A DNA stretch of 64,000 nucleotides, taken from positions 27,066,783-27,130,782 of the forward strand of contig NC_091181.1 of the NCBI RefSeq assembly GCF_040958095.1. Direction: 5' to 3'. The stretch is from Procambarus clarkii. Its lineage: Eukaryota > Arthropoda > Malacostraca > Decapoda > Cambaridae. Made by a program: the position numbers and the translations under genes. A model generated the notes under the pieces. The model searched no databases. It worked only from the letters and a program-made list of their open reading frames with translations, and had not been told where the DNA came from. Shown here in pieces: positions 1-64,000 of this stretch (position 1 is the first letter of the stretch; each line of letters begins with the position of its first letter).

Positions 1-1826
1 ATTATAATCCGTGCCAGCTATTAAATTTTACGGGCGACTTTATTTCCTCCCTCAAACTATATAGAAAGTTTTGTGAATATTATACAATACAATTTTAAGC
101 GTTCGTATACTGTATCAATTCCACGCTTGCATTTGTGAACTCTAGTTAACGCGGCTAAAAATAACCTTGATCACGTCATGCATGTTTAAGGTTCCCTGTG
201 GAAACGTGAGAGTGCGTGTATTCAGAGCTTCATCTCTCGAAGTATTATAAATAATTCGCCATTACCCAAATCAATAAATCAACAACAGAAGACTTATTAT
301 ATTGGTATGCGGTGGGTAAAGTGAAATAACCATAAAAGGTTAATGCTAACAAAAGGCAGATGATAGAAAAGCGAGGCGACCTTCATGGGTGCTGAAGTGG
401 CGCCGCTCTGTCACTATGCTGTCATCCTTGTTCCAGGAACCAGGTAACTGGTATAAGGTGGTGGTACACCAGCTGTCCTTTGTCAGCATCCAAACATGAC
501 ACTCATTACTTGGAGGATTACTCATTTTCGGTTACTAAAACTCATTAAACATCTGCGTAGTGAACACACAGCTGTAGCATCCAAACCTGGAAATGACATT
601 AAGTTGGTTCATACGAAACCTTTTTAAATTCCCACAACGATTAGTATACATTAGTACTTACACCCATTGAAAAAGATATGTTTATAATTGAACAAGTGAA
701 CTTCAACGGCTAGTACATCCAGATTTGAATAGCTTCCCAATTAATAGAAATTAAAATACATTACCAATGCTTTACTTTCGCCTATTTGTGCGCCTAGTAA
801 CACAAAGGAGAAATACCGTAACCAGACTGTGTTGGTAAACTTAAGTATGCTGCAGACAAATCCCTCCGACATGACCTCCATAACAAACATTTGTGGAAAA
901 TTCCACCATACCAATAAGGTATGTTATTGCTCATTGGCTATAAGTTATAAGGTATGTTATAAGGCTCATTAACCATACCAATAACAAAAACTATCTCTGA
1001 TGGCACATGCAAAGTCCTTATACTTGTATGACAATTGTTTTAAAAATAGCACAACAAAATCTAACAAAATTTAATCAAAACCGTGTAATCTAAATGGTTC
1101 AGATAAGAGTAAGCCATGGTAGGTCGAGTAGCATCATTTGGTCTGAGATTTAATGGTTATCCCTGAAGGATGCGAACAATTCAGAGCAATCACTGGCCCT
1201 TTTCTGTCAACAAGGTGGAAGCATAGTGCTCCTTACTTCTCAGAAGTTTGTGGTTCAATTCCAACTCAAAAGGCATTACAGTTTATTCATTTTAGTTATA
1301 TTGCATAAAGAGGTTTGTAGGTAAATGGTTACATTAAGCTTAAGTCTGTCTTCTCAAAGCCATAAGATAGAAATAGTAAACTGGTCACTTTGAACACATC
1401 GAATCGTGTCGAATGTTAGAACTTTGTATTTGAAGTTCATGCTCAACAACTATTTTTTAAAGATTGTATAAGAAATTAGTTATGAGTCTATTGACAAAAA
1501 TAATTATTAAAGTAAGTGTCATTTTGTTCTGACTATTCAATTTGCCTTCAGTCAACATACACAAAGTGTGGCAAATATAACTTCAAGTGTTGTGAACTGC
1601 CAAAGGAATTGCTAATTGTTTATGTCAATCACTGTGCACAAGGGGAAAAAATAACTGAAAATAAGGCCAGCACCCACTAGAGCTGCCAATGCATTTTCCT
1701 TAATATTCCATTTCCTAATATTCATCAGAAAATCTGTTCTTGCAGATTATATCCCAAAATAGGTTTACTTATTTATATTATTAATAGATTATAGATTCAA
1801 TATTTACAGTTGTTGATGTTTAAGAT
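1..1826. other. AT-rich stretch without recognisable gene
   Basis: No coding frame longer than about 60 codons, no splice-flanked conserved exon and no repeat that I recognise. A short direct repeat around the word aaggtatgttat occurs near 917-960. I see nothing functional here. Confidence 0.5.
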
Positions 1827-1849
1827 TCAGCTACTGGGAACAAAACGTT

Positions 1850-2062
1850 CCAAGTAACACGGGCTATGGTGAGTCCGTAGTGGACTTACCTGGCACAGGA
1901 GCGGGGCTGTAACTTGATTTACAGTTGTTATAGATTCAGCTACTCGGAACACATTCCAAGTAGCACGGGCTATGGTGAGCCCGTAACTTACCTGGCACAG
2001 GAACGGGGCAAGTAGCACGGGTTATGGTGAACCCGTAGTGGACTTACCTGGCACAGGAGGGT
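1850..2062. repeat. Three tandem copies of a ~52-bp SINE-like unit
   Basis: The unit reads roughly aagtagcacgggctatggtg followed by agcccgtagtggacttacctggcac. Copies start near 1851, 1956 and 2009; the first two are separated by a ttacagttgttatagattcag spacer and the last two abut. Each unit contains a short inverted repeat (acgggctatggtgagcccgt). It looks like the 3' portion of a crustacean short interspersed element, locally multiplied. It directly abuts the Penelope remnant to its right. Confidence 0.55.
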
Positions 2063-2089
2063 GTCGAGTGTGTCGGTGGATGATGATTT

Positions 2090-2557
2090 ACAGTTCAGTG
2101 GGTGTGGATATATAGGCAGGAAAGAGGTGAGGTGAGGTACAATGACCATGTAATGAGATAATGGGATATTATAAGGTATTAGTGAGAAATGTGTATCGAT
2201 GATCCTACTCAACTCGCCCTTTAACTGATCAGTCAAAAATGAATCTAAATTATACAAACCAATGATAATATTAAAATTACATGATTTCGTAATCTGTATT
2301 AAAGCAGATTCAATAATGTTCCTATTGAAAATGATTTTACAATTCGTTATTGAAGAAGACATCTCACAATCAAATTGGTGAGAACTTTCTGACAAATGAA
2401 CAAACAAATCATTAGACAATTGGCCGTGTCTTACAGAATATTTATGTTGCGAATTTCTAAATTTCAAATCTTTGGATGTTTGTTCTACATAGAACCTATT
2501 ACAGTATTTACAAGGTAATTTGTAAATGACAATTATCACTACGAGGACTGTTTCCAA
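2090..2557 (-). pseudogene. Penelope-like element remnant: GIY-YIG endonuclease domain
   Basis: A reading frame on the minus strand opens with a VIYKLPCKYCNRFYVEQT segment, followed by LKFRNSQHKYSVRHGQLSN and later IIESALIQITKS. This is the arrangement of the C-terminal GIY-YIG endonuclease of Penelope-like retroelements: Tyr-x-Ile-Pro-Cys with a following Cys, the second Tyr motif, a basic helix and a glutamate helix. The normal YVG is YVE here, and the conserved Arg after the second motif is followed by Asn-Ser instead of Ile-Ser, so the domain is probably dead. No reverse transcriptase lies upstream (higher coordinates), so this is a truncated 3' end. The frame runs on into the tandem SINE units at 1988-2089. 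Family assignment is from motifs only. Confidence 0.7.
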
Positions 2558-2811
2558 CTAATAGTTTTCAAACAGTATTTTCGTAATTAAACAATACATG
2601 TACAGTCTATCAAAGTGTTTCAAGGCCTTGAAAATATTTTCGAACCCAGAAAATTATGGTAAACAACATTTTTTTTGGCGATTTTTTTCACTGCATAAAT
2701 TATTACAATATGTACTACGCGCTTTGCTACAGCAAACTTCCAAAAAACTTAAGTGGATAACAAAGCTTGAGACCAATAGAATCAATATTCTTAAACTCTT
2801 CGTCCAAGAGG

Positions 2812-3067
2812 GCCAGATTCACGAAAGCACTTACGCAAGTACTTACGAACGTGTACATCTTTTCTCAATCTTTGGCGGCTTTGTTCCCAATTATTAAACA
2901 GTTAATGAGCTCCGAAACCACAGGAGGCTGTTTATAACAATAACAACAGTTGATTGGGAAGTTTTCATGCTTGTAAACTGTTTAATAAATGTAACCAAAG
3001 CCGTCAAAGATTGAGAAAAGATGTACACGTTCGTAAGTGCTTGCGTAAATGCTTTCGTGAATATGGC
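2812..3067. repeat. Foldback (long inverted repeat) element
   Basis: Left arm about 2813-2903 and right arm about 2975-3067 are reverse complements of each other with a few mismatches: tgtacatcttttctcaatct on the left against agattgagaaaagatgtaca on the right. The loop is about 70 bp. No coding capacity. This is the structure of a foldback or MITE-type DNA element; the several overlapping open frames here on both strands are shadows of the inverted arms. Confidence 0.7.
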
Positions 3068-3573
3068 CGCTGGACTAACAACCCGAAGAGCTTTAAGATA
3101 CATGGAGAAAAATATTTTTTCCTCTATGACCACAACACGTTGCCGACAAATTACAAGCTTAAAATGCCCTTGCTGTATAGTGCATCAATCACTCTTAGCC
3201 AATATGAACAAAGGAACATTTTGCGAGGACCAAGCTTTGCAATTGCCAATTATGGCAGATGATCAGAGCACAAAACATTACTAAACAGAATATTAAAATG
3301 TTCATGTGATACGTCAATTCAGCCTATATTCAAACAATTCTTACCTAGGCCTACCAGTCAAAATTACATACTCTTGCAAATGGTGTATTTCATTCTATGT
3401 CATTTTCATATTCGTAAACCGCGTTTCCTATACAAAAGTCAAGGCTTATAAAACGAGGGCTCTATTTTCAGGCCTATCTAGAAACGTAGTACTGTATATT
3501 TATTTCAGCAAAATAGTGTAAAAAGGAAATTTAAGCAATCGTGTGTATATTTTGTTTGTTTTCCCCCCTTGTT

Positions 3574-3680
3574 TTTAAGTTTAGCTCATTTATTATGCAC
3601 CCCATACCCATCTTGTGGGCGGTAGTGGAAAGAGTTACAGAGGCACATAATAGGCTCAGGGACTGAACCTTGTGTTGTGA
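3574..3680 (-). repeat. SINE 3' end (minus orientation)
   Basis: Reads, on the minus strand, ccctgagcctattatgtgcc ... cgcccacaagatgggtatgg ... ataaatgagctaaactt. The same sequence lies on the plus strand at 8565-8660, so this is a dispersed short repeat with an A-rich tail. The tRNA-like head is not preserved in this copy. Confidence 0.6.
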
Positions 3681-5432
3681 CATGTGCCAAATTTGTGTAA
3701 TAAGGCGGAGGGGAGTGAAGCAGGCCTACGTGACCGGTGCTTACCTTGGTGTGACTGCTGCAACAGTGGCTGGGCCGCTTGCCAACCTCTGAGACTGCAA
3801 CAAGGGCTTCAAGGGTCGTTGCTGAGTGAATATCCCTAATATACACCACCCTCTTCCTCCCTCCCTGCGCACGTGGGCACAGACACTCAGAGGACATATA
3901 AATGCTCACACTGTGTATCACCAAGGAAACAACAACGAGGGATAAACGGTGCGGGAGGGAGGGTTGAGGGAATTATTGCACCGTGGAAGGCAAGGAGCTT
4001 TAAGAGCCACACGCCGACAACCTCCTCCGGCCACACTACAACAAAGACTCTGGCTCACCTCAGTCCCCACTCCCTCAGCTGCTGGCACCACTGCTTCGAT
4101 CCCCAGGCCACCACACGCCACACTCGCGGGTCCCACGCACTCACATGCACGCACGCACACACAAACCCATATAAAAACAAACATGCACATAAAAACAGAA
4201 AAGACACACATACACATATATATAATTATATATTATATAATTACCATAGCACCAAAGGCTTAGCTTTGACTCTTTTGGCTTACCAAAGAGCCTAAACTCA
4301 AGCACAACCAGGTGAAAAGACACCTAGGTGTTTACTAGGTAAGTACACCTCTACTTATTTTAAGACCGCAATTAAACACCTATACTATATTTACATAAAT
4401 TCTATGTAGTTTTCATAACACTCTTTCAAAACAATTTTTTTTATTAGGCTGTAATTTGGAGTTTCTTTAGGTTAGCTTGATTTTATTAATCGTGTCGTGA
4501 TGTATATTAAAGAATGAAATCCCATCCCTGGGGAACATGAAACTTGTCATGCTAATAGAGGTTTAATTCATTAGCCCAAAACTCTCCATTTCTTAGGAGT
4601 CCAACCAAGAATAACCGACAAACTAGATACCTAATCACTTCTAGGTGAGCAGAGATATCAGATGTTAGGAAACATGTTCAAGTGTCCCGCTTTGCTCGGG
4701 AACCGAACAAGGGGGCCCAAACAGTTGTGAGCCGATTTCACTATTCACTACGCTATTGATCACCTTTTGACAAACTGCTTATCTCCGGCACTACTCAGTA
4801 CAATCCTGGCGCTGCATAATTCAAACACAATATGACTTGTATTTCTGAACCAGCCATATCAGAAATGCTCAATAACAATTTCGAAAATTACTATTATTAT
4901 TGTTATTGATACAATACGTTAATGCGATTTCTTTATGCAGTATTATTATTATTATTATTATTCCAATTCAATGTAGCCTTGCTTACAACTTGAGGAAATA
5001 AAACAAGATATCGCATTAGAGACCTTTTGGATATGTTCATATAATCTCTTAGTTCCAGGCACGAGCTGGAAGTCAGCTGACCATGGAATTAGCATAAATA
5101 CTTTCCCCTTGTGTTTTTCCTGATCCATCCTCCAAAATATTAGTACACGTAGTGACAGACTCATTAAAGATTGCCTATATGAGGCTACGATACAGCAGGC
5201 TCTGGTTTTCATTTATTATTCTCGTTGCTTTGCTATATGGGAGGCCAATATTGACCACTTTGGCCAGGAGACAGTTTTAGACCAACCCACCGTAAACAGA
5301 TTCATAAATAGTACAATAAGTTGAATATTAACTTATTTGCAGAGGCAAAAGTCTCATTTGTACCAATATGTTAACCTGATTATCTTTCGAAGCACCAACT
5401 CGAAATATGCTTCACTTCTAGCCCTTATATAC
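3681..5432. other. Non-coding stretch with simple repeats
   Basis: Contains an A/C-rich tract about 4130-4235 (alternating ac and ata runs) and an (att)n microsatellite about 4940-4962. Open frames around 3586-4295 are low-complexity (Cys/Val- or His/Thr-rich) and overlap each other on both strands, so I treat them as spurious. No gene recognised. Confidence 0.45.
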
Positions 5433-6197
5433 CAGCCCGTCCTCCAAACAAAGATCCAAAAGTGATTCCATGCACCCGCCAAACCCCCTGTTTATGAATG
5501 AAAAGCGGTTTACACACGACTCACAACTGCTGAAGTTCGAACATATCCGGAACAAGTGCTTCACTGACGAATTTTGTTCGAATCACAACGCTATAAATGC
5601 TTCACCCACGTACTACAAATACAAATAATCGCCAACAGAACCTAAACACCTAACCTAACCTATGCCTATATATGCACAATATGCTAATGTATTATAATAT
5701 TAATTTATACTTGAGAAAATTCCCGTTTTGAATGAACAGCATGTTAAAATTTATGAATGCGTCTGTGGGGTCGACCGCTGGATGTAATGGACTTGAGTCG
5801 AGGACGGGTTGTATATACCAACCCGTCCTCGACTCAAGTCCATTACATCCAGCGGTCGACCCTACAGACGCATTCATAAATTTTAATATGCTGTTCATTC
5901 AAAACGGGAATTTTCTCAAGTATAAATTAATATTATAATATATTAGCATATTGTGCATATATAGGCATAGGTTAGATTAGGTGTTTAGGTTCTGTTGGCG
6001 ATTATTTGTATTTGTAGTACGTGGGTGAAGCATTTATAGCGTTGTGATTCGAACAAAATTCGTCAGTGAAGCACTTGTTCCGGATATGTTCGAACGTCAG
6101 CAGTTGTGAGTCGTGTGTAAACCGCTTTTCATTCATAAACAGGGGGTTTGGCGGGTGCATGGAATCACTTTTGGATCTTTGTTTGGAGGACGGGCTG
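5433..6197. repeat. 765-bp near-perfect palindrome: two MITEs head to head
   Basis: Positions x and 11630-x are complementary across the whole interval. The pairing holds at the centre (ggacgggttg 5802-5811 with caacccgtcc 5819-5828) and at the outer edge (cagcccgt 5433-5440 with acgggctg 6190-6197), so the arms contain no net indel; I noticed only a handful of mismatches. Each 379-bp arm itself starts and ends with inverted cagcccgtcctc / gaggacgggttg and is bounded by TATATA, so each looks like a small non-autonomous DNA transposon. A third, partial unit begins at about 6204 (cagcctgtcctc). No coding capacity; the mirrored frames on the two strands are shadows. Confidence 0.85.
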
Positions 6198-6276
6198 TAT
6201 ATACAGCCTGTCCTCATTAACAAAGGCATAATGCTAGTTAATCCAGCTGCCAACCCCCCTGTTTATGAATGAAAGA

Positions 6277-6311
6277 CTGTCCCCCCGACATTGATTATAT
6301 CGGGGGGACAG
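6277..6311. repeat. 12-bp perfect hairpin with C6/G6 arms
   Basis: ctgtccccccga (6277-6288) pairs with tcggggggacag (6300-6311) around an 11-nt AT-rich loop. It lies just outside the MITE palindrome and could be the terminal structure of another small element. A poly-C run follows at 6357-6370. Confidence 0.6.
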
Positions 6312-6383
6312 AAAGCCATAGTGTATTCATGCACGTTTTTGTTTTTATCGAGGTTCCCCCCCCCCCCCCAAGGCCGAATTACT

Positions 6384-6590
6384 GACCCCGCCCAGGATGC
6401 AACCCCACAACAAGCTTACTAACTCCTGCGTACCTACTTACTGCTAGGTGAACAGACCCATTAGGTGAAAGGAAATGTACCATATATGTCCCGCCTGGGA
6501 TTCGAACCTGGAATTCTCGATTATGCGTCGAAAACGAACCCGACTGTACTACCGGGACGCTAATATGTATGTGTACTAACCACACAAAAC
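6384..6590 (-). repeat. tRNA-derived SINE (minus orientation)
   Basis: On the minus strand the head reads cccggtagtacagtcgggtt followed by ccaggttcgaatcccaggcg. The second carries a canonical RNA polymerase III B box (GGTTCGAATCC). The body (tacctagcagtaagtaggta type, then ggttgcatcctgggcggggt) is shared with 42170-42400, 42490-42705 and 62250-62455. I call it one SINE family; the tRNA of origin is not assignable by eye. Confidence 0.7.
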
Positions 6591-6739
6591 CGAACATCAC
6601 ACATCCACTCATACAAAAACTAACAGATAACACATGAGACACTAACAGATAACTTCGATCCTTTGCGGATAAGTGGTACAAGGAAAAAAAAGGATGAGAT
6701 GTTACGATATGAATTTATAAGTCATCTCATGGCCGGCCT

Positions 6740-7660
6740 CATGGTCACGGTAGCCTCAGCCCTTGTCCACTCCGCCCCACCTATCCTGCCAGCCCCCGCA
6801 CACTCAACACACATACCTTGTCATAACCTCCCCCGCCCCCCCCCCCCCCCTCCCTCGATCACATATTCCGCTCAGCTTACCACCTACATCTTCCACCCAA
6901 CCACTAACCCAGTCCACTATTACCTTCCCCGCCAACTCTACCACTCACCCTAATACACACCCCGCACACCACTATATGGGGAGCACACGAGAAACGGAAC
7001 ACAGATGGAAACTAAGTATCCGATTGCGCTGGAGACATTGGGCATATTTTTGTCCAGTTTCAGAATAATGAATAAATGGAATGAGTTAAGAAGCGGTGTA
7101 GCTCATCCCCCACTACGTACAACTAGGTGAATACAACATACCTCCCCCTTTCCACTAACCTGCAATATCAAACACCCTCTCTACCCCCTTCCCCTCCCAC
7201 TGTACCTCCTACCCTACCTACACAACATTACATCCCACTTCCCCTATCAGCCTCCCCTCCCACACTACATCACAGATCCTGGCCACTCCACACCTCACCC
7301 TGCCCTCCACAAGATCATCTACCTTACCCACATATGCTTCAGCAAACCTAACCTACTTCATTCACTACGCAACTCTGCAATTCCCGCCTACTTCACCAAT
7401 AATCTCCCCACACCCCTCCACAGTCTCACTCATTGACTCAACACCTATCCAGCCAACCCTTGTTCAATTCACCTCCTTCCGCCACTCATCCAGTCCACTA
7501 CTTACTTTCCCTACTCGTCTACTCCACCACCAGAAGAAAATGTATACGCTGGTTAACATTGTATAAATGAATGGCCGCGTCTGTGGTAGAAAATAAACTT
7601 TAAAGAAAAAGAAACACCGTCCAACAACCAACATCATCTGCCAACCTTGGGCCACTGCTT
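6740..7660. other. Strand-asymmetric C-rich, G-poor tract
   Basis: The plus strand is dominated by C, T and A with very few G, including poly-C at about 6835-6851 and repeated ccacccc/ctaccc words. A normal-composition insertion lies at about 6977-7130 (ggaatgagttaagaagcggt), resembling a SINE or CR1 tail. Frames in this tract are Pro/Ser/Thr-rich low complexity and show no domain. I see no gene. Confidence 0.5.
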
Positions 7661-8088
7661 CATCTACCGCTGATTGCAACCCTCGTCCACTCCTTCACCG
7701 GGTTGCAACATACGTGGAGGGTAAAAATAAGTGTTGTAACGACTCAAACCACAATTGAGTATGGCTTGCAAAGTCCCTCTTCTGAGTAAAGAATATGAGA
7801 CAAGGAGTGTTCTAGTAAAATAACTATCTGAGGAAGAGTCCAGCGTTTCTGTTGTGCCACAGTGCTTTGTCCCAGATGACTGTCTGGCCGAAAGAATATG
7901 GGTTTGGGAGGGAAAGTGATGATTCCTGACTGAAATGTTGTCAGGGATATTTGAAGGATCCACATATTAGATATTCTTAGTTATAAAATGTCGAATAACA
8001 AGTCAGTTTAATTATTTTATTGTAATTATAAGGTGCCTATGGTCCTGGCCAATGCTGAGGTCCACCTTTATCCTCCACCATGGCCTTC

Positions 8089-8380
8089 CCTTCCAGCCCG
8101 CTCGTGCGGAGCGTTCCCAACGTCACAAAGCTGCTGTACTAAATTGTCTGAACCTAACCTACCCGAGTACCCACGAACAGAAAACGGGACATTACTTCAA
8201 ATTCGCGAGCCGCTGCCATATTCGGTACATCGGTTTTTTGGCCCTAGGGAAATTATACGTAAAATTGCGATGTACTATTCAGGAGAACGAGTTGACCGTT
8301 TTCCTGAATAGTACCCAGGAGAACCCGGGGTCAGCCCGTTCTCCTGAATAGTACATCGTACATCCTGAATAGTACCGGTT
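8089..8380. repeat. TIR element related to the 5433-6197 MITEs
   Basis: Begins cagcccgctcgtgcgg near 8094 and reaches an end aggagaacgagttg near 8280-8293, matching the terminal motif pair cagcccg.../...ggacgggttg of the palindromic MITEs. The interior (gagcgttcccaacgtca, gtactaaa, acccacgaa.agaaaac) is shared with 10786-11098. A second, inverted end (cagcccgttctcctgaatag) sits at about 8332, so the 8265-8380 part can fold on itself. Confidence 0.55.
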
Positions 8381-8564
8381 CAACCATGGCTGAGTTGAAC
8401 CAGTACCCAGCCATGGCCCCCTCTCATTCACCCAACCATGGCACCTGCTGAGTCAGCCCTTTACCCTTTTAGGATTATAGTTAAAAATTAGCATCTTGCA
8501 GCACCTAAAAAATCGCATTTTCAACTTGCGGTATTACTTGCTTAGCTAAATGAATTGTGGGGTT

Positions 8565-8660
8565 CAGTCCCTGAGCCCATTATGTGCCTCTGTAACCCTT
8601 TCCACTACCGCCCACACGATGGGTATGGGGTGCATAATAAATGAACTAAACTAAAAAAAA
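8565..8660 (+). repeat. SINE 3' end with A tail
   Basis: gttcagtccctgagcccatt ... cgcccacacgatgggtatgg ... ataaatgaactaaacta then A10. It is the plus-strand counterpart of 3574-3680. More diverged fragments of the same tail appear around 9680-9780 and 9810-9885. Confidence 0.65.
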
Positions 8661-8691
8661 AAGGCTATTGTTTTCTTTTATTGGTTATAAT

Positions 8692-8719
8692 TTAATATAT
8701 ATATATATATATATATACA

Positions 8720-8775
<56 letters not shown>
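8692..8775. repeat. (TA)n microsatellite
   Basis: About 80 bp of almost uninterrupted TA dinucleotides, broken once by a cagt unit near 8718. Confidence 0.95.
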
Positions 8776-8778
<3 letters not shown>

Positions 8779-10785
8779 TTTATCGATCATTAAAAAACCT
8801 ATCTTCATGAAATGTTGAAATAAAACTTGTAGACTTTAATTCATACACGTATTATCTAACACTGAAGCCTAGGCTTGGCTCAATTACCAAGTCATGCCGT
8901 CCCGCCGTGGTCAACGGGTGAACTGCACCCCGCCATTCCTACACAGTCTGCCTGCAAGAACCATATACATCTAACACCTTACACAAGACACCACCTAGAC
9001 TCCCAGGGTACGTATCTTTTTCGAACGCAGGACCTCATGATGCAGGCATACCGACATATGTTAAAAGTGGTCTAGTTTGTAAACAAAATTCCCACCCGGA
9101 ATAGCTCGTACGATAAGAAAACTTTTGCAAATATATGTAAAAGATTTTACTATCAGTCACATCCGATAATAAAGGTTTTTAATATTACGGTTTTATTGGA
9201 TTAATGAGTTATACTATTATTAGTTTATAATAACATATACTGTATATGCAAAAATATTAATTAGAGAGTTTACAAGCAGCTGTAACTGATGAGGACTTTT
9301 ATTAAATTGACCAAATTAAGTCGACTGAAAACTCCGTAATTAAAGGGGATCCATGAAATCCTGCAATTAAAAGACAAACAACATTCTGTAATTAAAGAGT
9401 GCCTATAAAATTAGGCACAAAAATAGTGTACTTGGAAACATTAACAAAAAACAGTTTATCTTCGGAGGGAGAGAAGGAAGAGTCCAATCTTGGGTTCTTT
9501 GTCGTGGCTATTGACCCATGTCCACTCTGACGAGTCATTATGCTTCCTTGGCAAGGTGGATATTGCAATGGTTGCACACGTCTGATGCATGTGCGAGTAA
9601 TTTTCCGATAATATAGTCATTCATTCCAAACAAGCCCGTGATGCAAAATTGAGTATCCTCACGTATTGTGTGCACCCCTGAGTCCATTATGGCTGTATAT
9701 CCAGTATATCTGCCATCGCCGCCCCCTCCACCAACCCAGCCTGGATGGGTACGGAGTTTATAATGTAACTTGTTAACATGAAATGTAAAGTGTTTGGTTT
9801 AAAGAACATTGGTGTCCAGTTCCTGAATCCATTATATGTGATTAACCTTTCCGCCCACATGATGTATAAGGCCCATAATATTTAAATTAGCTTCACTACA
9901 TTGGCGATGAATTCGACCAAAATTATTATACAATATTCTTGGTAACTACCGCCACTCCTTCCCTTCCCTTCCCGCCACACATTCATTTAATCAATATATA
10001 GAACGTTGCAACAGCTGTATGCCTATTTCAGGTTATTAATCGAAGAGTGAACGTATAGCAATCATAAAACTCCCTAACGGTTTAATACACCGTGTAGTTT
10101 AATCTTCGTGAGCAGCGAATGTCCAACACATGTTAACATAAGCCATGGACAAAATCTGCCGGTGGCCGGAATCTTCAACAGGCTATAGTCTCTGATATCT
10201 GTATGCCCCTAGCGAGCACTGAAAGCTTCAATGGTGTTAAAGCGAGCATTGAAAACTCCATGTTAAAGGTTTGTTGATAACGTTTCATCCAATAAAACGT
10301 AGGCCATAGCTTAACACCACTAAAGTGTCAGAATCTTAAGACCTACCTAAGAAGTGAGCTCATACATGTTAAAATTTGCACATGACTCTCATGACTATAT
10401 AGGCATATATAGGCCAGTCAAACTTGAATTTGAAATCGCCTGTGTAATTTGCATGTGATAATGTTAGTAATTAATTTAATACGTTGCTAAGGTGACAAGC
10501 TGTATGCAAAATTACTTTTTGAGCATGGAAATGGAATTAAGTTGAATAACTATTGATAGCAAAACATATGCATAATTAATAGCTTATAGGTTATATGCAA
10601 ATATATGAACGTCTAAGCTAATGTAGAAAAATTATGAGTGTAGTGTTTGCATTTTAATCTATAGATGTTGGCCAATTTGTATAGGAACTGTTAAGGAGTT
10701 GAGTTGTGAAGAAGTTACAAGTAAAACAGAGTTTGGAAATGATCAATTGTCTGAGAGTCAGGTCATTCTTGATTCTATCAACCGT
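8776..10785. other. Gene-free stretch
   Basis: Apart from decayed SINE tails at about 9680-9885 I see no conserved exon, long frame or structured repeat. Base composition is AT-rich and unremarkable. Confidence 0.45.
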
Positions 10786-11098
10786 GTCTTTTCAGCCCGT
10801 TCTAGTGAGCGTTCCCAACGTCAAGAAACTATCGTACTAAAGTGCCCTTATCCTAACCTTCCAGAGGACCCACGAAAGAAAACGATACATTATGTCAATC
10901 TCGTGAGCCGCTACCACTTTCTAGTGCGGCAGTTTTCTGCCTTAGGTAAACTTGCCTTCTCGCCATGCCCTGTGGCTGGGGGGATTGGTGCCCTGAAGCT
11001 ACATAAACACCCTATACCCCCCGAAGTGGCAAGGGGAGTTAGGGGACAAAAAAATTACGTCAAAATGCGATGTGCTATTAGGAGGACGGGTTGTCGGC
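10786..11098. repeat. TIR element with cagcccg / ggacgggttg ends
   Basis: Starts cagcccgttctagtgagcgt, ends attaggaggacgggttg, and shares an internal segment with the 8089 element (gagcgttcccaacgtcaa, acccacgaaagaaaac, then the gcgatgt motif near the right end). Compared with the 8089 copy it carries an extra block of roughly 60-70 bp around 10960-11035. Probably a non-autonomous DNA transposon of the same family as the 5433-6197 palindrome. Confidence 0.5.
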
Positions 11099-11804
11099 TA
11101 GCGACAGCTAGAGTAGTCAAAGAAATGATGTCAGGTAACTGTGCCGGTTCTCCCACTTGGAATTTAAACAGTTGCGAGGAAGTATTATATTCAGAAAACT
11201 GTTTAGTATTGCGGGAAGGTTTGCGTTAAAATTATTGTTAACACCTGTAGGTGATTGTCACTATTTGGCGAAGTTATTTAACTTATATGTTAATGAGATA
11301 AGCTAGCCTACTGTAAATGTAAGTTATTTAGATGTAGCAACCATAGAGGTCGTTTGCACAGATGCTGGCCTGCTTGTGTTGAAAGGCCTCAGTGGCAGTG
11401 TGGATGGACAAGACTTAGGCAGAATGTGCAAAGTGTTCAACTGAGTAACTTAAAGTATTTAAGTACCTATGTTCAGTTATTATATTGTGGATGCAGATGT
11501 TTTCCTCTTGATTTGATTTAAAGTGCACATTAGGTGTTAATACTTAGTTAATATATTGAGAAATAAATACCTTTCTGGGGGTTGCCACTTTTTTCATAGA
11601 TTTTTCCAGGCATATTATTTCCTGGTGACCGTTAGTTGCTAGCAAGCTTTTGTCTGTGAGACACACTCATTCCTGCATACCGGACCCGGAGATTTTATTA
11701 ACAACAGTGTACATAATCAGTAAGGCACGATCACCGAATGTCCAGTTATTAGACCTTTCAGACAAGTTGGCATGAGGTACCTGGAGCTTTGCAATTAGTT
11801 TATT

Positions 11805-12045
11805 CACTCTCGTATTCTTGAAGATATCCTCACAGTGTACCCAAAATTTGCCAGTGCAGGCTACTAAACATATAGCCCTGTATGACTAACCATCCTGCGA
11901 GATGGGGACTTTTATTACCACTGCTACCTTATTCAATCTTGTGTTGATATCCTCAAAATGCATCTGGAGTCTGCCAGTGAAGACTGCTTATCACATGCCT
12001 CTGTATGACTAACCATCCTGTGTGATGGGGATCTTTTAGCATCAC
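11805..12045. repeat. Tandem duplication, ~124-bp period
   Basis: Two diverged consecutive units share gatatcctca, gccagtg, and a long word tgtatgactaaccatcctg followed by gatgggga. Unit one spans about 11820-11920 and unit two about 11945-12040. No coding potential. An A9 run follows near 12137. Confidence 0.65.
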
Positions 12046-12287
12046 CTAGTTAGCTTTTTTTTTTTTGACACACTGTACTCCACTTCATATAGTCTAGGGG
12101 TAGCTGCACTAATGCAGATGTACCTCATGTACTAATAAAAAAAAAGGTACCAAGGTGTAGGAATTATACATGAATTTTGTTTTTAATATGTAATACATTT
12201 TGTTAATTATTACTGGTAGTCTTATTTATCCTAATACCTTCCATCCACTCATGGACTGCAGGGTTTTCCATAATATTTTTAATTCAG

Positions 12288-12340
12288 TAAGTAATTATCA
12301 AAAGAGGGCACCAAGCCGGGGAGACTATATGTAGCTCCAT
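12288..12340 (-). mobile_element. Minimal 3'-end copy of the window's I-type LINE
   Basis: agtaagtaattatcaaaaga followed by ggcaccaagccggggagact matches the last ~45 bp of the full-length element at 20093-20140, in the same (minus) orientation. Homology stops right after tatgtagc. A severely 5'-truncated insertion or a small non-autonomous derivative. Confidence 0.65.
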
Positions 12341-12529
12341 ATATTGTGTAAGCTGGTTAAGGGGCGGACCCGGAAGGTGATAAGACTGATAAAAAAAAGA
12401 ATAGTGCTTTTCTAGCAAGTTTTAACAATTTCGACCTTTCTAGTAAGTTCACCTATGATTTGGAGATTAACAGTGCTGATATTTGTTTAGATATTATCAG
12501 AGGCTATGGTTGAGGGGGAGGGGGGGGGA

Positions 12530-12790
12530 GGAAACAGCTGAGTGGACAGCGTTTCGGATTCGTAGTCCTGAGGTTCCTGGTTCGATCCCCGGTGGAGGGG
12601 GAACCAAATGAGCAGAGTTTCTTTCACCCTGTGACCTAGCAGTAAACAGGTACGTGAGAGTTAGACAGCTGCCTCGGGCTGCTTCGTGGGGATGTGTAAC
12701 AAAACGGAGGCCTGGTCGAGGACCGGGCCGCGGGGACGCTAAGCCCCGAAATCATCTCAAGAAGATGGTTCAGGAACCCCGCAAGCATAT
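12530..12790 (+). repeat. tRNA-derived SINE, family with cctggtcgaggaccgggcc body
   Basis: The head contains an A-box-like stretch (gctgagtggacagcg) and a B box in cctggttcgatccccggtgg. The body has cacctagcagtaaacaggta-type and ggcctggtcgaggaccgggc segments and ends in cgaaatcatctcaagaagat. The same family is at 50016-50275 (plus) and 17394-17648 (minus), with a fragment at 18255-18315. Confidence 0.8.
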
Positions 12791-13019
12791 TTTTCCATGC
12801 ACTGAGCTATACCTTTATCAGTATAAGCCATGAATGTATTTACAAAACCATGAATATATTCATAATATTACTTACAATTCACAGAACACAGATTCTCGCC
12901 TTGGAATTTCCCTGTAGGTGACAAAACGCCAGTATGACTGGCTATATAAGTCTGCTGCCTCGTACTGGTGGTGGCCAAGACTGTAACTGTCCACTCCCCC
13001 ACTATCCACAGGTTAGGAA

Positions 13020-13272
13020 ACAATTTGGGTTCATGGGTTCATGGGAAACAATTTGGGGTCATGGGTTCGTATCCTGGCCGGGGAGGATTTACTGGGCGCA
13101 ATTCCTTAACTGTAGCCACTGTTTAACGCAACAGTAAAATGTGTACTTGGATGAAAAAACGATTCTTCGCGGCAGGGGATCGTATTCCAGAGACCTGCTC
13201 GAAACGCTACGCGTACTAGTGGCTGTATAAGAATGTAACAACTCTTGTATATATCTCAAAAAAAAAAAATTA
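13020..13272 (+). repeat. tRNA-like SINE with poly-A tail
   Basis: Contains a B-box-like gggttcgtatcctggc near 13065, then tgtagccactgtttaacgca, then a 3' module (gattcttcgcggcaggggat, cgaaacgctacgcgtactag) and a terminal A11 run. The 3' module recurs at 50789-50908 and, inverted, at 43445-43565 and 43925-44065. A short direct duplication (catgggttcatggg) lies at the head. Confidence 0.7.
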
Positions 13273-13829
13273 ACCTAAAACTTTTGGGGTTTTATTTACA
13301 ATGGTTCCTATGATGTTAAGAGGTGCCAACTCATGTCATTTTCACTAACCTCATCACTTAATTCCAAGTCAGCAACTCATGTCCACTACTACAATACCAA
13401 CCCCAACATTTATGGTATTTTAATGATTAATTTATAAAATAATACTTTTATATATTTTGTTAAAGCGACGGTAGTTTTTAATGAGAACGTTTAAAAAGAA
13501 CTATCTGCATCATATTTTGTTTAGCAATTCAGCAATTAAATATTCTCATGCTGGAACACTCATGGTTTTGTTGGTGCTGATGAACTTGTTTTGTTTTAGT
13601 ACTAGGCTTTAATCTGCTCATATTAGTAACGAGAGTACAGTGACATAACACTATTTTCTCGGCTTGACGTACAGTACTGCATTTATACACACACTAGGAG
13701 GGCTACCCGGGTCTGTCTTTTATATGTTAATATATCCATCCAAATCTATCTATCTATTTATCTATTCATCCATCTATCTAAACATCTGTATGTTTATCCA
13801 TGCAAATATCCATCTATCTATTCATATTT

Positions 13830-13833
<4 letters not shown>

Positions 13834-13891
<58 letters not shown>
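13834..13891. repeat. (TA)n microsatellite
   Basis: Uninterrupted TA array directly abutting the foldback element; a further (TA)n run borders its other end at 14285-14330, so the element sits inside a TA array. Confidence 0.95.
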
Positions 13892-13894
<3 letters not shown>

Positions 13895-14281
13895 GTACCT
13901 AGTAGCCAGAACGCACTTCTCAGCCTACTATGCAAGGCCCGATTTGCCTAATAAGCCAAGTTTTCATGAATTAATTGTTTTTCGACTACCTAACCTACCT
14001 AACCTAACCTAACCTAACCTAACTTTTTCAACTACCTAGCCTAACCTAACCTATAAAGATAGGTTAGGTTAGGTTAGGTAGGGTTGGTTAGGTTCGGTCA
14101 TATATCTACATTAATTTTAACTCCAATAAAAAAAATTGACCTCATACATAATGAAATGGGTAGCTTTATCATTTCATAAGAAAAAAATTAGAGAAAATAT
14201 ATTAATTCAGGAAAACTTGGCTTATTAGGCAAATCAGGCCTTGCATAGTGGGCTGAGAAGTGCGTTCTGGCTACTAGGTAC

Positions 14282-14284
<3 letters not shown>
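13892..14284. repeat. Foldback element with inverted telomere-like (CCTAA)n core
   Basis: Terminal inverted repeats of about 83-90 bp (gtcgtacctagtagccagaa at the left, its reverse complement at the right) enclose a core of (CCTAA)n runs at about 13987-14050 followed by the inverse (TTAGG)n-type runs at about 14060-14095. TTAGG is the arthropod telomere unit. There is no reading frame. Both ends abut (TA)n. The same element recurs at 63667-64000. Confidence 0.85.
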
Positions 14285-14333
<49 letters not shown>

Positions 14334-14453
14334 CACAGACACAAACTAGGGTTTTACACAACTTCCCCATGCACTCAAGATATGTCAATAGGCCGTTCTA
14401 CCTCTTCGCCCTTACATCAGTTGTATATAGTCCTGGGGACCATTCAGGCTTGT

Positions 14454-14493
<40 letters not shown>

Positions 14494-14672
14494 CATTCAT
14501 ATATATATATATATATACACACACAGACACAAACTAGGGTTTTACACAACTTCCCCATGCACTCGAGATATGTCAATAGGCCGTTCTACCTCTTCGCCCT
14601 TACATCAGTTGTATATAGTCCTGGGGACCATTCAGGCTTGTTTGCATATATATATATATATATATATATAAT
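14285..14672. repeat. Tandem ~186-bp duplication inside (TA)n arrays
   Basis: Two nearly identical copies of gacacaaactagggttttac ... gaccattcaggcttgt (about 14337-14450 and 14523-14641) alternate with TA arrays at 14285-14330, 14456-14518 and 14645-14672. A third, partial copy of the same unit occurs at about 15377-15457. Confidence 0.8.
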
Positions 14673-14713
14673 CAATTTATCTATCCTTCCATCTACTCAT
14701 CTATCTATCCATC

Positions 14714-15197
14714 TGTACTCACCTAGTTGAGCTTCGGCTCTAGTCCCGCCTCTCAACTGTCAATCAACTCGTGTACAGGTTCCTGAGCCTTTTGGGCTCT
14801 ATTATATGTACATTTGAAACTGTGTATGGAATCTGCCTCTACTACATCACTGCCTAATGTATTCCATTTGTTAACTACCATGACACTAAACAAAAATTCT
14901 TTCTAATGTCTCTGGATCATTTGGGTACTCAGTTTCTACCTGTGTCCCCTTGTTTTGTGTTCTACCAGTGCTAAATAGTTTGTCTTTGTCCGCCCTGTCA
15001 ATTCCTCTTGAGAATTTTGTAGCTGGTGATCATGTCTCCCCTAACTCTTCTGTCTTCCAGGAACGTGAGGTTTAATTCCTGTAGCCTTAACTTGTAACTC
15101 ATACATGTCAGTTCTGGAACTATTCTGGTGGCATACCTCTGAATCTTCTCTAACCTTGTCTTGTGTTTAACTAGGTACGGACTCCAGGCTGGAGCTG
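14714..15197 (-). mobile_element. CR1-like LINE, 3' end (minus strand)
   Basis: Translating the minus strand gives a decayed C-terminal RT segment (AAPAWSPYLVKHKTRLEKIQ, then RYATRIVPEL and RLQELNLTFLEDRRVRGDMI), the usual tail of CR1/L2-type ORF2, followed by a 3' untranslated part. The same element continues at 15742-15990; the 15203-15735 insertion interrupts it. Frames contain stops. Confidence 0.75.
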
Positions 15198-15226
15198 CTT
15201 ACTACAGGAATTGGTCTGACTTATGT

Positions 15227-15700
15227 GGTACACAAGGTTCTGAATTAACAAATCCACAAGGGCAGTGATGAAGATTCGAACCTTCGTCCGAGAGCATCCC
15301 AGACGCTGCCTTAATCGACTGAGCTACATGGTAAAGAGTTGAAACCAGAAGTTCTACTAAACTTACTTGGATCCTGCAGACACAAACTAGGGTTTTACAC
15401 AACTTCCCCATGCACTCGAGATATGTCAATAGGCCGTTCTACCTCTTCGCCCTTACATCATTACACACAAAAATCACAATAGCGTGATACATCAAATGAA
15501 CAAGTTTCAGAGAGGCTGCAGGATCCAAGTAAGTTCAGTAGAACTTCTGGTTTCAACTCTTTACCATGTCGTAGCTCAGTCGATTAATGCAGCGTCTGGG
15601 ATGCTCTCGGACGTAGGTTCGAATCCTCGTCACGGCCCTTGTGAATTTGTTCATTTGATGCATCACGCTATTGTGATTTCTGTGTGTAAGGTTCTGAATG
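15227..15700. repeat. Inverted pair of tRNA-derived SINEs
   Basis: The plus copy (about 15518-15700) has gtagctcagtcgattaatgc with A-box character, then a perfect B box in cgtaggttcgaatcctcgtc. The minus copy (about 15227-15375) is its reverse complement with few changes. Between them lies the partial third copy of the 14337 unit. A short word (attacacacaaaaatcacaa / ttgtgatttctgtgtgtaa) is also inverted around the plus copy. The whole block sits within a CR1-like LINE. Confidence 0.75.
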
Positions 15701-15741
15701 ATTCCTTACACAAGTTTCTAAAGGCAGTTCTTTAGAAACAT

Positions 15742-15990
15742 CTAGCATATGCCGCTGATCCTTTTGATGTGGGCCTCTGGGGACAGGTTCGGTGTGATAT
15801 CAATCTCCAGATCTTTCTTTCTATTTGACTCTTGTAGGATTTTACCTTCCAGATAGTACCTTGTGTTCAGCCTTTTGCTCCCTTCACCTAATTTCATTAC
15901 ATTGCACTTACCTGAGTTAAGTAGCCATTTTCTAGACCATTCTTCCAGTTTATCCAGGTCGTCTTCTTGTATTGCTGAATTCCTGGGTGC
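15742..15990 (-). pseudogene. CR1-like LINE RT fragment (minus strand)
   Basis: The minus frame reads EDDLDKLEEWSRKWLLNSGK then KDLEIDITPNLSPEAHIKRI, a conserved segment C-terminal to the polymerase palm in CR1-like ORF2. It stops where the inserted SINE block begins at about 15735 and would continue into 14714-15197. Upstream it is cut by the DIRS-terminus fragment at about 15985. Confidence 0.75.
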
Positions 15991-16185
15991 CTTCCCTGGT
16001 GGTGGCATTAATAATGAAATATATATAAATGCCACTGCTCCATGTGCCTCTGTGAGGTGGGCTTTGCCCCGGTAGGCAGAACACTGTAGCTTCAGGGAGC
16101 CACTGGGGCTCACCCAAAAATTGGCGTCTCATTACATTCAATGCTGTTTTTTTTTAAACAGCATTGAATGTAATGAGTCTCCTAA
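15985..16185. repeat. DIRS-like terminus fragment with a foldback hairpin
   Basis: cagggagccactggggctca and the following cattacattcaatgct match the terminal and internal complementary regions of the DIRS-like elements at 50-60 kb. The word cattacattcaatgctgttt is immediately inverted as aaacagcattgaatgtaatg (hairpin about 16131-16176). No recombinase coding is attached, so this looks like a terminal remnant. Confidence 0.6.
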
Positions 16186-16365
16186 AGTGTTTCTATTTCC
16201 TGAAACTGCCTCTATGAAACTGCAACCCTTGTTGCAGTTTCATAAGAGGTAATTTCGTTAGTAGTCAACCATCTACATCCACAAAGAGTGCCTTAATAGT
16301 TAACAAATTAGTCATGCCTCCATCACCTTAAGAAACTCACATAACATCAGAATTAAGGAAACTGC

Positions 16366-16575
16366 AGAAGGCCTATTGGCCCATACAAGGAAGGTAAGGG
16401 AACTCTCAACGAAAAGTGCCATGACAATACGTTTATATATATCACTTGGAAGATATCAGGATAAAGATTTGAGATAGGATAGGGAGAGAAGGAATGGTGA
16501 CAAACCATTTGGAAAGTCAGGGATTGAACGCTAACCTGCATGAGGCGAGACCATCACTCCCGCTTCATGCAGGTT
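16366..16575 (-). repeat. tRNA-derived SINE, 'catgcaggttgg' family
   Basis: On the minus strand: a head with catgcaggttagcgttcaat, a middle with accattccttctctccctat, and a body ending near ccttccttgtatgggccaat. Related copies, all minus strand, lie at about 38925-39150 and 54345-54475. The B box is degenerate. Confidence 0.55.
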
Positions 16576-16663
16576 AATCTTTATAATATATTACTGAATG
16601 TAATACATGTGCGGCCTGTATAAGCATGGGGCCCCCTAAAAAAAAAAGTCTAAGTGACAAAAG

Positions 16664-17770
16664 TAAGTAATTATCAAAAGAAGGCACCAAACTGGGAAGG
16701 CTATGTAGCTATGAGTTAAGCGAGTATAGCCAATACGCAACCTCACCAGAGCCGTTTCCCATCGCCAGTTACGGTGGTAGGAGGATGGGCATGAGAATAC
16801 ACAACTCTTAAGAGTACGCAGTTTGTTACTAGTAACAAAAGATCAACAATCCTGCCAACGGGTAAGGATGGAGGAATGAATAACTGGATAAAAGTCGGAA
16901 TAAGGAATACTTTTACGAGAGATGGGACAAGAGCGGACAGCTTCCCTAATGGCAGCATTCCGCACGCTCATTTAAAAGACACCAATATGGCTGGGAACCC
17001 AGCAAAACTCAACTGACTTAAATTTACTGTGAATAAGAAACAGCCAATGCTGAATCTCGACAACCACTGGATGAACCGGTTTAAAGGACCCGAGAGCCAT
17101 GAGGGCACTACGAGAGTCAACGACAACTACAAAGGGAGATTGACAACGAGAAAGCAGGAGACGAAGAGCATAGAGAATAGCATAAAGTTTCGCTGTGAAA
17201 ATGCTAGTCTACGGAGGTAGGCGATTAATCTTAGTAGCCACATATAAGTTCTGTCAGGAAAAACAACAGAGTAGCCTACACCGTCCGCAGACTTAGACCC
17301 ATCGGTGAAGATGGAAACGGAATGGGAGTGCGAAGAAAAGTGCTCAAGGAAAAGGCATTTCAGAACCGTAGGAGTGGTAAAAGCTTTAGTGATCTTCTTG
17401 AGGTTATCTTGAGATGATTTCGGGGCTTTTTTTAGTGTCCCCGCGGCCCGGTCCTCGACCAGGCCTCCACCCCCAGGAAGCAGCCCGTGACAGCTGACTA
17501 ACACCCAGGTACCTATTTTACTGCTAGGTAACAGGGGCATAGGGTGAAAGAAACTGCCCATTGTTTCTCGCCGGCGCCTGGGATCGAACCCAGGACCACA
17601 GGATCACAAGTCCAGCGTGCTGTCCGCTCGACCGACCGGCTCCCATGTGATGATGTAGGTAAAGTAGGTACAAAACTGCGGGGGCGGGGACTCTCCACGG
17701 GGGCATGGAAGGAACAACACGAGGAGAAAGATTAGAAATACGAACTGAAAGAGAATGTAAGTGACAGAGC
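16664..17770 (-). pseudogene. Old truncated copy of the I-type LINE ORF2
   Basis: Starts with the same 3' tail as the full-length element (taagtaattatcaaaagaag) and then, after a deletion of roughly 260 bp relative to it, follows the RNase H end of ORF2. The minus frame contains FTDGSKSADGVGYSVVFPDR, identical to the intact element. Numerous stops and small indels, and a SINE inserted at 17394-17648, show it is an old dead copy. Homology fades after about 17760. Confidence 0.85.
17394..17648 (-). repeat. tRNA-derived SINE nested in a LINE copy
   Basis: On the minus strand: gagccggtcggtcgagcgga, then a B box within ctgggttcgatcccaggcgc, then ggcctggtcgaggaccgggc, ending cgaaatcatctcaagataac. 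Short duplicated gtgat-like words flank it in the interrupted LINE. Same family as 12530-12790 and 50016-50275; this is the best preserved head of the three. Confidence 0.85.
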
Positions 17771-17984
17771 AAATGGCAAGGCCCGAGACATGACATGCAA
17801 ATATTAATTCAAGTTTACTAAAGGACCACCCATCTCAAGTGACCTCAACAGGGACAGAAGGCCAGTAACTTGTCAAAGGTCTCCCCATTATTTCCAAAAA
17901 AATAATTTGCAGCTGAATTTTGAACCATAGTATTAGTGCGATCTTCCTCCTGTCACCAACATTAATTGGAAATCATTAGACTGC

Positions 17985-18165
17985 AATAATAGTCCAGGAT
18001 GGACCAAAAAGTCATCACACCCTTTATTTTCAGATTCCAAAACGCTATGCGTATTAGTGGCTTTAGGCACAGTATGTACTAGCTCTGTCTAGAAATCCAA
18101 TATTCTGTTTGTTACGCATCTTGTATGTACTTTTACCTGAATAAACATTTATTTATTATTATTAT
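17985..18165 (+). repeat. Retroposon tail fragment
   Basis: aaaacgctatgcgtattagt, then ttgtatgtacttttacctga and ataaacatttatttattatt. The constant cgctatgcgtactagtggc motif is shared with the SINE 3' module at 13200 and 50835. The upstream part (aatagtccaggatggacc) resembles the Penelope tail near 34375 and 40800. Confidence 0.45.
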
Positions 18166-18254
18166 TATTTATGTGTGGGTTGGATGTCTTATGTAAATAC
18201 ACATACAAAACAAAACAATGTATATGCATATACGTAGAATACAACTATAACATG

Positions 18255-18315
18255 CACTGGTCAACAAGGAGGTCTGGTCAGAGACTGGGCCGCAGGATCG
18301 TTTATCCCCAAAATC
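18255..18315 (+). repeat. SINE body fragment
   Basis: aaggaggtctggtcagagac then tgggccgca is a diverged piece of the SINE body seen at 12700 and 50200, lacking the tRNA-like head. Confidence 0.5.
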
Positions 18316-19684
18316 AACACAAGGGAACTGGCACACAAGAGAACATGGATAAATGAATAAAAACATTACAGTATATTGTATATGAATATACAATAGGCTG
18401 TATGAGTTATATCTTCCCTTTGCATGTTCAATTTAATAAAAACAGTGGAAGGAAATTAATAGACTAGTAACGTTTCTGGGAAGCATGTATTTATTTATTA
18501 AATGTGACATGATACGCAATATTGAAAATGATTAGCCATGAGGTTATGGATGAATGTCAGATCATACACAGATGAAGAGTCAGTGGCATCTACAACACAC
18601 AATGTTAACAGTTCATACATTTCACAGGAATATATCATATTACTTACGGTAGTAACAGATGTTACAGGTCTTTTTACGCATTGTTTTACACACACGTGTT
18701 GATCCCTTGAACTTTTCTTGTCATTCTTTCCTATGTTATTAGATATATTTTCCAAGTACAAAATAATTAGTAATCATAAATTCTTAAAAATTTGTACCAC
18801 TGTTAATAGCCGATTTATTCTCTCACAAAATATTTACAATTACAATTTTATAAAGCAAAAAGATGTAAGAATGATAATATTTGTATAAGGTTTTTAATTA
18901 TATACTGGACATAAATAAGTAGATACAGTTTAAGTAACTTTCTTGACATGCACAGAACAATTCATAATATACAGGTACAGTATATAATACAGCACTTCGT
19001 AAAACAAAATAAAGTTAATGTTGGTCAGATTGGAGATTGACTAGTATTGTATATACAAAGTTTAGTTCAAGCACAATCCACATTAGCAACACTACAGAGC
19101 AACTAGCATCACTAAAACTAAAACCTTGTTGTATTTTGTAAAACTTTGTTCACTTATTTAGGCAGTTAATGTATATAAATGCATACAGTAATGTATTGTA
19201 TATGTCTTGCCTATTTTAATCAAATTCACCAGTGAAACAACTTTTTAACTGTTATATTTAACTAAGCTTTCCAATATTAAAAAAGAAACTTTCAAAGCCA
19301 AACAATTATACATTTCACAACATTATAAATAAAGTGATCATTGTGTTAGGCTAGCAAATGAGGGAGTGTTGGTCTCTAATTATGTTTACTACATCTTCTG
19401 GAATATGGTACAATATAACCATATCTACACTGGCTTGTCATAAGAACTCCAAATTTATGTACAGTATACCCAGCCAAATAAGGTAGATATACTGTCCAAT
19501 CTTATTTGGCCTGGTCTGTGGTAGTACCATGACCCAAATAATGGGTTGGCACATTAATACTGTTCACAAGCCTGCAATGAGGCAATTTAATTGCCCCTGC
19601 TGGAGGGTCTCGTCAAAAGAATATCCATTTCACTTGGTGTAAGGTTTCTCACATTCCTCACCCATATCCTCAACCACTGAAAAA
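18316..19684. other. Gene-free AT-rich stretch
   Basis: No long frame, conserved exon or structured repeat seen. It lies between repeat debris and a CR1 tail. Confidence 0.45.
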
Positions 19685-19915
19685 ACCTGTTCACATGCAA
19701 ACATGTGACATTAGAAAGAACTTTTTCAGTGTCAGAGTAGTTAGTAAATGGAATGCACTAGGAAGTGATATGGTGGAGGCTGGCTTCATACACAGTTTCA
19801 AATGTAGATATGATGGAGCCTAGTAGGCTCAGGAATCTATACACCAATTGATTTACGGGACCAAAGAGCCAAAGCTCAACCTTTGCAAGCACAACTAGGC
19901 GAGTAAATAAGAGTA
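19685..19915 (+). mobile_element. CR1-like LINE 3' end (plus strand)
   Basis: Contains gtagttagtaaatggaatgc, then cacagtttcaaatgtagata and gatggagcctagtaggctca. This is the 3' end also seen, reversed, at 14714-14880. Only the terminal ~230 bp remain. It lies about 165 bp from the 3' boundary of the full-length I-type LINE. Confidence 0.7.
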
Positions 19916-20079
19916 GAATAAGTGGAAAATGCACAAGAGGTTAGTGAGACAGTGGAATAAAGTGTAATACAAACAATGATGTGAGGGGTGTGTGACACAC
20001 ACTAATACAATTAGTAGAAGGCAACTCCTCACAGAAGGCAAAATTATATCAAAACAAAATCTGAGGAGTTGGCAAGGCA

Positions 20080-20092
20080 TTATGTTGACTAA
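20080..20092. repeat. Target-site duplication, copy 1
   Basis: ttatgttgactaa, identical to 26341-26353. It brackets the full-length LINE at its 3' tail side. Confidence 0.9.
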
Positions 20093-20174
20093 GTAAGTAA
20101 GTAATTATCAAAAGAAGGCACCAAACCGGGAAGGCTATGTAGCACCATCAAATACGCAAAATAATCAGAGGGCG

Positions 20175-23100
20175 CTAAATATCACCAAGGATGCCAATAC
20201 GAGAACAAAAACGCATAAGGCGAACGATATCAAAAGTATCCGAGTCACCAAGAATTCTATCGAGGGACAGGTGACCGCGAGGGGCGGTCGGAAAGCAAGA
20301 CACACGCTCGTCCTGGAAGTCAGGACATTCAAGAAGGACATGCACGACCGTAAGAGGGACAATGCAACTAGGACAATAAGGAGCAGGGCGGCGCTCCATC
20401 AAGTGACCATGGGTTAAGCGAGTATGGCCAATACGCAACCTCGCTAGAGCTGTTTCCCACCGCCGGTTACGGTGGAAGGAGGACGGCCACGAGGAAACAC
20501 AACATTTAAGAGTACGTAGCTTGTTACCAGTAACAGACAACCAAGAAGCCTGCCAACGGGTAAGGACTGAGGAATGGATAACCGGGTAAAAGTCGGAATA
20601 CGGAATGCCTTTACGAGAGATGGGACAAGAGCGGACAGCTTCCTTAGCGGCAGCATCCGCACGCTCATTTAAAGACACGCCAATATGGCTGGGAACCCAA
20701 CAAAACTCAACCGACTTAAATTTACTGTGAACGAGAAACAGCCAATGCTGGATCTCGACAACTACCGGATGAACTGGATTAAAGCACCCGAGAGCCATGA
20801 GGGCACTACGAGAGTCAACAACAACCACAAAGGAAGACTGACAACGAGAAAGCAGGAGACGAAGAGCATAGAGAATAGCATAAAGTTCCGCTGTAAAGAT
20901 GCTAGTCTCCGGAGGCAAGCGACACATATAAGTGCGATCAGGAAAAACAACAGAGTAGCCAACACCGTCCGCTGACTTAGACCCATCGGTGAAGACAGAA
21001 ACGGAGCGGGAGTGAGAAGAAAAGTGCTCGAGGAAAAGGCGTTTTAGAACTGTAGGAGGGGTAAAAGCTTTAGTGATACGAGTCAAGGATGTACAAAACC
21101 GCGGAAGAGGGACCCTCCACGGGGGCAAAGAAGGAACAACACGAGGAGAAACATCAGAAATACGAACGGAAAGAGAATCCTGCAGGCGAGATAACCGGAC
21201 AGAAAGAGGGAGGTGGTGAAGAGGAACAGGAACCGCAGGAGGGGTAAAAGTTAAAGCACGACAGAGACGAGAGGAAGGATGTTGCAAGGACCGCGCAAGA
21301 TAGCGAAGACAGTAGCGATCACGGCGGTCCTGGAGAGACAGGAAGCCAGTGTCAACATACAAGCTAAGGACGGGAGTCGAACGAAAGGCACCAGAACTGA
21401 GGCGCAACCCAGTATGGTGCAAAGCATCAAGACGGCGAAGAGTAGAAGGAGAAGCAGACGAGTAAGCAGGGCAACCATAATCGAGCTTAGACAGGACGAG
21501 AGAGGAATGTAAAGCAAGGAGAGTGCGCCTATCTGCCCCCCAAGAAGTATGGGACAAGACCCGAAGGAGGGTAAGGGACTTAGAGCACTCAACACGGAGG
21601 TAAGAGATATGGGGAGACCAAGACAAACGAGTGTCAAGGAATAACCCCAAAAGCTTCGCGGAATCTTTGTATTCAAGGGGATGACCATAAAGTGACAAAG
21701 AGGGACGAAGAACAACCCGTTTCCGCGTAAAAGTCATGGCACAAGTCTTAGAAGTAGAGAACTTGAAGCCATGACCTGTGGCCCAAGACGACACGGCATC
21801 AATCGCAAGTTGAAGCCGGCGTTGAAGGAGAGGCGAATCATCACCCTGACAACAAAGGGTAAGATCATCGACATAGAGAGCGGAGAAGACACCAGAAGGA
21901 AGAGAGGAAAGAAGACCATTGAGGGCAACCAGAAAAAGAGTAGTGCTCAGAACACTACCCTGGGGCACACCTTCGTATTGCTGAAAAGGGGGAGAGAGAG
22001 CGGTACCAAGGCGCACCCGAAAGGAACGACGAGAGAGGAAGCTGCGGAGAAAGAGAGGGAGATGACCACGAAGGCCAAAAGAATGAAGTTGAGATAGGAT
22101 ATGATAACGCCAAGTGGTGTCGTAAGCCTTTTCTAGGTCAAAAAGGACGGCAACAACGGAGGTCTTTGCAGCAAAAGCAGTACGTATATAGACCTCCAAG
22201 TTCACCAGGACATCTGTCGTGCTGCGGCACTTGCGGAAACCAAATTGAGAAGGGGAGAGGAGGTGATGGTGTTCCAGGAACCACATCAGACGAACGTTAA
22301 CCATACGTTCAAAGAGTTTGCAGACACAACTTGTGAGAGCAATAGGGCGAAAGTCCTTAGGGGAAGTACCCAGAGACCCTGGTTTGCGAACAGGGAGGAC
22401 AACGGCATCGAGCCAGTCCTCAGGGACTGACGACGACTCCCAGATCCGATTATACAGACTCAGTAAATACTGAGACGTGCTCGGAGGGAGATGGCGAAGC
22501 ATCTCATAATGAATACCATCGGAGCCCGCCGCCGTAGAACCGCAGAGGGCCAGGGCAGAACGAAGTTCAGAGAGAGAGAAGGGATCATTATAGGGAAGCT
22601 GAAGATGAGTGCAGAAATCTAAAGGACGAGACTCAAGGACAGGTTTACGAAGAAGGAAAGATTGGGGAAGATGAAGACCAGAGCTAACAGAAGAAAAGTG
22701 GGAACCCAGTTCGGAAGCGACCTGCAACGGGTCCGCCACAAGAGTATCATGGAGGTGAAGGACCGGTGAAACATCGGGAACGAACTTGCCCGCTATCTTG
22801 CGGATACGCTTCCAGATCTGGGCCAGAGGGGTTTCGGACGTAATTGTCGAGACATAAGATGCCCAACATTCACGTTTAGCCGTACGGATGGCCCTACGGG
22901 CCACCGCACTCGCTTTCCGAAAGAAAAGAAAAGAATCGGTCGTCTGCCTACGGCGGTGCTTCTTCCAGGCTGCACGCTTACAGCGGACAGCCCGAGCACA
23001 GTCCGCATTCCACCAGGGAACGCACTTCCGTGGACCCCGAGAGGAAGAGCGAGGAATAGAGCGGAGGGCAGCGTCGAAGACAGTGTCATGAAAAAGGAGG

Positions 23101-23900
23101 AGAGCGCGAGAGAGGGGCAGAAGGGAGAGGTCAGAGAGAGTAGCACTGAGGGAAAACAGGGTCCAGTCCGCCTTAGCAAACTGCCACCTAGGGAAAGAGA
23201 GGGAAGGGCGAAAAGAGAAAAAGGAAACAAGGATGGGGAAATGATCACTTCCATGGAGGTCATCAAGAACCTGCCATGTGAAATCTAAGTAAAGAGAAGA
23301 AGAGCAGAGAGAAAGATCAAGACAAGAAAGGGTGCGAGTTCGAGAGTCCAAATGAGTGGGCTCACCAGAATTCAGAAGAGACAGGGAAGAAGAGAGGAGA
23401 AACGGCTCAAGGAGGCGACCCCGGGTATTCGTCAGAACGTCACCCCAAAGAGAATGACGACAATTGAAGTCACCCAGCAGGAGCACAGGCTCCGGCAAGG
23501 AGTCTAGGAGGTGTTTCAAATCAGGAAGAGAGAGCGGGACACTCGGGGGGAGATAAATGGAACAAACTGTGTAACATTTCCCCACAAAGATACGAGCAGC
23601 AGAACAATGGAGAGGCGAAGGAAAAAGTAAAGGAACAAAGGGAACATCAGCCCGAATCAAGAGAGCAGAAGAATTAGAAGCCCCAGCAATGGCTGGGGGG
23701 GGGGAGAGAAAGGAATAGCCACGAAAACGACCAGGACGAGCACCAAGCATCGGCTCCTGGAGACAGACACAAAGGGGCGAAAACCGCGAAACCAGAAGTT
23801 GGAGTTCGAGGAAATTGGCGTAATAACCTCGAACGTTCCATTGAAGAATGGACAACGACGAGAAGAGAAAGGACAAAAACAGAGAACAAGGAAGAAACAA
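20175..23900 (-). CDS. LINE ORF2: endonuclease, reverse transcriptase, RNase H polyprotein
   Basis: This 1241-residue protein would nick the target, reverse transcribe the element RNA at the nick and process the product. An EEP/APE-type endonuclease occupies about residues 17-230: ILQWN at 18-22, the CLQEP glutamate at 49, GDFN at 143-146 and SDHFP at 218-222. The reverse transcriptase core covers about 500-760, with FRPIAL, SQFGFR, DLEKAYD, GVPQGSVLS and YVDD at 676-679. RNase H covers about 968-1095 with all four acidic residues visible (D972, E1005, D1029, D1082, the last in the NERAD context). A C-terminal zinc-finger-like Cys-x2-Cys-x8-His-x4-Cys follows at about 1176-1192. No internal stop or frameshift is apparent. 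I chose the Met at 23900 because the endonuclease begins soon after it; translation probably depends on reinitiation after ORF1. Confidence 0.95.
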   Translation of the reverse strand: MFLPCSLFLSFLFSSLSILQWNVRGYYANFLELQLLVSRFSPLCVCLQEPMLGARPGRFRGYSFLSPPPAIAGASNSSALLIRADVPFVPLLFPSPLHCSAARIFVGKCYTVCSIYLPPSVPLSLPDLKHLLDSLPEPVLLLGDFNCRHSLWGDVLTNTRGRLLEPFLLSSSLSLLNSGEPTHLDSRTRTLSCLDLSLCSSSLYLDFTWQVLDDLHGSDHFPILVSFFSFRPSLSFPRWQFAKADWTLFSLSATLSDLSLLPLSRALLLFHDTVFDAALRSIPRSSSRGPRKCVPWWNADCARAVRCKRAAWKKHRRRQTTDSFLFFRKASAVARRAIRTAKRECWASYVSTITSETPLAQIWKRIRKIAGKFVPDVSPVLHLHDTLVADPLQVASELGSHFSSVSSGLHLPQSFLLRKPVLESRPLDFCTHLQLPYNDPFSLSELRSALALCGSTAAGSDGIHYEMLRHLPPSTSQYLLSLYNRIWESSSVPEDWLDAVVLPVRKPGSLGTSPKDFRPIALTSCVCKLFERMVNVRLMWFLEHHHLLSPSQFGFRKCRSTTDVLVNLEVYIRTAFAAKTSVVAVLFDLEKAYDTTWRYHILSQLHSFGLRGHLPLFLRSFLSRRSFRVRLGTALSPPFQQYEGVPQGSVLSTTLFLVALNGLLSSLPSGVFSALYVDDLTLCCQGDDSPLLQRRLQLAIDAVSSWATGHGFKFSTSKTCAMTFTRKRVVLRPSLSLYGHPLEYKDSAKLLGLFLDTRLSWSPHISYLRVECSKSLTLLRVLSHTSWGADRRTLLALHSSLVLSKLDYGCPAYSSASPSTLRRLDALHHTGLRLSSGAFRSTPVLSLYVDTGFLSLQDRRDRYCLRYLARSLQHPSSRLCRALTFTPPAVPVPLHHLPLSVRLSRLQDSLSVRISDVSPRVVPSLPPWRVPLPRFCTSLTRITKAFTPPTVLKRLFLEHFSSHSRSVSVFTDGSKSADGVGYSVVFPDRTYMCRLPPETSIFTAELYAILYALRLLLSRCQSSFVVVVDSRSALMALGCFNPVHPVVVEIQHWLFLVHSKFKSVEFCWVPSHIGVSLNERADAAAKEAVRSCPISRKGIPYSDFYPVIHSSVLTRWQASWLSVTGNKLRTLKCCVSSWPSSFHRNRRWETALARLRIGHTRLTHGHLMERRPAPYCPSCIVPLTVVHVLLECPDFQDERVSCFPTAPRGHLSLDRILGDSDTFDIVRLMRFCSRIGILGDI

Positions 23901-24092
23901 AGGCGAAAGACCAACAGAGCACGTTAAAGAATATCAGGGTCGGGATCAGGGTCAGCAAAGTCAGGGTTAGGGGGCATGGGTAAACTGAGCAAAGACGGAG
24001 GGAAGGAAACGGGAGAACAGATCAGAGGTGGGCGGGCAGGGTCCGGAGGAGGAGGAGGAGGAGGAGGAGGAGGAGACAACGGAGAGGAGCAG
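23901..24092 (-). other. ORF1-ORF2 spacer with (CCT)n run
   Basis: 192 bp between the ORF1 stop (24093-24095) and the ORF2 start. On the plus strand it carries a (GGA)n microsatellite at about 24046-24075. That frame gives a poly-Pro run on the minus strand, so frames here are shadows. Confidence 0.7.
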
Positions 24093-25841
24093 TCAAGGGG
24101 GAGTAGAAAGAGAGGAGCGCACCCCAGCAAGAGCAGCAACCGAAAGGGAAGCAGGGGCCAAAGAAACCTCCATAGCAGGAACAGGGGGCGCAAGCACTGA
24201 AACGGGAGTGGAAGGAGCAACAGAGCCAGAAGGAGGAGCTGAGGAAGAAAGCGAAGCCTTCTTACCCGCCGGGGAAGAGGAAGGAGAGGAGCCAGGCTTA
24301 CGCTTCTGACTTAAAGAGACCGGTGTCCCAGCAACTACGTACCGGGCAACGGACTCCAGTGTCTCAACAGGAGAAGCCGAACGAGAGCACACACGACGGC
24401 CGTTAGGAGAGCGATGGACATCCGCCCGCACCGACAGGCGGCGGGGAGAGCCGATAGATGGAGGAAGAGGATGGGAAGGAGGATCGGAGGGGGACGAGGA
24501 AGGAGACACAGAAGACACGACAGACCGGGTAGAAGGAAGGGGAACCCCAGACAGAGGACCAGGAGGAGGATCCTTCGGGAGAGAACCCAAAGGGACAGAG
24601 GAGGGGGCAGTGGGCGCATCAGGGTCCAAGGCCTGGAAACGGTTGTGAGTCTGAGGAAGGCGGGAAGGACGAGGAGAGGAAGAGCGCAACACGCGAGCAT
24701 AAGAGATATTAGCATAAGGCGGGAGCCGGCGAACCTGGCGCCTCACCTCAGGAAAAGATAAACGCTCCCGGTGCTTCAAGTTGAGGACGGCTGCCTCAAG
24801 CTTGTAATGGACACACGCACGGGAGAAGGTAGGATGGGCCTCACCGCAGTTGAGGCAACGAGCCTGGGGAGAAGCGCACTCCGACTTAGAGTGACCTTCG
24901 CCACCACACAAAGGACAGAGAGAGACAGTCCCGGAGCAGCGGAGGGCACCATGCCCAAACCTCCAGCACTTGTTGCAGAGCCGAGGAGAAGGAATGTACT
25001 CCTGGACAGAGCACCTGGCACCAGCAAGAATGACAGAGGGTGGAAGGGTCCTACCATCAAAGGTAATCTTCACAACCCGGAGGGGTTGACGGCGACTACC
25101 ACGAGGGGGACGAGTAAACGTGTCCACCTGGAGAATAGAATGGCCCTGGGCAGCGAGGATATGTCGAATATCGTCGTGGCAGTCGCGTAGGTCCCGAACA
25201 CCGGTCGCAACATGGGGCGGGAGCAAAATAGTGCCAACACTGGCATTCAACTGGACGTTCTTCGAGACCCGAACGGGGGTCTCGCCAAGGCAGGATAAGG
25301 CAGCCAAGCGGGAAGCAGCATCCTGAGAAGGAGCAGCAACGACACGCGTACCGAGACGAGTGGGGTTAAAAGTAATGGAGGCATCCACGGAATCAATGAG
25401 ATGTCGATGAAGGGAGAAATCGTCAGGAGGCGCAGAATCAAGAGGGAGGAGATCAAAATATTTGGCCCACGAAGCGGGACCAAACAAGGCTTGATAGGTA
25501 GCAGAACTGGAAGGAATCGAGCGAGGGCGGCCGTGACGAGAACGGCGGTGAGAACCCCCAGAGAGAGAGGGGTTAAAAGGCGCAGTAGTAACAACTAGAG
25601 AAGGAGCCGCGCCAGGGGACGAGGTAGTCACCACTGGGGGCTTGGGGCTCGACCCAACCACAGAGGAGGGAGGGGAGCCAGGGGAAGGAGTCAGAGAGGC
25701 CAAAGGAGGAGCAAGGTCGGGGCCCAATGCAGCGGAGGCTACAGAGCCCGGTCTTCCAATACGGACCGACTCGGGGGCTTGGTCGCCCACCCCACGAGCC
25801 TGAAAAGGTAAGCCAGAAGCAGCCGAAACAGGGGTTATCAT
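24093..25841 (-). CDS. LINE ORF1: gag-like nucleic-acid-binding protein with CCHC knuckles
   Basis: This 582-residue protein would package the element RNA. The N-terminal ~110 residues are Pro/Ser/Gly-rich and probably disordered. A central folded part at about 112-285 resembles the RRM-like region of I-type gag proteins. Three zinc knuckles follow: CNKCWRFGHGALRC at 289-302, CPLCGGEGHSKSEC at 309-322, and a third, atypically spaced, CLNCGEAHPTFSRAC at 329-343. The C-terminal ~200 residues are again Ser/Pro-rich. It starts at the first Met of the open frame and ends in TGA at 24093-24095. No disruption seen. Third-position C/G content is high, unlike the host exons in the window. Confidence 0.9.
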   Translation of the reverse strand: MITPVSAASGLPFQARGVGDQAPESVRIGRPGSVASAALGPDLAPPLASLTPSPGSPPSSVVGSSPKPPVVTTSSPGAAPSLVVTTAPFNPSLSGGSHRRSRHGRPRSIPSSSATYQALFGPASWAKYFDLLPLDSAPPDDFSLHRHLIDSVDASITFNPTRLGTRVVAAPSQDAASRLAALSCLGETPVRVSKNVQLNASVGTILLPPHVATGVRDLRDCHDDIRHILAAQGHSILQVDTFTRPPRGSRRQPLRVVKITFDGRTLPPSVILAGARCSVQEYIPSPRLCNKCWRFGHGALRCSGTVSLCPLCGGEGHSKSECASPQARCLNCGEAHPTFSRACVHYKLEAAVLNLKHRERLSFPEVRRQVRRLPPYANISYARVLRSSSPRPSRLPQTHNRFQALDPDAPTAPSSVPLGSLPKDPPPGPLSGVPLPSTRSVVSSVSPSSSPSDPPSHPLPPSIGSPRRLSVRADVHRSPNGRRVCSRSASPVETLESVARYVVAGTPVSLSQKRKPGSSPSSSPAGKKASLSSSAPPSGSVAPSTPVSVLAPPVPAMEVSLAPASLSVAALAGVRSSLSTPP

Positions 25842-26340
25842 CTTGACGAAATTACGAATTCACTCACGAATGTGCCCCCACACCCACCATGGAGCCACAA
25901 TTAGAGGCAGGACACCCAACAAGAAGCTATCGCCGATCTTGTCGGGGCCTCCTAGGGGTGCGTCGTGAGTATACGCCCCACAAACGCCACCTTAAGAAAC
26001 CGACAGTCCGTCGAGATCGGGTTCAGTGACGAAGTGGGGATTGACAATAAAAGGTTCCCCTCGCGCTCGACGTCGGGTACTGCAGTTCTACGGGTGCAAG
26101 AGTATGCCTCCTCAAGCACCCGGGCGTCAAAGTAGAAGAAGTCCAAGGGAAGAACCAGAACGAGCAAAAGGTCGGCAGGAAACGGCAAGCAGATAGGAGA
26201 AGAGGGGGGAGAAAAACGAAACAGAAGGAAAAGGAAAAGATGCCCAGCAGAATTGGAGAGGACGGCAGCAGGAGCACAAGGCTAGAAAAGGACAGAGGAC
26301 TGTCCCAAGGAGCATCACACTCCGGCAGCCGCCCACTAAG
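25842..26340 (-). promoter_or_regulatory. 5' UTR and probable internal promoter of the LINE
   Basis: About 500 bp from the element's 5' end (which starts CTTAGTGGGCGGCTGCCGGA on the minus strand) to the ORF1 ATG. Elements of this group normally carry an internal RNA polymerase II promoter at the 5' terminus. No TATA box is visible, as expected for that type. The promoter role is inferred. Confidence 0.5.
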
Positions 26341-26353
26341 TTATGTTGACTAA
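26341..26353. repeat. Target-site duplication, copy 2
   Basis: ttatgttgactaa immediately beyond the element's 5' end, identical to 20080-20092. Confidence 0.9.
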
Positions 26354-26804
26354 ATCAAGGTCAAGAGGCAAAGCCTAGACTGATCACCCTCACCATTAAA
26401 GGCCAAGAAGCAAGAACCATGGAAAACACCTTGCTAAATTCAAATAAATTAGACGAAAACAAATTACAGTACCAATTTATATCTTGTCACATATCCAAAT
26501 ATGCCGCTTCATGATTTCTGAAACCTTGGATATGAATGTTTTCAAATCTAAGGCTTTCCTAGCCTTTTGTCTGTGATTTACTTAAGGTTGATTTAGAGTT
26601 TTCTACTTTCCTAAAGGGATGAATAAAGAAAAATGATGGAATCCCAGACCAGTCTGCTCTCCACTTTCTAACAAGAGATGTGGGGCTGTTAGCACCATTG
26701 AATGGTGGACTTGCCCATTGCTTCCTGTAAACTCTTAAATACTGAACAACAGTATTTTGAAATGAGAAATGATGATTAGTATATACTGTATATGCAAGTA
26801 CGTA

Positions 26805-26925
26805 ATTATCAAGTAATTATCAAAAGAAGGCACCAAACCGGGAAGGCTATGTAGCACTATCAAATGTGTGGGATATTCAAAAGGCGCTAAATATCACTAA
26901 GGATGATGCCAATATGACTGTACTA
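26805..26925 (-). mobile_element. Short 3'-end copy of the I-type LINE
   Basis: acgtaattatcaagtaatta then tcaaaagaaggcaccaaacc and a further ~60 bp (ggcgctaaatatcactaagg, gatgccaat) match 20097-20200. The tail unit is itself duplicated. It lies only ~450 bp beyond the full-length element, in the same orientation. Confidence 0.75.
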
Positions 26926-29227
26926 AACAGTATATGCAAAAGATGCAAAAAACTTTGGTAAAAAGGATATTCGTACAGTAAATTTTTTCATTGCTAAAAT
27001 ATTTATAATGCCGAATATGCTAAGAAAGGACTGAAGAGCTCCAGACTAGGAGTCCATTCTAATATAAAATATCTGACATGCATGACCAACACCTACATAT
27101 ATTACTATTATGGCAATATTATAATTACATATACAGTATAGTATATATCATATACATTTTGTTAGGTTTAAACATCAGAGTAAGCCTTAATTTCTGAAAA
27201 TATAGTCAACTACAAATTCTACCCAAAGAAACAGGATGTATTTCATGACCAAGAATTTTTTTTATAATAATGTCAAAATTTTAAGACTTATTTTAAAGTT
27301 TATCATATTATACTGTTAATAAGAAAAAATTAGAGTAACAAAATACAGTACCTTGCAAATAAGTCTAGTGTAAAATAGTCTGAAGGCATTATTTTTTACC
27401 AAACTACAGTACAGGTACAAACCAGGGCCCGAAAAGACTTCCACATAATGGCATAAAAATTAGAAGTTGGAGCCATGGGAAAAAGCTACCAAGCACAGGT
27501 ATACAACTAAAATCTAGAAAGAAAATTATATTAATTATCAGGATATATAACTATGATTTTGCTCAGAAAACTCAGTGTGAGAAGTAAGAGTATGAACAGC
27601 ATCTCTAACATTGTTAGGAATGCCTTGAAGGATTTTCATAAATTGGCCCCAAGATTAAAAGAAAGAGTTAAGGCCATAAGAAAGCCACTGAACAAGTTAC
27701 ACAGCTGTTTTCATTTTGAATTTATGATGTTAGCCAACTACCTGCACTAAAGTGCAAGTTCACAATGCACTTTAGATTGAAGAATGGGTGTGTATTGTTA
27801 CTCTGTACAATAGTGGAAGCCACAAAACCACTGAATAGAACTGGGTCTACTGTATATTACAAACTGTTCTTCAACCATTCATCCTTCACAACATCAATAT
27901 AGTAATTTTTTCATGCATTATTCAGAAAATTCACATAACTATATTATCATAACTAAAAGCTTTTCACGTTGTACTAAGGTTTATGACACTTCGTCTAGTT
28001 CTTAACTGGAAGCATGTAATGTATATAACTTTGCTAATGAAAAATAATTTAACCAAAAACCATTGCAAAATATTAATTCATGTAATGCCTTAACATACAA
28101 CACACATTCTATGGGCACTCCAAAACATGTAGGAACTGGGAAGTTTAAAAAATAAAGAAATATATATGTTAAAATTTTTGTGTAAAAAAAATAAATTTTT
28201 TTCTCAAACTCGGCAAAATGTGTCCCGATTCACTAAATACATACGTACATATCATGCACACCTTCATTTACTCATTGATATTATGCATGCTTAGAGTATG
28301 AACATCTTTTATTGCTAAACTTTGGTATACATAGCATTAATTCTGTGTTGCTAACATATGGATAAACTACAAACAATAGAAATGCTGAGCTGCACCAAGA
28401 CTAGTTCTGCAACGTTTCATCCAGTCTTTCTTACACAACCTGACAAAGAAGTGCAATTCTAATCATATTACAAAACCAAATGCTGAACTTTGAATCTGAG
28501 ACGCATAGTCAATATGGATAAAGCCAATGCATTGGCATATGGTAGTTGGACCATAAAAAAAAAAAAAAGTTTCTTTCAAAATTTTCAATCATACAATGAA
28601 AAACTCGGTAAGATTTGACACCATATATAATTTTTGTTTACTTTAACAGTGTACCTTTCATTTTATTTATTTATTTTTGAATAGACAAGTGTCAAATTTT
28701 CACGAATTATATTTAGTTTTAACAACGTTCCTTCAATTGACTACAATCAAACTTACTTTCTAGTCTTGACTTACTTTGTATTACAGTATGTATTGACAAC
28801 TTTATTTCCATCTGTACTGCTTGACAATTGACAGAATAAATCGATATATTTTCAAAATCCTAATCTGCAACCATACATAGACAATTCATATTCAAATGCA
28901 ACTACAGCACCATATTTACAAATTAAAAAAAATAAATACAAATAATAATGACAGTATTTGATAGTACTAAATCATTACATACCATATAGAGAGAGACTGA
29001 CTATCATATGCATTCAAGATTCTAATGTCTCCATAAAAAATATAAATATAAATTCACATTTCCCACTATTTTATGTAAATAAAATTATTACCATGCTGAA
29101 GCGTTTACACTAACCTTGTTACAGTATTATAAGACAATGTCTGTAGATATTTTTATAGTTCCATATTAAGATAATAAAAGTACTACGTACCCGGTATAGC
29201 CTATTATTCATATCACCAACCAATTAA
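26926..29227. other. AT-rich region downstream of SYS1
   Basis: No coding exon recognised. Because SYS1 ends at 29749 on the minus strand, this may contain its 3' UTR. Minus-strand AATAAA words correspond to tttatt on the plus strand at, for example, about 28661-28672 and 28801. I cannot tell which, if any, is used. Confidence 0.4.
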
Positions 29228-29518
29228 CACTTTGGCAGTCTAGCCTCTCCACACGTTCCCGATTGTAAACATTCCGGGCTATCTGGACCGCTCAGAGATG
29301 TAATATTTTTTTACAATCATTTTATCTCTTCTAAGTTATTTGTTGAGTTCTAACTATAAATTTGGTGTCGAAATGTTCATAAATTAATTTTCTAGAGAAC
29401 AGAAGCAAAAACAAAAGTACAGTATTTGTAATAGACTATGTGTGACAGTGATGAATATACAAATGTTTATGAATAGCAATTTGATGGCGTATTTACGTAT
29501 TAACGGAGCATGAAAGTG
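29228..29518. mobile_element. 291-bp MITE with TTAA target duplications
   Basis: Left end TTAA|cactttggcag, right end gcatgaaagtg|TTAA (TTAA at 29224-29227 and 29519-29522). TTAA duplications with cac.../...gtg ends are the hallmark of piggyBac-type elements. It has no coding capacity and lies about 230 bp past the SYS1 stop, probably within the 3' UTR. Confidence 0.7.
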
Positions 29519-29748
29519 TTAATATGTTATCAATAATCTTTTTGTTTACAAAAATATCACAAGCTAGTAATATGTGTAAGTTATATGTTCATTAGAGTAA
29601 CTGATGATAAAATGGAAAAGCACTCATGCATTTTTCATAAATATGAAAAATATTTAAACATGTAATCTGAACCGAGAATGCTTTCACATCATATAACGTA
29701 AGATATCACTTTAGGTTGGAATACCATTATTATGTCATATTATTAATT

Positions 29749-29986
29749 TTACAAATCTACCTTGGAACTCATTACTGGAATGTGCTGCATTTCAGTTCTC
29801 ATACACAAGTATTCACCAAGAACGCACATTAATGTGATGGTGACGAGATTCAGTAGCCAAACAGAGGGCTGAGAAGGAAGATGGCCATTATATAACCAGC
29901 TTGCCACCAAGTGAAGAAAATGAGCAGTTATTGTGAAATCTAGACACTGCTTTGTACGTTGAACGACCTTCCATAATCCTAGTGAC
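29749..29986 (-). CDS. SYS1: SYS1 coding exon 4 (residues 77-155) and stop
   Basis: 238 nt after ATCTGCAG|, ending in TAA (complement of 29749-29751). It carries SLGLWKVVQRTKQCLDFTIT and the last two hydrophobic segments, with GEYLCMRTEMQHIPVMS near the end. The apparent open frame extends past the acceptor to 30009, but that part is intron. Confidence 0.95.
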
Positions 29987-32900
29987 CTGCAGATATTAAG
30001 TGCACACAATTATAAAAGACAAACAGGAGTTCTGATAAATGATGCAAAATATACTGTACTGTATATCCAGTGCCACTGAAATTAGGCTTAAATGAGATTT
30101 AACCAAAGTACAGTATAACATACAGATGAACAATCTCACACAAAATATACTCTACATTAGTAATTATCAAGTGCTAAACTATGTAAGCTACAGACGATTA
30201 AAGTCTCTTAGATATCACTTTGGATACCTATATAGTAGCAGAACAAATGCTTATTTATATATGTATTAGATTAAAAACACAGTACTGTATATGAAGTAAA
30301 AAGACAGTTGGGATGCAAATTTTCTGACCATCCAGAAAATATGAACATTCTATTAGGAGATGGAATAATGAAATTTGGACAGTAAGAGACAAGTTTCAGT
30401 TACACTTAGTGCCCAAGAGTTAACCTTGCATGGCCAATATATAACTGGGCTAAGGGCATTTTCCCAATTACTGTACTTACGAAGGACATAGGAATAGATT
30501 ACATTTAATGACTTATTATTGGTTGTAGCCTTAAATACAGTATACTGTATATTTTTGTACAGATATTGGTACACCAATACTTCCTCTAGTCACTAGTGCA
30601 TATGGCAACAAAAATAAAGATTACTTAATACACGACTTTCCTGTTAAGTTTCTTTTTTATCATGTTAAGAGATGAATGTTAGTATAGATTTATATATAGT
30701 ACTATACCTAGTTATGCTGAAGGCAGAGGACTACAAGAGTAATTTAGATTATATTTCAATATACTACTCTCCTGATAAGGTATGTAAAACTTTTTTTAAT
30801 TTTACGCTGAATGTACTAATACAAAATATTTTAGTTATACGTATATACTTTTCCTAAAGTACCGTTCAATACTCAAAATGAATATTTATGTGGATTTGTT
30901 CATGATACTGGAAACCTGTGTATGCATTAAAGTGTTTGTAGACCCTTGTAAAATGGTAAAAAAAAATTCGAGTGAGAACAGGCACAGGGGCACTGTTCAG
31001 GAAATACAGTACAAGTGTTCCCCTGAGAGTTTAACAATGAACACAGGCGAAATTTAACTTCACTCAAGAGCTTATGAGCAACAAAAGAGCAGCCATTTCC
31101 ACAAGGAAATTAGATATTGGCTGCCAGGGAAGAGTAATCAGTGAGCAACAGGTACATACAACAGCTTTAAGAGGAATCGAGTACTAAAGTGTAGCTCTAA
31201 GTTCCCAAGATAATATTGCATGCTATGATGGACCTTCTGAACATGCAGGATAGACAGAAAAATGTTTAATGAGGTGGTTCACTTTCTCTACAAACAGATA
31301 TAATAAACCAGATATGAGGTAGCAACAAGAAATGACCTACCTGATTTTGGACAAGACACAATATTCCAACCGCTTGGAAGTAGACACCATCAGGGTTGGG
31401 AAACTAAAGCCACAAAGTGTAAATAGTAAATCAACAAAATCCTCACCTATAACACAAACAGGACATCCACCAACAAGTGGAAATAGAAGTAACACCAGTG
31501 CCTAGGAAAGAATGCATTTTGGAAGAAGCTATTTCTTGGTGATGAAGCAAAGATGGATCTTTCCACCCTGAAGAAGGCAAAACAGTAAAGTCTAGCAGGG
31601 GCAAATACAACCCCTGCATTCCACCATTAGACAAAAGTGGCATCAAGCACCTATGTGAAGGAAGCTTGAAGTATCTTGAGCCCCACAATCACAGCAGGGT
31701 TATGAGAACCAGAAACTGAAGCAACCAATGTCCGAACTCAGAGCAACACCCTGTCCAGAACAGCTGACAGCAAGAAAAGCGAGAATCCCTATAAAATAAA
31801 GACGATCATGTAATGAAACGGTAAATTCTAGAAACTGGGATTGCCTGGGCAATGAGAATTTCACCCAAAATATCCTAGGAGATGAGATCAATTTGCATTT
31901 GGTACTGTTGTTGAAAAGTGGTACCATTTTCAAGTTTTCCATCACTCTCTGCAAACAGTCCTTACTCATGTGATAACAGCTGGCATCACAAGTTCTTAAC
32001 ACTTTCGCGCTTTCCGCAAAGGTCACTCAGCCAACCGAATGTGCGCGCAGCGTTTTTATCGCTTAAGCGTAAAAACAAAAATGTGTATACTCTTTTTACT
32101 CTTCTGACCTTAGTTCTCATGCTACGTATTTCATTTTGGTACCAACGTGTTCGCAATAAAATTCTCTAGAAGAACATCAGTAAAAAAAGTCACGAAACGT
32201 ATAGGGATACCAGCACCAAATAAATAACTACGAAGATGACTCGCCGTGAGCGCCCATCAGCAACAAAATGTTTTTACTCTTGGGATTGTAATCACCTCCA
32301 CACTTATTCTACAGCGTTAATTTTGGTATCAATGGACTCGCAATGAAATTCCCAACACGGTGATATGAATATAAGCGTAGAATAATGATGCGGCCCGCCC
32401 GCAAGAGTGTGGGAAGTGGTGAAATTGTTACCCGGTATCGGTGACGGGACGACGCACGGCGCTTTGAAAGTTTATACTTATTTCACTCTCATGACATTAA
32501 TTTTCTATGTACGCCATTCATTTTTGTGTCAATGTGTTCGCAATAGAATGTTCTATGTGCCCATAGGTAAAAAATATCAACAAAGCGTAAGTTAGAATAG
32601 CGCCAAATATAAAACAACGCTGGAACATATCAGTGAGCGTCAAACACACACGAAATGTTTTTACTTTTGTTATGTTTGTCAAGTTTATACTTGTTGCACA
32701 CAGTTATTTTTGGTTGTATATTGATCGGAATAAAATTCCCTAAACAGACATATGCATATAATACATGATATGGGGGAAGCATTACCAGTATAAACGGCTA
32801 AAGTCACCCACCTGCAACCCGTTTGGGACAAAATACCATTTGATCGAAGTTATCCACACCTTTCATGAACTTATTGTACCATGCAGCCTAGTGGTGAGAA

Positions 32901-35900
32901 AGAGAGCCTCATAGCGCGCAGTTTGAAACAAACCCAAAGTAAATCGGATAAAAATTGAATTTTATACAAATATTTTAAAAGAGGACTCAACTTTATGTCC
33001 ACTATGCGTTAGCGTTAGACGAAACGGGACGCGCCGGCGCGTCCAGATAGCGCGAAAGTGTTAAATGCTTCATTGAAGGGGAAAGCCAATTTGGCAGTCT
33101 CCAAAGAAAAATTGGCAGATTTTAATTGTATATCAAGCCTATTTTAAGTAATCTGAATAACTACTGTAGTGTATACTTGACTGACACCGAACCCAATTTT
33201 ATTGTTTATCTGTAAATTTAGATTAGTGTGTTTTGGGTTACCAAGCTTATAATCCACTTTTACACTATGTAAATGTTATTTAAAATTCTTCTAAACTCAC
33301 ACAAACCTGCTTTTAACTTTAAATTAGTGCAAAATGCTTCATTTTGGTACATTTTCCCATCTTATATCCATTAGAAATACATTATCTACATATTTTTAGT
33401 CAAACACTTTAACAACCAAATTAAAAACCAAATTAATATTGACTTACCCCGTGAGAGCATTAAGGATAAATGCAGCCATTATAGCACGCCCATGAACTTC
33501 CTTTATCTGGATCTCCTGTAATCAGTCATCATATTGCCTCAAGTTGTAAATTGAAATGTAGTTGGATATTTATCTTTACAATATACAAGTATCTGAATCT
33601 GGTGACAATCACTGATGTTTCAGTAAAAGGGGAGTTCAAAGCAAGAGCTCAATCTTAACAAGGAAGAAATTCTGACGGAAACTGACAACAAAGAATAAGA
33701 CGGTTCATTTGTTGTCCATTGAAGTTATTGGAATGATCATTAACACATGCATATGACTCTTTAAAACAAAAGGTTCTAAGAAGTCTCTTTAAGAGTGGAT
33801 AACCACTATAGTTAAGATAAAACTGAAATGACTAAATGATTAATGCACAAAAGTCCGCACATTGCAAGAAAACTCTACACAACACTAAAAGAAAGAACGA
33901 ACTTGAAATACTTATCCATATCAATGCATTCTAAAAAAAACCTTTAATGGAAGTAACAAAATTTTATTATTTTCAGGTGCAATAAGAAAGTTTAACTTCA
34001 CAAACATACATTCCCACCTGGTACTTGAAGATGCTGTCCAGTGATCTATGATGGCCAGTAAAAAGATCCAGCATGGCTATCCACATACCAAGCCCAACAT
34101 AGTACACTGCCTGAAAACAAAAGAAAATAATAAAGCACCCTGGACTCCCAATTGATCAGATAGATTTGTACCATATCCCAGCCACTGCATCCAAAGTTTG
34201 CTATATTTTGTTATACAGTACTAAGAAAACTGCAGTATTCTTGCTGCAAATGATAAACACACCTGTGTGTATGACAAGTCATACATTATATGACAAATAT
34301 TATACGCGATCTAGAGTACTGTATTTTGAACATAATGTGTTGGTCTGTCTTGGACCATTATTATGACTTGATAATGGTCCAGGACAAACCAAAACATTGT
34401 TAATCTATTCATTTTCAGATTTGTGTGTTGGGTGTCTAATCTTCAGTCATATTATTGTGACTTACTATCTGCATTTAAACTATGTAATTATGTCTGGAAC
34501 TCGTTCTCCTCCTGCTAATTCCCATCAAGTCTTATTAATAGTAGCACCTGAATTGGATTCTCTGCCTATATTATTCACATCAGTTTTCCATGATGGGACA
34601 TCACTGGGCATACATGGGGTTTGAACTAAATTGTCACCAGGAATTCTCTTAGTTGCTCTTTGCTATTTATGCCTGGTCTCCTTCTCTTCTGCAGGCGAGA
34701 TGTGCCAGAATTTGACAAAAGCTGGAGCAACTTGTAGCTGTGATGTGATGAGTTCAGTGTTTCCCCCTAGGGGTGGTGGATAATGGGATACTTCCATTTT
34801 GCCGCTTTTGTTACAGTATACCTCCCGTGCTGCAGCTGTATCATCTAGATAGCCATTCATCTATCATATCATCATCTAGAGCCATTCACTTGGACTTGAC
34901 TTGTCATTTAATCTTGCTTCTCAGAGTGTGTGGACTTGACCTTCCCAGATGGAGCTGGCTGTTGCCCTGCTACTGGAATCTCTGCCCTACTTCTGGATTG
35001 TTGGGTTGTTGTTGGGACTTCTGCCTGCCCATTTGATCATGTCCTAGTCTCAGGACGTCTCCTGATCCCAGGATTGTGCACTCTTATTCTGGGCTCTGGG
35101 CCCTGGTCCTAAGGGCTGTATGTCCTGGATCCTAGACTTGGTTCCTGCCCCTGTAGTTTTTCTTCCATGTTTCCAGTGTTTTGTGCACTGGGGTCCCCTG
35201 GCTATGTGACCAGCCCCTGGGAAAAAAATCCTGGCCTTCTGGACTGTGTGTCCTGGCACCCCAAACTATATCCAGGTTGGCAGGCTGTTTGCACTGGTTT
35301 TACAAGTACTAGTATGTCTGCCCTATGCTCTCTTGCTGTATGCCCTGGGCTTGTGCCTTGGACCATGGTCTGTATCTCCTCACTTTTCTATCATTGTTCT
35401 GATTATCTGGTTTGCTCCCTATTTACCTAGGCTGACACAGCTACTGTATGGTTGTAGCTGTGTCAGCCTAGCTGTGATTCATGCTCATGCAATCTAGTTT
35501 GCTAGGACTCTGTGACCTGGTTTCTTGGGCCATGTGATCTACTTTGAGACCTGGACTGTGTGTTCCCGAGTTTTTCATCTGGTTGCTTGAACTATTGTGA
35601 CCTGCTCTTTGGGGGTGGTATGTATGTACAGGCATACCTCAGAATAAGAGTTTAATCCGTTCCTGGAGACGCCTCGCCTTCCGAAAACTCGCATCCCGAA
35701 GTTAATTTCCCCATAAGAAATAAAGGGAAATGAATTAATCCGTTCCTGACTACCCCAAAAACCCCACATCAAACTAAATTTTTATACCTAATTTACCTAA
35801 TTCATCTAAATAAACCTACAAAACTGTGTTCCAGTTATTACTTACCTTGCTGTCGAGTGCTGTAGGCGTATGGAAGATGGTGAGGAGGGGGGAGGAGGAG

Positions 35901-38900
35901 AGGAGTTACCGTTTGGAAGGGGAGTCCCCTTCCATAATCACATCACATAACCCCATGCCTTGTAACACTATGGATACCACTTCTCTTTCTAAATTTTTCA
36001 AACCAGCCCCTGCTTGCCTTAAACTCTTTCTTATCTGCATCACTCGTTGCAGGGGTATTCTTTAGAAGGTCTTCGTGCAACACCCTGGCTTTCTCACAAA
36101 TAATGGCCTCCGAAACACTATCACCCCTCAACTCCTTGTCGTGTATCCAAATTAATAACAACTTTTCCACTTCTTCAAGTATTTGTGGTCTTTGTGCCAT
36201 TAATGTTCTTACTCCTTTTGCCACTTTAGCACCCATAATCTTATTTTTCTTCTTAAGTATAGTGCATATTGTTGATGTGGCTTTGTTGTACTGCCTACAA
36301 AGTTCAACAACACGTGTACCGTTCTCATGCTTCCGAATGATCTCTTGTTTCTCCTCTATTGTCATCCTCACATGAGCTTTCTGGCCTTTATCCTTACCAC
36401 TGGCTTTCTTGGGACCCATGGTGAGATATATAATAACAAATTGTATAGACTAATCACCAAAAATCCAACAAAACACTGAAAATCCGCGAGAAGAATTGAT
36501 GTGGGGGTAGTCACTGAGCGCGAGACAATAATAAACTGAGGGGCGGCGGGGCGGAGGGGCGACGATCGCCGAACCACCACGCGCTAGGTTGGCTGTACGC
36601 GTATCAACAAACTCGCGTCCAAACTCGCCTCCCGAAGTAACCATCGCCTTCCGAGACAAATTTTTGGAGTAAATACACCTCGCCTTCCGAAAACCTCGCA
36701 TACAGGGACAATCGCATTCCGAGGTACCACTGTACAGTATATGTTCTGCCATTTACCCTAGTGTTTCAATCTGTTTGCCCTAGGTTCTTGGGATTTGAGC
36801 TTTGAGTTGTTCAATATGTTACCCGATTTATTCTAGTTGGTTACCTCTGGATTCCAGCCTACGTGATCTGGTAATCCAGTTTGTCAGTTAGCTGACTCGG
36901 TTGAGTTACCTGACTCGCCTGCTCGACTGGGCGAGTTACCCCTTCTGCTTGTGAGGATTGTTAACATTTCAGTCTAAGTATTCCCATGACCTTCATAGAG
37001 AGTGAGAACTTTTGATTCCTTTGGGCGTCCTTGGCCTGATGTATTCCCCCATCACCACTGTGTTTTGCCTGTTGTGTTTACTTTTTCTTTGTGAGAGCAG
37101 CCGAGTCCCAGTCCTTGTACGAGTTTGCCTTCTAGCAGCAGGTTTGTCTGCCTGTGTCCCTTGGGTGAAGTCTACGTGGTCCCTCTACCGAGCCTGAATT
37201 TGGGCAGTTCTCCTTGGTTTGTGCCCCTTCCTGGAACCAATACTCAGGTTCAGACTCTGGTTCTTTTCTATGGTACTCTTCTGTTGCCCAGGGGGTACCA
37301 GGTGCACTTTAATGCTTTTCCGTTCAAATGTCATTTTTGCCTCTTGCCTGTTCCTCCGGGTTTATTTCCTGGAATTTCCATGCAGTTTATCTGGTCTACT
37401 TACCGGCTGGGTTTTGAGCATTTCTGCTGTTGGGTGTTGCTTTCCACATTCTATCTTCTAGCTGTTCATTCACGATTTGACTCTTAAGTTATTTGGATGC
37501 CACATCAAATAAAATTTGATGTTAATGATCTTTGATACCCTGTACCACCAGATTAAGTCAGAGTTCAAATGAACCAAGTGCTGTTGCCCTAGGTACTTCG
37601 CTCCTTGTTGATAACCACTGTGGACGGTCGATCGTCTGGTCCTTACACCGCTGCTCACTGACTTGGTCCAAGTAAAGCACTTTTGAACACTTTGTGTTGG
37701 TCACTTGTTTTCTTTGGACATTCTTCATCACAAAACTTGTGTGGTACTTGGGTGGGTAACTCAAGTGTTGATTCTATCATTCACCTCCCAGAATCCTGCC
37801 TTTGTTTCCCAGAGGTCTGCGCTGAACATTTTTCTGTTTATAATTCAAACTTTTTTCAGGAAAAACGTAAACCTCTATTGCAATACTGTAGCGAGATAGT
37901 TAAGGGAATCCACCAAGAGGTACAGAACAGAAATAGTATCTAATGAAATGAAATGAAACTTATAAATAACCCTCAGTGGCTCCCAGTTAAACGAGTGTCT
38001 CACTAGCTGGCAACTCTGTAACCTGAGCTCCACCTGGTGGTAATTATGGAAGGTGAGAGAAAGGGTCGGTAACCATGTCTTATTGTTTCTACAAGTATTG
38101 GATACGTATTTTATATGAAGCTTTAAGTTTTAGTGTAATTCATGTTGACATCAGTGGCATTAGATCTCTATGCTTCCCTTGTCTGAGAACGCCATAGTCT
38201 GGTCCTTTGTGTAAATTTGGTGTAAATCTGGTCCTTTGTGTTTGGTAGAAGTCAAGCTGGGAGAAGGGTGAATGATGTCACCAGGTGCTGGCCCAAATTA
38301 AAATGTGTTGGGTTGATGCATTGTAAATGACAAAATGGACACTTACAGCAGTAATAAGGTTGGACCAAGGAGAACATTTCAGTGGTGATAGTTGCTTCAG
38401 TTATATTTTCTGACAAATATATAAAATTCCTTGGTGACTATGATTTGGCACAGTATCAAGTTATTGGGAACCGTTTTTATCTTATTCAGCAATGATATAC
38501 TGAACACTCAAAATTTATATTTATTTTGTGTGATTTACTGTACTGTTTTAAAAACATGTGCTTTAATTTTTATTGTAGTGCAGTATATATGAAAGATTAC
38601 AAATATTCTTATTAGAAATGTAGTAAAGGAATTTCTCATACCCTGTACGGATGGTCATCAAGTTAAATGTCTTGAAAATTGATATTACTTCCATCCGCAA
38701 TTTTGAGAAAAATAAGAAAATTTGAACGTCAAGATAGATAATAGGCACACTAGGTGTTAAAAGCTAGCAGGCAAGGTACAGAGATAGATCTCACTCTACC
38801 CTAGTCGCCGACAGGCAAGCAACTAAATTAAGAGGAATAAGCTATGGGGGACAGGTTAAGAGAACTCAGTATAACAACCAATAAGAGAGCAGGAGCAGTG

Positions 38901-39430
38901 TTGTTATAATCACAAGGTACAGCACATGATAGGGGAAGGGGAGGGAACTATCAGGAGAAAGTGCCAAGCCATTACAACTATATAGCACTTGGAAGGAATC
39001 AGGATAAGTATTTGAGATGGGACAGGGGGAAGGAATGGTGTCCAACCACTTGGACGGTTGGCGATTGAACGCCAACCTGCATGATGTGAGACCATTGCAC
39101 TACCGTCCAGCCCAAATGGTTGGGCTGGATGCATAAGGTAATGAAGGTTAATCCCCTCAAACAAAGAAAATAGGAAACGAGGACATTGGTTGAAGTTAGA
39201 AATGAGTTTAAGAAAAATAGGGAAGTACTAGTGCTCAGTATGGGTGGTAAAAAAAATTAATACAGTGATCGAAAATGTCATGAATGCCACTTACATCCAC
39301 AACTTCAAAAGCAAATAGTTCTATAGTCATTAAAAGAAAAGCACTGTAGTAGGAACCATACCTGCATAGTAATTATCTGTGATACAATGAGTGGTGGGTC
39401 CCATATCTTGTATCTGAAGCCTCCAGCCAT
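29749..39430 (-). CDS. SYS1: SYS1 homologue, Golgi membrane trafficking protein (four coding exons)
   Basis: A 155-residue four-pass membrane protein of the trans-Golgi. In yeast and mammals SYS1 recruits the Arl3/ARFRP1 GTPase and so sets up the downstream Arl1-golgin tethering step. The spliced product begins MAGGFRYKIWDPPLIVSQII and keeps the family's most conserved blocks: KQCLDF at 89-94 and GEYLCMRTE at 134-142. Hydrophobic segments lie at about 10-42, 65-82, 93-112 and 118-137. The length matches the usual ~156 residues. Exons are 39430-39362, 34110-34018, 33515-33448 and 29986-29749, all with GT/AG borders and consistent phase. Introns hold a Tigger element, TTAA-flanked elements and other debris. 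The region upstream of the ATG ends in a good acceptor, so a non-coding first exon must exist to the right. Confidence 0.95.
29987..31999. other. SYS1 intron 3, proximal part
   Basis: No conserved exon. The segment at about 31130-31990 differs in composition (less AT) and gives open but unrecognisable minus frames. It may be an old retroelement remnant, perhaps DIRS-related, but I cannot show that. Confidence 0.35.
32000..33060. mobile_element. 1061-bp TTAA-flanked DNA element with internal repeats
   Basis: Ends are cactttcgcgct at 32000 and agcgcgaaagtg at 33060, perfect 12-bp inverted repeats, each bounded by TTAA (31996-31999, 33061-33064). The interior holds about four diverged units with a period near 190-205 bp, each with a gtttttact-like word, then a tcaatg.gttcgcaat.aaatt-like word (units near 32077, 32275, 32475 and 32660). 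No transposase frame. It is a non-autonomous piggyBac-type element within SYS1 intron 3. Confidence 0.75.
33448..33515 (-). CDS. SYS1: SYS1 coding exon 3 (residues 55-76 plus two bases)
   Basis: 68 nt bordered by ATTACAG| and CGGG|GTAAGTC. It encodes EIQIKEVHGRAIMAAFILNA then LT; the FILNALT block is conserved in the family. It ends in phase 2, completed by the first base of exon 4. Confidence 0.94.
34018..34110 (-). CDS. SYS1: SYS1 coding exon 2 (residues 24-54)
   Basis: 93 nt bordered by TTTTCAG| and CAG|GTGGGA. It encodes AVYYVGLGMWIAMLDLFTGH and a short hydrophilic loop ending FKYQ. Phase 0 at both ends. Confidence 0.94.
34330..34440 (+). repeat. Penelope-like tail fragment
   Basis: gacttgataatggtccagga followed by caaaccaaaacattgtt resembles, in opposite orientation, the tail of the Penelope-like remnant at 40780-40830 (tggaccattatcaagtcaat). 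A 17-bp inverted repeat is present (tggaccattatnatgacttgataatggtcca). No coding part. Confidence 0.45.
35427..35471. repeat. 18-bp perfect hairpin
   Basis: ctaggctgacacagctac (35427-35444) pairs exactly with gtagctgtgtcagcctag (35454-35471) around a 9-nt loop. It lies in a C/T-rich low-AT block of SYS1 intron 1 (about 34450-35570), whose origin I cannot identify. Confidence 0.8.
35629..36732 (-). mobile_element. Tigger-type DNA transposon, internally deleted
   Basis: Left end TA|caggcatacctcag, right end gaggtaccactg|TA, with TA duplications at 35627-35628 and 36733-36734. The ends are imperfect inverted repeats; further inside, words such as cctcgccttccgaaaa appear in both ends, some repeated in the right arm. 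At 1.1 kb it is about half or less of an autonomous Tigger. It contains one frame encoding the DNA-binding part only. It lies in SYS1 intron 1. Confidence 0.85.
35943..36419 (-). pseudogene. Tigger transposase, N-terminal DNA-binding domains only
   Basis: 158 residues starting MGPKKASGKDKGQKAHVRMT. Residues about 17-63 form a CENP-B-type N-terminal helix-turn-helix (TIEEKQEIIRKHENGTRVVE, then LCRQYNKATSTICTILKKK). Residues about 75-150 form the second Tc5/CENP-B helix-turn-helix (EKLLLIWIHDKELRGDSVSE ... GWFEKFRKRSGI). The frame ends shortly after RHGVM, and the DDE catalytic domain of pogo/Tigger transposases (normally ~500 residues) is missing. The product could bind DNA but not transpose. 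The frame is intact in this part, which could simply reflect youth of the copy. Confidence 0.85.
36733..38924. other. SYS1 intron 1, distal part
   Basis: No exon recognised. The block 36930-37900 is richer in G/T/C and gives several open but unplaceable frames on the plus strand; it may be an old retroelement, but no catalytic motif is visible. The remainder is AT-rich. Confidence 0.35.
38925..39150 (-). repeat. tRNA-derived SINE, 'catgcaggttgg' family
   Basis: On the minus strand: ggacggtagtgcaatggtct (A-box-like), then catgcaggttggcgttcaat, then a body with ccattccttccccctgtccc. Closest relatives are 16366-16575 and 54345-54475. It lies in SYS1 intron 1, about 210 bp from coding exon 1. 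Confidence 0.6.
39362..39430 (-). CDS. SYS1: SYS1 coding exon 1 (residues 1-23)
   Basis: 69 nt from the ATG (complement of 39428-39430) to ATGCAG|GTATGG. An acceptor (TTGTTCTTCAG) ends at 39438, leaving seven 5' UTR bases (gttaata) in this exon. The donor leaves phase 0. Confidence 0.93.
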
Positions 39431-39840
39431 TATTAACCTGAAGAACAAAATAAATTTAAAAATAAAGACTTGTAAATAATTAATATCCTTTTCAGATATA
39501 CGAGTGTTCTTTTCATCAAATACAATTATTGTTTTAATTATGAATGAATTAACTAAAGGTTTTTTGAGGGCAGCTGATCAAGGGAAGTATCCTTCGTGCT
39601 ATGCTAGGCATATCTCTTAATGTAATTAAATGCCTTTTCTTGATGGGTCCTTAGTGGTTACTTGTTACTAGCAATCTGGATAGCTCTACCCAATTCTAAG
39701 CACACCAGGCCCTTACAGCCCCAAACATAGAAAACAAGACTGCAACAATCCATCCAGTCACTAAGGTACTAGAACTAGTCACTACTAGTTCACCCACTAG
39801 TAGGTAGCTGTACACCCAGCTACTGGACCTGCTTCTCCCC

Positions 39841-40713
39841 CACTTTGCCATGTCAAGTCATTGCGTCAGGAAGACAGAAGGCCCAAATATAGAGGGACCA
39901 AGAGTGGCAAAATGGACCAGATGTTCCTCCAAAGTGCTTTCACTGGGATGAATCCTGAAAGGGCTAGCATGAAGAACCTCAAGCAAGTACACCTCTCCAT
40001 GATGCTGCTACACCCAGGCTCGCTCACATCAAAGGCTTTCAAGCACACAGACTAAAACATTTGCCACCAGCTGGAAAACGTGCAATAGGCCAATGTGATT
40101 GCTTAGTTTGTAGAAAAAAAAAAAAAAAAAAAAAAAAAATAGAGATTAGAAACATAAACATGGTGTAAAGTGTGTGCAGTTTCATTATGTACTGTCAACT
40201 GCTTCAACGACTACCACTCTCTCCAAGACTTCTAAATGTGCAATAATAGTGCAAAAACCTGTAAATAGTGTGTGCATGTGTGTAAATATAATAATGAACA
40301 ATGTGAATACATATTAAATGGGAGTAATTGAAAAATTTGTGTGCACATGTGTATACTCAATGTATGCAACATTTATTACCATTGAACATGATGTAACATC
40401 ATATGCAACACAATTAGTGAATAATATGTGATAAAATAGGCCTAGACAATGTAAATAATGCCGCGAAAATAAATTCGTGGTAACTCTGGTTGCTTGATGA
40501 CTGCGCGCGACGCCTCTGGGATGCACCTTGCATGAGTGAGCATGCAGGGTGTGACGTCATCGCTCATATTATGGGCTCATTTACGTCATTGGTAAGTACA
40601 ATTAATTTTTTTTCTCGTGTTCAGGGAACACAAATTAACAGGTTAGGAAGATTTTTTTTTTTGTTATGAGTCTGCGGGTGACAATAGCATATTTGCCCTT
40701 AGCAACACAAGGG
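39841..40713 (+). mobile_element. Putative piggyBac-type element, decayed 3' part
   Basis: A plus-strand frame near 40045-40115 reads roughly HLPPAGKRAIGQCDCLVCRK, which resembles the C-terminal Cys-rich zinc-binding end of piggyBac transposases. It then runs into an A25+ tract at about 40112-40139. The sequence continues through a ~550-bp non-coding tail to gcaacacaaggg|TTAA at 40713-40717, consistent with a piggyBac right end. The left end is not found. Family call from a short motif plus the TTAA end only. Confidence 0.45.
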
Positions 40714-40739
40714 TTAATGAAGGGTCCCAGTAGTACAGT

Positions 40740-42150
40740 TGTGTTTGTTGTTGACCAAACCACACACTAGAAATTGAAGAGACAATGATGTTTCGCTCCA
40801 TCCTGGACCATTATCAAGTCAATTGTGAAGAGACGAGAAAGACACAGACATTAGTAAGGCATGAAAGAGGTGAGGAGTAGGAAATCTTGGAGGAAGGTAA
40901 AAGCAAGGCGAAAGATAGGGGTAATGGGTATGAAGGGGGTAATAAAAGGAGTAAATAGATATGAAAGAAAAAGTAAAAGAAAAAGAAAGAGAAAAAGGAT
41001 GGGTAGGCCACGTTTAGGTCACGTTTGTTAGAAGTTTAGAAAAGTTTAGAACATTTGTGTATGTACTGTGAAAGGGAAGTGTCAACAGAAACAAAGCCAG
41101 GACTCTGGTTCATGTTGAGTAGGTTGTGTATCAGAGCCGATTCAACAAGATGGTGTCTGAACAGTAGAGGCAGGAAAGATTATTTTAGAAGAAGCCCAAT
41201 CAATAGGTTGATTAGAATCCCTAACATGACAGAAGAGAGCATTGTTTGTGTCTTCAGACATAACACTTCTTTTGTGTTCCTTAAGTCTGTCATTAAGTGT
41301 ATGGCTAGGTTACCCAAGTATTGGAGAGGACGAGACGAACAGGAAATAGAGAAGACACCCGCGGCATTAGAAGCAGGAGGAGAAGTGTGAACAAGATTAC
41401 TACGAAGAGTGTTAGTTTGTCGAAAGGTGAGCTTTATGTCAAGAGGACGAAGGGTATTAGTAAGAGTTTTGAGTTCAGATATAAAGGGAAGGCAGAGCAC
41501 AGAGCTAGTAGTGTTGGAAGCAGGTTTAGGATGAAAGAAATTATGTTTAGCTTGAGAATAGGCACAGTTGATAAAATGTAAGGGGTAAACAAAGGCGAGA
41601 GAAAGATTTGTAAATACTGTAAAGTAAATTTCAAAATTAAGAAACTGAGGGGTCACTGATGTGTAGAGCGCGGAGGAAGCGAGACGAGGACACTTTTATT
41701 TAAAAGGAGGAGGATGGTAGGAAAAGAAGTGAATATATATATCACTATGCATGGGTTTGTGACAGAGAGAAAGAGAACCCGGTCAAAGAGCTGTGAACAT
41801 ACATGAACGTCAAGAAAAGGAAGGACGGCATTTGATTCCCATTCAATTTGGAAATGGCTGGAAGGAGCCAAATTGTTAAGAGAGGAGAGGAAAGGCTGGA
41901 AAAGAGTAAGGTCATGGGGCCAAAGGCAAAAATATCATCAACATAGCGAAGTCACAGAGGGACGATTATCAACAGTGGGAAAAAGAACGGTTTCGAAGTA
42001 TTCCATATAGAGATTGGCAAGAACAGGAAAGAGAGGGGAACCCATACCGACACCGAAAGTTTGATAGAAGTACTTACCATTGAAAGAGAAGGAATTAAGA
42101 GTCAACACAGAGTATGACGAGTTCAAGGAGGACGTCAGTGGGAAGCGGTA
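40740..42150 (-). pseudogene. Penelope-like element remnant: RT and endonuclease in broken frames
   Basis: On the minus strand, FSFNGKYFYQTFGVGMGSPL then ANLYMEYFE (42126-41938) is the conserved Penelope reverse transcriptase block. A one-base shift precedes RYVDDIF, the catalytic YVDD, at about 41932-41952. WESNAVLPFLDVHV follows at about 41850-41810. Then a linker and a decayed GIY-YIG domain (GVFSISCSSRPLQYLGNLAI, expected GVY.I.C...YLG) lie at about 41350-41170. The far end carries tggaccattatcaagtcaat. At least three frame breaks make it non-functional. A second, more truncated Penelope copy is at 2090-2557. Confidence 0.8.
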
Positions 42151-42169
42151 GATGAAGTTGTGTTTGTTC

Positions 42170-42400
42170 TCGACTCAATAAAAAATTTCAGGTTTGAATC
42201 CCGGATGGACAGAAATAGTTTGGTGCATTTCCTATTACCTAATGCACCTGTCCACCTAGCAGTAAATAGGTACCCAGGAGTTAGTCAGCTTGTTGTGGGG
42301 TTGCATCCTGGGAGGGTCACTAATTCAATCTTGGGGAGGACCTTGATATAAGCCTAACATGTACTGTATGTATAAACTAGTTGCTTGTCCCCTGACACAA
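42170..42400 (+). repeat. tRNA-derived SINE (plus orientation)
   Basis: B-box-like caggtttgaatcccggatgg, then cctagcagtaaataggtacc, ggttgcatcctgggagggtc and gaggaccttgatataagcct. Same family as 6384-6590. Immediately followed by an inverted copy at 42480-42705. Confidence 0.75.
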
Positions 42401-42479
42401 TAAGTGGGAGCATACCAGAGATTTATAGAATGTATTGTGTTAGGGGGCCAGGTAGCCAGTATATATATATATACAGTAC

Positions 42480-42705
42480 ATGTTAGGCTTATATCGAGGT
42501 GCAAAGGGTTGAATTACTGACCCCGCCAAGGATGCAACCCCACAACAAGCTGACTAACTCCTGAGTACATATTTACTGATAGGTGGATAGGAGCATTGGA
42601 TGAAAGTTAATGTGCTCAACCATTCCTGTGCCACCTGGGATTTGAACCTGGAAATCTTGATTGAAAGTCGTTAACAAACCTAACTGCACTACTGGGACTC
42701 TCTAT
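42480..42705 (-). repeat. tRNA-derived SINE (minus orientation)
   Basis: Inverted relative to 42170-42400: minus strand carries ccaggttcaaatcccaggtg near the head and ggttgcatccttggcggggt in the body. The pair is separated by about 80 bp containing a short TA run. Confidence 0.75.
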
Positions 42706-42935
42706 TTTTTTTTTTTTTTAGTTGAATACCCAAAATGCTCAACATATTAGTGGCTTGATGTATTGTACTTCTCTTACCTTCAAATTCTCCAATGTTCAAG
42801 TATCATATATATATGTACCCCTTGCATCTACAATGTACGATTAAAGTGAAATCCCAAATATGAAGACAAACGAGCAGAATTAGGTTCAGGCCTTGTTGAG
42901 CTCGACCTGGTCACCTCCAGCCCTCACACACTCAC

Positions 42936-43110
42936 CAGCCGAGTGACTCACAAGAAGCACTCGCAAGGTACGGGTGGGTAGAGGCAGCGAGGCACTCTAA
43001 GGGCAACTATGGGTCTGTGACTGAGTGCTGGACCCTCGTCATCAGTGTTGTTGTGGTGAGGCGTCAGGGACCACTCCCTCAACCTCCACCTCACACCTTA
43101 ACCCACAATT
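42936..43110 (-). promoter_or_regulatory. Candidate SYS1 non-coding first exon and promoter region
   Basis: SYS1 coding exon 1 has a spliced 5' UTR, so a first exon is expected at higher coordinates. This ~170-bp block is conspicuously GC-rich in AT-rich surroundings and on the minus strand ends in a consensus donor, CGGCTG|GTGAGT, at 42936. I see no other support. Another block with a CRE-like tgacgtca (about 40551-40558) is an alternative but lies inside a probable transposon tail. Confidence 0.25.
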
Positions 43111-43444
43111 TATTGTCAGTATCTTATTTGTAATTTAACGATTGTTTAATTCATTAATAGTAATTAATGAAACAAATAATCTGCAAATAATTGCAGATTA
43201 TTTGTTTTATATAGTTGATCTCTTTTTTACTCGATTCATATGGCCAGAAATTTCATTTTTCCTGAATTTACCTAAATTTACCCGAGGACCTCAACGAGGA
43301 CAGGAAGCCGGCAGATTTTCGAAGGTATTTCTACTTGACCTAATGATTTTGTCAAGCTAGAGTTTGAAATTCAACAGCGATTTAACATTTACAGTTTCGG
43401 CGGGTAGGTTGTTCCACGGGCTTATTACCGTGCGGGTGAAATGT

Positions 43445-44095
43445 TTATTTTATTTATTTATGTATAGAAGAGTTCTTACATTCTTGTAAAGCCACTAGCA
43501 CGCATAGCGTTTCGGGCAGGTCCTTAATCCAAAATTTTCCCCGGAATACGACCCGCGACCCCATCATAGCCCCTGACACAAGACTCACTCCCTTCCCTAC
43601 CACACAGGGAACTTCCACAAGGTCGACCACTAAATCGATCTCAACTCAGACTTCAGCTCCACCAAGGACCCAGGCTGCACAAACAACATCTTCCACTCCA
43701 GCCCCCAAAGCTTTCACCATCTCAGCAAATGCGCTCATTGAAGTGCTATCCTCGACCACCATCACCATCACCGACGTGACTGAACCAGTTTCAACCACCA
43801 CACTGCTACTCCAGAGCCAACCTCAGCCTCAGGTTGTGAGACCAAAGTAAAATCCACCAATTACAGACTACGCTACGGACGCCTCAGACGAGGAACTCGC
43901 AGTAGCAGCTCCATCGCCGCCGCACTCCACTTTATTTTATTTATTTATTTATTTATATACAAGAAGGTACATTGGGTTTATGAGAGTACATAGCATGGTG
44001 CGTTTACATTTTTGTAAAGTCACTAGTACGCATAGCGTTTCGGGCAGATCCTTAATCTAACAGATTGATTGATTGATTGATTGATTGATTTATTT
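43445..44095 (-). repeat. Two SINE 3' modules and a Thr/Pro-rich remnant between them
   Basis: Minus-strand copies of the module with gcccgaaacgctatgcgtgc lie at about 43445-43565 and 43925-44065, each ending in a ttta repeat. Between them, about 43570-43850, a plus-strand frame reads a Thr/Ser/Pro-rich protein (PAPKAFTISANALIEVLSST and onward) without recognisable motif, perhaps a retroelement ORF1 remnant. (TTGA)n follows at 44064-44090. Confidence 0.5.
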
Positions 44096-44619
44096 AAGTG
44101 TGGCACTTCGTACAAGATTTCCTCATGGAGCCCACCACACCAAACTTCAATGACAGCACAGCTATGTCAACTCGAAGCAAAGTTCATACTAAGAAAAACC
44201 GCAAGATCTAGAGACATTCACAAATTCACAAGCTCTAAAATTGGTACAGCCAGCATTCTGAGACAGCCCCCCATCCACACACACTTCTAAACAAAACAAA
44301 ACAAATAATAATAGGTAAGGTACGGTAAGGTATGGACGTCTGGCTGCCGCTCGCACTTTTCCGCCCCCCTGGTGCTTTGGATGGTCCATCAATTCCACGA
44401 CAAATACTTAAGAATCATCGGCCAGCTGGGTTCAGCCCTCGCTCTTTTTCTCTAAAGAAAAAGAGGTTCCTCCTCTCCAGACTGTTCTTCCGTCTGTACC
44501 CACTTTCTGCTCCCTCTTTACCTGTACAATACATTGATTGTACTATGTACAATAGTATGATTGTACATAAAATACTAAGAAATTAAATTTCACCAAATTA
44601 AGGACAACATTAAGAAAAC

Positions 44620-45800
44620 ATGGAGCACTATTTTAAAAATATTATGATAAAAAACAGATTTTTAATAAAAAAAACAATACTGTACTCCTATCCAATGACG
44701 ATGGTGTGCTTTCAGTCTCTGACACTATTAAAATCAATAGCTTCTTCTCATCCATTGGCAAATTATATTCCATCCTCCATAACAAACGTTAAGAACTTAC
44801 AGGAAACTATCCAGAGCCTCTGTACCTAACTCCCGCTAATTCCTCTGATGTTAATGAGATAATCCTTTCTCTTAAAACAAAGTCAAGTGCCCTTGCTGAG
44901 ATACTAACTCTAATTTAGAAAAAAACATCGAGATTTCTAGCTTCAGTCATTGTATTGCTCTACAACAAACCGCTTGAACTCTAAACCTTTCCGGATATTC
45001 TAAAAAAAAAGCGAGAGTAACCCCAGTTCATAAATGTGGTGATCTCACTGATGTCAACAATTTCAGACCTATATCAATTCTGCCAACCTTGTCAAAAATA
45101 TTTGAAAAGCTAATCTACAAGCAGCTTTACTCTTATCTAACTAAACACAATATACTTAGCTCTTGCCAATATGGCTTCAGATCCCAAAAAAGCACTATCA
45201 ATGTACTGATTAGTATGATTAACTTGATACATGCAGCTCTCGATAAAAATGAAATTCCTGTTGGGTTATTTGTTGACTTACGTAAGGCTTTTAACACTGT
45301 CAACCACCAAAACCTTCTTCTTAAATTACAACATTATGGAGTCAGAGGTCACTCCCTCCAATACCTTCAATCGTATATAAGTGACAGGCTCCAGTATGTT
45401 TCTGTGAATGATTCTATTTCTCCCATCCTACCCATCAACATTAGTGTTCCACAGAGCAGCATACTTAGCCCTCTCCTCTTTCTCATCTACATTAATGACC
45501 TTCCAAATGCCCCTCAACACCTCAACCCAATTTTATTTGCTGATGACACAATCTTCATTTTCTCCAGTCCTAACTCTTACTCTGAATGATACAGTGAATA
45601 CTTAACTAAATGAAGTCCATCTTTGGGTATCTGCTAACAAACTCACCCTTAACATTGACAAAACCTTCTATATTTTGTTTAGTAATAAATTCTCAGATCA
45701 ACTTAATCTAAGAACAAGCAATATCCAAATTAATAACAAAGTAGATGGTAAATTCCTTTGTGTTCACATCAATAACAAGCTGAATTTCCAGGGCCACATT
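44620..45800 (+). mobile_element. Decayed LINE (CR1/jockey-type) reverse transcriptase region
   Basis: Plus-strand RT homology runs through several frames: a decayed N-terminal part (TNVKNLQETIQSLC), the best preserved part at 45089-45589, then LRTSNIQINNKVDGKFLCVH and INNKLNFQGHI at about 45710-45800. Broken by stops and shifts throughout. Clade not resolvable by eye. Confidence 0.7.
45089..45589 (+). pseudogene. Reverse transcriptase fragment
   Basis: 166 codons. KIFEKLIYKQLYSYLTKHNI and CQYGFRSQKSTINVLISMIN are the fingers; GLFVDLRKAFNTVNHQNLLL carries the first catalytic Asp; VPQSSILSPLLFLIYINDLP is motif B with Gly replaced by Ser; FADDT replaces the usual YADDT. The Met at the start is simply internal. 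It is a fossil: upstream and downstream parts are out of frame. Confidence 0.85.
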
Positions 45801-46154
45801 CAAAATATGGACACTGCTTGTATGCAGGCAGTGGAATTTCTGGTGGGGGGGAAGAAAAAATCACATGTGCAGCAGGCGTTGCGCACGCAGCAAATGGGGG
45901 ATACAAACGGGGACCGAGACGGTCCCCCACTCGTCACGCTCGTTCAAGCCACACGCTCCTCATCAAAAGGCGCTACACTAGGCTCATTTAAGCTTCATGA
46001 ATATTCCTGTGGCTTAGTTTACTTATTATATTTGTTTAACTTACATATTTAAGTTTTTTGGTATATACGGTAGGCAGTTCCATGGGTTAATAACCTGTGG
46101 GTGAAAAAGAGCTGATCGATTGAAGATTAAGCCACCCAAGAGATGGCATGAGCT

Positions 46155-46330
46155 GCAGTTCCCGTGGCACAGTGGTAAAACACTTGCCTATTGCTTCATG
46201 AGCAATTTGGCCTGGGTTCGTATCCTGCCCTGAGTGGATTGACTAGGCCCCAATCCTTAGCTGTACACCCAGTAGTGAATGGGTACCTGTTGTTAAACAC
46301 TGTGGTGGGTTTTAGTATTTGACAAGGTTC
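46155..46330 (+). repeat. tRNA-like SINE
   Basis: cccgtggcacagtggtaaaa (A box TGGCACAGTGG) and cctgggttcgtatcctgccc (B box) are spaced as in a tRNA. The body shares ttagctgtacacccagtagt with the SINE at 13020. Sits at the 5' edge of a CR1-like remnant. Confidence 0.7.
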
Positions 46331-46429
46331 TGAATGTCAGTTTCTGTGGAGTGTTAACAACTGAGCCTGAGCAACTCACATTGGTGACCCATTGAAGAGA
46401 TGAACTTAGATGTGAGGCGACAGCAGAGA

Positions 46430-48350
46430 AGATAATGAAACAGCTAACAAAACTGGATGAAACTAAAGCAGTAGGACCAGACAAAGTATCACCGTGGATA
46501 CTAATAGAGGCAGTGCAAGCCCTCAGCATGCCTCAAGCAAGGATCTTTAATGGGTCACTCATGAAGGAAGAGTGCCCAGTTGATGGAAGGTGGCAAAATG
46601 GTACCAATTTTCAAAAAAGGAGATAATGAAGAAGCATTTAACTAAAGACTAGTATCACTGACAAATATCCCCTTCAAAGAACTTGAAGGAATGATCAGGT
46701 TAAGACTGGTTACACACTTAATTAAGAGATAATTAGGTACTTAAAACACTCAACATGGGTTCAGGAAGGAAAATCATGCCTAACAAACCTTCTGGAATTC
46801 TATGATTAAGTAACAAGAATAAGGCAGGTCAGGGAAGGATAAGCAGACTGTATATTTCTGGACTGCCAAAAAGCCTTTGATGTAGTACCACACAAAAGAC
46901 TGTTATTTAAACTTGAGAGGCAGGCAGGAGTAAGTGGAAAAACCCTAGCATGAGTAAGAAATTACCTAACAAGCAGGAGCCAGAGATTAACAGTAAGGGG
47001 CAAGAAGTCGGACTGTGGAACAGTAGCAAGTGGAGTACCTCAAGGATCGGTGCTGAGACCAGTTCTATTTCTAATATACATAAACAACATGTATACAGGA
47101 GTTGAGTCCTATATGTCAATGTTTGTGAATGACATGAAATTAATGAGACGAGTTGTGACATGAGAATTGTAGGATCCTCCAAAAGGACTTGAACAAGTTG
47201 CAGAGATGATCGGAGAAATGGCTACTGGAGTTTAATACGAGCAAGTGTAAAATTATTGAAATGATACCAAAGGGACAGTACACAATGAAGGGAATCTACC
47301 TACCTGTGATGATTTGAGAAAGAGACCTGAGAATGGACATAACACCAAATTTAACTCCTGAGGAACATATAAATAGGATAACATCAGCAGTGTACTCTAT
47401 GCTAGCAAAAGTTAGAATATCATTCAGAAACCTAAGTAAGGAGGCATTTAGAGCACTTTACATTGCCTATGTACTGGAATTATACCTAGATGGGAATCTG
47501 GGAGTTCTACTTCTCCCCAAGCCCGGTCTGGGGCTAGGCTTGACTTGTGAGATCTTGGTCCAACAGGTTGTTGCTTGGAGTGGCCTGCAGGACCACATAA
47601 CCACCACAGCCCGGTTGGTCTGGCACTTCGTGAAGAAAACTACCTAGTTTTCTCTTGAAGGTGTTCACATTTATTCCGGCAATGTTTTTTATACACACTG
47701 GAAGTATTGTTGAACAACCGTGAACCTCTGGTGTTCATGCTGTTTTCTCCGATTGTGCCTGTGGCCCCCCTGCTATTCACTGATCCTATTCTGCATTTTC
47801 TTCCATATAGTTCACCCCAATATGTTGTTATTTTACTGTATAGATTTGGGACCTGACCCCAGAGTATGCCACCCCATCATGGAGCCCCCACCTGAAGAAA
47901 CACATAAGGAAACTGGAAAAGGTTCAAAAGTTTGCAACGAGGCTCATCCTAGAATTGAGAGGGATGAGGTATAAAAAAAAAGGGGGGGGGGGCAGGGAGA
48001 TATCGTACATATATAAAATACTTGGGGGGATTGACAGTGGAAATAGGCAAAATATTCATACTGAATACCAACAAAACAATGGGCATGGGTAAAAGTTGAA
48101 AACTCAATTGAGTCGTGTATCAGAAAGTTTTCATTTAGTGTAAGAGTAATAGGAAAATGGAATGAACTAAAGAAGCAGGTTATTGAAGCGAAGCAAACTC
48201 TATTCATAATTTTAAAAGTAGATATGATAAGGAAATAGGACAGGAGTCATTGCTTTAAACAACCGGTGGCTAGAAAAGCGGGATTCAAGAACCAGTGCTT
48301 GATTCTGCAGGCACAAATATGTGAGTACAGAAACTTAGGTATACTGTAAT
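46430..48350 (+). mobile_element. CR1-like LINE remnant (plus strand), interrupted
   Basis: Frames in order: KAVGPDKVSPWILIEAVQAL at about 46465; DCQKAFDVVPHKR-like at about 46863; GVPQGSVL.PVLFLIYINNM at about 47030; a palm motif YMSMFVNDMKLM in which the catalytic Asp pair is decayed, about 47110; RMDITPNLTPEEHINRITSA at 47330; then, after an insertion, a decayed ..PPPEETHKETGKGSKVCNEA at 47880. The 3' tail (ggaaaatggaatgaactaaa, gtagatatgataaggaaata) runs to about 48350. Dead copy. Confidence 0.75.
47505..47860 (-). mobile_element. Another LINE 3' end, nested in the CR1-like remnant
   Basis: Interrupts the frame of the surrounding LINE. On the minus strand it reads TYWGELYGRKCRIGSVNSRG, then GSRLFNN, the tail of a different CR1-type ORF2, then a 3' UTR ending ccccaagcccggtctgggg-type sequence. 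The host LINE resumes at about 47865. Confidence 0.65.
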
Positions 48351-49359
48351 TACACACACACATACACAAAAGAGGTGGGAACATGTTTTTGAAATTGTAT
48401 ATCCTAACATAGATGAAGCGAGATAAAAAATACTGGAGCTAAATGATATAGTACAGTTTAATATATAATTTTTATTTAGAACTAAGAGTGGATGCACTAA
48501 ATGACAGAGTGCAAGTGTTTACAAACATTCCTCGACTTTTCCAGATATGGATAAGGAATACTTTCGTAGATTTCATAGTTCCATATGCATTATTTATAAT
48601 GTCAAAGTACAATCACTATACAGATATTTTTCAAGAATACAATACCAACTCATGATTGATTAGAAGCAATATATATATACTAACACTCCAGATATTTTCA
48701 TTATTCACAGCTCATTCACTCTTTGAATATAAGTTTTCATGGTTTACACATTTGAGTTACAAAACACATCACAAAAGTCTTTTACTGAATACAAGCAAAA
48801 TACATTTTAAGGAAAACTATATATTAAATATATTATTTTATGTTTACAAAACATACCAAACAATTGACAAGGCACATTTGGTCAAGAAGTGATGAGGACA
48901 GACTTAACCTACAAAAAATTCAGTTTATACTGTAGTATAGAAAATTACATTTCCTTTTATTCGTTAGTGCCAAGTTTCATATAGCTATACGGTACAGTAC
49001 AGTATTTATCAAAATGATGAGTGTTGCCAAAGATTAAAATAAAACATTTTGTACATGTTTTTTTTTATATATAATGTACCATTTTTATAGATTTACAAAT
49101 CAAGTTTAAGTGATACAATATGTCATATTTACATGAATAAAATCTGTATGACAGATGTATGAATCAACTGAAACACAGTAATATATATTTACAATATGGT
49201 AATCAAATTTATTTTTAGCTAATACTAATATTCTTCTGGTTGATCAAGATTATATACACAGCAGGTATTAATATAATTCCAGCTGATATCATTCTTCTAA
49301 GCTGCTTGAAAATTAAAGAACAGTAATAGATATTTATGAAACATCCTATTCTACCTGCT
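48351..49359. other. Region downstream of the LTN1 stop, probable 3' UTR
   Basis: AT-rich, no exon or repeat recognised. Being immediately 3' of LTN1 on the minus strand it probably holds the 3' UTR. A minus-strand AATAAA (plus tttatt near 48472) is one possible polyadenylation signal. Confidence 0.4.
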
Positions 49360-49419
49360 CTAAAACAGACTACGGCAGAGTGGACAGGTCGAGTTGTTGC
49401 TGCTGTTGAACCATTTATA
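49360..49419 (-). CDS. LTN1: LTN1 terminal exon (end of the RING and stop)
   Basis: 60 nt after TCTCTACACAG|: YKWFNSSNNSTCPLCRSLF then TAG (complement of 49360-49362). It supplies the last two zinc ligands (CPLC). Too short to be noticed as an independent reading frame; identified because it completes the RING in phase 0. Confidence 0.94.
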   Translation of the reverse strand, partial: YKWFNSSNNSTCPLCRSLF

Positions 49420-52400
49420 CTGTGTAGAGAGAAAACAGTATTAACATATTTAGCATTAAAAAAAATGGCTTCATAAAAAAGTAAATTAAGAAAGATTGAT
49501 ATCACTTCAATAATAATACTATTCTTTTTTATAAGGTGGTGAGCTATTAAATGAAAACAATAAAAAACTCAATCATAAAATTCTATTTTAATAATTTACT
49601 TTGAAATTACTTTTACTTTTACCTAGTAAAAACCCAGCTTTGAATCTAATAAAATCCTCCTTCCTGGGTGAGCCCTGGTGACTCCTTGAGGCTATGTTGC
49701 CGAGTTAACTTCCCAATGCAATGGTTAACCACATCAGTCATAGGCATCCTGATGGCCTACCTGAGACCAGAGCTAGAACCTGGCTCTGGTCTCTAATTCC
49801 TAATACCTCATCCCCTACTCCCTGTCACAGTGAGCAAGGAATTGTTACAATCACCCTCATGAGGAAAGCATATAAAAAGTAGAAAAACAAACATACAGCT
49901 GCATGATTCATGAAATGAAGCACAGAAACAGCCAACAGACACTGCAAAATAATCACTCAAAACGAAATGATTCACCGAAAGCTGGGTATGAAACGCCCCC
50001 TAGTGTTTAGGAGGCCTGAAGGCTTAGTGGACACTTGGGATTTGTAGTCTTAAGGTTCTGGGTTCAATTCCCGGTGGAGGCGGAAGCAAATGGGCAGTTT
50101 CTTTCAACCCGATGCCTCTGTTCACCTAGCAGTAAATAGGTACCTGGGGAGTTAAGACAGCTATTACAGGCTGCTTCCTGGGGATGTGTAACAAAAAGGA
50201 GGCCTGGTCGAGGACTGAGCTGCGGGGATGCTAAGCCCCGAAATCATCTCAAGATGTCCTCAAGAGGATAGTGTGCAAGTGCATAGCTGCCAGCATCCTG
50301 GCCAATCAGGTATCCTATGCTCAGTCTGTTGCTGATGAGCCATAAACTGGTGCATTTAGTAAAGGGAAGGGGAGTGAGTCAGGGAGCCACGGAGTTCACC
50401 CAAAAAGGGGAGATTCATTACAGTCGATGCTTATTTTCTGGGGGGAGTCCATTGGTTGCTCCCTGAAGCTAACTAACAACAAAAAGGGAAAATGGGATCT
50501 ACCAAGAAGGAAGAGAGGTGGCAGCTTTAAAGCTGAAAAAGAAACACCAGTCTTGGAATCTGGTCCAGGGCAACAGAAGCCTGAATAGGACCAGGTACAC
50601 TGATCAGATACATAGCCACCAAGACCCCTGTTAGATGTCCCAAAACCCAAGCCCAAATATCAGATAAGAAAAAATTAGTGAACACAGTGGTGATGATGTC
50701 CCACTAGAAATCCTAACCAGTCCCAGAACCTTGAACCATGCAGAAGGTAAGACAAGGAATGAACCTGTAAAACCTGAAAGATTGAAAATTTCGATTCTTC
50801 GCGGCGGGGATCGTATTCCAGGGACCTGCCCGAAACGCTAAGCGTACTAGTGGCTGTACAAGAATGTAACAACTCTTGTATATATCTCAAAAAAAAAAAA
50901 AAAAAAAAAGGTAGGTCTGTACAGTAGGTCTGCCAAGTTCAAATTCCACCAGAAACCTTGGGAAAGAATCCAAGAAGCCCATGGATCGTGGGAACAGGAA
51001 CTGGCAAAATGGGTCAGTCAGCATCCCACAGCCCTGCCAAAGGAGTGAACTGCAAAAGGACCTGTGCAAATACCAAGGAGGCCCCAACTCTACTGGACTG
51101 CCTCCAAGTTGAGAAGCCAAAATTCTCTGCTTGGAAGGCAGAGAAGAGAACACCTCAGTGAACTGCAAAAGTACTTGACTGAGGTGTTAGGAAAGAGGTG
51201 GTGTAAAAAGAGGGAGGCAGACAAAAGCATTAAGGATCCGGCTGAATCTAAAGACTGGCCAGCACAGCCAAATGACACATGAGATAAGCCAAGTAAAAAG
51301 CCTGCACCACCTCCTTGGCAGCACCCCCAAAGCCAGAACTGCAGGCAGCAAGGTGGTCATACTGGGGGACAGAAGAAAGAACATGCAAGCCACCATGGTG
51401 ATGATCTGAGAACAGCTCAATGAGCACTCAGATGTACAACATGGTAGCCAAGTGGAAACAAGCCCTGTGATCATAAGTGGTAAGGGCTCCAGTGAACACA
51501 GGCAGCTGCACACGGCGCTGCCACTTGCTCACGTCCTTAGAGAGCACCAGAGCAAACAAGCAGTTCTCAAGTGCCTAAGAACCTCTGAAAGAACGAACTT
51601 GCTTCCTGCCACTCAAGTGCCGAGTTCAGCAGAAGCCCTGCCAAGCTTCCAGGAAAAAGAGGGAAGTGTCAGCAAGCCAGGATGAATCAGGGACCTTTTG
51701 TCTTTCAGCCAAAAAATTGAAGCTAACCCAAACTCGAAAGATGACAGGTGTATTAGGGAAACAAGGTCCTAATCATTCACGAGGAACCAAAAAATGTTCA
51801 CAAGTGCCAATGAAAGTGAAAGGAGGAATGACGAAAACCTCCAGAAAAATTATTCCAAAGAACCGAATGGCACTCAGAAGTGCAGCCGAGTATCAAGCTA
51901 ATAAAAAAAAGGGGGACAGGAGAGATCCTCCTCATTGGAGCAAATGACCTTCATCGGATAGAACTAAAAACCATGTGCGGTTAGAGGGCACTCGGGGACT
52001 CCCCCCCCTTCCTCATGCTTCTCCCAGCCCTGGGGTCCAGCAATGATGGCCTTGGAGTAGCATAGTATTCCATGCCTGATGCCTGTTGGATTGAGAGGCA
52101 CTATCCAACAGAGCAGGATTGGAGCCCAGGCAATTGTTGCAAAGGCTGTGCATCCCCTGTGGAAAAGGATGTCTCATGTGCTTGTCTTTCAGGTGCATGA
52201 AGATGCCCCTGGAGTTAGCTGAGCTACATGCACAGCTAAACCTTGACCTGACTCTGAAATCCTCAGACGTTTTGTAGTCTGAACCAGGAGAAAAGACCAG
52301 ACCCTGAGTGCAAGCCACCAGCAGGGAAAGGAAGATAGCAAACTTAGACCAGGTGGAATTCACCCTCTTCCAAAATTAGATACTTAAGCACCATGGGGCC

Positions 52401-55400
52401 AACTCCGGGCTATCTCCGGGCCGGGAAAAACAGACCATGAAGCAACTACTGCCTGAAAACCCTCCTGTCCCGAGGCAGACTCTGATAAGACTTGATGAGC
52501 ACAACTGTCACAGGACTCGCGGTTGAAGGTTTCATTGACCCAACAGACAGCATGCGGAGACCAAATGATCGTCAGTAAGTAGCAAAGCACTCTTCAAATT
52601 AACATGTAGCAAGAGTGGGCTCGATGAGTTGGTCCACGACGAGCTATGTTATAGCCTGCAGGGGAGTTGCTACGGCCTGAAGGTGACTAACCTTCAGGAC
52701 ACCCAGGCATTAGGGACCGTTTGCCAGAAACACACTGAATGCAGCCTGTAAAAAACTTGGCTACGATGGGCATCCGTGGAGTACTGTATAAACCAAGCAT
52801 ATACACCTTAATACACTCCACAACAAAACAAAAAGCCCCCAACCACAAGATTTTGCAGAGGAGTCAATGACTAATGGATTACCTTGAAAAGGCTGCACCC
52901 CAAGTGGCCTGGCCTCTCAGGGGTGAACTGATGAACACAACAGAGAAGTACTGTAATTCTAACAATGCAAGGGCAATGCTAGACGAGTGTCTAGGGTAAG
53001 ACAGCTGTAAACACATGCAGCTCAAAGTGCAGAAAAAGTTCACTTATGAGTGAGGCTTAAAAACCCCCTCTTGAAGGAAATACCAAAAAAGTAGGAACAA
53101 TATGTTAATAAAAAAATCCCCACACGATGGCCAGCACTCGTCTTGGAGAAGAAGTGGAACTTAGATGACTAAATGGTTAGGGAAGGCAAGGTGTAGAACA
53201 CCTTGCATCAGCAACAGGACTGAACGAGGGAAGCCAGCTTGGCCGAGAAACTGCTGGCTGGCGTGTATGTGCATATATGCAAGAAGGTGTTTTACACCCA
53301 GCTTCGAATGAACCACTCCATTTTGAGTGATTCTTTTGTGGCATGTGTTGGTTGTTTCGGTGCTCCATTTTTCATGAACCTTGAAGTTGTATGCTTTGTC
53401 TCATCTCCTTTCAGGATACTTTCCTGGTGAGGGTGATTTGTAACAATCTCCCTGCTCCCTGTACTTCTTTGATAGTGGCCAGGTTCTGGCTCTGGTTTTC
53501 TTAAGTCAATGGACATTTATGACTGATGTGGCTAAGTATTAGGAAGTTATCTCAGCACCACTGCTTCAGGGAGCCACAAGAGGGCTCCCTTGATAGCACA
53601 TGAGAAATACTGTTAGACTTTATTTTAAGTTAAAACTTTTGTACTATCTGAATAAAGTAATTCAAGGGAGTATCATCACATGCATCTACTAGTACAACCC
53701 TACTCATACTGACGTCCAGTAACACTGATATCTACAGAATGGATGCAGTTTAACTGTATGGACACTAGTGACAAACATTTACTGAATTAATAGGAAAATT
53801 CTTACGAATGACTAAATTCATATAGTAATAACTACATGCACATTTTGAACATACTGAGGACCAACATCTTATAATGAAAACAAAATGTTCATATATTAAA
53901 TAAAAAGTAACAAAATAATAAAATAACATCAGAATAAAACACAGGAAAAATAATATATGTTCTGAAACTATACCTTGTATAAACACTAATTTGTCTCTCA
54001 TTCTTCATATCAGCTAACAAAATGCAATTAAATTTTATTTCCTGTTCTCACTGTGTCAATATTCTCAGTTTGTATCCTTACCAAGCATGCTGAATGGAAC
54101 TTCTTCTTGCAAGTTCGGCAAAGAAGTTTTGGTAGTTGATGATTTGTCCCGTGCAAGACATAGTAACAGATGAAGCATTCCTCAATGCCTTCAAACTTTT
54201 GGTCAACATTTTGTTTCCAAAACACTAATGACTGTAACAAGGGTGTATTGCGATGCGAGAGCATAGTATTCATCTGAAATAATACAATTTTTATTGTGAA
54301 ATATCTTTACTTGATTAATGTAAGATTTTGTTAGGCAACTACAAAGGTAAGGAATGGTAATTACCAGGAAAAAGTTCTAAGCCATTACAACTATATAGTA
54401 CTTGGAAGGGATGAGGATAAGGATTTGGGATTGGACTGAGGGAGGGAATGGTCCCCAACCATTTGGATTGTTAGGTTAGGGGTAAAATTATATAAAATGA
54501 TGAGGGAATAAACATTCCCTTGAGTGCAAACTTTCCAGAAATTAAACATGTTAGCACTATTTTAGGTACCAGGCACAGATTTGTATTTTATCTGCTCTGC
54601 TAAATAACTGCTAGAAACATTGATAAATTATGTGGGGGGTAGCTTATCACTCCTGCACAACTATGGGGCAGTAAACAGGTCTCTGGGAGTTATTGTTGCA
54701 TTCTAGGGTAGGTCTATCATTGGGTAGGAAGATCTCAATAAGCCTAATAGGCTTCCCTTCTCTGGTTAGAGGAGCCTTATTACAGAAATTAAAAAACCCA
54801 GCGTTTAATGTAATGAAACGCCATTTTCTGGGCGAGCCCTGGAGGCTCTCTTGAGCTATCGGGCTAATATGTGATACATTAGACTGGGACATTAGTCTAT
54901 GGAGTTCAGCCTACTGGGGACCACAAGCCAGAACCTGGCCCCCTCAGAAAAGTGTAAGGAGCAATGGCCCTGGAAAACCCCCTTGTGGTTGGGGTTTTTC
55001 CTTATCTGCCATTGACCGGGGTTAGGCACCCAGAAAGGTAGGCATAACAAAACAAACCCCACATGGTAAGAACATTACAACTAAAAACTGAAAAGAGAGG
55101 CAGACCTCCCTCCAATCCCAAGGAAACGAGCAAAAGTCACATTCCATTGCCGCGTTGCTCGTCCGTGCAGCCTTCCCCTTCCCAAGAGTGGGAGTGGAAG
55201 AGGAAGCCCCGGACGTCCCCGAGCCAGTTACCTAGCACTCCAGTTTGGAAGCTCAGCATCAATCAAAGCGAAAAAAACGCCGATCGGAGGGAGGGAGGGT
55301 TGCCAGGGAGCCTCCGGGGCTCATCCAGAAAATGGTGTTTCATTACATTTAACACTGGTTTTCTGTGGGGAGCCCCTACGGCTCCCTGGAGTTACATAAC

Positions 55401-58400
55401 CAAAGATAATGAAAAGAGGGACTTGCCCGGGAGACGGCCGCCACACACTCAACACGAAGTTGAGAGAACTGGCTGTAACCTGCGACCCAAAGCAACACAG
55501 GAATGGCCAGGAGCAGGAACTTTAACCACATATCGGGCGGCCAGGACCCTGCCGACCTCCAAAATCCCTGTGCCCGAATATCAGCCCAGGAAATATTGCC
55601 AGACACAACAGCCAACACAGCAAACATTGGAACAGGGAACGAGGAAACCGGATCAACCTAAAGCGAATCCCTAGCCATCGAAGCCAAAATGCTCAAATAA
55701 CAGCGAAATGCCGAAATCGGACACAACACATGATGCATCCCCGGCCTGACCAACCAAGCATTAATGACTGAAGGACCCGTCCAGAAAGCAGCTGTCTCAT
55801 TTTCATCAGGAAAGGAGGAGAAGGCTGCAACCGAACAAACCGACCACCAGGACCGAAAGAGCAGAAACTCCTGTGCTGGAGGAGACCATGAAGCTCACCG
55901 ACCCAACCCCCAGAGGCAATGCCAACAGAAACAGAGCCTTGGAAAAACAATCTTGAACCGAAGGGGCCACCACAAACCGAGGAGAGGAAAGATAGGAGAG
56001 CACCCTGTCCAAGGACCAGTACAGCTCAGGTTGCACAGAGCAGGCATCAGTTTCGTTACGTTCTCTAGATAGCCGATGATTGACCGACTTTGGTGAAACA
56101 AAGCACGAGGAAGCTTACAGAACGGGGCAGAAGTGACATCCACCCAGAATGCAAGCTAGAGTGGCTCTGCCAGCACTGCACGATACAGGGTGACAGAATT
56201 AGGCATCAAATGACGGTCCTGAAAAAGCTAAGACAGAAAGGGCAAGACAACCCGATCAGAAATAGAACACAACCTACGAAGACAGAGAAAATGGCGGAAA
56301 GAATGCCAGTAAACTTCATACTGTCACTGAGACGAAGCTCTCAGGTGGGACACCATGAACGAAGCCACCTGATCGCCATACAAATGGTGATAAACCCGCG
56401 TAAAAAAGACAAGACGCAAAGAGTGGAGAAGACTGAACCAGCCATGTATTGGGTTGGTCCGACCTGCTGGAAGAGGCTGAGCCGCAGAAAATGGCCACCA
56501 GTCCTCGTGGCCACCAAGGGGTCATGAGGACTACTCTCCCTTGGTAGGACTCCAACCGAGCTAGAACCCAAAGCAACAGCTGGACTAGGGGAAAGAGGTA
56601 CAGTACAGATAATCCCACCTTGACCAACCTGGCCGAAAGGCATCCACTGTGACAGCCTCGCAGTCTAGGAAGGGTGCCACATACATCGGGAAATGCCGAG
56701 ACCAAGCCAACGTGAACAGGTACACGTCCGGGAGTTCGTACATCTGGCAGAGCCAACGGAAAGAGTTTGCGTCAACTTTCCATTCCGTGGACAGGGGATG
56801 AACCGAGATAGGCTGTCCGCCTGGAATTCGAGGCCAGAGAAGATGTCCACCCCTGACCACATTAGTGAATGAACTGAAATGCTAGGTAGCCAGTGTGGGG
56901 AGGGGAGGGCTGCGCGGACGAGCGACGTGGTGGTGGAGTGTGACGTTTCCTCGTTTCCTTGGGACCAGAGGGAGTCTCTGCTTCAATTTTTGGTTTTTAG
57001 TTGTAATTTTCTTACCATGTGGGGTTTGTTTTGTTATGCTTACCTTTCTGGATGCCTAACCCCGGTCAGGGTTAGGCCCGACTGGGGCATAACCCCTAAC
57101 CGACTGGGGCCTAACAGTCTCCAGTCCCGGGAGACTATGGAGTTGCGCTATGGTTGTCAAAGCCCCTAATGCCTAGGTCTAATGTATCACATATTAGCAC
57201 AATAGCTCCAGGGAGCCATAGTGGCTCCCCACAGAAAAAGTTACTAATACATCTGGTAGGCAACTGCCTCTGAACATATGCAATGAATGGGAACCACACA
57301 GAAAGGAGAGAACACAGGTGGGGTGGAAATGAATCCAGGAACTCTCCAGCCTAGCATCAAGAACATGGAAAATGAGCATGACGTTGATTACTCGGTACAT
57401 GTTATGCATCAAAGGCGAGCAAGTCACCTGAGCACGAAATTTGAATGCAAAGAAGTTGGTACTTTAGGCAAGCTCGATGGGGATGCACTGAGCACCAAAA
57501 ACACAGCAGCCCAGGGTGAAGCAGGTTTGGTGCCGACGTGCTCTATGGAAACACACCAGGCATCACAACATGTAATGTAAGAGTTCAGTCAGTTCAGAAC
57601 ACATTCAGGTTCAATGGGGTGTACCTAACACCCAATGCAAGGAAATCATTTGGGAAGCATTACCAATTCAGTACATGGAACATGTTGTTATAAGTCCATG
57701 TATCAGCTACACATGACAAGCAAATTGTCCCTGAACTGTTCTAATAATAGTATACAGTATGTACAGCTGAATCAAGTACTAACTGTTCGGGACCTCGATA
57801 TAAGCTTAACGTGTGTATAAAAATACACTGGCTGCCTGTCACCTGATACAATGAATTATTATTATTATCATCAAACCAAGATATCCCAACCAGGGATAGC
57901 TAAGTCACCACAACCACTTCAGTGGTTGTAGTGACCTAGTGACACTTCAGTTTAAAAGATTTAAAATGGATGATCTATTTTATAAGTTTTTGTTTGTCAA
58001 TACCCATTTATATTCCTGTTTTTTGGTCTAATCCTCATGAATGCTAATCTTCTCATCAAAATTGACAATATCTTGTACTGTATAAACAAGTGAAAAGCAT
58101 CATTATACTGTACGGTAATGTATATGCAATTTATTGTGCTACAATTTTGAACAATTTTGCTGCCTGATATTTTATCTTTTAGATAAGAAATGAGAATAAA
58201 ATCCAACTTACTACAAGCAGCCAATTTCGCCATTGGGCAACAGAGACCCCAACCCTACGATGGTCATCAACAGTGACTGTAGTGAGTGGGTGATTTGGAG
58301 CCAGACGAAGAATTAACTCCATACTGGTTTCGTCTATGGAATAGGTGGCCACCACTTCTCTAGCTCCTGGACGAGCCTTCACCTGTAAGAAAGCGCAGAT

Positions 58401-61400
58401 ACATATAAATGTACATTTATAAAATTGTGCTGTTGCAGTTAATCTTATATTTTGCAATACAAAGTACAGTACTGTATTTTTAACTGCCTCAAATTGCAAT
58501 TGACTAACAAAAAAATTACAGCAACGCTAACAGTGCAGAGTTCTTACCGTCATGTTATCAAACTTTGTAGAAGAGTTGGTAATTGCAGACATTTCTTGAT
58601 TAATTAGCAGTGGGGAGACATACAAAGTGGTAAAGCCATCAACTATAGGTTGATAGTGTCGGTCCAGGCTTATAAACCACTGTCTGACTGCAGCAGGGAT
58701 GCGGCTAACACACTCATAATATGCCTTGCATGCTAGCTGAGCTACCAGCTGTGATGTAGCATTTGCTGAAAATATAGATAAATTGGAAACAGAAATAAAT
58801 TTATTATTGTATAATACGAAACTGTGTTCTACTTCTTTGGTATGAATGAGGAAGCAAAATTTGTACAAATATGTAAAGCAACTCGAAGGATAATAAATCT
58901 TGTGCAGTGTATTATAGGCAAAAAACCAGCTTTGAATGTAATGAAATGCCATTTTCTGGGAGAGACCTGGAGGCTCCCCTGAGCTATTCAGGCTGATATG
59001 AATATATTAGACCCTGGTATCAGTCAAGTGTATGGAGTTCTAGGCCTACCAGGGACCACAAGCCAGAACCTGGCCCCCTCTCAGAGAGGCACGAGGAGCA
59101 ATGGCTTATAGAAACCCCCCGTGTGGTTGGGAGCATTCTATGTCTGCCAGCGACTGGGTAAGGTGCCCAGAAAGGTAGATGCCCCAAAACAAACCCCTAT
59201 TCTGGTAAAATATTGCTACTGAAAGCCTAACTAGTGGACAGAACTCCCCAAATGAAAACGAGCTAATGAGCATGACGTCACCACGTTACCGCGCCGTCGT
59301 CTGTGCAACCCGCCCACCCCAGGAGGAAGGGAAGCCCCAGACCTTCACACTCGCTATCCAACCTGCAGCTCTGAGGCTGAATGTCAATATTCGTGAAAAG
59401 AAAAACCGCCGACTGGAGGGGGAGGGTTGCCATGGAGCCTCCGGGTCTCACCCAGAAAATGGCGTTTCATTACATTCAATGCTAGTTTTCTGGGGGGGAG
59501 CCCCTTTGGCTCCCTAGAGCTACTTATCCAAAGACAAAATCAAGAGGGACTTACCCGGAGCCGGTCAGCCCTCGCTCCTCAACGTGAAGTTGAGACAACT
59601 AGATGCAACTGCCGACCCAAAGCGACACAGGCCAGACTAGGCCCAGGAATATTGACAAGGTAGTGAGTTGCCAGGACCCTGTTCGATCTCCAAAAACCCC
59701 ATGCCCGAATGTTAGCCCAAAAGATGTTACTGAAGACGGCAGCCAATGCAGCAAACTTACGAACATCGTGGGCACAAGGATAGACCGCAGGCTGGCTAGA
59801 CCGAAGAACCCTGTCGACGATCTGGAAGACCAGAACCCTAGAACAGGGAAGAAGGGAAACCAAATCAACCCAATGCACATCCCCGGCCACCGAAGCCTTG
59901 GCGGGCAGGTAATAGTGGAAAACCGCAACCGGACACAACACATGATGCATCCCCGGCATGACCAACCAAGCATCAACAACCCAAGGACCCCTCCGGAAAG
60001 CAGCAGTCTCATTCTTTGCCAAAAAAGAAGGAGACGGCTGCAAACAAACAAATCTACCACCAGGACTAAAAGACCCGTGCACCAGAGGAGAGCATGAAGC
60101 TCCTTGACACGACCTCCAGAGGCTAATGCCAACAAGAAAAGAGCTTTCACCAAACAATGCTGAACCAAAGGGGCCACAACAGAGAAGAGAGAAAAGAGAG
60201 CACCCGGTCCAACGACCAGGACGGATCAGCAGAGCATGAGCAGGCTGGAGATGAAACAATGCACAAGACAGTCTGCGGAAAAATGCAGAAGTGAAAACCC
60301 CTGGGGGTGGGGTTTTCACTTCCAGAACCTACTGGGGCGGGGTTTTCGCCCCAGTAGGTTCTGGGGTGCCTACCTTTCTGGGTGCCTAACCTGGTCGATG
60401 GCAGACACAGAATGCTCCCAACCACACGGAGGGTTTCTATAGGCCATTGCTCCTCGTGCCTCTCTGAGGGGGGCCAGGTTCTGTCTCATGGGTCCCCGGT
60501 AGGCCTAAAACTCCATGCTTTTGACTGATACCAGGGTCTAATACATTCATATCAGCCTGGATAGCTCCGGGGAGCTGAAAGGGCTTCCCCAGAAAAGAAC
60601 TTATCATGTTTATTTGAAGCCCGATTTCTGAACTATCCCAATCAGATGATCCCTAAGGCAAGAGTGGATCATATGTGGTAAAGGAAGAATAAAAGAAAAT
60701 GTGTACATGTCACCTGTTCTGCACAGTTCAATACATTTGTAATTCTTGAATCTATTATATAATTTATTAGTGAAATGTTACAATCTATAACATACCAAGA
60801 GGGCTGATATAAAGCTGAGTGTTGAATATTGTTAACAATGATTTGTCATCTCCAGTTTGCTCTAGCTTGGTCCCTTCATTAACCAGAGGAGTTTGAGGCA
60901 TCAACTTGAAGAGATTTAGCAGAAGTCTTTGGAGCAAATTCGTTTGCCTATAAAAAATATAAGAATATATTCACCATAAATAATAATGATAACACAGAAA
61001 TACAAAGTATAACCTAATGCATGATGACAGGAATGGGCTATGATAAAAACAGTACAGCGTGTCTTAGAAGCAACATGTTACATGTGAGCTGTTTAGACGA
61101 CTCTTGGGAGGCCCTGATTAATCATAATCTATTTTCACATGATAATTGTGCCCCATTTATATTTATTATCCACTAAGTTTACACCCTTTTCAAATATTCT
61201 TACTTCTCATGACCAGTTCTGTATAGTAAGTATAATACAATGAATGAACATATCTTTACTAATGCCATGTAAATTTAAAAATAATTTTCACATGGCTTTT
61301 CTATTAAATGTCTCAATGGAAAATTCAGGTTCCTGGTCCACACAGCCTGTTCCATCATGCAATTCACTTTGTTCATTATATATATTTTTCAATAATTTTG

Positions 61401-61918
61401 TCTTTTTTAAATATAATATTTTTTTATACCATGGGAAGTAAATAGATGGAAATACATGTAATAAAATAAATTGTTGTACAAAATATAGAACATCCTGCTT
61501 AAAGTTTGACCTATTTGTAAGCCTAAAATTTGATCCTGGTACCAAGCAGCAGTACACTTAAGATAGCTCTTAGGGTAGAAATATGGCTTACCAAGTTTCA
61601 AATTGAATGCAAAATTGGAAGATCATTTGCAGATATAAGTGAAAAATAAGAACACAATTGGCCTGAAAGGTGGTAACACTTACCACATCATGATCAAAGC
61701 TGCCTTGGTAAATAACAATTAACCAGACACAGAACTAACCGAAGATAGGTCGAGTATTGGTGCTGGTTAGCATCAGAGGCATAGGTGAGAGCTGCTAAAG
61801 CTAATCTCCAGGCTAGTAAATATCCTGTTATGTGGGTGAAGCTCTTGGTGTGAGGCATTACCACATATCCATCACCCATTTCTTTCTCGGCTAAAGTAGA
61901 TTCGACAATTACACTACT
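49360..61918 (-). CDS. LTN1: LTN1 (listerin) E3 ubiquitin ligase, C-terminal six exons
   Basis: Listerin is the ribosome quality control E3 that ubiquitinates nascent chains on stalled 60S subunits. Six exons in this window encode the last ~323 residues of a protein normally near 1,750 residues; the rest lies beyond the right edge. They cover the end of the HEAT-like helical scaffold, the RWD-like region (TVKARPGAREVVATYSIDE ... VAQWRNWLL) and the RING at the extreme C-terminus (CFIC ... CRTC ... HSAC ... CPLC). Exons: 61918-61740, 60947-60796, 58765-58548, 58382-58212, 54273-54082, 49419-49360. All junctions are GT/AG and phases agree. Introns two, four and five counted from the right contain DIRS-like elements. 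Confidence 0.95.
50016..50275 (+). repeat. tRNA-derived SINE inside DIRS-like element C
   Basis: ggcttagtggacacttggga with A-box character, B box in ctgggttcaattcccggtgg, body ggcctggtcgaggactgagc, end cgaaatcatctcaagatgtc. Same family as 12530-12790. Confidence 0.8.
50380..50472. repeat. Internal complementary region of DIRS-like element C
   Basis: cagggagccacggagttcac, then cattacagtcgatgcttatt and ctggggggagtccattggtt then gctccctgaagct. Its reverse complement is the right terminus joined to the left terminus, the arrangement expected of a DIRS ICR. Diverged relative to elements A and B. Confidence 0.65.
50789..50908 (+). repeat. SINE 3' module with poly-A
   Basis: gattcttcgcggcggggatc, cgaaacgctaagcgtactag, cttgtatatatctc then A20. 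The same module forms the 3' end of the SINE at 13020-13272. Confidence 0.75.
52013..52363 (-). pseudogene. Gag-like remnant of DIRS-like element C
   Basis: Minus frame with HPFPQGMHSLCNNCLGSNPA, then LLDSASQSNRHQAWNTMLLQ. The Cys-x2-Cys followed by a His-containing stretch resembles the putative zinc-binding segment of DIRS ORF1 proteins in arthropods. Weak evidence; the frame is open by chance in part. Confidence 0.4.
54082..54273 (-). CDS. LTN1: LTN1 exon (first half of the RING)
   Basis: 192 nt between ATTTCAG| and TGCTTG|GTAAGG. It encodes the linker LLQSLVFWKQNVDQKFEG and RING ligands Cys33-x2-Cys36, Cys52-x2-Cys55 and His60-x2-Cys63 (numbered within the exon). The Met at its start is internal, not an initiator. 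The final Cys pair is on the next exon, 4.7 kb away. Confidence 0.95.
54345..54475 (-). repeat. SINE fragment, 'catgcaggttgg' family
   Basis: Body only (minus: ggggaccattccctccctca, then cttccaagtactatatagtt); the tRNA-like head is missing. Lies in the LTN1 intron between exon 54082-54273 and DIRS-like element A. Confidence 0.55.
55309..55395. repeat. Internal complementary region of DIRS-like element A
   Basis: cagggagcctccggggctca, ccagaaaatggtgtttcatt, acatttaacactggttttct, then gtggggagcccctacggctc. Read in reverse complement it equals the right terminus (gctccagggagccatagtgg, ctccccacagaaaa) fused to the left terminus (accagcgtttaatg, gaaacgccattttctgggcg). This is the template used to join the ends of the circular DIRS intermediate. 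Confidence 0.8.
55376..56070 (-). pseudogene. Tyrosine recombinase remnant, DIRS-like element A
   Basis: Pieces in different frames match the recombinase of element B: KMRQLLSGRVLQSLMLGWSG at about 55740, and VVSGNISWADIRAQGFWRS at about 55560-55610, after which a shift occurs. The His-x-x-Arg box is not in frame. Non-functional. Confidence 0.65.
56316..56860 (-). pseudogene. DIRS-type RT/RNase H remnant, element A
   Basis: Minus frames give LSTEWKVDANSFRWLCQMYE, then LPDVYLFTLAWSRHFPMYVA and DAFRPGWSRWDYLY. This is the C-terminal RNase H segment (STEW.l....F..l......vDLFa...n..lp.f, then DAf...W) shared by DIRS elements. Continuity needs at least one frameshift between 56585 and 56640. The polymerase core is absent. 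Confidence 0.65.
57780..57870 (+). repeat. SINE tail fragment and (TTA)n run
   Basis: gggacctcgatataagctta then actggctgcctgtcacctga matches the 3' end of the SINE at 42330-42460. A short att/tta microsatellite follows. Confidence 0.55.
58212..58382 (-). CDS. LTN1: LTN1 exon (RWD-like region)
   Basis: 171 nt between TCTTACAG| and CTTGTA|GTAAGT. It encodes VKARPGAREVVATYSIDETS, MELILRLAPNHPL and RVGVSVAQWRNWLLV. Phase 0 at both ends. Confidence 0.95.
58548..58765 (-). CDS. LTN1: LTN1 exon (scaffold to RWD junction)
   Basis: 218 nt between ATTTTCAG| and ATGACG|GTAAGA. It encodes NATSQLVAQLACKAYYECVS, IPAAVRQWFISLDRHY and FTTLYVSPLLINQEM. The first two bases complete the Ala codon left by the preceding exon. 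The longer open frame around it is intron. Confidence 0.94.
59435..59524. repeat. Internal complementary region of DIRS-like element B
   Basis: agcctccgggtctcacccag, aaaatggcgtttcattacat, tcaatgctagttttctgggg, then agcccctttggctccctaga. In reverse complement it is the element's right terminus fused to its left terminus. Close to the ICR of element A. Confidence 0.8.
59579..60319 (-). pseudogene. DIRS tyrosine recombinase, 5'-truncated open frame
   Basis: A 246-codon open frame. Only the C-terminal two thirds resemble the YR domain: FLAKNETAAFRRGPW, then HHVLCPVAVFHYYLPAKAS, then the His-x-x-Arg catalytic box AHDVRK (His184, Arg187), the IRAWGFWRSN segment and a tyrosine in THYLV (Tyr220) as candidate nucleophile. 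The N-terminal catalytic Arg region appears in another frame (SGGRVKELHALL near 60110), so a frameshift separates it. No RT partner is present, so the copy is non-autonomous. It best defines the recombinase family of these elements. Confidence 0.7.
60322..60364. repeat. 18-bp perfect hairpin in DIRS-like element B
   Basis: ccagaacctactggggcg (60322-60339) pairs exactly with cgccccagtaggttctgg (60347-60364) with a 7-nt loop. Located where internal sequence meets the right inverted terminal repeat. Confidence 0.85.
60796..60947 (-). CDS. LTN1: LTN1 exon (helical scaffold)
   Basis: 152 nt between TTTATAG| and CTCTTG|GTATGT. It encodes QTNLLQRLLLNLFKLMPQTP, then an acidic loop, and IFNTQLYISPL. 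The entry phase matches the previous exon (CG|G). It begins about 200 bp beyond DIRS-like element B. Confidence 0.9.
61740..61918 (-). CDS. LTN1: LTN1 exon (helical scaffold)
   Basis: 179 nt between TTTACAG| and CTTCG|GTTAGT. It encodes SSVIVESTLAEKEMGDGYVV, then MPHTKSFTHITGYLLAWRLA, ending STYL plus two bases of an Arg codon. The MPHTK...ITGYLL block is characteristic of listerin. The open frame extends a little past both borders. Confidence 0.92.
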
Positions 61919-63370
61919 CTGTAAATAATACATTTTATATAATAAAGTAAGAAAAAACTTACATTATTATTAAACATCTCTCATTACACCATTAACTCTT
62001 GCATATGCAGTGCTACTAAACAAACTTTTCACAGCACTCTGTCAATCCCATACATCTTCATCATTCACTAAATTCTTTTATTAACTTTTCATGGCCATAA
62101 ATGCAAAGTCTCAATGAAAATGTCTGAACTACACACTCTCTTCTACTATAGAACCCAACTTATCACATCAATTTCTCAGTAATTTACTGTACTCTTCTCA
62201 TCATTATCTTAGTTCACCTAATGGTTCCTATAGTCAGGGATTAGTCTGTTAGTCTTATTGAGATCCCCCATAAGCCAACCATTGATCTTCTTCAGGATGC
62301 AACCCACAACAGTCAGCTAACTCCTAGATATCTATTTACCATCAAGCGAACATTAGGTGAAGGGAAACAGTGCTTAAATGCTTCTGTTCTACTGCAGGAA
62401 TTGAATCTGGGACTTTTCAGCCGGGTGCAGTGCAGTGCAACTTTAACTGCAATGCACCGCTTTCTTCTCTATTTGTATAGTTGTACAATTGGTATTTTCC
62501 AGTCCGCTGGGCTATTACCAATATTTGATGACTTTCAGCAAGTTTTCAACACTGACTGTTTTACCTTTTCCTCTTAACATTGAATTATTTCTGCTTATAT
62601 TTCATAGCACCTGAAGCTGTCCCATATTTCTGTTCCTTCACAGAGCCACTCACATCTTCCATTGATATATACCAGTCCATCGTCCTCTTTAGGTAGTACT
62701 TATAGTAACAATGAGGACCATTGTACATACGTACATTGGCATAAAAGGCAATTCAAAAGTAGAAATCGAAACTATTGAATTTGGACAAACCGGAAAAGGT
62801 TTTGTACTGACATCGCCAAGAAAATTTAACTTAATCTAACCTTCCTAGGCCTAATACATGCTATCTGAGGCCTAATATAGTACATATATATGCTACACTA
62901 GGCCTAGGAATATTTAAGTTTGGTTTTTAGCTTTATTTTTTTCTGAACCCTATAAAGTGAATACCATAGTGCCAAATTTTACTATTTAATTGTCAATTAG
63001 GTCTATGTATGTACAATGGTCCACATAGTTGCAAACAGTACTACCTAAACACCAGGATGGGTTGTATATATAAGCTCTCATATGATATTGCACTATTTTC
63101 ACACCATCACATCCAATCATGTTACCTCTTCCATAAGTTCCACCCATTAGACATTCACTTTCCTAATTTTAATCATCTCTTCACCATTTAACATTCTCAT
63201 TTTCTGCTGCACTTCCTTACTTCTTTCCAAGAGAGCTTCCAATTTTCTGAATAATTTTCTTCATATCTCATTCACCATTTATCATATTAAACAAATTTCT
63301 TCACATACCTTTTAATCTCGACATACTCTATTCTTTTGGCTTTATCTTTTGTTTACTCTATATTTAGAAA
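61919..63370. other. LTN1 intron continuing to the right, repeat-rich
   Basis: No further LTN1 exon is recognised between 61922 and the window edge. A minus-strand SINE occupies about 62250-62455 (B-box region near 62395, body ggttgcatcctgaagaagat). The rest is AT-rich with no gene seen. Confidence 0.5.
62250..62455 (-). repeat. tRNA-derived SINE (minus orientation)
   Basis: Diverged member of the 6384-6590 family: minus strand aagtcccagattcaattcct, then tatctaggagttagctgact and gttgtgggttgcatcctgaa. Confidence 0.6.
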
Positions 63371-63420
63371 CTAATTATCAAAAGAAGGCACCAAGCTGGG
63401 AAGGCTATGTAGCACCATTA
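63371..63420 (-). mobile_element. Minimal 3'-end copy of the I-type LINE
   Basis: ctaattatcaaaagaaggca then ccaagctgggaaggctatgt and agcaccat match 20100-20150; homology ends there. Only ~50 bp are present. Confidence 0.65.
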
Positions 63421-63599
63421 CTCTATACAGTATTTAGAAAATCCTCATCATGTTCTTGCCCCTGCAGTATCCCACCAAGCAGTACTTCACTCATTCTCCT
63501 ACCAATTTGTGCAAATCCACATACTTCCTTCCTACAGTATTTTTAACCAAATATTTCTTGTATACATTACATTCTACATATTACTAAAAGTTAAATTTT

Positions 63600-63666
63600 T
63601 CCATGTATGTATGTATGTATGAATATATATATACATACACACACACACATTATATATATATATAAT
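63600..63666. repeat. Compound microsatellite (atgt, ta, ca)
   Basis: gtatgtatgtatgtatg, a short TA run, (ca)6 and a second TA run directly abutting the foldback element. Confidence 0.85.
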
Positions 63667-64000
63667 GTCGTACCTAGTAGCCAGAACACACTTCTCAGCC
63701 TACTATGCAAGGCCCGATTTGCCTAATAAGCCAAGTTTTCCTGAATTAATATATTTTCTCTAATTTTTTTCTTATGAAATGATAAAGCTATCCATTTCAT
63801 TATGTATGAGGTCAATTTTTTTTATTGGAGTTAAAATTAACGTAGATATATGACCGAACCTAACCAACCCTACCTAACCTATCTTTATAGGTTAGGTTAG
63901 GGTAGCCGAAAAAGTTAGGTTAGGTTAGATAGTCGAAAAAACATTAATTCATGAAAACTTGGCTAATTAGGCAAATCGGGCCTTGCATAGTAGGCTGAGA
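63667..64000. repeat. Second telomere-motif foldback element (cut by window edge)
   Basis: Begins gtcgtacctagtagccagaa like 13892. After the inverted-repeat arm its core is reversed relative to that copy: the ttttcttatgaaatgataaa segment comes first and the (CCTAA)n/(TTAGG)n block follows at about 63855-63935. The closing arm runs off the window. Confidence 0.85.

Follow-up and report, generated by a model that had tools for sequence, protein, structure and literature searches.

Three sense-oriented DIRS1-like relics in neighbouring introns of the LTN1 gene of Procambarus clarkii

Three introns of the LTN1 (listerin) gene of Procambarus clarkii each carry a DIRS-like retroelement, and the coding strand of all three elements is that of the gene (minus). 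They lie in a window of 64,000 nucleotides, the whole stretch of DNA that was analysed. Element C (about 3.96 kb, 49628..~53590, minus strand, 5' border worn) occupies the last LTN1 intron, element A (2.45 kb, 54792..57238, minus strand) the penultimate one and element B (1.68 kb, 58919..60596, minus strand) the next element-bearing intron upstream of that of A. The initial annotation had proposed this arrangement, and it is confirmed by the LTN1 exons, the protein remnants, the element ends and an internal complementary region (ICR). In all likelihood C, A and B go back to independent insertions from different lineages of one DIRS1-like family, are old and internally deleted, and share their orientation by chance.

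The minus-strand location of LTN1 follows from matches to listerin (3j92_w) and to Pfam. Three open reading frames correspond to consecutive parts of 3j92_w: 58527-59006 to residues 1548-1627, 58179-58526 to residues 1624-1686 and 54028-54306 to residues 1680-1751. From the listerin matches and splice sites we placed minus-strand exons at 58548..58765, 58212..58382 (also matched by Pfam) and 54082..54273. A putative last exon on the same strand (49360..49419), assigned by motif and splice sites, reads YKWFNSSNNSTCPLCRSLF and is followed by a stop. Upstream, LTN1_E3_ligase_6th identifies an exon at about 61.7-61.96 kb (E 8.9e-7), and good splice sites mark a probable exon at about 60.95-60.8 kb, where Pfam gave no match. 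The intron of B runs from 58765 to this probable exon ending near 60.8 kb; the small intron 58547-58383 is free of elements. The elements make up most of the length of their three introns, which without them would measure approximately 0.7 kb (C), 1.5 kb (A) and 0.35 kb (B).

The gene was followed into 20 kb of upstream sequence (loci L065 and L066, coordinates continued past the window), of which about 5.5 kb reads N. An exon at 71.0-71.5 kb (L065) corresponds to listerin residues 1271-1328. No match to listerin was obtained for the open reading frames at 77.0-77.2, 74.5-74.9 and 73.4-73.7 kb. When frames of L066 were read through stops, none of three matched a Pfam family and neither of the two tried against the PDB matched listerin. 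A profile search for the 5' end of the gene gave no Ltn1_1st match, and its controls were silent as well.

C, A and B each display DIRS1-like anatomy, namely inverted ends together with an ICR. Read along the coding strand, A and B begin with TTTTCTG (the start of C is worn), and all three finish with GCTGG and a T run. Inverted terminal repeats are present in the three elements and in four related copies. The 3' inverted repeat of A (54824..55184) pairs in two pieces with 56896-57238 (86% over 173 and 79% over 73 bases), that of B (58952..59190) with 60358-60596 (86% over 240 bases) and that of C (49670..49997), again in two pieces, with 53286-53587 (76% over 177 and 71% over 117 bases). The ICR lies near the 3' end of C, A, B and the related copy L045 and corresponds to the 3' and 5' ends, joined over the T run, in reverse complement; it spans 55305..55394 in A, 59434..59522 in B and approximately 50380..50445 in C. 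Alignment thus found ends and ICR common to all three elements, so that an objection from unshared termini, foreseen in the initial annotation, does not apply. The ends are inverted and accompanied by an ICR, in place of the split direct repeats of PAT-like or Ngaro-like elements. Inspection of the flanks by eye revealed no target-site duplication at A or B, the 5' border of C being too worn to judge, and the flanks of the three elements all differ from one another.

A high-copy repeat of about 255 bp is nested inside C (50009..50265, plus strand by arbitrary choice), with 85-89% identical copies on many contigs. It recurs in the window at 12537-12762 and 17392-17613.

The reading frames of C, A and B are broken, and each element retains a different part of the coding region. 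A has lost gag, RT and RNase H but keeps both ends, the tyrosine recombinase (YR) and the tail of pol that follows RNase H. B keeps both ends and the catalytic (second) half of YR. In C a gag-like part (roughly residues 48-504) and the beginning of pol survive, along with a vestige of the end of YR. RT is missing from all three through deletion. In comparisons with the proteins of L045, A matched with E 1.4e-100 (48% over 349 amino acids in linked pieces), B with E 6e-76 (62% over 244 amino acids) and the gag part of C with E 5e-19 (31% over 275 amino acids). Reversed and block-shuffled controls for this comparison gave no match at E 0.05, and in the profile searches for DIRS remnants reversed controls reached at most 3.9 bits.

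The genome contains many sequences related to these elements. With B and A as queries, 18,016 and 17,160 first-look candidates were obtained, which are word matches unconfirmed as copies and of which 40 each were scored. For C, 40 of 8,151 candidates were scored, and most matches were to the nested repeat. Among the matches listed, only the copies in LTN1 cover the whole of A, B or C. Nine family loci were compared (L039-L043 and L045-L048; L044, the repeat of LTN1 described below, was left out). Identity to L045 is 98.7-99.6% for six of the nine and 80-81% for L042 and L043. The L045 copy, taken with L058, is about 6.4 kb long and comprises a first open reading frame, a frame with RT and a YR frame that overlaps it. 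The same genome has related copies with RT and open frames that reach about 6.4 kb.

The domain content of the family was read from these longer copies. RT of L045 is recognized clearly (PF00078, E 1.8e-17, 64.2 bits against a cut-off of 29.6), and RNase H gives a match below the cut-off (PF17917, E 0.0057, 17.2 bits against 24.8). The pol region following RNase H, present in L045 and shared by A, is a candidate for the methyltransferase-like (MT) domain of DIRS elements and has no Pfam or NCBIfam match. The first open reading frame of L045, part of which is shared by C, has no Pfam match and is called gag by its position. For YR, PF13495 matched two of four copies with E 0.00094 and 20.0 bits, under the 27-bit cut-off, and did not match the other two; the YR region gave no NCBIfam and no PDB match. 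R, HxxR and Y motifs are visible by eye in the YR region of L045, and we assume that they represent the tyrosine-recombinase motif. Position, motif order and the sub-threshold Pfam match in two of four copies weakly support the identity of this region as YR. Of the profile relationship on which the initial annotation relied, the RT part is therefore clear, while the recombinase part is seen weakly through PF13495 below cut-off, and PF00589 has no match at the family loci.

A search of the genome with PF00589 yielded 66 matches, none of them at the nine family loci. These places (e.g. L001-L008) hold what looks like a separate recombinase family, many members of which have open frames of about 335 codons. 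In blastn against eight of the loci, A and B found nothing and C gave four short pieces. A tblastn search of the window with their open reading frames (the right frame from four of the eight loci) found nothing, and a comparison of profiles, both shallow, showed no link to the family described here. The PF00589-type recombinases look like a different family from that of A, B and C. Among the other profile matches in this genome, arthropod hemocyanin domains account for 31, clustered on contigs C16, C52, C74, C78 and C89. Mollusc hemocyanin had no match, in a search whose controls were also silent.

The anatomy is close to that of DIRS1-like elements as far as these are described in the relevant part of PMC3266345. 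Common features are the inverted ends, an ICR close to the 3' end that matches the joined ends in reverse complement, a short T-rich junction, the lack of a target-site duplication (here at A and B) and an RT/RNase H frame with a long overlap by the YR frame. Sizes among the rows listed there are 5.2-6.2 kb, compared with about 6.4 kb for the related copy in P. clarkii. In contrast to those elements, A, B and C are deleted relics, and MT and YR of the family fall short of a profile match at curated level. DIRS1-like elements of Decapoda belong to the same superfamily, a likeness drawn from their description only in the sections concerned (PMC2685390, PMC10454600). According to the passage on repeats in PMC10454600, DIRS elements form less than 1% of repeats in almost all decapods and 8.84% in M. 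nipponense. Mammalian TMPO and ZNF451, in the portion of PMC4495291 that treats them, also contain DIRS1-like sequence within a host gene; there gag became an exon, whereas the frames of the LTN1 elements are broken. The DIRS-rich caecilian genome, as summarized in PMC8498967, is likewise large and has many DIRS copies, but in a vertebrate host.

Based on these features and on the mechanism outlined in PMC3266345, as far as that outline extends, we propose the following origin for the three elements. RNA of a DIRS element would have been copied into DNA, and the ICR would then have assisted the closure of this DNA copy into a circle. The circle would have been inserted by the tyrosine recombinase at a short match, without a target-site duplication. 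Internal deletions and decay would finally have yielded the present relics. The features of this mechanism seen directly are the ends, the ICR, the missing duplications at A and B, the coding remnants and the kinship of the elements.

The DIRS cluster in LTN1 is real. In 80.3 kb that was not picked for DIRS content (window positions 1-49300 and 11 loci) a single DIRS fragment of 67 bases was found, whereas five of the nine loci around family copies contain a further DIRS segment and L043 an adjacent piece, the other three having none; both samples are small, and the nine loci were chosen by their DIRS content. The lone 67-base piece, a DIRS terminus at 16087-16153, is next to a short duplicate of its end in inverted orientation. 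Where DIRS sequence is otherwise scarce, three adjacent sense copies form a cluster that chance need not explain, which counts against chance as the reading. The recombinase or the circle might favour short introns or sites near splice acceptors. The low density in the 80.3 kb and the three insertions into introns of the otherwise modest lengths given above speak for such a preference, and the 3' ends of the elements lie 209 (C), 519 (A) and 154 bp (B) from the next exon. Against it, other DIRS segments also lie close to family copies in the five of nine loci, where no gene is known, and we regard an insertion preference as very unlikely.

The common orientation carries little statistical weight: three of three in one direction corresponds to p 0.25 (two-sided) or 0.125 (one-sided). 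Further DIRS relics lie upstream of the elements across 75560-83071 (L065/L066). One of them, a weak YR relic at 75965-76420 about 15 kb upstream, is antisense (profile E 1.3e-11, tblastn 4e-6); this match vanishes under low-complexity masking. A DIRS 3' end at 77823-78112 (E 6e-52) is in sense. At 82061-82663, fragments of RNase H and of the pol tail lie colinearly in sense; they are weak (profile E between 0.001 and 0.1 for each, 2e-6 in linked tblastn) and do not appear in the low-complexity-masked search. A terminus-like piece at 83004-83071 points in the opposite direction and was excluded from the orientation count. Judging from the exon at 71.0-71.5 kb, the relics at 75-84 kb are probably inside LTN1. 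If they are counted as such, five sense copies stand against one antisense copy (p 0.22).

A bias in orientation is thus unsupported at the present sample size (3/3, or 5/6 with the relics). That selection removes antisense intronic copies, or that sense copies are better tolerated, agrees with both counts; yet the p values are 0.25 and 0.22, one upstream relic is antisense, and the intronic bias described for other retroelements, in the passages of PMC3517506 and PMC1794541 that deal with it, is towards antisense. We consider such selection highly improbable. A literature search of narrow scope found no paper on sense versus antisense orientation of DIRS elements in introns. There is a comparably slim chance that intronic DIRS1-like copies survive preferably in sense, the ICR and inverted ends making an antisense copy more harmful to the host transcript; if true, this would be the reverse of the antisense bias described for other retroelements. 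Neither selection against antisense copies nor an insertion preference, both raised in the initial annotation, is needed to account for the arrangement.

The kinship of the elements points to separate events. A and B are 72% identical over 870 and 75% over 403 aligned bases. Among the 40 scored of 17,160 candidates, the last 0.84 kb of A is 80-85% identical to copies elsewhere compared with 72% to B, and its interior 0.4 kb up to 80% compared with 75%. For B, copies elsewhere reach 81-82% over 1.2-1.4 kb (40 of 18,016 candidates scored), and the best match of C is 69% over 0.9 kb (40 of 8,151 scored). The repeat arms, 71-76% identical in C, 79-86% in A and B and 98.1-98.6% in four related copies, support a greater age of C, provided that the arms of the older lineages started out equally alike; the suggested order, C diverged and A and B similar, is borne out. 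With A and B nearer to outside copies than to each other and C older, the three are most likely independent insertions and not products of local amplification. That one insertion spawned the others inside LTN1 through circle recombination or duplication is barely credible: nearness and equal orientation are all that favour it, while, segment for segment, A and B resemble each other less than either resembles copies on other contigs, the repeat arms make C the older element and the flanks differ.

On a larger scale, a segment of no less than 37 kb, which carries the 3' part of LTN1 as well as C, A and B, is repeated 97.5 kb further on (contig C32) in the same orientation. The repeat starts between about 22.7 and 26.7 kb and extends at least to the window end (64000). 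Of nine 1-kb probes, six matched at 99.4-100% identity and three had no match; over 9.3 kb the identity is 99.87%. The repeat may reflect either a genuine duplication of recent date or a haplotype left unmerged.

C, A and B are ordinary relics of the known DIRS1-like kind, in a family that also has young copies. One gene cannot decide on a bias of orientation or insertion; with young copies and graded relics side by side, this genome suits a proper test. P. clarkii offers a DIRS family in which nearly identical copies with open frames occur together with relics of graded age in one big arthropod genome, and the LTN1 elements are a tidy example of DIRS1-like decay in such a genome.
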